Assembly (NCBI GenBank): GCA_014361055.1
Contig: JACIWI010000038.1
Coordinates: forward strand, 1 to 41,466
DNA from: Candidatus Bipolaricaulota bacterium
GTDB taxonomy: Bacteria > Bipolaricaulota > Bipolaricaulia > Bipolaricaulales > Bipolaricaulaceae
DNA length: 41,466 bases
Direction: 5' to 3'
The position numbers and the translations under genes were made by a program. Below, piece by piece: positions 1-41,466 of the stretch. Position 1 is the first letter of the stretch. The number at the start of each line of letters is the position of its first letter. The notes below the pieces were generated by a model that ran no database searches, was not told where the DNA came from, and saw nothing but the letters and a program-made list of their open reading frames with translations.

Positions 1-2
1 TG

Positions 3-1736
3 GGCGGGGCGGGGGACCGCTACCCAGGCGGGTACTGGCCCACCGCCTGCCTCGGCCGCGGGCCAGGGGAGCTTCCCCGGCGGGCATTCGCCCCCCTTGT
101 CCTGTTCGCGGAGGAGGGGGCGGTGGCCATCGCCCCGGCCGATCACTTCCTCGTGAGCCCCCTCGTGCGCCTCCCCGGCGGGGCCGCCCGGGGCCTCTCC
201 GGGGCGGTGGACCGCCTCCCAGCCGGGTTCACCCTGAGCACGTGGTTCGTGGCCGGGGAGGATCCCATCGCCGCGCTGCGAAACCTTGGGGACCGACTGC
301 TCGTCCAGGGGGGAAAGGCCCGGCCCGCCCCCCTCGAGCACCCCCTCCTCTCCACCTTGGGTTACTGGAACGCCTATGGGTCCTACTACACCGAGCTCCT
401 CCACCCCATGGACGGGGCCCTCCTCGAGGCGCTCGCCGCCTCCTTCTGCCGCGAGGGGATTCCGGTTCGGTACTTCGGCCTCGACCTTTGGTACCCGTAC
501 CGGGAGATCGGCCGGGCGCAGTGCTTCCGCCCTGATCCGCGCAAGTACCCGCAGGGCCTGGCCGAGATCGCCGCCCGCACCGGCCTTCCCTACGTCTTGC
601 ACCTGTCCGCACTGGCCGAAGACAACGCGTACGGCGTGGACGGCGCCGAGTCCGACGTGTACCGGACCATCGCCGGGGAGGTCAAGGGCGAAGGGGGCAT
701 CGCGGCGTGGCACGATTGGCTGAGGACCTGTCAGCATCTGGACCCGGCGTTGCGGGCCGATCCCGGGGCGGCGGGGCGGTGGTTTTCCGGCATGGCCCGT
801 GCGTTCCGCGAGCAGGGGTTGCCGGTGCTCCTGTGCATGCAGACGATGGGCATGGCGCTCGCCAGCACCCAGGAACCCAACGTCGTCGCCGCCCGCAGCC
901 ACACCGACTACCTGTTCGCCCAGCGGCCGGCGCTCGTGGTCGCGGCCCGGGTTGGCCATCCCGAGTTCCTGGATGCGTGGACGCCGGTCCCCGTCCTGCG
1001 TCGGCAGAACCTGCTCATGGGAGCGGTGCTGTGGACGCTGGGACTCGCGCCGTTCCATGACCTGTTTCTCACCCGGCCTCACCCTGGGTTCGGTGGCGAC
1101 CATCCGGTGGAGGACGCGATCCTGCGTGCCCTGTCCTGCGGCCCGGTGGGGTTTGGGGACCAGCTGGGGTTGGCCGATCGGGATCTCCTCCGTCGGCTTG
1201 TCCTCGCCGATGGCACCCTCGCTCAGCCCGATCGCCCACCGTTCCCGGTGATCGGCACCCTCGGCTCAGACGTAGAGGTGTTCTGGACGGAGCGGGACCT
1301 CGGCCCGGCCCGTTGGGCCTACGTGATCGCAATCAACACGGCAGAGGAGGAGCTCCCGTTTCGCTTGGATCCGCCGCTGCCTGGGGAGTTCCTGATCTGG
1401 GACGGATCGAGCAGCCGGGCGGTGGGGGCGATGGAGGGACGGCTCCGCCCCGGGGGGGTGGCCTACTTCGTGCTCGCTCCCCAACGGGAGGGCATCGCTC
1501 CGGTGGGGTTGACCGATCTCCTCGTCCCGATGCCCAGGAAGGCGGTGACGGAGGCGGACTGGAACGGTGGCTGGCGCCTCCGCCTCTCCCACACGGTCGG
1601 GCCGGTGACGATCGTCGCCAAGGCGGCGATATCCGTGGACGCCGAGGACGGGATGAAGGTAGCCGTTGACCGTCGCGGGGATGTCTGGCTGGCCCGTGCG
1701 GCGGGAGAAGGATGGCTCTCCGTACGCGGGAGGTGA
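3..1736 (+). CDS. GH36/raffinose-synthase-like glycosidase (clan GH-D), 5' truncated by window edge
   Basis: The reading frame is open to the left edge, so the true start lies outside; a GTG at 123 is only an internal codon. About 577 residues are visible and end in TGA. The middle resembles plant-type raffinose synthases and GH36 alpha-galactosidases. There is a GLDLWYPY strand where the family has an acidic active-site strand, a KYPQGL motif, a QNLLMGAVLWTLG/FHDLFLT segment like the family's DWDMF region, and RALSCGPVGFGD followed by DLLRRLVLADGT. The last two match the family's 'SGGPVYVSD...LLkkLVLPDGS' pattern. A beta-sandwich C-terminal domain follows (about codons 430-577). A likely role is alpha-galactoside hydrolysis or transglycosylation, consistent with the glucan genes downstream. 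Substrate and family number are inferred, and a GH31-like enzyme is the main alternative. The next gene starts 3 nt after the stop, so they are co-transcribed. Confidence 0.5.
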   Translation, partial: GGAGDRYPGGYWPTACLGRGPGELPRRAFAPLVLFAEEGAVAIAPADHFLVSPLVRLPGGAARGLSGAVDRLPAGFTLSTWFVAGEDPIAALRNLGDRLLVQGGKARPAPLEHPLLSTLGYWNAYGSYYTELLHPMDGALLEALAASFCREGIPVRYFGLDLWYPYREIGRAQCFRPDPRKYPQGLAEIAARTGLPYVLHLSALAEDNAYGVDGAESDVYRTIAGEVKGEGGIAAWHDWLRTCQHLDPALRADPGAAGRWFSGMARAFREQGLPVLLCMQTMGMALASTQEPNVVAARSHTDYLFAQRPALVVAARVGHPEFLDAWTPVPVLRRQNLLMGAVLWTLGLAPFHDLFLTRPHPGFGGDHPVEDAILRALSCGPVGFGDQLGLADRDLLRRLVLADGTLAQPDRPPFPVIGTLGSDVEVFWTERDLGPARWAYVIAINTAEEELPFRLDPPLPGEFLIWDGSSSRAVGAMEGRLRPGGVAYFVLAPQREGIAPVGLTDLLVPMPRKAVTEADWNGGWRLRLSHTVGPVTIVAKAAISVDAEDGMKVAVDRRGDVWLARAAGEGWLSVRGR

Positions 1737-1739
1737 ACA

Positions 1740-4628
1740 ATGCGCAGGCTGTGGGCAGCGGTGATCCTCCTCCTGGCCGTGGCCGGAGGGGGGCTGGCGG
1801 GAAAAGGGCCGCTCAACCTGGCCCTCGTCTGGCATCAGCATCAGCCCCTTTATTGGAACCGGCTCACCGGGGAGTACGAGCTCCCTTGGGTGCGGGTGCA
1901 CGGGGTGCAGGAGTACATCGACTCCCCGCGCATCCTCGCCGAGTTCCCGGGGATTAGGGTGGCCTACAACCTCCAGCCGAGCCTGCTTCGGCAACTTCTG
2001 GACTACGTGGAGATCACGGAGGGGGAGCGGGCGAGAGGCGGGCTCTACGAGCTCATCGGCGCGGTGGACAACCACCTCCGGTGGGTTTGGGCCCTGATTC
2101 ACGATCCGGCCACGCTCATCCCGGAAGACAGAAAGGCCATGCAGGCCCAGTTTTTCTGGATCAACCCGTACATGCTCCGGCCGGGCGGAAAATACTTCGA
2201 TCCCCGCTATGCCGAGCTCAACCGCCTAAAGGACGTGCGACCCCTCACCGACCAAGAGCTCATCGATGCCGCTGGGCTCTTCCTCCTGTGGCAGATCTCC
2301 CCCGAGCTCCACCAGGAGCTTGGGGTGGCCGATCTGCAGGGAAAGGCTGGGTTCACCGCGGACGACATCGTCCGCCTCATCCGCGCCCAGCACACGGTCC
2401 TCTCGCGGGTGGTGGACGCCTACCGGGAGATCCAGGCCGGGGGGAGCGAGCTCATCACCAGCCCGTTCTACCACCCGATCCTGCCCCTCCTCGCCGAACG
2501 GGGCTGGGACGAAGACGTGCTCGGACAGCTCGCCCAGGCTCAGGCTCAGCACGTACGGCTGTTCGGGGTCCCGGCGATGGGTGCCTGGCCGCCGGAGCAG
2601 GCCGTTTCCGAGCGGGCCCTCGCCCTCTTCGGGGAGGCCAGCTTCCTCTGGACGGTGGCCGACGAGTGGACGTTGGCCGGAGCCCTCGGCCGCTCGCCGT
2701 CCCGGGCCGAGCTGACGTGCGCCTACCGGTTCGGGGACATCGCGGTTCTCTTCCGGGACCACAACCTATCCGACAAGATCAGTTTTGCCTACGGGAACAA
2801 ACCCACCGCGGAGGCGGTGGCCGACTTCATGGACGAGGTCCGGCGGACCTGGGAGGGCCTGGACGCCCCAGAGGAGCACGTCCTGGTGGTGGCCCTGGAC
2901 GGGGAGAACTGGATGTTCATGGCCGGTTACCCCGACAACGGTCGGGAGTTTTTGCGGGCCCTTTACCAGGCCCTCTCCCAGGCCGATTGGGTGCGGACCG
3001 TGACCCCGGCCGAGTACCTCGCCGCCCATCCGGCCCGGGCCGTGCTCGCCCTGGTCCCCACCGGCTCCTGGGCCGGGGACCTTTCCACCTGGGGTGGCGA
3101 GCCCGAGGAGGATGAGGCCTGGGCCCGGCTCGCCGCCGCCCGGGAGGCGGTCTTTGCTCGGGCGGCCAATGAGGCCGTCCTCGATGCCCTGTACGCGGCC
3201 GAGGGGTCGGACTGGTTCTGGTGGTACGGGACGGACCAGGATTCCGGGACCGATGACCTTTTCGACTGGCTCATGAAGGCCCACCTCGTGGGGGCTTATC
3301 GGGCCGCCGGCTACAGCGACCAAGAGATCCCCCAGGTCCTCTTCCTTCGCCTGCGGATCCCCATCTCCGCGAGCCTTGGCGAGGTGAAGCCCACCCTGGA
3401 CGGGAGGGTGAGCGCTCCTGGGGAGTGGGCGGAGGCGGTGACCATCCCCGGCCAGGGGGCGATCCGCCAGGCCGCCGTGGCCTACGGCGAGACCTACCTC
3501 TATGTCCGCGTGGACCTGGATCCCCAGGCCTCCGAGTGGATTGGGAAGGACGCCAAGCTCCTCCTCTACGCCACGGGCAAGCCCGGGGAGCTGGCCAACA
3601 TCACCACCCGCCATACCGGGGATCAGCTCGGGTCCGCCCTTGGATCGGCGGTGGAGCTCGATTTCGCCAAGGTGAAGAGCGACGGTTCGGGCTATGTGTT
3701 TCGTTACGCTGCCGACGGCAAGGGCGGCTGGCGTTTGAGCTCCCCCATCCGGACCCTCCTTTTCCGCAAGGCCCAGGTTGAGGAGGCCGTGGAGTTCCAG
3801 GTCCCGTTCGAGGAACTTGGGGTGGAGCCTGGCCAGAGCCTTGTCCTCGTCCTGACCTTGGAGCGGCCGGGCGAGCTCCTCGGGCAAGCTCCGGAGCGGC
3901 CGCTTTGGGCCCGCATCCCCACCCTCATCCAAGGGGTGGAGGTGTGGGCGATGGAGGATCCGGCCGGGGACGACCACGGCCCCGGGACCTACGTGTACCC
4001 CTTGAACGCCGTGTTCGCCCAGCCCGGTCTGTTCGACCTCCTCCGCTACGCCGTCTACGACGCCGGCGACCGTTGGCAGCTGGCGTTCGAGTTCCCCGTG
4101 CTTCCCAACCCCTGGAACGGGCCCCACGGGTTCTCCCACCCCATCATCTACCTGTACCTCGACGTGGCCGCGGGCGGCCGGACCGATTCTCACGAGGAGG
4201 GCAAGGCCGCCCAGGTGGCCTTCGGCCCGGCCCATCCCTGGGACTACTTCCTGAAGATCGCGGGCTGGCCCGCCTACGGCCGGCACCTCTGGACCGCGGC
4301 GGGCGAGGGACCGTTCCTCGTGGAGGTGGCCTCCGACCCCAAGCGGGGGAGGATCATCGTCACCATCGCCAAATCCCTCGTCCCGGAGATCCGGGGCTGG
4401 CACTACGTGCTCGTGGGCTCCCAGGACGGATACGGCCCGAATCACCTCCGGCCGGTGGGGAAGACCGCGGGCGAGTGGGTGGGCGGAGGCTGCCCGGATC
4501 CCCTGTGGGCGCCGCAGATCTACGACTACCTGGTGCCGGCAGGGGCTTCTCAAGAGGAGCTCCTTTCCGCCTATGACCCGGCCGGTCGGCGCTACGCCAC
4601 GCTCGTGCCGGTGGAGGTGCGCTGGTGA
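1740..4628 (+). CDS. Secreted GH57 amylopullulanase-like glycoside hydrolase with glucodextranase-type C-terminal module
   Basis: This 962-residue protein starts with a signal peptide (about residues 1-21). The GH57 catalytic domain follows, with region 1 HQHQP (32-36), a GAWPPEQAVSE motif whose Glu286 fits the nucleophile, and ALDGENW whose Asp387 fits the acid/base. The order and the DGEN form match amylopullulanase-type GH57 enzymes, which cut alpha-1,4 and often alpha-1,6 glucan bonds. Around residues 560-710 is a DOMON/CBM9-like beta domain. Residues about 725-945 (EDPAGDDHGPGTYVYP, then an FDLLRYAVYD stretch) match the carbohydrate-binding C-terminal module of glucodextranases. It probably acts outside the cytoplasm on starch or pullulan. 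The SD (GGGAGGTGA, 1728-1736) overlaps the stop of the preceding gene. Its own stop overlaps the next gene's GTG by 4 nt. No S-layer anchor is evident. Confidence 0.88.
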   Translation: MRRLWAAVILLLAVAGGGLAGKGPLNLALVWHQHQPLYWNRLTGEYELPWVRVHGVQEYIDSPRILAEFPGIRVAYNLQPSLLRQLLDYVEITEGERARGGLYELIGAVDNHLRWVWALIHDPATLIPEDRKAMQAQFFWINPYMLRPGGKYFDPRYAELNRLKDVRPLTDQELIDAAGLFLLWQISPELHQELGVADLQGKAGFTADDIVRLIRAQHTVLSRVVDAYREIQAGGSELITSPFYHPILPLLAERGWDEDVLGQLAQAQAQHVRLFGVPAMGAWPPEQAVSERALALFGEASFLWTVADEWTLAGALGRSPSRAELTCAYRFGDIAVLFRDHNLSDKISFAYGNKPTAEAVADFMDEVRRTWEGLDAPEEHVLVVALDGENWMFMAGYPDNGREFLRALYQALSQADWVRTVTPAEYLAAHPARAVLALVPTGSWAGDLSTWGGEPEEDEAWARLAAAREAVFARAANEAVLDALYAAEGSDWFWWYGTDQDSGTDDLFDWLMKAHLVGAYRAAGYSDQEIPQVLFLRLRIPISASLGEVKPTLDGRVSAPGEWAEAVTIPGQGAIRQAAVAYGETYLYVRVDLDPQASEWIGKDAKLLLYATGKPGELANITTRHTGDQLGSALGSAVELDFAKVKSDGSGYVFRYAADGKGGWRLSSPIRTLLFRKAQVEEAVEFQVPFEELGVEPGQSLVLVLTLERPGELLGQAPERPLWARIPTLIQGVEVWAMEDPAGDDHGPGTYVYPLNAVFAQPGLFDLLRYAVYDAGDRWQLAFEFPVLPNPWNGPHGFSHPIIYLYLDVAAGGRTDSHEEGKAAQVAFGPAHPWDYFLKIAGWPAYGRHLWTAAGEGPFLVEVASDPKRGRIIVTIAKSLVPEIRGWHYVLVGSQDGYGPNHLRPVGKTAGEWVGGGCPDPLWAPQIYDYLVPAGASQEELLSAYDPAGRRYATLVPVEVRW

Positions 4629-6760
4629 AGCGGAAGTTCGGAATCGCGGTCCTGATCTTGAGTGCGCTGCTATTGGGCGGGCTAGCTCAGGAGGTTGAGT
4701 GTCCAGGCTTAAAGGTAGCCGTCACCTTTGGTTACACTCCGCTGGAAGATGAAACCGTCACCTCGGTGAGCCTGCGCGGCTCGTTCAACACCTGGGGCGA
4801 ATGGCCCATGGAAGAACAGCCCGACGGCTCCTGGGCCATCACCGTTTGCCTGGAGCCCGGAACCCATCAGTACAAGTTTTTCATCAACGGGCGATGGCCC
4901 CGGGACATGGCCACCGCCCGCGGCGGCGGCCCGGTCGATCCTCAGGCCGACGGCTACGTTGACGACGGGTTCGGGGGCCAAAATGCTATACGCATTGTCA
5001 AGCCGGTTCTCGTAGGACCTTCCCCGATGTACGACCCCCATGACCCCGCGTACCTGTGCATCGCCGACGATCGTCTCGTGCTGCGCTTACGGACAGCGCC
5101 CGGTCAAGTGGGGTCGGTCCGCCTGGTCACCGATCAGGGCGAGTGGCCCATGGAGCGGCAGCTTTGGTGGGACTGGGGCGAAATGTGGCGCATTTCCTTG
5201 CCAGTGTTCGAATCGTTGAACTATTACTTCGTCGGCACCCTCATCGACGGCTCGGAGTTCACCGTACCGGACGATCCCTCCGAGCCCTTCTCCTTCGATG
5301 GCGTCGACCGCTTCCCTCAGCTTAAATGGGTGAGCCAAGGGGTTGCCTACCAGATCTTCCCCGACCGTTTCCATAATGGGGATCCGGAAAACGATGTGCT
5401 GGCCCTCCAAACCGACGAATTCTTCTATAACGAGCTCTGGACCAAGGGGGGGCCTGTCCTTTCCTCTTGGAGCGATCCGATCACCCCAGAGCATTGTTGC
5501 CACCAGTATTTCGGCGGTGACCTCGCTGGGATCATGGAAAAACTTGACTACCTGAGCGAACTTGGGATAACCATCCTCTACCTAAACCCCGTCTTCGACT
5601 CGGGCAGCGCTCACGGCTACGACACCCGCGACTACCTCAAGGTGAGCCCAAAGTTCGGCACCGAAGCCGATCTGAGGCGGCTTTTGGACGAAGCCCATGC
5701 CCGGGGCATGCGCGTGATCTTCGACTTTGTCCCCAACCACACTGGGATAAGCTTCTGGGCATTTCTGGACGTGGCGGTGAGGGGGCCAGAGAGCCCCTAT
5801 TGGGACTGGTACTTCGTCCGCGAGTGGCCTTTTCTCCTCGGCGACGGCAATGCCTATGAGGGTTGGTGGGGACTGGGAAGCCTCCCCAAACTGAACACCG
5901 CGGGCCCCGAAGTGAAAGCTTACCTCTTCGATGTAGTGGGCTACTGGTTGGACTTCGGGTTTGACGGGTTCAGGGTAGACGTGCCCAACGAGATCATCAA
6001 CGCCCATGGCTTCTTCTCTGAGCTGCGGGAGCTCGTGAAAGCCCGCCATCCCGAGGCCTATATGGTGGGTGAGATCTGGCAGCTCGATCCTTCCTGGGTG
6101 CAGGGCGATCAGTTCGACTCCCTCATGAACTATGCCTTGGGTCGCGACGTGCTGCTCCCCTATGCGCGGGGGAACGCTGACGGGGAGCGCACCTTGGCTG
6201 AGCTCAGCCGCTACTTCGCCACTTACGGGGAGACCGTCGCCGCCATGGGCTTCAACCTCGTGAGCTCCCACGACACGTCGCGCGTTCTCACTGACCTGGG
6301 CGGAGGCGATTTCGGCGAAACCCCTGCCCCTGAGGCCATCAAGCGGCTCCAGCTGCTTTTCACCCTGCTCTCCACCCTGCCGGGGGTCCCCGTGGTCTTC
6401 CAAGGGGATGAGCGGGGCATCTTGGGTGAGAAAGGGTTTTACGATGCCCAGCGCTACCCCATCCAGTGGGATGTGGTGAACGAGGAGCTTCTCGCCCACT
6501 ACATCGGATTGGCTCAGATGCGGCGGGCGATCCCCGCCCTCACGAGTAGCGCAGTCCGCGCCTACGCCGCCAAGGAGGGCGTGCTCGCTTTCTTCCGTGG
6601 GGAGCAAGGCGAGGTGCTCGTTGTCGCCAACAACGCTTCCAGGCTGGCTTCCTTGGAACTTCCCCCTGGAAACTGGCGGCTCGTCGGCGGGGAGGCCATC
6701 TTCCGGGGCCGGGTGGTCGTGCCCCCTGTCCAGGCCTGGATATTGGCGCGGGAGGAGTGA
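4625..6760 (+). CDS. Secreted GH13 alpha-amylase/neopullulanase-like enzyme with N-terminal starch-binding-like domain
   Basis: This 711-residue protein has a signal peptide (MKRKFGIAVLILSALLLGG). A CBM48/AMPK-type domain follows (about 35-125, with GSFNTWGEWP and HQYKFFINGRW), then a second beta domain (about 140-225) and the (beta/alpha)8 barrel from about 235. The GH13 regions are visible: DFVPNH (367-372), GFRVD with nucleophile Asp452, VGEIW with acid/base Glu483, and SSHD with transition-state Asp550. [12 protein letters not shown] is typical of neopullulanase and cyclomaltodextrinase enzymes. It should hydrolyse alpha-glucans outside the cytoplasm and feed oligomers to the importer downstream. 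The GTG start overlaps the upstream TGA (GTGA). A second ATP-independent paralogue without signal peptide lies at 10544-11893. Exact specificity (amylase, neopullulanase or cyclodextrinase) cannot be read from the sequence. Confidence 0.88.
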   Translation: MKRKFGIAVLILSALLLGGLAQEVECPGLKVAVTFGYTPLEDETVTSVSLRGSFNTWGEWPMEEQPDGSWAITVCLEPGTHQYKFFINGRWPRDMATARGGGPVDPQADGYVDDGFGGQNAIRIVKPVLVGPSPMYDPHDPAYLCIADDRLVLRLRTAPGQVGSVRLVTDQGEWPMERQLWWDWGEMWRISLPVFESLNYYFVGTLIDGSEFTVPDDPSEPFSFDGVDRFPQLKWVSQGVAYQIFPDRFHNGDPENDVLALQTDEFFYNELWTKGGPVLSSWSDPITPEHCCHQYFGGDLAGIMEKLDYLSELGITILYLNPVFDSGSAHGYDTRDYLKVSPKFGTEADLRRLLDEAHARGMRVIFDFVPNHTGISFWAFLDVAVRGPESPYWDWYFVREWPFLLGDGNAYEGWWGLGSLPKLNTAGPEVKAYLFDVVGYWLDFGFDGFRVDVPNEIINAHGFFSELRELVKARHPEAYMVGEIWQLDPSWVQGDQFDSLMNYALGRDVLLPYARGNADGERTLAELSRYFATYGETVAAMGFNLVSSHDTSRVLTDLGGGDFGETPAPEAIKRLQLLFTLLSTLPGVPVVFQGDERGILGEKGFYDAQRYPIQWDVVNEELLAHYIGLAQMRRAIPALTSSAVRAYAAKEGVLAFFRGEQGEVLVVANNASRLASLELPPGNWRLVGGEAIFRGRVVVPPVQAWILAREE

Positions 6761-6901
6761 GGTGGATGGACAGCGAAAGGGCCGGGTCGGTCCTCGGCTG
6801 GCAGACCACGAGGAAGGGGGTGAGAACAGCGGGGATAGATGGTAACAGAAAAAGAAGGGAGAGCTAGGCTTAGTTTAATCACAAATGAGGAGGGATACAG
6901 G

Positions 6902-8095
6902 ATGAGGAATTTCGGAATTGCGGTGGTGAGCGTCTTAGTGTTGGGAATGCTGGGCCTGGCCTCCGAGCCGGGGAAGCTCATCGTATGGTGTGACGAGACC
7001 CGAGCACCGGCCCTCACGGAGGCGGCGCAGAAGTTCACCGCCGCCTATGGGGTGCCGGTGGAAGTTGTGGAAGTGCCCTTCGGCGATATCCGGGGTAACC
7101 TGGCCGTCACTGCTCCCACCGGGGAGGGCCCGGACATCATCATCGGCCCCCACGACTGGATCGGCGAACTCATCTACAACGGACTCCTCGAGCCGCTCGT
7201 TCTCCCGGCGGACCTCCTGGCCCAGTTCGACCCGGCGAGCTTGGAGGCCTTCTCCTGGGCCGGGGAGCTGTACGGTCTTCCCTACGCCACCGAGTGTGTG
7301 GCCCTGATCTACAACAAGGATCTGGTGCCCGAGCCACCGGCCACTTTCGAAGAACTGATCGAGATTGCCAAGGCCCTCACGGCGCCCGAGAAGGGACAGT
7401 ACGGCTTCTTGATCCAAGAGCCCGACCCCTATCACACCTTCCCGCTGCACTCCGCCTACGGGGGCTACGTCTTCGGCACCACGTCGGAAGGGACCCTCGA
7501 TCCCTGTGACATCGGCCTGGATAACGAGGGCTCCGTCAAAGGCGCTATGCTTCTGGATCGTTTGGTAAAGGAAAAGGTCGAATTCGCCGGGGCCGACTAC
7601 CAGACCGTGACCGGGCTGTTCAACGAGGGGCTTTTGGCCATGTTCATCGGAGGTCCTTGGACTCTCCCTGGCATCCACGCCGCTGGGATCAATTACGGCG
7701 TCGCCAAGATCCCGCCCATTGAGGGGAACGCTCCGCGGCCATTCACCGGGGTCCAGGGGTTCATGGTCAGTGCCTTCAGCGAGAACAAGCTTCTGGCTAA
7801 CCTGTTTCTCAAGGACTTCCTGGCCACCAAGGAGGTCATGCTCGCCATCTACGAGCGGGGCCAGCGGCCGCCCGCGTATTTGCCCGCCCTGGCGGAGCTC
7901 GCGGACAATCCCGACATCCAGGCGTTCGCGGCCAGTGCTGCTGATGGGATCCCCATGCCCAAGATCCCGGAGATGGCCTCGGTATGGGGTGCTTGGTCGG
8001 ATGCTCTGGAGCTGATCGTCTCCCAGAAGCTCGGTCCTGAGGAGGCGATGAGAAACGCCGCGGAGCAGATCCGCACGCTCCTCGGCTGCAAGTAG
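6902..8095 (+). CDS. malE: Maltodextrin ABC transporter, substrate-binding protein MalE
   Basis: The 397-residue product is a family 1 extracellular solute-binding protein with the MalE layout: KLIVWCDE at the mature N terminus, GPDIIIGPHDW, ALIYNKDLV, FIGGPWTLPG and PFTGVQGFMVS. The signal peptide (about 1-20) ends LGLASEPG with no lipobox Cys, so the protein is probably soluble and periplasmic, which favours a diderm. I chose the ATG at 6902 because GAGGAGGG (6887-6894) sits 7 nt before it. An in-frame ATG at 6839 would add 21 charged residues in front of the signal peptide. The 141-nt leader after the GH13 gene is AT-richer and has a -10-like TTTAAT (6874-6879) without a clear -35, so an extra promoter is possible. 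The signal peptide resembles that of the GH13 enzyme at 4625 (both contain FGIAV). Confidence 0.9.
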   Translation: MRNFGIAVVSVLVLGMLGLASEPGKLIVWCDETRAPALTEAAQKFTAAYGVPVEVVEVPFGDIRGNLAVTAPTGEGPDIIIGPHDWIGELIYNGLLEPLVLPADLLAQFDPASLEAFSWAGELYGLPYATECVALIYNKDLVPEPPATFEELIEIAKALTAPEKGQYGFLIQEPDPYHTFPLHSAYGGYVFGTTSEGTLDPCDIGLDNEGSVKGAMLLDRLVKEKVEFAGADYQTVTGLFNEGLLAMFIGGPWTLPGIHAAGINYGVAKIPPIEGNAPRPFTGVQGFMVSAFSENKLLANLFLKDFLATKEVMLAIYERGQRPPAYLPALAELADNPDIQAFAASAADGIPMPKIPEMASVWGAWSDALELIVSQKLGPEEAMRNAAEQIRTLLGCK

Positions 8096-8140
8096 AAAGG
8101 AGGCCCAGGGGCCGGCCGGTTCCGGCCGGCCCCTCCTATC
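8096..8140. promoter_or_regulatory. malE-malF intergenic hairpin separating a strong SD from the malF start
   Basis: Directly after the malE stop comes AAAGGAGG (8096-8103), then CCC. A perfect 13-bp inverted repeat follows (arms 8107-8119 and 8122-8134, AGGGGCCGGCCGG and its complement, 2-nt centre), then CCTATC and the malF ATG. There is no U-run after it, so it is not a typical intrinsic terminator. Unfolded, the SD is 37 nt from the ATG. With the hairpin folded, only 3+6 unpaired nt separate them, which is a normal spacing. The element may therefore bridge the ribosome-binding site, stabilise malE mRNA, or lower malF relative to malE, as intercistronic repeats do in the E. coli mal operon. 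The structure is seen directly; the function is inferred. Confidence 0.6.
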
Positions 8141-9286
8141 ATGAGCTGGAGGAAGATCCTTGCCCAAGGAGCGACCATCCTGGCCCTGGGCCTCCTCGAC
8201 GCCTTGGGCATCTGGGCCTTCTCCTCCCTCCTCTTGCGAGGGGAGTACTGGATGGCTGCCGGGTTGGCCGTCGCCCTCGGCCTCATCAACTGGATCTACT
8301 TCTCCAAGCGTACTTATCCCCTTAAGTACCTGTTCCCAGGGCTTTTCTTCCTTGTGCTGTTTGTGCTTTACCCCATTGGCTACAACATCTACATCGCGTT
8401 CACCAACTACGGTACTGGGCATATCCTCTCTAAGAAGCAGGCGATCACTCAGATCGAAAGCCGGCTGTATCTCCCCCCGGATGCCGAGACGTTCGGCTAT
8501 GTGGCATTTCAGGAAGAGGGGGGAACGGAGTTCGCGTTCCTCTTTTACCCCAAGGAGGGGCCCGTCTTGTTCGCCCGCGCCGGGAGACTCATCCCTGTAG
8601 CCCCCGGCGACCCCGGCTTCTTAGACCAGGACGGCGATGGGATCGTGGACGGGGTGGAAGGGTATAGGCGCCTGGGGCTGCCCGAGGTGGTCCAGAACCT
8701 CTCCACATTCCAGGCCATGGAGTTCCCATACGGAGAGAGAATCCTGCGGATGACCTCGCTCCAGGGATTCGCCGCCTTTGAGCACCGCTACCGCTACGAC
8801 CCGGAAAACGACGTCATGGTGGATCTGCTTTCGGGCACCGTGTATCGGCCGGTGGAGGGCTTCTTCACCTCCCAGGACGGAAAGACCCTCCTCCCTGGGT
8901 TCACGATCGTCGTCGGGTGGAGGAACTTCTTCGCCCTGGTGACCAACCCACAGATCTCCGGCCCGTTCTTCCAGGTCTTTGCTTGGACGTTCGCTTACGC
9001 GTTCTTTTCGGTCCTCCTCACATTCGCCCTAGGGCTCTTTCTGGCCTACCACCTCAACAATCCCTACTTGCGATTTCGAAGGGCCTACCGGATGCTCCTC
9101 ATCGTGCCATACGCCATCCCGGCCTTCATCTCCGTCCTCATGTGGCGCGGGTTCTTCAACACCGAGGTTGGGGTCTTCAATCAGATCCTGTACAGCCTGT
9201 TTGAGGTCAAGATCCCGTGGCTCCAAGACCCGTTTTGGGCAAAGGTGGCGTTGCTTCTCAACAACCTGTGGCTCGGCTTCCCCTAA
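8141..9286 (+). CDS. malF: Maltodextrin ABC permease MalF, N-terminal part ended by an in-frame stop
   Basis: This 381-residue open part of MalF has transmembrane segments near 8-29, 38-55 and 64-85 (YLFPGLFFLVLFVLYPIGY). A soluble insert (about 90-255) corresponds to the MalF P2 region. Membrane segments resume from about 265 (FQVFAWTFAYAFFSVLLTF; MLLIVPYAIPAFISVLMWR). It stops at TAA 9284-9286 directly after NNLWLGFP. The homologous E. coli segment reads WLGYPYMMI, so the stop sits where a conserved Tyr (TAC/TAT) belongs. The same frame continues at 9287 with the rest of MalF, including the EAA loop. As written, this half lacks the loop that contacts the ATPase. An alternative start is ATG 8252, preceded by GGGGAG. 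A sequencing error, a recent nonsense mutation, readthrough or reinitiation are all possible. Confidence 0.82.
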   Translation: MSWRKILAQGATILALGLLDALGIWAFSSLLLRGEYWMAAGLAVALGLINWIYFSKRTYPLKYLFPGLFFLVLFVLYPIGYNIYIAFTNYGTGHILSKKQAITQIESRLYLPPDAETFGYVAFQEEGGTEFAFLFYPKEGPVLFARAGRLIPVAPGDPGFLDQDGDGIVDGVEGYRRLGLPEVVQNLSTFQAMEFPYGERILRMTSLQGFAAFEHRYRYDPENDVMVDLLSGTVYRPVEGFFTSQDGKTLLPGFTIVVGWRNFFALVTNPQISGPFFQVFAWTFAYAFFSVLLTFALGLFLAYHLNNPYLRFRRAYRMLLIVPYAIPAFISVLMWRGFFNTEVGVFNQILYSLFEVKIPWLQDPFWAKVALLLNNLWLGFP

Positions 9287-9697
9287 ATGATGATCATCTC
9301 CCTGGGGGCGCTTCAGTCCATCCCTGAGGAGCTCCATGAGGCGGCCCAGATCGACGGGGCTTCGGCCTGGCAAAGGTTCTGGCGGATCACCTTCCCGCTC
9401 CTTTTGGTGTCCTTGGCACCTCTGCTCATCGGCTCGTTCGCGTTCAACTTCAACAACTTCACGAACATATACCTGCTCACGGAGGGCCGGCCGCCCATCC
9501 CCGGGGCTCAGACCCCGGCCGGGTCGACGGATATCCTCATCTCCTATACCTACAGGCTGGCCTTCGAGGGGCAACGGGGGAACCAGTATGGCCTCGCCTC
9601 CGCCGTGTCCATCCTCATCTTCCTCATCATCGGCACCATCAGCTGGATCAACTTCCGGTTCACCCGGGCCTTGGAGGAGGTGTCCGAGAATGTATAG
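9287..9697 (+). CDS. malF: MalF C-terminal part (EAA loop and last membrane segments), same frame as the upstream part
   Basis: This 136-residue piece begins [13 protein letters not shown] immediately after the TAA of the N-terminal part, with no frame change. It carries the permease EAA loop ([14 protein letters not shown]), which docks onto the transporter ATPase. It also has the SFAFNFNNF and YTYRLAFEG signatures of MalF and the last two membrane helices. Together the two parts plus one residue make about 518 residues, the normal MalF length (E. coli MalF is 514). The ATG ATG abutting the stop could allow termination-reinitiation and a two-piece permease. No separate SD is apparent. malG starts 8 nt inside its 3' end. 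Function as a separate peptide is unproven. Confidence 0.8.
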
Positions 9698-10547
9698 GCG
9701 CCCGACCTTGGTGGGCACCATCATTCGGCACCTCATCATCTGGATCGCCATCGCGTTCGCCCTGTTCCCCGTTGTGTGGATCCTGTCGGCCTCGTTCAAC
9801 CCCACCAACACCTTGGTCGGCCAACGGCTTATACCTCGAAACCCCACAATAGTTCACTACCTTGAGTTATTTAATAATCCTCAGCACCCGTTCCCAATAT
9901 GGATTGCAAATAGCGTTAAGGTTGCAGGGCTTACTGCACTTTTCAGTGTCATCTTGACTGCACTTGGAGCTTATGCCTTCTCCCGGTTTCGGTTCCGAGG
10001 GCGCCGAGGCGGGCTTATGGCCCTCCTCCTCGTGCAGATGTTCCCTCAGATGCTGGCCATGGTGGCGCTGTATATCCTCTTGCTCAGGCTGGGGGACTTC
10101 GTCCCGGCCATTGGCCTGAACACGCATACCGGACTGATCCTGGTGTACCTGGGAGGAGCGCTCGGATTCAACACCTGGCTAATGAAGGGGTACTTTGACA
10201 CCATCCCCCGGTCGCTGGAGGAGTCGGCCATGATCGATGGGGCTACGCACTTTCAGGCCTTCACCAGGATCATCCTGCCTCTTGCCCGGCCCATCCTGGC
10301 CGTGGTGTTCATCCTCCAGTTCATCGCTACATACTCGGAGTACCTTTTGGCGAGTGTCCTGCTCACCGGCGTTCAGCGGTACACCCTGGCCGTGGGCTTG
10401 CGCCTGTTCATTACAGGACAGTACACCACTCGCTGGGGGGTGTTTGCAGCCGCCTCCATTATTGGGGCCCTCCCCATCGTGCTCATCTTCTACCTCCTGC
10501 AAAACCAACTCATCTCGGGGCTTACCCGCGGAGCCGTCAAGGGATGA
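9690..10547 (+). CDS. malG: Maltodextrin ABC permease MalG
   Basis: The 285-residue inner-membrane permease has six predicted helices, starting [18 protein letters not shown]. It carries the EAA loop [15 protein letters not shown] followed by RIILPLARP, and ends in the MalG-like [15 protein letters not shown]. The start ATG 9690 follows GGAGGAGG (about 9673-9680) and overlaps malF by 8 nt; the frame is open further upstream, but that part is antisense noise of malF. It should form the MalFG channel fed by MalE. No ATPase gene is nearby, so an unlinked MalK/MsmK-type protein must drive it. An internal stretch (about 9830-9985) is much more AT-rich and uses A/T-ending codons unlike the rest of the gene. 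The protein it encodes still fits MalG. The stop overlaps the next gene (ATGA). Confidence 0.92.
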
Positions 10548-11893
10548 ACCCGCCGAAGTGGGTGCAGGGCGCAGTCTTCTACCAGATCTTCCCCGATCGG
10601 TTCCGGAACGGGGACCCGCGGAACGATCCGCCCGGAGCAAGGCCCTGGGGGGAGCTCCCTGACCGAACAAGCTTTTTCGGCGGGGATCTTTGGGGAATCC
10701 TGGAGAAGCTGGATTACCTCGAGGACCTTGGGATAACCGCCCTCTACCTCACCCCGATCTTCGAGGCCCCTACCAACCACAAGTACGACACCGAGGACTA
10801 TTTCCAGGTGGATCCGGCCTTCGGGGGGAACGAGGCCCTGCAGGAGCTCGTAAGGGCCCTACACGCTCGCGGCATGAGAATCGTGCTTGACGGAGTTTTT
10901 AACCACTGCGGGGAACGGCATCCCTTCTTCCAGGACGTGCTCCGGCAGGGCCGGGCCTCACCCTACTGGGACTGGTTTACCGTCTACGGCGAAAGGATCC
11001 TCCGCGACCCGGAGCCGAACTACGCTTGTTTTGCCGGGGTCCCCTCCATGCCGGAATGGAACCACGCCAACCCTAAGGTACGCGAGTATCTCCTCTCGGT
11101 GGTGCGCCACTGGCTTTTGGAATACGAGATCGACGGCTGGCGCCTTGATACCGGCGATTACCTTTCCCCGGACTTCGTGCGCGAGCTCTACCACGCGGCT
11201 AAGGGGATCAACCCGGAGGCCTACATCGTGGGCGAGGTATGGGGCATCGCCGCCTCCTGGTTCAAGCACGGGGCGCTCGATGGGGTGATGCACTACAAGC
11301 TTTGGGAGGGGCTCGTCCACTTCTTCGCCCAAGGGACATGGGACGCCCGCCGGTTCGCCGACTACGTCTACAGCCTGTGGCGTAGTTACCCGGAGGAGAA
11401 TGGGTTCGCCTGCTATACGCTCCTTGGAAGCCACGACAAACCTCGCTTCCTAACCCTTTGCCAGGGGGACAAACGGCGCCTGCTTCTGGCCGCGGCCTTT
11501 CTGTTCAGCTTTCCCGGTGCACCGGCAATCTACTATGGGGACGAAATCGGGATGGAGGGCGGGGAAGATCCGGACTGCCGCCGCTGCTTCGCCTGGGACC
11601 AAAACCTATGGGACCAGGAGACCCTCGCGGCCTTCCGGGAGCTTGTGCGCCTACGCCGGGGTGAGCCGGCCCTGCGCGGTGGAGAGTTACACTTCGTCGG
11701 GGCGCACGGGCGAACGCTTTGCCTTCGACGGACCCTCGTGGGGGAGGAGGTCCTCGTTGCCCTGAACGCGGGGGACGGGGAACAAGCGTTTCCCCTTCCG
11801 GGAAGGTTTCGGGATCTGCTCGCCGGAGAGGAGGTATCGGGCGAGGTCGCCCTGCCGCCGTGGAGCTTTCGGATCCTCAAACGGCGAAGGTGA
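10544..11893 (+). CDS. Cytoplasmic GH13 maltodextrin-cleaving enzyme (alpha-glucosidase/neopullulanase-like)
   Basis: The 449-residue GH13 enzyme has no signal peptide and no N-terminal binding domain. The barrel opens at once with [14 protein letters not shown]. Catalytic residues are Asp202 (GWRLD), Glu231 (VGEVW) and Asp298 (GSHDKPR); DGVFNH is region I. It should split imported maltooligosaccharides or cyclodextrins in the cytoplasm. It is the last gene of the locus, overlapping malG by ATGA, and its stop lies 23 nt from the convergent pfkA stop. It is clearly a paralogue of the secreted GH13 enzyme at 4625 (shared FPDRF.NGDP, FGGDL and PYWDW blocks). I do not assign malZ or nplT because the specificity cannot be read. 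Confidence 0.88.
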
Positions 11894-11916
11894 TCTTGCC
11901 CAAACACCGGAAATTT

Positions 11917-12888
11917 TTACCGCGCCAGCACCTGGGCGAGCTCGAAAAGCTTGGGATCTAGCTCCTTCTTGTGCCGGGCCGCTTCGGCGAGCGGGGTGGC
12001 AGCCACCACCCCACGGATCCAGCCCACCAGTACTCCCTGTTCGCCGCGGGCGAGACAATCAACGGCCGCCGCCCCGAGCTGGGTGGCGAGGATCCGGTCG
12101 AACGCCCCCGGGGCCCCGCCCCGCTGGACGTGCCCGAGGATGGTGACCCGAAGCTCAAACCCCAGGCGCTTCTCGTTCTCCCGGAAGTATTGGGCCAGGC
12201 GAACCGCGTTGTATTGAGCCCCTTCCGCCACCACCACGATGGCGTGGGGTTTCCCCCGCTCGTAGGCCTGATGGAGCTCGGCGGCCAGCGCCTCTGGGTC
12301 CGTCTCCACCTCCGGGATGACCACCGCTTCCGCCCCGCCGGCGATGCCGGCCATGAGCGCCAGATACCCACAGTCCCGTCCCATCACCTCCACCAGGAAC
12401 GCCCGCTGGTGCGAGGAGGCGGTCACCTTCAGTCGGTCGATCGCCTCCAGGGCCACGTTGAGGGCGGTGTCCACGCCGATGGCGATGTCGGAGCCCACGA
12501 GGTCGTTGTCGATCGTGGAGGCCACCCCCACCACGGGGAACCCGAGCCGCGAGAGCTCGTACGCCCCGGCCTGCGAACCGTTTCCGCCGATGACCACCAG
12601 GGCATCGATGGCGTGGCGGCTCAGGGTCCGGAGGGCTTCCCGCTGCCCGGCTTCGGTTCTGAACTCGGGGCAGCGGGCGCTCCCCAAAATCGTTCCCCCA
12701 AGGTGGATGATCCCGCCCACGTCCCGCGCTCCGAAGGGGACCAGGGCGCCCTCGAGGAGGCCGGCGTAGCCGCGGCGGACCCCGAACACCTCCCACCCGT
12801 GGGCGATGCCGGTGCGAACCACGGCGCGGATGGCGGCGTTCATGCCCGGGGCGTCGCCACCGCTCGTCAATACAGCCACCCTGGTCAT
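11917..12888 (-). CDS. pfkA: 6-phosphofructokinase (ATP-type)
   Basis: This 323-residue phosphofructokinase phosphorylates fructose 6-phosphate in glycolysis. VLTSGGDAPGMNAAIRA opens the protein and STIDNDL holds the catalytic aspartates. It also has IGVDTALN, VEVMGRDCGYLA and the C-terminal LGHVQRGGAP. The ATP/PPi switch motif reads GGNGS: the Gly after the variable residue predicts ATP, not PPi. The usual Mg-binding Asp of GGDGS is Asn here. I start at ATG 12888 (MTRVAVLTSGGD); a TTG at 12894 would add two residues. It lies 11 nt downstream of the flavoprotein gene on the same strand and could share its transcript. It links the imported sugars of the neighbouring locus to glycolysis, though the strands differ. 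Confidence 0.95.
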   Translation of the reverse strand: MTRVAVLTSGGDAPGMNAAIRAVVRTGIAHGWEVFGVRRGYAGLLEGALVPFGARDVGGIIHLGGTILGSARCPEFRTEAGQREALRTLSRHAIDALVVIGGNGSQAGAYELSRLGFPVVGVASTIDNDLVGSDIAIGVDTALNVALEAIDRLKVTASSHQRAFLVEVMGRDCGYLALMAGIAGGAEAVVIPEVETDPEALAAELHQAYERGKPHAIVVVAEGAQYNAVRLAQYFRENEKRLGFELRVTILGHVQRGGAPGAFDRILATQLGAAAVDCLARGEQGVLVGWIRGVVAATPLAEAARHKKELDPKLFELAQVLAR

Positions 12889-12899
12889 CGTCAAAACGG

Positions 12900-14228
12900 T
12901 TAGCCGGGGCGGGCCTTGATGTGGCGGGCGGCGAGGATCCCGGTCAGGGCGGCGAACACGATCCCCCGGGAATGCCCGGACGCGTCCCCCACCACGTAGA
13001 ACCCGGGGAGCCCCGTCTCCATCCCCGCCCCTACCCGATACTGGGTATCGTAGAACTTGATCTCCGGCGCGTACACCAGCGTCCCCTCAGACGCGATCCC
13101 GGGCATGATCCGGTCGAGCACGTCGATCGCCTCCACCAGGTCCACTACCACCCGGTGGGGGAGGGCCATGGAGATGTCCCCCGGGGTGAACGCGGCGAGC
13201 GTGGGCTGAATGGAAACCCGCCGGATGCGGTCGGCGGTGGATCGCCGTCCCTGCTGGAGGTCCTTCAGCCGCTGCAGGATCGGCCGGCCGCCGCCGATGG
13301 TCGTGGCGAGCTTGGCGATGGCCCGGCCGTATTCGGTGGTGTCCTCCACCGGGTCGGTGAGCTCGATGTGCACCAGGAGAGCGAAGTTCGTGTTCTCCGT
13401 CTTGCACTCGTTCTCGGCGTGCCCGTTCACGAGCACGAACTCGTCGTGGTCCTCCTGGACCACGAATCCCCGCGGGTTGGTGCAGAACGTGCGGACCATG
13501 TCATCGTAGGTCGGGGTGCGCACGCGGAACTTGGCATCGTACATCACCCGCTCGATGGGGTCATAGAGCTCGGCCGGGAACTCCACCCGTACCCCGACGT
13601 CGAGGGGGCCGAACTGGGGACCCACCCCCAGGGAGCGGGCCACCTCCCGGAGCCAGTACGCCCCCACCCGGCCCGGGGCGGCGATCACCGCGCCGGCGTG
13701 GATCTGTTCCTCACCGAGGTCCACGACGAACTCGTCGTTCGCCCAGGCGATGGCCTTGACCTCGTCCCCGAGCCGAAACGCCACCCCCCGGTCGAGGAGG
13801 TCGCGGTACATCGCGTCGATGACCTCGCGGATGCAGCCGGTGCCGATGTGGCGCTGACGGCCGGAGATGAACTCCACCCCAGCTTCGGCGGCAGCCTTCT
13901 TCAGGCGAGCCAGCGCCTTGGGGTCCTCGCCGGAGTACTGGGCAGGGGCGCCGTAACGGGTGAACACATGGTCAACGTAGGCGATGAGCTCGGCCAGTTC
14001 GGCCACGGAACAGCCGATCGCCGCCGGATCTCCCCCGATGCGCGGGGTCAAATTCAGTTTGCCGTCGGAGAAGGCACCGGCCCCACCCACCCCGCACGTG
14101 ATGCTCCGGCGCTCCCGTGGGGCCTGCCCCTTCTCCACCACCACCGTGGAAAGCCCGGAATCGGCGAGTTCCAGGGCGGCGAACAGTCCCGCCGGCCCCG
14201 CTCCGATCACCGCTACGTCGTACCGCAC
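12900..14228 (-). CDS. FAD-dependent oxidoreductase, COG2509 family (uncharacterised)
   Basis: The 442-residue flavoprotein begins with a Rossmann motif, VIGAGPAGLFAAL (Gly9, 11, 14), and VVVEKGQAPRERR. It has the family's SITCGVGGAGAFSDGKLNL segment. The C-terminal FAD motif is FYVVGDASGHSRGIVFAALTG. This layout is that of the uncharacterised NAD(FAD)-utilising dehydrogenases (COG2509), related to the geranylgeranyl-reductase/HI0933-like group. The substrate is unknown. The GTG start has GAAGGAG just upstream on the minus strand. The gene diverges from rsmD across 107 nt, where no convincing promoter pair was found, and it precedes pfkA by 11 nt. Confidence 0.85.
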   Translation of the reverse strand: MRYDVAVIGAGPAGLFAALELADSGLSTVVVEKGQAPRERRSITCGVGGAGAFSDGKLNLTPRIGGDPAAIGCSVAELAELIAYVDHVFTRYGAPAQYSGEDPKALARLKKAAAEAGVEFISGRQRHIGTGCIREVIDAMYRDLLDRGVAFRLGDEVKAIAWANDEFVVDLGEEQIHAGAVIAAPGRVGAYWLREVARSLGVGPQFGPLDVGVRVEFPAELYDPIERVMYDAKFRVRTPTYDDMVRTFCTNPRGFVVQEDHDEFVLVNGHAENECKTENTNFALLVHIELTDPVEDTTEYGRAIAKLATTIGGGRPILQRLKDLQQGRRSTADRIRRVSIQPTLAAFTPGDISMALPHRVVVDLVEAIDVLDRIMPGIASEGTLVYAPEIKFYDTQYRVGAGMETGLPGFYVVGDASGHSRGIVFAALTGILAARHIKARPG

Positions 14229-14335
14229 CCGCTCTCCTTCCAGGGCCGGGGCAACCCCCGGTGTCCTGCCCCCGGATTTGGGATATCCTGAAGACGGCTT
14301 CGCAAAAATCGTAGCCGGTTCTCAGGGGAGCGCAA

Positions 14336-14938
14336 GTGCGGATCATCGGCGGGGCTCACCGGGGGAGGAAGCTGGCCGAGTGGCACGGGACGGGCATCCG
14401 CCCCCTACGCGACCGAGTGCGCACCGCCTTGTTCGACACGCTGGGCGGGCTCGTGGCCGGGGTGGAGTTCCTGGATCTGTTCGCTGGCACGGGTGCGGTG
14501 GGCTTGGAAGCGCTGTCGCGGGGGGCCCGCCGTGCCGTGTTCGTGGACAGCTCTCCCCACGCGGTGCGCCTGATCCAGGAGAACATCCGGCGCCTGGGCT
14601 ATCAGGATCGAACCGAGGTGCTGCGGGTCGATGCGCTAGCGGCGATCCGCGCCCTAGCCGAACAGGGACGCACCTTCGAGCTGGCGTTCGTCGGAGCACC
14701 GTACGAGAGCGGACTTGCCCAGCGGGCGATGGCCGCGCTGGGGGAGTTCGTCCCGCTCGCCCCGGGGGCGCTCGTGGTCGCCGAGACGTTCCACAAGGAG
14801 GAGGTCGCCGCTCGGTACGGCGCCCTTCGTCTCGAGCTCCAGCGCGTGTATGGGGAGACTCGGCTCTCGTTCTACCGGTTTGCCCCCGACGAAGCGGCCG
14901 GCTACACTGCGCCCCAACAAGGGGTTGACGATGGTTGA
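14336..14938 (+). CDS. rsmD: RsmD-like rRNA (guanine-N2) methyltransferase with altered catalytic motif
   Basis: The 200-residue SAM-dependent methyltransferase has the RsmD N terminus (MRIIGGAHRGRKL, then RPLRDRVRTALFDTL). It has the SAM-binding motif FLDLFAGTGAVGLEALSRGA and VDSSPHAV. RsmD methylates G966 of 16S rRNA in E. coli. Its catalytic (D/N)PP(Y/F) motif should follow the 'lafv' strand, but here that strand reads FVGAPY. The Asp and first Pro are gone, so activity is uncertain. The GTG start is preceded by a GGGGAG SD. The 3' end overlaps surE by 8 nt, so the two are co-translated. It could be an inactive or re-specialised member. Confidence 0.82.
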   Translation: MRIIGGAHRGRKLAEWHGTGIRPLRDRVRTALFDTLGGLVAGVEFLDLFAGTGAVGLEALSRGARRAVFVDSSPHAVRLIQENIRRLGYQDRTEVLRVDALAAIRALAEQGRTFELAFVGAPYESGLAQRAMAALGEFVPLAPGALVVAETFHKEEVAARYGALRLELQRVYGETRLSFYRFAPDEAAGYTAPQQGVDDG

Positions 14939-15725
14939 GCCCTTCATCCTCATCACCAACGACGACGGTTATCTCTCCCCCGGTCTCCTCGCGCTGCGGA
15001 AGGCGCTGGCGAAGGTGGGGGAAACGTGGGTGTTGGCGCCGGACCGCAACTGGTCGGCTGCTTCTCGCACCCGGGTGTTCCACAAACCGCTCCGTCTGTC
15101 CACCGCCCGTCTGCCGGACGGGGAGGTGGTCCACGTGACCAATGGCTCCCCATCGGACTGCGTGCTCCTGGCCCTTCTCGGGCTTGCTCCCCGGCGACCG
15201 GACCTGGTGGTGGCGGGGATCAATGCCGGGGCGAACCTGGGTCGTGACGTGACCTATTCCGGCACGGTGGCTGCGGCCATGGAAGGGGCCTCGGCCGGGC
15301 TCCCGGCGATCGCCGTTTCCCTCGACGTGGGATCGGAGGAGGCGGGAGAGGGGGTCCCTGACTACGAGGTGGCCGCGCGGTTGACGGCCCGGATGGCCAG
15401 GCTGGCGCTGGCCGAGCGGGCGGTGCTGGCCGGGACCCTTCTTAACGTGAACATACCACGGGGAACCCCAAAGGGGATCCGGATCACCCGCCTTGGGGGG
15501 AAGCTGTGGGACGACGAGCTCGTGCGCGGGGTGGATCCCCGCGGGCGGGATTACTACTGGCTCACCGGGGAGATGCTCAGCTCGCCCCCGCCAGGGGAGG
15601 AGGAGACCGACGTGTGGGCACTGCTCTCGGGGTACGTGTCCATTACCCCCCTGCAGCTCGACCTCACCGCGTACGGCGTGCTCGACAACCTGCGGCGGTG
15701 GGAGCAGGAGATCCTTGCCGATTAG
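14931..15725 (+). CDS. surE: 5'/3'-nucleotidase SurE
   Basis: The 264-residue SurE is a metal-dependent survival protein that dephosphorylates nucleoside monophosphates. ITNDDGY (Asp11 and Asp12 bind the metal) starts the protein. APDRNWSAASRT, VTNGSPSDCV and VVAGINAGANLGRDVTYSGTV are all family hallmarks. The C terminus TDVWALLSGYVSITPLQLDLT is typical. ATG 14931 lies inside the rsmD 3' end; an open frame extends upstream but only as antisense noise. No terminator is visible after the stop. The next gene has its own promoter 55 nt further on. Confidence 0.95.
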   Translation: MVEPFILITNDDGYLSPGLLALRKALAKVGETWVLAPDRNWSAASRTRVFHKPLRLSTARLPDGEVVHVTNGSPSDCVLLALLGLAPRRPDLVVAGINAGANLGRDVTYSGTVAAAMEGASAGLPAIAVSLDVGSEEAGEGVPDYEVAARLTARMARLALAERAVLAGTLLNVNIPRGTPKGIRITRLGGKLWDDELVRGVDPRGRDYYWLTGEMLSSPPPGEEETDVWALLSGYVSITPLQLDLTAYGVLDNLRRWEQEILAD

Positions 15726-15756
15726 CCCGATACCCGCCGGGATTGGCCGGCCATCG

Positions 15757-15785
15757 TCCACAGGAAACCGTGCGGGACCTATAAT
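15757..15785 (+). promoter_or_regulatory. Sigma-70 promoter for the DUF72 gene, leaderless geometry
   Basis: The -35 is TCCACA (15757-15762), the spacer is 17 nt, and the -10 is a perfect TATAAT (15780-15785). The ATG at 15794 is only 8 nt after the -10, so transcription should begin at or next to the A of the start codon. No SD is possible in such a transcript. Confidence 0.65.
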
Positions 15786-15793
15786 TCGGTGGT

Positions 15794-16531
15794 ATGGAGC
15801 TGCGCATCGGGTGCTGCGGGTGGGCGGCGCTGCGGCCCGCCGACGTGGGCGAAGCCGACTGGAGGGGGCGGTTTTCCCACAAGCTCCAGCTCTACGCGCT
15901 CCACTTTCCGCTCGTGGAGGTGAACTCCACGTTCTACCGCCTCCCGCGCCCCTTCACCGCCGACCGCTGGCGGGCCCTGGCCGACGGGGTAAACCGGGAG
16001 TTCGAGTTCGCGGTCAAGGTCCACCAGGACATCACCCACAAGGCACGGTTTCGCGGCCGGGAAGCCCGGGAGGCATGGGCCCGTTCCGCTGAGGTCGCCC
16101 ACCGCCTGCGGGCCAAGATCCTTCTCCTGCAGTGCCCGGCCTCGTTTGGGCCAACCCCACAGAACATGGATGCCCTGTGCGGCTTCCTTGCCGCGGTCGA
16201 CCGGGATGCGTTTCTTCTCGTGTGGGAGCCACGGGGGGAGTGGGGAGAGAATCCGGAGCGGGTCGCTGGCATCTGCCGGGAGTTCTCCCTCGTCCACTGC
16301 GCTGACCCGTTCAAGGCCCTCCCCGTGACCGCCGGCCCGATTGCCTACCTGCGCCTTCACGGGTCCCCGCCCGGGGAGCGCATGTACCGCTATACGTACA
16401 CCGATCAGGATCTGCAGTTCCTCGTGGAGCAGGTGCGCTCACTGGAGGCGGAAGCCGTGTACGTGCTGTTCAACAATGACACCATGGCCCGGGATGCGCT
16501 GCGTTTTCGGCGCCTGGTGGAGCAGGGATGA
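15794..16531 (+). CDS. DUF72 family protein (YecE-like)
   Basis: The 245-residue protein has the DUF72 signature: an IGCCGWA opening, VEVNSTFYRLP, FEFAVKVHQDITH, and a C-terminal AYLRLHG followed by VYVLFNNDT. The family folds as a TIM barrel, and its biochemical role is not settled. The start is fixed by a promoter whose -10 ends 8 nt upstream. The stop overlaps the thrC ATG (ATGA), so it is transcribed with thrC and the phosphodiesterase. It has the usual family length and nothing is broken. Confidence 0.9.
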   Translation: MELRIGCCGWAALRPADVGEADWRGRFSHKLQLYALHFPLVEVNSTFYRLPRPFTADRWRALADGVNREFEFAVKVHQDITHKARFRGREAREAWARSAEVAHRLRAKILLLQCPASFGPTPQNMDALCGFLAAVDRDAFLLVWEPRGEWGENPERVAGICREFSLVHCADPFKALPVTAGPIAYLRLHGSPPGERMYRYTYTDQDLQFLVEQVRSLEAEAVYVLFNNDTMARDALRFRRLVEQG

Positions 16532-17667
16532 CCGGGCAACTCTACTGTCCGCGTTGTGGGTTCACTGTGCAGCCGACGCCGGTGCCGGCCCCCTGCCCGC
16601 GGTGCCGGGTCCCGTTGACCTACCGTCGGGATCTGCCCCGTGACCTCGAGCAGGGGGATCTGGCCGGGCGAGGCGTGTGGCGCTATGCCCCGTTCCTCCC
16701 GCCCGTGGAGCCGGTGACGCTGGGGGAGGGGGGCACCCCGCTCATCCCCTCCCTGCGCATCGGCCCGAACCTCGGGATCACCCTTTGGTTCAAGCTGGAG
16801 GGCGGCAATCCCAGCGGGTCGTTCAAGGACCGCGGGGCGGCAGTGTTGGTGGCCGTGCTGCGGTCGTTCGGGATCCAGACCGTGGCCGACGACTCGTCGG
16901 GGAATGCCGGGTCAGCCCTGGCCGCGTACGCCGCCCGGGCCGGGCTCCCGGCCAAGCTGTTCGTCCCCGCCTACGCCTCGGAGAAGAAGCTCGCCCAGAT
17001 CCGCGCCTACGGGGCGGAACTCGTCCTCGTCCCCGGACCGCGGGAGCGGGCGGCCGATGCCGTGCGCGCGGCGTGCGCCGACGACCCCGCTCTTGCCTAC
17101 GCTTCCCACAACGAATCCCCGTACTTCCTCGAGGGCCTGGCCACCCTCGCCTACGAGCTCTTCGAGGGCCTGGACGGGGAGGTCCCCGACCACGTGGTGG
17201 CCCCGGTGGGGGGCGGGGGCCTCTTCCTCGGGCTTGGGTACGGGTTCGCTCGCCTGCGCGCCCTCGGCTGGCTTGCCCGCGCCCCCCGGGTCCACGCCGC
17301 TCAGGCCGAAGCGTGTGCGCCCATCGCCCGCGCCGCCGCCCAGGGGCTGGACGAGCCGGCACTGGCCGGCTCCAAGGACACGGTGGCCGAGGGGATTCGC
17401 ATCCCGCGGCCGCCGCGGGGGCGGGAGGTCCTCGGCCTCCTCCACGCGCTCGGGGGGGCGGCGGTGACGGTGCCGGAGGAGGAAATCCTGGCGACGCGGG
17501 CGGAGCTGGCGGAGCGGGAAGGCATCTACGTGGAGCCCACGTCGGCCGTGGCCGTGGCCGCGTTGCGGGCCCTCGTCGCCCGGGGCACGATCCGGCCGGG
17601 GGAGGAGGTGGTCGTCCCCCTCACCGGATCCGGCCTCAAGGTCGGGGCGGACGCGGCGACGGGATGA
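16528..17667 (+). CDS. thrC: Threonine synthase
   Basis: This 379-residue PLP enzyme converts O-phosphohomoserine to threonine. An N-terminal zinc-ribbon-like segment (CPRC at 7-10 and CPRC at 23-26) precedes the LGEGGTPL motif. The PLP lysine is Lys100 in GSFKDRG. SSGNAGSALAAYAARAG and the phosphate-binding PVGGGGLFLG loop are intact, as is the C-terminal LTGSGLK. The Cys-rich N terminus and short length are typical of archaeal and thermophile-type ThrC. Related fold-type II enzymes (cysteate synthase, threonine dehydratase) are less likely given the GEGGTPL N terminus. It overlaps the genes on both sides by ATGA. No other threonine genes are in the window. Confidence 0.9.
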   Translation: MTGQLYCPRCGFTVQPTPVPAPCPRCRVPLTYRRDLPRDLEQGDLAGRGVWRYAPFLPPVEPVTLGEGGTPLIPSLRIGPNLGITLWFKLEGGNPSGSFKDRGAAVLVAVLRSFGIQTVADDSSGNAGSALAAYAARAGLPAKLFVPAYASEKKLAQIRAYGAELVLVPGPRERAADAVRAACADDPALAYASHNESPYFLEGLATLAYELFEGLDGEVPDHVVAPVGGGGLFLGLGYGFARLRALGWLARAPRVHAAQAEACAPIARAAAQGLDEPALAGSKDTVAEGIRIPRPPRGREVLGLLHALGGAAVTVPEEEILATRAELAEREGIYVEPTSAVAVAALRALVARGTIRPGEEVVVPLTGSGLKVGADAATG

Positions 17668-18155
17668 GGACGATGCGCATCGGAGTCGTTTCCGACACCC
17701 ACGACAACATGGGGAACCAACGCCGCGCACTGGCCCGGTTCCGGGAACGCGGGGTAGAGCTCGTCCTCCACGCCGGGGACATCGTGTCCCCGTTCATGGC
17801 CGAGCCGTTCCGGGAGAGCGGGCTCCGGGTCGTGGCCGTATTCGGCAACAACGACGGGGACAAGCTCTATCTTCGGGAACGCTTCTCCGAGGTCGGGGAG
17901 CTGGTCCACGGTCCCCACGAGCTCGTCCTGGCCGGGCGGCGGATCGTCCTCATGCACGAGCCGCGGGCCCTGGCCGCCCTCGCCGCCTCCGGGCACTACG
18001 ACCTCGTGGTGTACGGCCACACCCACAACCTGGAGGTCCGCGCCGGGACACCCCTGGTGGTGAACCCGGGCGAGTGCGGGGGCTGGCTCACCGACCAGCC
18101 CACCTGCGCCCTCGTGGACTTGGTGGCGCTCCGGGTGGAGATCCTCGAGCTTTAG
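17664..18155 (+). CDS. YfcE/MJ0936-type metallophosphoesterase
   Basis: The 163-residue calcineurin-like phosphodiesterase has metal-binding motifs GVVSDTHDN, LHAGDI, FGNNDGD, MHEP and VYGHTHN, followed by VNPGE. This is the minimal YfcE/MJ0936 layout, whose members hydrolyse phosphodiesters in vitro; the natural substrate is unknown. ATG 17664 overlaps the thrC stop. ATG 17673 (MRIGVVSDTHDN), with GAGGA in front, is an equally good start. Its stop overlaps the stop of the opposing nitroreductase remnant. Confidence 0.9.
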   Translation: MRTMRIGVVSDTHDNMGNQRRALARFRERGVELVLHAGDIVSPFMAEPFRESGLRVVAVFGNNDGDKLYLRERFSEVGELVHGPHELVLAGRRIVLMHEPRALAALAASGHYDLVVYGHTHNLEVRAGTPLVVNPGECGGWLTDQPTCALVDLVALRVEILEL

Positions 18156-18385
18156 GGGAGGAATTTCTTCTGGACCACGAGCTCCTCCAGGGGGACCCGG
18201 TCGCCCGGGCCGGGGTCGTAGGCCGGTTTGCCCACGGGGAGGAGGGCCACCGCCCGCATCTTACGGGGGACGCCGAGGATCCGTTTGGACCGCCCGCTCC
18301 ACCTCGGCCCGGCCGGCGATCCCCGCCCAGAAGGTGGCCAGGCCCAGCGCACCGTCCCCGCCCGGTCCAACTAGACGAGGATGGG
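18152..18385 (-). pseudogene. Nitroreductase remnant (C-terminal part, frameshifted)
   Basis: On the minus strand, the last about 45 codons read KRILGVPRKMRAVALLPVGK and end PLEELVVQKKFLP. This is the classic C terminus of nitroreductase-family flavoproteins. Just upstream, in another frame, comes GALGLATFWAGIAGRAEVERAV, the preceding helix of the same family. The two join only through a frameshift near 18285-18290. Nothing of the N-terminal FMN-binding half is found further upstream, where the secreted-protein gene begins. I see no start codon with an SD. It is a decayed, 5'-deleted gene. The rest of 18386-18434 shows nothing I can interpret. Confidence 0.7.
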
Positions 18386-18434
18386 ACTTCAGCCGTCCAG
18401 GGCGCTTCAGTACCTGTGGTCGCCTCGCTTCGCG

Positions 18435-19346
18435 TCAGAAGGTGAGCGTGAACCCGATCACTTCCTGGAGGAGCCCGGTGAAGTCGAACCGGGTCCGGGA
18501 GTAGAGGCGGACCCCGGAGAAGGCCACGCTCACCTCCACCTCCTGGGCGACGAACCCGAGGAGGTCGAACGTGGTCGCGGATCTGAGCGTCACTGGATCG
18601 ATGGCGAGGCCGAGGAAGAGCTCGGCCCAATCCAGGGCGAGCCCGGCGTCCAGCCGGACCCCGGCTCCCATCTCCACCTCCGGCGATGGGAACCGGTACG
18701 CGGCGACGAACTGGCCCCACGCGAACCCCACAGGGTCGAACAGCAACACCGAGTCCGCGCGGAAGCACGAAGTCGTGAAGCTCAGGGACACCAGCTCTTC
18801 CTCGAACCACCATCCGGGCACGGCGGCGATGCCGGTGGTCGGGTCGTCGTCGATCAGGTGGTAGAGGTCGCGGACGCCGAATCCGGTGAGGCTGCGCACG
18901 GCAAGCCCGAGATCGGTGCGCATGCCCAGGTCGAGGACGACGCCGATCGTGTAGTCCGGGGTCTGGCAAGCACCGGCGAGGTTCTCCACCAGGAACAGGG
19001 CTCCCAGGTCAAACGGGCAGCATCCGCCGCGGACCTCGAACCAGTACAGGGAAAAGCAGGGATCGAAGCGCATCCCGGTGCGGAGCACGACCCCGTCTAG
19101 ATTCACCCCCATCGTGATGTGCTCAGCCACCAGCCCATCCAGGGAGAGCTGGGTTCGGCTGGTGACCTCCGCCCCAGCGAACGACAGGGCCAGGACGATG
19201 GCCGTGTCCACCTCCAGGGTCGCCGGCGGGACCGGGGTGAAGGTGAGTTCGATCCCGAACACGCCGGCGAGGGTGGTGCCTTGGCCCACTGCGGCAGTCC
19301 CCAGCATCACCGCCAGGATCAGTCCACCCCACGCTTGCGTTCTCAT
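18435..19346 (-). CDS. Secreted beta-rich protein of unknown function, possible outer-membrane barrel
   Basis: I do not recognise this 303-residue protein. It has a clear signal peptide (MRTQAWGGLILAVMLGTAAVGQG). The rest alternates polar and hydrophobic residues in many strand-like stretches with recurring patterns such as LRTGMRFD, RLYSRTRFDFTG and RSATTFDLLG. The last residues, IGFTLTF, end in Phe, like the beta-signal of outer-membrane barrels. Four Cys lie in CFSLYW/GGCCPF and CQTPD. An SD (GGAGGG) precedes the ATG. The gene lies 100 nt downstream of the cDPGS-like gene on the same strand. A barrel or a periplasmic beta-sandwich are both possible. No catalytic motif is visible. Confidence 0.7.
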   Translation of the reverse strand: MRTQAWGGLILAVMLGTAAVGQGTTLAGVFGIELTFTPVPPATLEVDTAIVLALSFAGAEVTSRTQLSLDGLVAEHITMGVNLDGVVLRTGMRFDPCFSLYWFEVRGGCCPFDLGALFLVENLAGACQTPDYTIGVVLDLGMRTDLGLAVRSLTGFGVRDLYHLIDDDPTTGIAAVPGWWFEEELVSLSFTTSCFRADSVLLFDPVGFAWGQFVAAYRFPSPEVEMGAGVRLDAGLALDWAELFLGLAIDPVTLRSATTFDLLGFVAQEVEVSVAFSGVRLYSRTRFDFTGLLQEVIGFTLTF

Positions 19347-19446
19347 GATGCCCTCCTGCCGTCAGGGTACCGGGGAAGGGGGGGTGGGGGAGGAACGAAG
19401 TCAGGGTGGCCCAGCCGCATTTGTCCGGGCCGCCGTGGACCGTTGT

Positions 19447-20757
19447 CTAACCGATGGGAGCCAACACGTCGGCCAGGGTGGGGCGGCCGATCTCCTGGAG
19501 CTCGTACCGGACCCGGGTCGCCGGCGTGGCCAGCCGGATCAGGCGCCGCAGGTCGATGGGGGTAGCGATGACCACCACCTCACACGGGACCTTAGCAATG
19601 GTCGCCGCCAGCTCCTGTACTTGCTCCTCGCCGTACCCCATCGCCGGGAGCACCGGGCCGAGGTGGGGGTACTGGGCATACGTGGCGGCGATGGACCCCA
19701 CCGCATACGGGCGCGGGTCGACCAGGGTTGCCCCAAGCTTCCGCGCTGCCACTGCCCCGGCACCGAACGGCATCTCCCCGTGGGTCACCGTGGGGCCGTC
19801 CTCGATCACCAGGGCCCTCCGCCCCGCCACGAGCTCCGGATCCTCCACCGTGATCGGGGACGCGGCCTCGATCACGGTGGCCCGCGGGTTCAGCTCGGCG
19901 ATGGACGCCCGCAGGCGCTCGATGGCCTCGATCCCCGCCGAGTCCACCTTATTGATCACCACCACGTCGGCCTGCCGGATGCTCACCGACCCCGGCCAGT
20001 AGGTGCGCTCGTGTCCGGCCCGCCAGGGGTCGGCGAGCACGATCAGAAGGTCCGGGCGATAGAACGGGAAGTCGTTGTTGCCCCCATCCCACAGGATCAC
20101 GTCCGCCTCCTCCTCTGCCCGCCGGAGGATCTGGGCGTAGTCCACCCCCGCGTACACCACTGTCCCCCGCTGGAGGTGGGGCTCGTACTCCTCCCGTTCC
20201 TCGATCGTGCACCGCGCCCGGTCCAGGTCATCGAGCGTGGCGAACCGCTGCACGGCCTGGGCGGCGAGGTCCCCGTAGGGCATGGGATGGCGGATCACCA
20301 CCACCTTTTTCCCCCGCCCCCTGAGCACGTCCACGACCCGCCGGGTGGTCTGGGACTTGCCACAGCCGGTACGGACCGCGCACACCGCCACCACCGGCTT
20401 GTTGGCCCCAAGCTGGGTGGTGTGGGGGCCCATCAGCCAAAAGTCGGCCCCGGCTGCGGCCGCCACCGCTGCCCGGTCCATCACGTGCTGGTGGGACACG
20501 TCAGAGTAGGCGAACACCACCCGCTCTACCCCGTGTTCCCGCACGAGCTCGGCAAGCCGCTCTTCCGGTTCAATGGGGATGCCGCGGGGGTAGAGCTTCC
20601 CCGCCAGCTCCGCCGGGTAACGGCGGCCCTCGATGCCTGGGATCTGGGTCGCGGTGAACGCTACCACCTCATATGCGGCGTCATCGCGAAAAAAAACGTT
20701 GAAGTTATGAAAGTCACGGCCGGCGGCGCCCATGATGATGACCTTGGTCCTACGCAT
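19447..20757 (-). CDS. Cyclic 2,3-diphosphoglycerate synthetase-like P-loop GTPase
   Basis: The 436-residue protein matches proteins annotated as cyclic 2,3-diphosphoglycerate synthetase or related GTPase. An N-terminal Rossmann-like part opens with VIIMGAAGRDFHNFN. A P-loop follows, AVRTGCGKSQTTR (127-139). Then come VIRHPMPYGDL, ILWDGGNNDFPF and the base-recognition-like VINKVD. In methanogens cDPG synthetase makes a thermoprotectant and phosphate store from 2,3-DPG. Bacterial relatives are mostly untested, so the name is a family label. The ATG has a GAGGTGAT SD and a -10 TATAAT at 20796-20801. It diverges from pgsA. Confidence 0.82.
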   Translation of the reverse strand: MRRTKVIIMGAAGRDFHNFNVFFRDDAAYEVVAFTATQIPGIEGRRYPAELAGKLYPRGIPIEPEERLAELVREHGVERVVFAYSDVSHQHVMDRAAVAAAAGADFWLMGPHTTQLGANKPVVAVCAVRTGCGKSQTTRRVVDVLRGRGKKVVVIRHPMPYGDLAAQAVQRFATLDDLDRARCTIEEREEYEPHLQRGTVVYAGVDYAQILRRAEEEADVILWDGGNNDFPFYRPDLLIVLADPWRAGHERTYWPGSVSIRQADVVVINKVDSAGIEAIERLRASIAELNPRATVIEAASPITVEDPELVAGRRALVIEDGPTVTHGEMPFGAGAVAARKLGATLVDPRPYAVGSIAATYAQYPHLGPVLPAMGYGEEQVQELAATIAKVPCEVVVIATPIDLRRLIRLATPATRVRYELQEIGRPTLADVLAPIG

Positions 20758-20795
20758 GTGATCACCTCGCAGGATATGGATGGTGTGGTCACGGG

Positions 20796-20801
20796 ATTAT
20801 A
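20796..20801 (-). promoter_or_regulatory. -10 element for the cDPGS-like gene
   Basis: A perfect TATAAT on the minus strand lies 38 nt before the start codon, giving a leader of about 30 nt that contains the GAGGTGAT SD. No convincing -35 hexamer lies at 16-18 nt. It sits back to back with the pgsA promoter. Confidence 0.5.
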
Positions 20802-20820
20802 CCCCATCTCCCTCAGACCA

Positions 20821-20849
20821 TTGGCCGTTCTCCCTGCCGGGGGTATGAT
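20821..20849 (+). promoter_or_regulatory. Sigma-70 promoter for pgsA, leaderless geometry
   Basis: TTGGCC (20821-20826), a 17-nt spacer and TATGAT (20844-20849) are followed after 7 nt by the ATG at 20857. This matches the spacing at the DUF72 and rimP genes and decides the pgsA start. The ATG at 20845 lies inside the -10 box itself. Confidence 0.6.
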
Positions 20850-20856
20850 CGGGGCG

Positions 20857-21393
20857 ATGACGCTGGCCAACGTGCTCACCGTGCTCCGCGGGGTGCTCAT
20901 CGCTCCCACGGTGATCGCCGTGCTCGCCGAACGGTGGTGGCCAGCATTCGCCGTGTTCCTGTGCGCCCTCGCCACCGACGTCCTCGACGGCTGGATCGCC
21001 CGGCGGCACCGGGAGGTGACCGAGGTCGGCCAACTCCTGGACCCCACCGTGGACAAGCTCTTCTACCTTGGGCTGTTCTCCTCCATGGCCGCGGTGGGAA
21101 AGCTCCCGCCCATGGGGCCGGTCCTGTTCCTCATCCCCCAGCTCGGGCTGGGGGTGGGGACGCTGTTTCTGTGGCAACGGCGGGAGGAGTTCGTGGCCCG
21201 CTGGCCGGGCAAGACCGCGGCTGGCCTCACCGCCCTCGCCGCCGCCCTCCTCCTCGTCACCCCGTACGGGGGGTGGGCGTTTTGGGCGGCAGTGGCCACC
21301 CAGTTCAGCGCTGGGGCGTACTATTTGGCCCGCCAAGCCAGGGGAGGAACTCGGGCGGAGGCGGGGCCTCGAACTCCATCCACGCCCCGGTAG
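20857..21393 (+). CDS. pgsA: CDP-alcohol phosphatidyltransferase (PgsA-like)
   Basis: The 178-residue membrane enzyme has the CDP-alcohol phosphotransferase motif spread over DVLDGWIARRHREVTEVG and LLDPTVDK (DG..AR...G...D...D), with several hydrophobic helices. The likely product is phosphatidylglycerophosphate from CDP-diacylglycerol and glycerol 3-phosphate. Other head-group alcohols are possible, since the motif does not fix the acceptor. MTLANVLTVLR is a normal PgsA start and lies 7 nt after a -10 box. Its last 89 nt overlap the 3' end of rluD on the other strand, and that tail (ARGGTRAEAGPRTPSTPR) looks unconserved. Confidence 0.85.
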   Translation: MTLANVLTVLRGVLIAPTVIAVLAERWWPAFAVFLCALATDVLDGWIARRHREVTEVGQLLDPTVDKLFYLGLFSSMAAVGKLPPMGPVLFLIPQLGLGVGTLFLWQRREEFVARWPGKTAAGLTALAAALLLVTPYGGWAFWAAVATQFSAGAYYLARQARGGTRAEAGPRTPSTPR

Positions 21394-22210
21394 CCGGGTG
21401 ACGGAACCCCAGCCGCCACGCGTGGAGGAGGAGTGCCTCCCCGCGCTTCCCATAAGCCGGGTCCCCCACCACGGGGTGGCCGATCGCCGCGAGGTGCAGG
21501 CGGATCTGGTGGGTGCGCCCGGTGTGCGGCCGCACGAGGAGCAGGGATCGGCCCTGGTTCCGCCGCAGCACGGTGAACTCGGTGCGCGCATCCTTGCCCA
21601 TCCCCCCGAGCTTCATCCGCCACGGCCGCGCGTCATCCCGTTCCACCCGCCCTTCGATCGTCCCCCCGTCCACATCGAGCTCCCCCTCCACCACCGCCAG
21701 GTACTCCTTGACCACCGTGCGGGCTTGGAACTGGGAGACAAGCGACGTTCGGGCGGACTCGGTCCGGGCCAGGACCAACGCCCCGGTGGTGGCCACATCG
21801 AGGCGGTGGACCACGCCGGGCCGACCCGGCGCCCCCGGCGCCAGCGGCCCCCGGGCGAGCAGGGCGGACACCACCGTCACCCCGCGCCTGGGACCCACCG
21901 GGTGGACGGCGAGGCCGCGGGGCTTGTCCACCACCACTACCTGCTCGTCTTCGTACAGGATCGGGATCGGGTACGGGGTGGCCAGGATCCCCGGCCCGTC
22001 CCAGACCACGACCACCTCCTCCCCGGCTTGCACCCGCCGGTCCGGGTCGGGGGCGCTCCCTCCGATGGTCACCGCCCCGCTGGCCAAAAGGGCCCGGACG
22101 TGGCTGCGGGAGATCCCGAGCTTGTGGGCGAGCAGGCGGTCCACCCGCTCCCCGGAATCGGCCTCGGCCACCGAGACCCGATCCACACGCGATCCGCTCT
22201 TTGTGCCCAT
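21305..22210 (-). CDS. rluD: RluD-family 23S rRNA pseudouridine synthase
   Basis: The 301-residue enzyme has an N-terminal S4 domain (about 15-80; RVDRLLAHKLGISRSHVRALLASG). The pseudouridine synthase domain has the catalytic Asp in VVHRLDVATTGALVLART, preceded by VVDKPRGLAVHP. RPHTGRTHQIRLHLAAIGHPVVGDPAYG is intact in the C-terminal half. It modifies U to pseudouridine in large rRNA; which site cannot be said, so the symbol is a family name. The ATG at 22210 lies inside the rimP promoter. The minus-strand TATACT (22223-22228) is a candidate -10. The 3' end overlaps pgsA by 89 nt. Confidence 0.92.
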   Translation of the reverse strand: MGTKSGSRVDRVSVAEADSGERVDRLLAHKLGISRSHVRALLASGAVTIGGSAPDPDRRVQAGEEVVVVWDGPGILATPYPIPILYEDEQVVVVDKPRGLAVHPVGPRRGVTVVSALLARGPLAPGAPGRPGVVHRLDVATTGALVLARTESARTSLVSQFQARTVVKEYLAVVEGELDVDGGTIEGRVERDDARPWRMKLGGMGKDARTEFTVLRRNQGRSLLLVRPHTGRTHQIRLHLAAIGHPVVGDPAYGKRGEALLLHAWRLGFRHPATGAWMEFEAPPPPEFLPWLGGPNSTPQR

Positions 22211-22229
22211 CCTGTGGGGAAAGTATAAT
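22201..22229 (+). promoter_or_regulatory. Sigma-70 promoter for the rimP operon, leaderless geometry
   Basis: TTGTGC (22201-22206), a 17-nt spacer and a perfect TATAAT (22224-22229) lie 8 nt before the rimP ATG (22238). On the minus strand TATACT (22223-22228) overlaps the same box and may serve rluD, so one AT block could fire both ways. Confidence 0.6.
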
Positions 22230-22237
22230 GAGTAAAC

Positions 22238-22708
22238 ATGGAAATGCTACGAGAAAAGATCGATGCGCTCTTGCGCCAAGGTGCGGACCGAGCCCAGGTG
22301 GAGCTGTACCACTGGGAGCTCCACCGCTGCCGCAATTACGCGCGGCTCGTGGTGTACATCGACCATCCCCGCGGCGTGACCGTGGACGACTGTGCCCGGG
22401 CCAGCCGGGCCATGGAGGCGCTTTTGGACCAGGCGGATCCGCTGTCCTCTTCGTATCTTTTGGAGGTGTCGTCGCCGGGGGTCGAGCGGTGGCTGTGGGA
22501 ACGGTGGCATTACGAACGGGTCTTGGGCAAGCTCGTCCGGGTGCAGGTGGCCCCTGGAGAGGGGGAGGTGGCCCGGACTCGGTACCAGGGGCGGCTGGTG
22601 CAGCTGGTGGACGACGCGATCACCCTTGACCTTGGCCAGGAACGGGTGGACGTCCCCCTGTCGCGCGTGGTGCAGGCCCAGGTTGTCTATGAGGGGGAGG
22701 GCCGATGA
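22238..22708 (+). CDS. rimP: Ribosome maturation factor RimP
   Basis: The 156-residue RimP acts in 30S subunit maturation. The family centre is present: VELYHWELHRCRNYARLVVYIDHPRGVTVDDCARASRAM. The hallmark LLEVSSPGVERWL and a C-terminal Sm-like domain (GRLVQLVDDAITLDLG) are also there. It begins 8 nt after a -10 box, so the message is predicted leaderless. It overlaps nusA by ATGA, the classic rimP-nusA pair. It is the first gene of the long operon running to 33344. Confidence 0.93.
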   Translation: MEMLREKIDALLRQGADRAQVELYHWELHRCRNYARLVVYIDHPRGVTVDDCARASRAMEALLDQADPLSSSYLLEVSSPGVERWLWERWHYERVLGKLVRVQVAPGEGEVARTRYQGRLVQLVDDAITLDLGQERVDVPLSRVVQAQVVYEGEGR

Positions 22709-23649
22709 ACATCGATTTCCTCGAGGCGCTGGAGGAGATGGCCCGGGCGCGGGGCATCGACCGGGAGGTGGCCTACGAGGCCATGGAGAAGGGCATTGCC
22801 GCTGCGTACCAGGCGGAGTTCGGCGGGGACGAGCCCCCTGCGGTCAGGATCGACCGCCGCTCCGGCGACGTGTACGTGAACGGGACCCGGTTCGACCTGG
22901 GCAAACTGGGGCGGATCGCGACGCGCCGGGCGGAGGAGTTCTTCCGCCGGGAGATCCTGCGCCGCCGGCGGGAGACGCTCTACGAGATGTACTCCTCCCG
23001 CATCGGGGAGATCCTGAACGGGTTTGTGCACCGGTTCGAGGGGCGCGACGTGTGGATCAACCTGGGCGAGGCGGAGGCGCTGCTCCCGGACGAGGAACGG
23101 ATCCCCAGCGAGCGGTACATCCCCGGGCGGCGTCTGCGCGCCTACCTCTACAAGGTGGAGAAGACGCAAGGGGACCCTAAGATCTACGTGTCCCGCGCCC
23201 ATCCCCAATTCGTGGCCAAGCTCCTCGCCCTGGAGGTTCCGGAGCTGGAGCAGGGGATGCTGGAGGTGGTGCAGGTGGCCCGGGTGGCCGGAGTGCGGTC
23301 GAAGGTCCTTGTGCGGGGGGTGGACCCACGCATCGATCCGGTGGGGAGCTGTATTGGGGCAGGGGGGAGCCGGATCCGGGCCATCAGCCGGGAGCTGTCC
23401 GGGGAGAAGGTGGACATCGTGCGGTGGACCGAGGACGTGCGCCAGGTGATCCGGGGTGCGCTCGCCCCGGCCAGCGCCCTGGAGGTGGAGTTGGACGGAG
23501 CGGCCAAGAAGGCCGTGGTCACCGTACCCTCGGGCGAGGTCTCGCTCGCGATCGGACGCGACGGTCACAATGTAGAGCTGGCGGCCAAACTCACCGGCTA
23601 TGACATCACCATTCGGACCCCATCCGGAGAAGAGTCCAAACAAGGCTGA
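22705..23649 (+). CDS. nusA: Transcription factor NusA
   Basis: The 314-residue NusA has an N-terminal RNA-polymerase-binding domain (1-125), an S1 domain (about 130-195; GEILNGFVHRFEGRDVWINLG) and two KH domains (GAGGSRIRAI around 215 and IGRDGHNVELAAKLTGY near the end). It lacks the extra C-terminal acidic repeats of E. coli NusA, which is normal outside proteobacteria. It controls pausing, termination and antitermination. Its 3' end overlaps the putative ATG of the RND gene by 50 nt. The usual followers ylxR and infB are missing. Confidence 0.96.
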   Translation: MNIDFLEALEEMARARGIDREVAYEAMEKGIAAAYQAEFGGDEPPAVRIDRRSGDVYVNGTRFDLGKLGRIATRRAEEFFRREILRRRRETLYEMYSSRIGEILNGFVHRFEGRDVWINLGEAEALLPDEERIPSERYIPGRRLRAYLYKVEKTQGDPKIYVSRAHPQFVAKLLALEVPELEQGMLEVVQVARVAGVRSKVLVRGVDPRIDPVGSCIGAGGSRIRAISRELSGEKVDIVRWTEDVRQVIRGALAPASALEVELDGAAKKAVVTVPSGEVSLAIGRDGHNVELAAKLTGYDITIRTPSGEESKQG

Positions 23650-26407
23650 ACGCCGCGGCCTGCGGGCCCGCGTGCTCGGGGGGATCGTCTCCGTCACCGG
23701 GCGCTGGGCGGCGGTGGTGGCCGTGTTGGTGGCCGCCCTGGTGGGGGCGGCCCTGTACTACATCCAGGATCTCCCCATTCGCAGCTCCTACATCGACCTC
23801 CTGCCGGAGCACGACCCCCTGGTGGAGAGGTTCCAAGAGGTGCAGGAGGAGCTGGCCACCACGGATGTGGTGGCGGTCCTGCTCACCCTGACCGCGCCGC
23901 CGGCCTCGCTGGAGGAGCGGGCGCGGATCCTGTTCGCTGCCGCCGACCGGGTGATCGCCGAGCTCGACGACCCCGAGATCGTCGGGGCCTCGTACCGGCT
24001 TGGGCAGGGGATCCCCGTCCCCCCCGAGCTCCTCCTGTTCCGCACCCTGTCCCCTGAGGAGCTCTCTCGCCTGCGGGACATCGCCCAGGAGGTACTGGCT
24101 CTTCTCCCGGCGCTGCCCCCGGGCGGCGTCCCGTCGGTGGCCGAGCTCCTCTCGGCGGTGGCGTCCGGGGCGATCACGGATGCGGACGCGGTGGAGAAAG
24201 CCTTGCACGAGCTTGCCCAGGCCGGATGGAGCACCGTCGCCTTGCTCGAGGACCTGCCTCGGGTGCAGGGGCTCCTCGACGAGGCGGCGGGCATCGTCCG
24301 CGCGGTGAAGGCCCGCCCCCTCCCCGAAGACACCGGCCAGCCGATCCTGTCCCGGGATCACACGCGCCTGGTCGTACAGATCTGGCCGGCCCGGTCAGCC
24401 TACGAAAGCCTGGACTACAGCCGCCGTATCACCCGCAGCGTGCGGGATGCGGTGGCCCGGGCCGACCTCGGCGCGGTAGGGGTCACGGCCGGGGTCACCG
24501 GGCCGTACGTGGCGAGCGTCGAGGTCGACCAGGTCATCCGCCGGGATATGAACCTGGTGACCATCATCTCCTCCACGGCCGTGTTCGTGCTGATCCTCAT
24601 TGCCTTCACCAGCCCGTTCCTGTGCGTGGTGGCGTTGGTGCCGGTGCTCGTGTCGGCCCTTCTCACCGTGGCCTGGGCCAAGTTCGCGGTGGGCGGGTTC
24701 AACCTGCTGACCGCGTTCCTGCCGGCCCTGGTGCTCGGGCTGGGGATTGACTTCTCCGTGCACCTCCTCGCTCGGTACGCCGAGGAGCGGGTGCTCGGCA
24801 GCTCGGTGGGGGCGGCGCTGGCTACCGCCATCCGCAGCAAGGGCGAAGCGTGCTTCACCGCGGCGGTGACCACCTCGGCCGTGTTCGCGTGCCTTCTTGT
24901 ATCCCACTCCCGGGCGCTTTGGGAGATGGGGGTGATCATGACCGTGGGGATCGTGATCGCCCTCGTCATCGGGTTGCTCGTTACCCCGAGCCTGGTCACG
25001 CTGACCTATGCCGTCTTCCGGCGTCGGTTCCGGGAGCGGCCTCCGCTCTCGTCGGTCCGCCTGCGGCATGCCTATCATCGCCTTCTCCTGCAGCGCCGGG
25101 GGGTGGTCGTGGTGGGGCTCCTCCTCACCGGGGCCCTCGTGTACCAGGCGAGCCACGTCCACTTCCGGTTTGTGTCCGCCCAGCTCGCCCCGCCGACCCC
25201 GGCCCAGGATGTGCTCACCACCATCACCCGCGAGTTCGCCGGCGAGATTTGGCTTGGGGACACGTTCCGGTTCTTCTGCGCCCGCCCGGAGGACATCAAG
25301 CCCCTCGAGGCAAAGCTGGCCGCCCATCCCCTGGTGGAGTCCACCGCTTCCGTGCGCGACCTCCTCCCCCAGGAGCTGTTGCGGGGGCAGGTCTCCCTCC
25401 AGGACGTGCCGCTGGCCGCGGTCCACCAGGCGGTGGGGACCCTGCAGGAGAACCTGGAGCAGTGGGACGCCATCTTGGCCGACGTGGAGATCTTGCTGTC
25501 CCGCCTGTCCCAGTTCGAGCTCCTCGCCGCCCTGAGCGGGCAGACCCGCCTCGCCGGCGTCCTCGCCCAGGGGACGGACGAGCTGGTTCGGGTGTGGCGG
25601 TCGATGCGGGGGGTAGACCGGGCATCGGTCCAGGAGACGGTGGCCGAGCTGGCGGCCGACCTCGCGGTGCTGACGTCGTTCGTGGCGGCCATCGAGGCCC
25701 TGCCCCCGGAGCCGGAGTTGGTGGTCCGGCTGCTTTCGCTCCTCCCGGAGGACATCCGGGCCCAGTACTCCACAGCGAAGGGCCAGTACGTGGTGGAGGC
25801 GCGGATGAAGGGGGCGCTTTACGAAGGTCGGAACCTCCAGGAATTCTTGGACTGGACGGGAAGCCTGGGGGTGGAGTACTTCGGGCTCCCCGAGCTCCAA
25901 GCCCGCCTGGAGCGGTACATGAAGCGAGACTTCGCCCTCTCCACCGTCTTGGCCGTGGTCCTCATCCTGATCTTCATCTGGCGGGACTTCCCGCGCCCAA
26001 GCGAGGCGCTTCTGGCGATGGCCCCGCTGGCGATGGGGTACGTGTGGATGTTGGCGGGGATGAGACTTCTGCGGATCGAGTTCAACTTCACCAACATCGT
26101 GATCTCCCCCCTCCTCATCGGGATCGGGGTGGACAGCGCCGTGCACCTTCTGCATCGGGTGGCGGAAGAGCGGCGGCAGGGCGGGGACGCGGTGGCCCGG
26201 GGGGCCGCTGCCAGCATGGCCCCCATCCTGACCAGCTCCCTGACCACCATGGCCGCGTTCGGAGCGCTCCTGGCCGCTCATACCCCGGGGCTCCGGCTCC
26301 TGGGGACCTCGGCCTTGCTCGGGCTTGGGTTCACCCTGCTTGGGAGCCTGCTGTTCGTCCCTGCCGGCGCGGCGTGGTTGGTTGAGGAAACCCGGCCGAG
26401 GGAATAA
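23600..26407 (+). CDS. RND/MMPL-family membrane exporter
   Basis: The protein of up to 935 residues has the two-fold RND layout. A first membrane helix (about 35-55) is followed by a large soluble domain, then a membrane bundle (about 315-460). A second soluble domain and a second bundle (about 775-925) follow. Each bundle carries the hallmark GIDFSVHL or GIGVDSAVHL. This is the MMPL/HpnN-type subfamily, which exports lipids such as hopanoids. The cargo here is unknown and no partner periplasmic adaptor is nearby. The start is uncertain: ATG 23600 overlaps nusA by 50 nt, while GTG 23672 lies after the nusA stop and just before the first helix. It is an unusual passenger of a rimP-nusA operon. 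Confidence 0.88.
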   Translation: MTSPFGPHPEKSPNKAERRGLRARVLGGIVSVTGRWAAVVAVLVAALVGAALYYIQDLPIRSSYIDLLPEHDPLVERFQEVQEELATTDVVAVLLTLTAPPASLEERARILFAAADRVIAELDDPEIVGASYRLGQGIPVPPELLLFRTLSPEELSRLRDIAQEVLALLPALPPGGVPSVAELLSAVASGAITDADAVEKALHELAQAGWSTVALLEDLPRVQGLLDEAAGIVRAVKARPLPEDTGQPILSRDHTRLVVQIWPARSAYESLDYSRRITRSVRDAVARADLGAVGVTAGVTGPYVASVEVDQVIRRDMNLVTIISSTAVFVLILIAFTSPFLCVVALVPVLVSALLTVAWAKFAVGGFNLLTAFLPALVLGLGIDFSVHLLARYAEERVLGSSVGAALATAIRSKGEACFTAAVTTSAVFACLLVSHSRALWEMGVIMTVGIVIALVIGLLVTPSLVTLTYAVFRRRFRERPPLSSVRLRHAYHRLLLQRRGVVVVGLLLTGALVYQASHVHFRFVSAQLAPPTPAQDVLTTITREFAGEIWLGDTFRFFCARPEDIKPLEAKLAAHPLVESTASVRDLLPQELLRGQVSLQDVPLAAVHQAVGTLQENLEQWDAILADVEILLSRLSQFELLAALSGQTRLAGVLAQGTDELVRVWRSMRGVDRASVQETVAELAADLAVLTSFVAAIEALPPEPELVVRLLSLLPEDIRAQYSTAKGQYVVEARMKGALYEGRNLQEFLDWTGSLGVEYFGLPELQARLERYMKRDFALSTVLAVVLILIFIWRDFPRPSEALLAMAPLAMGYVWMLAGMRLLRIEFNFTNIVISPLLIGIGVDSAVHLLHRVAEERRQGGDAVARGAAASMAPILTSSLTTMAAFGALLAAHTPGLRLLGTSALLGLGFTLLGSLLFVPAGAAWLVEETRPRE

Positions 26408-26449
26408 AGTGGATTAACTGCCTGACCGGCCCAAAGGAGGGGATGGGAA

Positions 26450-27979
26450 ATGGCCACGACCAGTGGGCTTGCGTTCATCGGATCGGGTGCCCTCCTGGTG
26501 GGTCTGGCTGCCGGACTCCTCCTCGCCCGGTGGCGTAACCGCCGCCTCGGGCGCAAAGCGGAGGCCATCCTGGAACAGGCACGCCAGGAGGCTGAGCGCA
26601 TCTATCGAGAAAAGCTCCTCGCCGTGCAGCAAGAGGTCGGTGAGCTCCGCGAACGGGAGGAAGAGAGACTCCGCAAGAAGGAAGCCGATCTTGCCCAAGC
26701 CGAGGAACGGCTCCGCGGGCGGGAGGACCGCCTGGGCAAGAAGAGCAATTATCTCGAGATGATCGAGGATTCCCTCCGTCAGGACGAGGCGGAGCTGGGG
26801 CGGCTGATCGAGATGGGGCAGAAGCTCCTGGCGGAGGAGCAGGCGCTCCTGGAACGGCTGGCCGGGCTTACCCAAGAGGAGGCCAAGGATTACCTGTTGA
26901 AGCTTGTGGAGGCGGAATCCGAGCGACACTTCGCCCGAAAGATCGCCGAGGTGGAGCGGCGCACCAAGCAGGAGGCGGAGCGCCGGGCCCGCCGCATCCT
27001 CGCCGATGCCGTGCAGCGCTATGCCTTGGACTACGCGGAGGAGGCCACCGTGAGCGCGGTGCCCCTCCCCAACGACGACTACAAGGGGCGCATCATCGGC
27101 CGCGACGGCCGCAACATCCGGGCGTTCGAGGCGCTCACCGGGGTGGAGGTGTTGGTTGATGACACCCCGGAGGTGGTGGTGCTGTCCTCGTTCCATCCCA
27201 TCCGGCGCGAGGTGGCCCGGTTGGCTCTGGAGCGGCTCCTCGAGGATGGCCGCATCCACCCCGCGCGCATCGAGGAGATGGTGCGCAAGGCCAAGGACCG
27301 GGTCGAGGAGCTGATCCAGGAATACGGGGAGAAGGCAGCGTTCGAGGCCGGGGTGGACCTGCCGGCGGAGCTGATCGTGCTCCTAGGACGGCTTCACTTC
27401 CGCACGAGTTTCGGCCAGAACCAGCTCCAGCACGCGCTCGAGGTGAGCTTCCTCGCCCGGCTCCTCGCCGAGGAGATCGGGATCGACTCGAAACCCGCCA
27501 AACGGGCTGGCCTCCTCCACGACATCGGGAAGGCGGTGGACCAAGAGGTGGAGGGCCCCCACGCCCTGATCGGGGCTGACCTCGCCCGGCGCTACGGGGA
27601 ACCTTGGCCGATCGTCAACGCCATCGCCGCCCATCACGGCAACGTGGAACCGGCCACGGTCACCGCGGTCCTCATCCAAGCTGCCGACACCCTGTCCGCA
27701 GCCCGGCCCGGGGCGCGGAAGGAGACCTACGAGCGGTACTTCCAGCGGCTGGAGGAGCTGGAAAAGCTGGCCTGCGCTTACCCCCAGGTGAAGGAGGCGT
27801 ACGCCATCCAGGCCGGCCGGGAGGTGCGGGTGATCCTGAAGCCGGAAAAAACCACGGATGACGCGGCCGCAAAGCTCGCGTATGATATCGCCCGGCGGAT
27901 CGAGAAGCAGATCCAATACCCAGGGGAGATCAAGGTGACCGTCATCCGCCAGACCCAGTTCGTGGAGACGGCCCGGTGA
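26450..27979 (+). CDS. rny: Ribonuclease Y
   Basis: The 509-residue membrane-anchored endoribonuclease starts mRNA decay. It has one N-terminal helix (about 8-27), a long charged coiled coil (30-190) and a KH domain (about 205-265; GRIIGRDGRNIRAFEALTG). The HD phosphohydrolase domain has GLLHDIGKAVDQEVEGPH and AAHHGN. ATG 26450 has AGGAGGGG 8 nt upstream. The 42-nt gap before it contains no clear promoter. The stop overlaps the spoVS GTG (GTGA), a pairing kept in many thermophiles and Gram-positives. Confidence 0.96.
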   Translation: MATTSGLAFIGSGALLVGLAAGLLLARWRNRRLGRKAEAILEQARQEAERIYREKLLAVQQEVGELREREEERLRKKEADLAQAEERLRGREDRLGKKSNYLEMIEDSLRQDEAELGRLIEMGQKLLAEEQALLERLAGLTQEEAKDYLLKLVEAESERHFARKIAEVERRTKQEAERRARRILADAVQRYALDYAEEATVSAVPLPNDDYKGRIIGRDGRNIRAFEALTGVEVLVDDTPEVVVLSSFHPIRREVARLALERLLEDGRIHPARIEEMVRKAKDRVEELIQEYGEKAAFEAGVDLPAELIVLLGRLHFRTSFGQNQLQHALEVSFLARLLAEEIGIDSKPAKRAGLLHDIGKAVDQEVEGPHALIGADLARRYGEPWPIVNAIAAHHGNVEPATVTAVLIQAADTLSAARPGARKETYERYFQRLEELEKLACAYPQVKEAYAIQAGREVRVILKPEKTTDDAAAKLAYDIARRIEKQIQYPGEIKVTVIRQTQFVETAR

Positions 27980-28335
27980 GCAAGGAGGTAACCGTGAACG
28001 TGCTGAAGATCGCGTCGACTTCGGTTGCCAGTGCGGCCGCAGGGGCGGTGGCGAACACGTTCCGCGAGGAAGGTGTGGCCGAGCTGCAGGCCATCGGCCC
28101 CAAGGCCGTGAACCAGGCGGTGAAGTGCATCGCCATCGCCCGCGGGTACGTGGCCCCGAGCGGGCTCGACTTGTTCTTCGTGCCCTCGTTCGTCGAGGTG
28201 GACGTGAACGGAGAAACCCGGACGGGCATTCGGTTTACGGTGCGGTCCCGCACTCCGCCGGCGGCGAACCTACGGCCGCGGAGCCGCCACGAGGAAGGCC
28301 CCACTGCCTCCGCAGAGGCATGGAAAGACATCTGA
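27976..28335 (+). CDS. spoVS: Stage V sporulation protein S-like (SpoVS)
   Basis: The first about 90 residues are a clear SpoVS domain: VLKIASTSVASAAAGAVANT, AIGPKAVNQAVKCIAIARGY and LDLFFVPSFVEVDV. The fold is Alba-like and may bind nucleic acid. The family occurs widely in bacteria that do not sporulate, and nothing else in the window points to sporulation. The GTG start overlaps the rny stop. About 25 residues after GIRFTVRSR are not family sequence and overlap the putative start of the next gene. Confidence 0.88.
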   Translation: MSKEVTVNVLKIASTSVASAAAGAVANTFREEGVAELQAIGPKAVNQAVKCIAIARGYVAPSGLDLFFVPSFVEVDVNGETRTGIRFTVRSRTPPAANLRPRSRHEEGPTASAEAWKDI

Positions 28336-28549
28336 CGCGCTGCGGGAGGCGCTGCGCGGGCTGGCCCTGGTCGGGCAACTGGGGTTCACCGTGGCCGGGG
28401 GGGCATTGGTCGGGTACGGTGCCGGCTACGGGATCGACCTCCTGACCGGGGGCAAGGGGGGGCGCATCGGCGGGATCCTCGTCGGCTTGGCCGGTGGGAT
28501 TTGGGCCGCGGCGCGGGATGTTAAGCGATTCATGGGGAAAACGGGGTGA
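28304..28549 (+). CDS. Small AtpI/AtpZ-like two-helix membrane protein, apparently CTG start
   Basis: After spoVS a different frame reads SDALREALRGLALVGQLGF, then two glycine-rich hydrophobic helices (VAGGALVGYGAGYGIDLL and RIGGILVGLAGGIWAAA), and ends RFMGKTG-stop. This is the pattern of the AtpI/AtpZ assembly factors of F-type ATP synthase. The frame has no ATG, GTG or TTG near its beginning. A CTG at 28304 lies 6 nt after GAGGAAGG (28291-28298), so I propose it as start (81 residues). An ATG at 28320 is out of frame. No ATP synthase genes lie nearby. A frameshift in the sequence at about 28320-28335 would be an alternative explanation. Confidence 0.6.
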   Translation: MPPQRHGKTSDALREALRGLALVGQLGFTVAGGALVGYGAGYGIDLLTGGKGGRIGGILVGLAGGIWAAARDVKRFMGKTG

Positions 28550-28558
28550 CGAGAACTC

Positions 28559-31051
28559 ATGAACCGGTTCTTCCAACGACATAAAGTGGCCATCATCATG
28601 GTGGTCGTGGTGGGGTTCGTTCTAGGTAGCGTCGGGCTCTACACGTTCCAGCGTTTCTCCCCAGCCGCCAAGGGCAGCGCAGAAGAGACGATCATGACCA
28701 TCGAAGGGCGCAAGGTCACCCGCCAGGAGCTGGCCCAAGCCTACGACAATCTCGTCCAGTACTACACGCAACTCTACCAGATGTTCGGCCAAGACTTCAC
28801 CGCCGAGCTCCAGGGCTTGGAAGGGGCGTTTCGCCGCCAGCAGTACGTGGCCGCGGCCGCGGAGGGCATCATCCGCGAGGCGATCCTGGACCGGGAGGCC
28901 AAGCGACTGCGGATCAGCGTCCCCAAGGCCGAGGTGGACCAGGCGGCGCGCAGCCGCTACGAGCAGACCCTGGCCCAGTTCGGCGGGGACGAGAAGAGCC
29001 TCGAAAGCTACCTCAAGACGTTGGGGCTAACCCTGGACCAATACCGGCGTCAGTTGGCGATGGCCGAGGAAAGCCGGCTTCGGGAGGAGCGCCTGCGCCA
29101 GTTCGTGGTCGGCCCCATCCAGCCCACGGACGACCAGCTCCAGGCGTACTACACCACCCACCAAGACCGGTACCAGTCCGAACCGGAGAAGATCAAGGTC
29201 GCCCACATCCTGGTCGACGAGGCCAAGTTGGCCGACGAGCTCCTGGGCCGCGTCCAGGCCCCGGGGGCGGACTTCGCCGCACTGGCCCGGGAATACTCCA
29301 CGGACGAGGCCACTCGGGACCAAGGCGGGGAGATGGACTGGTTCGCCCGCGGCGGGTCCACGTTCTCCGCCAAGGTGGAGGAGGCCGCGTTCGGCCTCGC
29401 CCCCGGCCAGGTCACGGTGGTGGACGACGAGCAGGGGTTCCACATCCTGAAGCTCCTCGACCGGAAAGCCGCGGTGATCCCGACGTTCGCCGAGGTCCGC
29501 GACCAGGTCCAGAAGGACTACATCCAGGATGAGGAAGGGAAGCGCTGGAACGACTGGTACGTTGCGCGCCGTCAGGCGGCCCAGCTCGTCGTGTCCGATC
29601 CCTTGCTCTCCGCTGCCCTTCTCCTGGGAAAGGACAAGGAGCAGGCCGTACAGGTCCTGCTCAGCGCCCGCGAGGCGGGCACGGTCGAGGATCCCTACCT
29701 GAATTACTACATCGGCCGGTTGTACGAGGACCTATTCACCGGCGTCGGCACGAAGCGGGTGGAGCTCGAGAAGAAGGCGGAGCGGACCCCGGAGGAGGAG
29801 GCCGAGCTCGAACGCCTTCGGGCCCAAGAGGCGGGCTACAAGGCGAAGGCGGTGCAGGCGTACCTCGCGTTCGTGGAGACCGGGGAGGCCGACGAGGCGT
29901 TCTACCAGCGGGCGTTGGCCCTGGATCCGCGGAATCCCCAGTTCCGCTACCACCTGGCCGAGCTGTACCGCAGCCTGGGCAGGTACGTCCAGGCCGACAC
30001 CGAATACCGTCAGGCGATCGAGGCCAAACCGGACTTCGTGGCCGCCTACACCGGCCAGGGGGACGCGGCGATGGCCATGGAGCTCTACGCGCGGGCGATC
30101 GAGGCTTACCGCAAGGGGTTGGAGCTTCAGCCGGGAAGCGTCACCCTCAAGCTCAAGCTCGCCGGGGCGTACGTGAAGGATCGGCAGCACCAAGAGGCGA
30201 AACCCCTCCTGGAGGAGGTGCTGGCCCGGGAGCCGGAGAACGTCACCGCCCTCACCCTGATGGGGGATCTCCTCCTCGCTCAAGGGGATGCCCAGCGCGC
30301 CATCGTCCAGTACGAAGCCGCCTACAAGCGGAACCCGACGTCGGAGGTCCAGCTCAAGCTGGCCGGCGGTTACTTCGCCGCCGGCCGTCTGGAGGACGCC
30401 AAGCGCCGGTATCAAGACGTGATCAAGCAATTCCCCTACCGGGCTGAAGCCTACGTGGGCCTGGGGGACGTGTACCTCCAGCAGGGCGACCAGGCAAAGG
30501 CACTGGACTACTACCGGCAGGCGTTGCCCCGGGCGTTCGAGGTCACGATGAAGGAGACCATCGCCCGGAAGATCGTGGAGCTGGATCCCAAGGATACCAC
30601 CACCCGGTTCCGCCTCGCCGGCTACTTCCGGGAGCAGTACAAGTACGAGGCCGCCATCCGCCAGTACGAGGCCATCCTCGAGCTTAGCCCGGGCAACCTC
30701 GACGCGTTGGTCGGCCTCGGCGACTCCTATGTGCCCCGGGTCCAGTACGACCGGGCGATGGACTACTACCGGCAGGCGTTGGCCGTGGCCACCACGTCCC
30801 AGCAGCGCCTGGCGATCTACGACAAGATGGTCGCCTGCGAGGAGCAGCGGGTTGGGCCCGGCCAGCCCCTTGGCCCCCAGGGGCTGGAGGCGCTGTGGCA
30901 ACGGGCCCTGCTCGAGAAGGAGCTCGGGCAGAAGGACAAGGCTAAAGCGGACCTGGAGCGCATCCGGGCCGCGGACCCCAACTTCCGGGCGGGCGAGGTC
31001 GGCCCGCTCCTCGAGGAACTGGGCGGCACGGCGGAGCCGCCGTCGCAATGA
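28559..31051 (+). CDS. Membrane-anchored parvulin-type peptidyl-prolyl isomerase fused to TPR repeats
   Basis: The 830-residue protein has one N-terminal helix (about 11-30, VAIIMVVVVGFVLGSVGLYT). A SurA/PpiD-like N domain (about 45-200) follows. The parvulin domain (about 211-312) has KVAHILVDE, DFAALAREYSTDE and QGGEMDWFARG. From about 380 to 800 there are many TPR units, for example AIEAYRKGLELQPGS and ALDYYRQALPRAF. It should sit in the membrane facing the periplasm and help fold or hand over exported proteins. The long TPR array is unusual, since SurA, PrsA and PpiD lack one. It overlaps mazG by ATGA. Confidence 0.9.
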   Translation: MNRFFQRHKVAIIMVVVVGFVLGSVGLYTFQRFSPAAKGSAEETIMTIEGRKVTRQELAQAYDNLVQYYTQLYQMFGQDFTAELQGLEGAFRRQQYVAAAAEGIIREAILDREAKRLRISVPKAEVDQAARSRYEQTLAQFGGDEKSLESYLKTLGLTLDQYRRQLAMAEESRLREERLRQFVVGPIQPTDDQLQAYYTTHQDRYQSEPEKIKVAHILVDEAKLADELLGRVQAPGADFAALAREYSTDEATRDQGGEMDWFARGGSTFSAKVEEAAFGLAPGQVTVVDDEQGFHILKLLDRKAAVIPTFAEVRDQVQKDYIQDEEGKRWNDWYVARRQAAQLVVSDPLLSAALLLGKDKEQAVQVLLSAREAGTVEDPYLNYYIGRLYEDLFTGVGTKRVELEKKAERTPEEEAELERLRAQEAGYKAKAVQAYLAFVETGEADEAFYQRALALDPRNPQFRYHLAELYRSLGRYVQADTEYRQAIEAKPDFVAAYTGQGDAAMAMELYARAIEAYRKGLELQPGSVTLKLKLAGAYVKDRQHQEAKPLLEEVLAREPENVTALTLMGDLLLAQGDAQRAIVQYEAAYKRNPTSEVQLKLAGGYFAAGRLEDAKRRYQDVIKQFPYRAEAYVGLGDVYLQQGDQAKALDYYRQALPRAFEVTMKETIARKIVELDPKDTTTRFRLAGYFREQYKYEAAIRQYEAILELSPGNLDALVGLGDSYVPRVQYDRAMDYYRQALAVATTSQQRLAIYDKMVACEEQRVGPGQPLGPQGLEALWQRALLEKELGQKDKAKADLERIRAADPNFRAGEVGPLLEELGGTAEPPSQ

Positions 31052-31695
31052 GCGCGAGGAAGCCGCGGGCGCCGGACGGCGCGGCGTGGGCGCTGGGGGA
31101 GCTCGTGCAGGTGATTGCCCACCTGCGTGGTCCGGACGGGTGCCCGTGGGACCGGGCCCAGACCCACCGCACCCTGATCCCTTACCTCCTGGAGGAGGCG
31201 TACGAGGTGGCCGAGGCCCTCCAGGCCGAGGCCTCGGCCGAGCTCCGTGAGGAGCTGGGGGATCTCCTCCTGCAGGTGCTCCTTCACGCCCAGATCGAGG
31301 CCGAAGCCGGCCGGTTCGACATCGGCGACGTGGCCGACGGCCTGCGGGAGAAGCTCGTGCGGCGGCACCCCCATGTGTTCGGTGGGGGGGAGGCGTCTAC
31401 CCCGAACGAGGTCCGCCGGCGGTGGGAGGAGATCAAGCAGCAGGAAGGCGGGCACCGCTTGGACCCGAGCAAGCCGGCCCTTCTTGCGGCGAGCAAGTTC
31501 GTCGAGGTGAAGGAGGCGTCCGGGGAGCCCGTCCCGGTGGGACGGCATCTGCGCATCCCCGAGACCGCTCCGGACCCGGCGACGGTGGTAGGGGAGATGC
31601 TGGTGGAGGTGGCCGCCCTGGCCCGCCGTTGGGGATGCGACCCCGAGCTTGCCCTACGCAACTTCCTGGCGCGGAGGGAGGGTGGCCATGGGTGA
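31048..31695 (+). CDS. mazG: MazG nucleoside triphosphate pyrophosphohydrolase
   Basis: This 215-residue MazG hydrolyses (d)NTPs to NMP and PPi and acts in house-cleaning. The opening LRGPDGCPWDRAQTHRTLIP is family-typical. Metal ligands lie in YLLEEAYEVAEAL and LREELGDLLLQVLLHA. RRHPHVFGG and VRRRWEEIK are also hallmarks. The second half is shorter than in the E. coli enzyme (263 residues) and lacks a complete second EExxE set. ATG 31048 overlaps the PPIase stop, and the 3' end overlaps the next gene by 8 nt. Confidence 0.93.
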   Translation: MSARKPRAPDGAAWALGELVQVIAHLRGPDGCPWDRAQTHRTLIPYLLEEAYEVAEALQAEASAELREELGDLLLQVLLHAQIEAEAGRFDIGDVADGLREKLVRRHPHVFGGGEASTPNEVRRRWEEIKQQEGGHRLDPSKPALLAASKFVEVKEASGEPVPVGRHLRIPETAPDPATVVGEMLVEVAALARRWGCDPELALRNFLARREGGHG

Positions 31696-31960
31696 CCGGT
31701 TCGCCCGGTTGCGCGAACTTCCCCGGCCTTCGGAGGCGGCCGTGGTGTGGGTGGAGACGGACGACGAGGCCCTCCATTTCCTGGACGCGGCGTTCTCGGC
31801 CATGGACGGGGTGGCCAACGTGCGCCGGGAGTACCGGGATGTGGGCGGGCGGAAGCTGTTCAAGATCTACGTGGCCCCGGGAAGCCTTGACGAAGCCCTT
31901 CGTGTGCTACGGGCCGCCGCCGAGCACGTGACGATCGGGGAAATCCAGATCGAGCCGTGA
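31688..31960 (+). CDS. Small DUF4911-like protein
   Basis: The 90-residue soluble protein has an ACT-like alternation of strands and helices (VVWVETDDEALHFLDAAFSA, then VANVRRE, then FKIYVAPGSLDEALRVL). It resembles DUF4911 proteins, which often neighbour YqeG in thermophiles, as here. No function is known. ATG 31688 overlaps mazG by 8 nt. The upstream extension of the frame to 31649 is unlikely. The stop overlaps the yqeG GTG (GTGA). Confidence 0.65.
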   Translation: MGDRFARLRELPRPSEAAVVWVETDDEALHFLDAAFSAMDGVANVRREYRDVGGRKLFKIYVAPGSLDEALRVLRAAAEHVTIGEIQIEP

Positions 31961-32505
31961 GGTGGGTACGGCCCGACGAAGAAGCTCCCACCGTCCACGA
32001 CGTGGACTACCGCGGGCTTGCGCGGCGGGGGACGCGGGCCCTCCTTTTCGATCTCGACAACACCCTGGGCCTGTGGCGTCGGGGGACGTTGGAGCGGCGT
32101 GTTCGGGAACTCCTGCGGGGCCTTCAAGGTGGTGGGTTCCGGTTGGCCGTGCTCTCCAACGCCCGGCTACCCCCGGACGCCCCGGTGGTGCACGAGCTGC
32201 GGAGGTTGGGGATTCCGGTGGTGGCCCCAGCCTGGAAGCCCTTCAAGCGTGGGTTCCGCCGGGCCCTGAGGCTCCTCGGGGCCGAGCCTTCCGAGGCGGC
32301 AGTGATCGGGGACCAGCTCCTCACCGATGTCCTTGGGGGGAGGCGGATGGGCCTGTACACGGTGCTCGTGGAGCCCCTGGGACCCCGGGAGGCCCGGCTG
32401 ACCAAGGTCAACCGAGCCCTGGAGCGGCTCTTGGGCCGCCGGCCCATCTTTCTGCAGCGCGGCGGCAAAGTCGTCCAAGCCCACAGAGGGGCAGACAGAC
32501 GATGA
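31957..32505 (+). CDS. YqeG-family HAD IIIA phosphatase
   Basis: The 182-residue HAD-superfamily protein has motif I FDLDNTL (nucleophile Asp), motif II VLSNA, a Lys in APAWKPFKRGF, and motif IV VIGDQLLTDVLGG. This is the YqeG type, related to phosphatidylglycerophosphate phosphatases such as Gep4. A PGP-phosphatase role alongside PgsA (20857) is possible but not shown. The GTG start overlaps the upstream TGA. The stop overlaps the next ATG. Confidence 0.88.
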   Translation: MRWVRPDEEAPTVHDVDYRGLARRGTRALLFDLDNTLGLWRRGTLERRVRELLRGLQGGGFRLAVLSNARLPPDAPVVHELRRLGIPVVAPAWKPFKRGFRRALRLLGAEPSEAAVIGDQLLTDVLGGRRMGLYTVLVEPLGPREARLTKVNRALERLLGRRPIFLQRGGKVVQAHRGADRR

Positions 32506-33344
32506 GCGAGAGATCAACACCCGACCCCCACGGCACACGCGGATCCGGTACCATTGCCAGGGGATCTGCCATCGACAGGGCGAGGGAACTCAGCGCGCCG
32601 TACACGACAAAGCCAGGGGTGATCGGGATCTACCTCGTCGGCTCGGCCAGCCGGCCGTTCCGGGACCGGCTCTCCGATTACGACATCGAGGTGGCCATGG
32701 ACGACGCGGCCTACGCCGCCACCCCAATGGAGGAGCGGCACGTGTTCGTGATCGACGAGGGGCCGCCGAAGAAGGTGGACCACGAGTTCTACCTGCGTTC
32801 GTGGAGCGAGCTTGTCGCACTGGAACGGTCCACCCACGATCTCGACCACTATCCGTTCCAGCATGCGGCGATCCTCCACGACCCCACGGGGCGGCTGGCG
32901 ACCCTGTTCCGCCGACTGGCCGTGCTCCCCCCAGGGGTGCGGGAGGTCCGGCTCAAGGTGCACTACCTGGAGACGGTGTTTGCTCTCGGTCGGGCCGCGA
33001 AGTGCCTGGACCGGGACCGGGAACTCGCCGCTCGGCTGATCCTCGGCGAGGCCGGCCTCGCGTTGGTCAAGCTCCTCGCCGTGGCCCGCGGGTCGTGGGC
33101 TCCGACCCGGCACTGGGCGGCGGAGGAACTGCGCCTCCTCGGCATCCCCGATGACCTCCTCGGCCACGCCGCCGCCATCCTCGCTGCCCCCACCCACGAC
33201 GGCCTCAAGGACCTGCGGGACGCGATCCACCGGTACCTCGACGGCCTCGGGGAGTCGTTCCACCACGACCGGATGGCCCTCGTCCGCTGGGCGTTCCTCA
33301 CCGCGGCCGGCAAACAGGCGTTCCGCACCTGGGGCGTTCAGTAA
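32502..33344 (+). CDS. Nucleotidyltransferase-fold protein
   Basis: The 280-residue protein has the polymerase-beta-type nucleotidyltransferase signature (YLVGSASRPFRDRLSDYDIEV, i.e. GS...D.D), with a third acidic residue probably in KVDHEFYLRS. A helical C-terminal half follows. It resembles DUF4037-type proteins; the substrate (nucleotide to drug, protein or RNA) is unknown. The ATG at 32502 overlaps the yqeG stop. It is the last gene of the operon and is followed by a hairpin terminator 9 nt after its stop. Confidence 0.75.
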   Translation: MSERSTPDPHGTRGSGTIARGSAIDRARELSAPYTTKPGVIGIYLVGSASRPFRDRLSDYDIEVAMDDAAYAATPMEERHVFVIDEGPPKKVDHEFYLRSWSELVALERSTHDLDHYPFQHAAILHDPTGRLATLFRRLAVLPPGVREVRLKVHYLETVFALGRAAKCLDRDRELAARLILGEAGLALVKLLAVARGSWAPTRHWAAEELRLLGIPDDLLGHAAAILAAPTHDGLKDLRDAIHRYLDGLGESFHHDRMALVRWAFLTAAGKQAFRTWGVQ

Positions 33345-33352
33345 CAAAGGAA

Positions 33353-33372
33353 GGGCCCCGTTTCCGGGGCCC
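33353..33372. terminator. Bidirectional hairpin terminator between convergent genes
   Basis: The arms GGGCCCCG (33353-33360) and CGGGGCCC (33365-33372) form a perfect 8-bp stem with a TTTC loop. On the + strand it is followed by ACTTTGT, and on the minus strand by CTTCCTTTGTT. It can end the long rimP operon and the csp gene. Confidence 0.75.
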
Positions 33373-33401
33373 CACTTTGTCTAGCTCGTTCTGGACGTGA
33401 T

Positions 33402-33602
33402 TTACCGTACCGTCACATTCTTGGCTTGTGGCCCTTTCGGGCCCTGCTCGACCTCGAACTCCACGGTCTGACCCTCGCGCAGGGACTTGAAGCCGGGCAT
33501 GTTGATCGCCGAGAAATGCACGAACACATCCGGCCCGCCCTCCTGCTCGATGAAGCCGTAACCCTTGGAATCGTCGAACCACTTCACCTTGCCGGTGGCC
33601 AT
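33402..33602 (-). CDS. csp: Cold-shock domain protein (CspA family)
   Basis: The 66-residue single-stranded nucleic-acid-binding protein starts [20 protein letters not shown]. It has RNP1 (KGYGFIE) and RNP2 (VFVHFSAI) and ends QAKNVTVR. It acts as an RNA chaperone. AAGGAGGGGGA lies just before the ATG at 33602; the frame is open upstream but uncoding. A strong promoter about 110 nt upstream gives a long leader, as in other csp genes. Confidence 0.95.
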
Positions 33603-33719
33603 TGGTTGTTCCCCCTCCTTTTTCTTACCGTTTCGACCGACTACACGTGCCCCTACTCGCTCGTTGGGGAACTCCCAACAGCCACTTCGGTTGCACTTCG
33701 TCCGGTCCAGCAAGCAATA

Positions 33720-33747
33720 ATTATACCAAAAGCGAGGGGAAAGGCAA
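33720..33747 (-). promoter_or_regulatory. Sigma-70 promoter of csp with long 5' leader
   Basis: On the minus strand TTGCCT (33742-33747), a 16-nt spacer and a perfect TATAAT (33720-33725) predict a start near 33712. That gives about 110 nt of untranslated leader before csp. The same AT block (33716-33726) is the only AT-rich part of the csp/sigma intergenic region. Its + strand TATACC may serve the sigma gene. The rest of 33603-33763 shows no gene. Confidence 0.65.
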
Positions 33748-33763
33748 GGGCCCTTGGATCGCC

Positions 33764-36684
<2,921 letters not shown>

Positions 36685-38019
36685 TCACCTCGGCAGAGGG
36701 TACCCCTGCACCCGCCGGTGGGCCATCCCCTGGAGGGCCTCGGTGAACGCGCGTCGCAGCTGCGCCAAGTCGGCCATGGTGAGAGGGGCTCGGTCGAGCT
36801 GCCCATCGCGCCGCCGGTCCTCGATCACCTGATCCACCACCTCGGCCAAGTCCTCCCGGTCCCGCCCCCGCGAATACGCCTCCACCGAGTCGGCGAGCAT
36901 CACCACCGCCGTTTCCTTGGTGTCCGGGAGCGGGGAATCGTAGCGGAACTCATCCTCGGTCAGGCCCTGGCCAGCTCCCCGCTGGGAAAGGGAGCGCATC
37001 ACGGTGGTGCCGTGGTGGGTGGCCACGAACTTGAGCACGTCCCCGCGCAGGCCGTAGTGGCGGCCAAGCTCCACCCCGTCCTTGACGTGGGAGGCGAGGA
37101 TGACCTTGGACATCGACGGTGGGAGCTCGTCGTGGGGGTTGGTCCCGTTTTGGTTTTCGCCGAAGAACTGGGGGCGGAGGAGCTTGCCGATGTCGTGGTA
37201 CAGCCCCCCCACCGCGGCGAGCAGCGGGTCCGCCCCCACCGCCCGCGCCCCGGCCTCGGAGAGCGCGGACACGTCCCGGGCGTGGTAGTAGGTTCCCGGG
37301 GCCTCGGCCCGCAGGCGCTCCAGCAGAGGATGCGATGGGCTTAGAAGCTCGGCCAGGGTAAGGCGGCTGGTCCGGTCCACCGTGCGCTCCACGAACGGAA
37401 GAAGGGTCCACACGATCACCGCCGAGGAGAGCCCAGACAGGAACGCTGCCCCTACCCCGAACGCCCCGGACCACGGCCACAGGGCGAACGCCCCCAGCCC
37501 CCCGGCCACACCGGCCAGGACCCCGGACAGGAGGAGGTCTCGGCCCCGGCGGGCCTGCTCGGCGAACAGGGCCATCGTCACCCCACCCAACAGCGCGGAC
37601 AGGAGCGGGTTCCCTCCCACCAGCGGTCCCGCCCACCCGAGGAGGGGGAGCAGCAAGAGCATCGCTGTGGATTTGGACTGGAACAAAGCGGCCAGCCCGG
37701 CGGTGACCCCCCACGGGAGGAGGTAGGGGGAACCGATGGAACCGACCCGGGACAAGAGGGCCCCGAGGGCGATCAAGCCCAGCTCCAGCCGCCGTTCCCT
37801 CGGCGGGGCTGCCCAGGCGAGGGCCACGGCCGGGCCCAGGATGCCCAGCATCCCCGCCGCGAGCTTGGGCCACGGGGTAAGGGTTGGTCCTCCCCGCCAC
37901 GACCACGCCGAGGCGGCCGCGGCGATGAGGACCAGGGCCACCCACTCCGGCCACGGCAAGCGCCCCAGGCTAGGAATCCGTTTCTGCGGCTTGACCCTGC
38001 GTCTTCTCGCTGCGCTCAT
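36685..38019 (-). CDS. pgpH: PgpH-like 7TM-HD phosphohydrolase without ectodomain
   Basis: The 444-residue protein has six or seven hydrophobic helices (about 25-210) and then an HD domain: TYYHARDV (His246), GLYHDIGKL (His275, Asp276), RPQFFGENQNGTNPHD, SHVKDGVELGRHYG and HHGT. The HD part matches PgpH, the c-di-AMP phosphodiesterase. The large extracellular 7TMR-HDED domain that precedes the helices in Listeria and Bacillus PgpH is missing. ATG 38019 has GAGG upstream and overlaps phoH by 50 nt. The phoH-pgpH order is the conserved one, but ybeY, usually next, is replaced by ligA. Confidence 0.88.
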   Translation of the reverse strand: MSAARRRRVKPQKRIPSLGRLPWPEWVALVLIAAAASAWSWRGGPTLTPWPKLAAGMLGILGPAVALAWAAPPRERRLELGLIALGALLSRVGSIGSPYLLPWGVTAGLAALFQSKSTAMLLLLPLLGWAGPLVGGNPLLSALLGGVTMALFAEQARRGRDLLLSGVLAGVAGGLGAFALWPWSGAFGVGAAFLSGLSSAVIVWTLLPFVERTVDRTSRLTLAELLSPSHPLLERLRAEAPGTYYHARDVSALSEAGARAVGADPLLAAVGGLYHDIGKLLRPQFFGENQNGTNPHDELPPSMSKVILASHVKDGVELGRHYGLRGDVLKFVATHHGTTVMRSLSQRGAGQGLTEDEFRYDSPLPDTKETAVVMLADSVEAYSRGRDREDLAEVVDQVIEDRRRDGQLDRAPLTMADLAQLRRAFTEALQGMAHRRVQGYPLPR

Positions 38020-38902
38020 AGGCCTCGATGATCGCCTTCACCAACGGGTGCCGGACCACGTCCCGGCGATCGAGATGCACGATGGCGATCCCGGGGATCC
38101 CGGCCAGGATGTGCTGCACCTCCGCCAACCCCGATGGGCGCCCTTCTAGGTCGACCTGGGTGATGTCCCCGGTCACCACCGCCTTGGACCCGAACCCAAG
38201 CCGGGTGAGGAACATCTTCATCTGGGTGTGGGTGGTGTTCTGGGCCTCATCCAGGATCACGAACGCGTGGTTCAGGGTCCGCCCGCGCATGAACGCCAGC
38301 GGCGCGATCTCCACCCGCCCGGTCTGGATGTACTTGTCGAGCTCGGAGGCCGGGATCATGTCGTAGATCGCGTCGTACAGCGGGCGCAGGTATGGGTTCA
38401 CCTTCTGGAAGATGTCCCCCGGCAGGAACCCGAGCTGTTCCCCGGCCTCCACCGCGGGCCGGGTGAGGACGATGCGCTTGATCTTCCCTCGCTGGAGCGC
38501 GCTCAGGGCCAACGCCACCGCGAGGTACGTCTTCCCGGTCCCGGCGGGACCAATGGCGAACACCACGTCGTTGTCCCGGATCGCCTCCACGTATTGGCGC
38601 TGGCCGGCCGTCTTGGGGCGGATCGCCTCCCCCCAGTGGGTGACCTGGACCACGTCCGTCAGGACCCCGGCCAGGTCCTCCCCGTCTCGGACCTGAGCGA
38701 TCAGGTACCGGACCTCATCCGGGGTTGGGGTGTGCTTCCCCTGCGCCACCTCCACGAGCTTGCCGAACAAGCGCTCGAGCTGGCCGACCTCTTTCTCTTC
38801 GCCTTCGATCTGCACCCGGTCCCCGCGGGCCACGATGCGGGCGTCGGTGAACACCTGGCTAATCAGCCGCAGGTTGCGGTTGTACTGGCCGAGCACCCCC
38901 AC
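37970..38902 (-). CDS. phoH: PhoH-like ATPase
   Basis: The 310-residue protein has an N-terminal KH-like part (RNLRLISQVF, ARIVARGD) and the PhoH ATPase domain. Walker A is GPAGTGKT (118-125) and Walker B is AFVILDEAQNTT, with VVTGDITQVDL. Its role in RNA metabolism is suggested by its neighbours in many genomes but is not proven. The start is unclear. GTG 38902 is the only usual start codon in frame, yet about 10 upstream codons (SEIALGGYDVA) look like the missing family N terminus and no ATG, GTG or TTG precedes them. A rare start such as ATC is possible. Confidence 0.92.
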   Translation of the reverse strand: MGVLGQYNRNLRLISQVFTDARIVARGDRVQIEGEEKEVGQLERLFGKLVEVAQGKHTPTPDEVRYLIAQVRDGEDLAGVLTDVVQVTHWGEAIRPKTAGQRQYVEAIRDNDVVFAIGPAGTGKTYLAVALALSALQRGKIKRIVLTRPAVEAGEQLGFLPGDIFQKVNPYLRPLYDAIYDMIPASELDKYIQTGRVEIAPLAFMRGRTLNHAFVILDEAQNTTHTQMKMFLTRLGFGSKAVVTGDITQVDLEGRPSGLAEVQHILAGIPGIAIVHLDRRDVVRHPLVKAIIEAYERSEKTQGQAAETDS

Positions 38903-38942
38903 CGCTACGTCATAACCGCCCAGAGCGATCTCACTCGTCTTC

Positions 38943-40202
38943 CTACCGATCGACCATCACCCCCAACATGTGCCCCTCATCCACCTGGACGAGGCGCGTC
39001 GCCACCATTGTACCCCGCGGCGCGATCCGGGTGCCCCGCACCCCTACCCACAGGTAGTTCTCGGCGTGGCCCCACAGGAGGCCCCTGTCCTCTTCCTCTA
39101 CCAGGACCTGGAGCACCTCGCCCAGGAACCGGCGCCGCGCCGCCCGCGACCAGCCGGCGGCGAGATCGGCGAGCTCCGCCGCCCGTTGCGCCGCCACCTC
39201 CGCTGGCACCGGCGGCCGTAACCCCGCCGCCGTGGTCCCCGGCCGAGGGGAGAACCGGAAGATGTGAACGTTCAGGGGCTCAAGGTCGGCGAGGAGCTCC
39301 GCCGTGCGCCGGAATGCGGCATCGTCCTCCCCGGGGAACCCCACCATCACGTCCGCGCCCAACGTCGCCCGGGGCACGGCAGCGAGAAACATCTGGGCCC
39401 GCTCCCGGTACTCGGCCGCGGTGTACGCCCGCCTCATCCGCTGGAGGACCTGGTCGTCGCCGGATTGCAGGGGCAGGTGGAGGTACGGGCATAGCCGCGG
39501 TTCCCGAGCGAATAGGGCGACGAGCTCGCCCGACACCCCCTCTGGGTTGAGGGAACTGAGGCGGAACCGGACCCCGTCCACCTGGAGGAGTTCCCGCAGG
39601 AGGTCGACGAGGGACGGTCGGTGGGGCAGGTCCTGGCCGTACTGGGCGAGGTTGATGCCCACGATGACGATCTCCCGATGGCCGGCGCGGGCGAGGGCCG
39701 CCGCCTCATCCCGGGCCACGGCCGGGGTCTTGCTGCGCAGCGGGCCCCGCACCTGCCACGTGCGGCAGAACGCGCAAGCTTGGGTGCACCCGTCCTGGAC
39801 CTTGAGCAGGGCCCGCACCCGGGCCATCGGCCCTGCTACCCGCTCCTCGTCCATGGGGATCCAGCCCCCGTCGGGGGGCGGCCGACCTTGCAGGAAGGCC
39901 TCGATCCACGACCGCAGCCGGGCCTTGTCCCGGTTGCCCACCACGAGGTCGGCCCCGGCGGCACGGAGGCGTGCCCCGGCCCTGTCCGCCCCGCACCCCA
40001 CCGCCACGACGAGGGCCCCAGAGTGGTTCCGCTTGAGGCGCCGCACGAGCTGGCGGGCCTTGCGGTCGGCCAGGGCTGTCACCGTGCATGTGTTCACCAC
40101 GTGGATCTCGCCCTCTCCGGGAAGCCCAGCCAGGTGCTCCCGGAGGAATTGGGCCTCGTACTGGTTCACCCTACAGCCCAAGGAATGGACGAATGCCCTC
40201 AT
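38943..40202 (-). CDS. mtaB: MtaB-type tRNA methylthiotransferase (radical SAM)
   Basis: The 419-residue enzyme has an N-terminal UPF0004 domain with three cluster Cys ([19 protein letters not shown]). The radical-SAM motif is [10 protein letters not shown]-terminal TRAM domain spans about 350-419. The opening [19 protein letters not shown] is of the MtaB type, which makes ms2t6A37 in tRNA, rather than MiaB or RimO. ATG 40202 overlaps the AMMECR1 stop (TCAT on +). The frame is open further upstream, but that part overlaps AMMECR1 in antiparallel noise. Confidence 0.93.
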
Positions 40203-40717
40203 TCCGTGTGCCGCTCCACGGTGAACCGGTACAGCTGGCATGGCGCGTCCGGGGGCAGGCCGGCCTTGAGCTTGGCGATCCAGAGCTGCTCCTCCACCGT
40301 GTCCACCCCGGGGAGGTCGGGGAGGAGCAGCCCCCGCCGCCACCCGCTCTCCACGATCACCCCGTACCGCTTGGGGTCGAGGTCCCCCGCGGTGCACGGC
40401 TCGGGCGGGGACAGGACGTCCACCGACACGTCGAGCTCCGGCAGTTCCTCTGGCTGCACCGGGGGGAACCTAGGATCGGCGGTGGCCGCGCGGATCGCGT
40501 TCTCGATGATCTCCTCGGCCAGGTTGGGCTCGGTGGGAAGGTAGGTCCCGATGCAGCCGCGGAGCTCCCCCCGCTTCTTCAGGGATACGAACGCCCCCGC
40601 CTGCCGGGCAAGGAGCTCCGCCGCCAGGTCCGGCGGGGGCGAGAACCGGCGGCGATCCCGCACGTAGGCGACGATGCTCGATCGGGCCAAAGCCACGTAG
40701 GGATCAGGATTCCTCAC
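40199..40717 (-). CDS. AMMECR1-domain protein
   Basis: The 172-residue AMMECR1-family protein has [20 protein letters not shown], the diagnostic RGCIG core, [25 protein letters not shown] and [12 protein letters not shown]-like [16 protein letters not shown]. Function is unknown; in many microbes it travels with MEMO and radical-SAM partners, absent here. I start at GTG 40717 because a promoter with TTGACA ends its -10 box 7 nt upstream. The longer open frame to 41044 is out of step with family length. Confidence 0.9.
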
Positions 40718-40724
40718 GGAGTGA

Positions 40725-40752
40725 AGGGTACCCAACCCACCCCTGCTGTCAA
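40725..40752 (-). promoter_or_regulatory. Promoter of the AMMECR1-mtaB-phoH-pgpH-ligA operon, leaderless geometry
   Basis: The minus strand has a perfect -35 TTGACA (40747-40752), a 16-nt spacer and TACCCT (40725-40730). A 7-nt gap follows to the GTG at 40717. The -10 is weak (3 of 6), but the placement repeats that of three other genes here. Confidence 0.5.
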
Positions 40753-40759
40753 CCCCGGT

Positions 40760-40789
40760 TTGACGTACCCACCCAGGACGGGCTAACCT
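40760..40789 (+). promoter_or_regulatory. Promoter of the LCP gene
   Basis: TTGACG (40760-40765), an 18-nt spacer and the -10-like TAACCT (40784-40789) lie on the + strand. The predicted start (about 40796) falls after ATG 40791 and just before ATG 40800, favouring the latter and a leaderless message. Confidence 0.4.
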
Positions 40790-40799
40790 CATGTTGGAC

Positions 40800-41466
40800 A
40801 TGCGTCGGGTTGGCATCAGCATTGGCCTTGTGTTGATTGGGGTGGCGGTGGCCCTGTTCTTCCTGTATTCCCGAACCGATGTGGAGCGGGCGCTGCGGCG
40901 GGGGGAGCCGGTGTACGTGCTGGTGGTAGGGGTGGACGATGCGAAGCACGGGGTGCCCCAGGCGGACCTCATCGCCGTGGCTGGGTTGTTCCCGGGTGGC
41001 CGGACGGTGTGGGTCTCGATCCCGCGGCACCTCGCCTGCCCCACCGCGGTGGGGTGGCGTCCCCTCTACGCGTTGTACGCCGCCGAGGGGGTGGATGGCC
41101 TGCGCCGACGGGTGGCCGGCCTCCTTGAGCTCCCCATCGACCACTGGGTGGAGGTGGACTTCGCCGCGTTCCAGAAGCTGGTGGACCTCGTGGGGGGGGT
41201 CGAGGTCGCGGTGGAGGCCCGTTTGGTGTACATGGACTGGTCACAGGACCTGTTCATCGACGTTCCGGCTGGGCTGCAGAACCTGAGCGGGGCGAAGGCG
41301 CTGGAGTACGTGCGGTACCAGGAAGGCGATGAGTTAGGGCGGATCGCCCGCCAGCACGTGTTCCTCCAGGCCCTGTGGGACCGGCTGCGGGGCCTTTCTT
41401 GGTCGCGGTGGCGGGAGGTGGTGCAGGTGGGGCGGGAGGCGGTGCGCACGGACCTCTCGGTGTGGG
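40800..41466 (+). CDS. LytR-CpsA-Psr (LCP) family protein, 3' truncated by window edge
   Basis: At least 222 residues of an LCP phosphotransferase are visible. There is one N-terminal helix ([20 protein letters not shown]), then VLVVGVDD, the substrate-pocket strand TVWVSIPR with its Arg, [27 protein letters not shown] and [13 protein letters not shown] proteins transfer lipid-linked glycans to peptidoglycan or to proteins. The first Asp motif, usually R(S/T)D, reads QAD here. The start is ATG 40800 (promoter position) or ATG 40791. The frame runs on past the right edge. Confidence 0.88.

Follow-up and report, generated by a model that had tools for sequence, protein, structure and literature searches.

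An in-frame TAA codon lies in the interior of malF, a gene for a maltose ABC permease, in a genome of Candidatus Bipolaricaulota bacterium (family Bipolaricaulaceae, assembly GCA_014361055.1), and the codons ATG ATG follow it directly. This raises the question of whether the permease has been inactivated, recently or long ago, whether the base has been called incorrectly, whether the gene is expressed as two pieces, or whether the stop is decoded as an amino acid. The locus belongs to contig JACIWI010000038.1, of which positions 1 to 41,466 (forward strand) were analysed; this whole stretch of 41,466 nucleotides is referred to below as the window. The source genome comprises 1.56 Mb in 150 contigs and is 92% complete.

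The interrupted gene and its surroundings

The order of genes around the interruption is malE-like, malF and malG, with alpha-amylase-family genes on either side, which places malF in an operon context with malE and malG. The features are as follows.

4625 to 6760, plus strand: alpha-amylase-family gene, upstream of malE (Pfam PF00128, 8.8e-69)
6839 to 8095, plus strand: malE-like gene for a sugar-binding protein, intact (Pfam SBP_bac_8, 1.2e-42; NCBIfam MalE NF007011, 276 bits, just below the cut-off of 291)
8141 to 9697, plus strand: malF, maltose ABC permease gene with one interior TAA (NCBIfam MalF NF008232, 430 bits when read through, cut-off 392)
8141 to 9286, plus strand: 5' piece of malF, 381 codons plus the TAA (TM_PBP2_N and MalF_P2 domain matches)
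9284 to 9286, plus strand: in-frame TAA, codon 382 of malF (TAC, Tyr, in the congener; Tyr in all 104 other homologues read)
9287 to 9697, plus strand: 3' piece of malF, 136 codons, starting with ATG ATG within a transmembrane helix (includes the EAA loop and the C-terminal helices; dN/dS of 0.015 relative to the congener)
9690 to 10547, plus strand: malG, intact, its ATG overlapping the end of malF (NCBIfam MalG NF008231, 274 bits, cut-off 261)
10544 to 11893, plus strand: second alpha-amylase-family gene, downstream of malG (Pfam PF00128, 9.2e-75)

The malF frame opens with ATG at 8141, runs for 381 codons to the TAA, continues as ATG ATG ATC ATC and remains open to the TAG at 9695–9697, giving 518 codons ahead of the terminal stop, with the interior TAA counted. 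The read-through protein passes the MalF profile, and each half scores under the same cut-off (230 and 182 bits); searched on the genome, NF008232 gave 425.3 bits with one TAA inside the match. The permease core (PF00528) and the N-terminal domain (PF16296) were both found above their cut-offs, and the P2 domain (PF14785) under its own (26.9 vs 34.4). This was the single MalF match in the genome, which was searched for a second intact copy.

The motif reads WLGFP-stop-MM here and WLGFPYMM in homologues, so that the TAA falls exactly at the tyrosine. Frame and profile scores thus bear out the earlier note, which had described an in-frame TAA at the motif tyrosine of a full-length MalF with ATG ATG abutting it. 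The note had also placed the break just before the EAA loop; the loop does lie downstream, but some 15 residues away, and the cut is inside the preceding transmembrane helix rather than at the loop boundary, with a hydrophobic stretch at about residues 374–388 spanning it in the hydropathy profile.

Comparison with relatives

The one same-genus genome compared (the congener) has malF in the same neighbourhood, with 89% amino-acid identity over 518 residues and about 96% DNA identity over positions 8900–9700. Its gene differs from that of the window in having TAC (Tyr) at codon 382 and an intact frame, and the same ATG ATG follows. The nearest relative therefore carries an intact orthologue, from which a single disabling change separates the gene of the window, as in a recent nonsense pseudogene. 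One member of the family is 100% identical over 3,995 bases to a Candidatus Bipolaricaulota record (MAG-1503), which assigns the family to this phylum. A comparison of malF across relatives, of the kind proposed earlier as a check on the stop, revealed no other interior stop, either in the 24 other family genomes with a match (0 of 24) or in the other matches across the phylum (0 of 39). The interruption is private to the window's genome.

The tyrosine itself occupies the codon-382 column in all 104 other homologues read, which consist of 80 GTDB loci and 24 family loci and include one duplicate record (L021 = L046); the peptide WLGFPYMM served to recruit part of the 80 GTDB loci, which are thus biased toward Tyr, whereas the 24 family loci were recruited otherwise. 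Codon 382 aligns without gaps with Tyr383 of Escherichia coli MalF (PDB 2r6g, chain F), a member of the same family (NF008232) in the MalFGK2 importer, where the motif is WLGYPYMM; the residue that is Tyr383 in E. coli is a stop in the window. The maltose site of MalF is described as bounded by three aromatic residues, one of them Y383, whose mutation is reported to lower transport by over 90% (PMC8134467). A split at codon 382 would bisect a transmembrane helix and drop a substrate contact.

Three of the 16 other family genomes that are at least 90% complete have no MalF match, and therefore the loss of MalF is tolerated in the family.

Age of the stop and selection

Codons 383–518 differ from those of the congener by 19 synonymous changes and one nonsynonymous change (dN 0.0033, dS 0.215, ratio 0.015). 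If translation of these codons had ceased at the time of the split, the branch leading to the window should carry about 33 nonsynonymous changes. If the downstream half is no longer translated, the stop dates from about the final 14% of that branch (95% bound); this bound presumes that the 3' part has not recently recombined, and the patchy divergence of the mal cluster makes that a real caveat. Both halves of malF were under purifying selection until very recently. The argument of the earlier note that an undecayed downstream half speaks against old inactivation is thus upheld and now has numbers attached to it. The undecayed 3' half is also compatible with a malF whose translation continues in some way.

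The divergence of the cluster from the congener is uneven. The dS of malF drops from 0.69 to 0.07 near codon 257, and in the sugar cluster the stretches 2001–4500 and 8300–8800 of the window show patchy divergence, with 76–84% identity in places; the remaining aligned window is mostly 95–99% identical. This suggests homologous recombination or faster change in the sugar cluster. Within malG, positions 9822–9990 are AT-rich (GC about 0.48 vs 0.62–0.65 in the congener) and share only 74% identity with the congener, with flanks mostly above 90%. This patch looks like a small recombinant segment, and no close donor for it was found among 100 phylum genomes.

Explanations of the interior stop

According to our analysis, the interruption is very probably a single C-to-A change: as read from the sequence, a TAC tyrosine codon would have become TAA by one substitution at codon 382. 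The change may be a genuine nonsense mutation of very recent origin, or a strain variant within the sampled population; alternatively, it may be an incorrect consensus base in the assembly. By our own estimate, which was not computed, a real mutation or strain variant is the probable case and a consensus error a possible one of lower probability. One stop, no further decay and restriction to one genome are likewise features of recent pseudogenes with a single nonsense codon and of one-base consensus errors in metagenome-assembled genomes. Frame integrity was sampled from stretches of the genome: 158 kb contained homologues of 41 congener proteins, and among these malF was the only clear disruption, the other flagged rows reflecting contig ends or a 96-codon ORF that may not be a gene. 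The genome's other 62 BPD_transp_1 and 54 ABC_tran matches contained no interruptions. Since the other frames are clean, a generally poor assembly cannot account for the change. If the stop is real, translation would end midway through a transmembrane helix that lines the pore; the 381-residue fragment so released would lack the EAA loop and the final helices, and we infer that the importer would be non-functional.

The abutting ATG ATG invites another reading, in which translation terminates at the TAA and reinitiates at once, the two products together forming a functional MalF. A stop that abuts an ATG has the geometry of translational coupling, and the downstream half is conserved; nevertheless, we consider this reading very improbable. 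No relative shares the split among the 24 family and 39 phylum matches. The ATGs are ordinary Met codons, since the congener has the same Met-Met of the motif without a stop. The upstream sequence, CTGTGGCTCGGCTTCCCC, contains no AGGAGG-like or Shine-Dalgarno-like stretch, and the RNA at the stop folds no better than its shuffles (z = +1.29); no ribosome-binding or coupling signal was thus found, although coupling without a Shine-Dalgarno sequence is conceivable. Moreover, the cut falls within the hydrophobic stretch, and the substrate-contacting tyrosine is absent from both pieces. A version of this reading in which MalF has only just split and still functions, its C-terminal piece being made by reinitiation on the native Met-Met and transport proceeding without the pore tyrosine, is likewise very improbable. 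Thus, among the three options that the earlier note had left side by side, the nonsense mutation and the base error survive, and the two-piece permease loses support owing to the uniqueness of the break, the ordinary nature of the ATGs, the lack of a ribosome-binding site and the position of the cut, within a transmembrane helix and at a substrate-contacting Tyr.

Full-length MalF could also be produced if UAA were decoded as an amino acid, whether by a suppressor tRNA, an altered genetic code or programmed readthrough, and the open and conserved frame past the TAA would agree with this. However, the 46 tRNAs found include none with the anticodon TTA (the genome being about 92% complete, one could have escaped detection, but this is unlikely), and TAA, shared with the congener, terminates three genes of the window. 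The codon does not interrupt frames elsewhere among the BPD_transp_1 and ABC_tran matches, and no RNA structure was found 3' of the stop. With neither a UAA-reading tRNA nor recurrent in-frame TAA, stop reassignment or suppression is most unlikely. An old pseudogene undergoing decay would explain the presence of a stop in the frame, but the single nonsynonymous difference in the 136 downstream codons, against the number expected on the branch, contradicts it, barring a recent recombinational replacement of the 3' part, and malE and malG are intact; we regard old decay as scarcely plausible.

Significance

Both readings of the C-to-A change, as a real mutation and as a consensus error, are ordinary, and a literature search on split MalF or on such consensus errors yielded nothing useful. 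The finding matters little beyond annotation, where gene callers would report two partial permeases at malF, with a possible miscount of transporters. A real mutation would provide an example of the loss of a sugar importer in a family of which several members are already without MalF.
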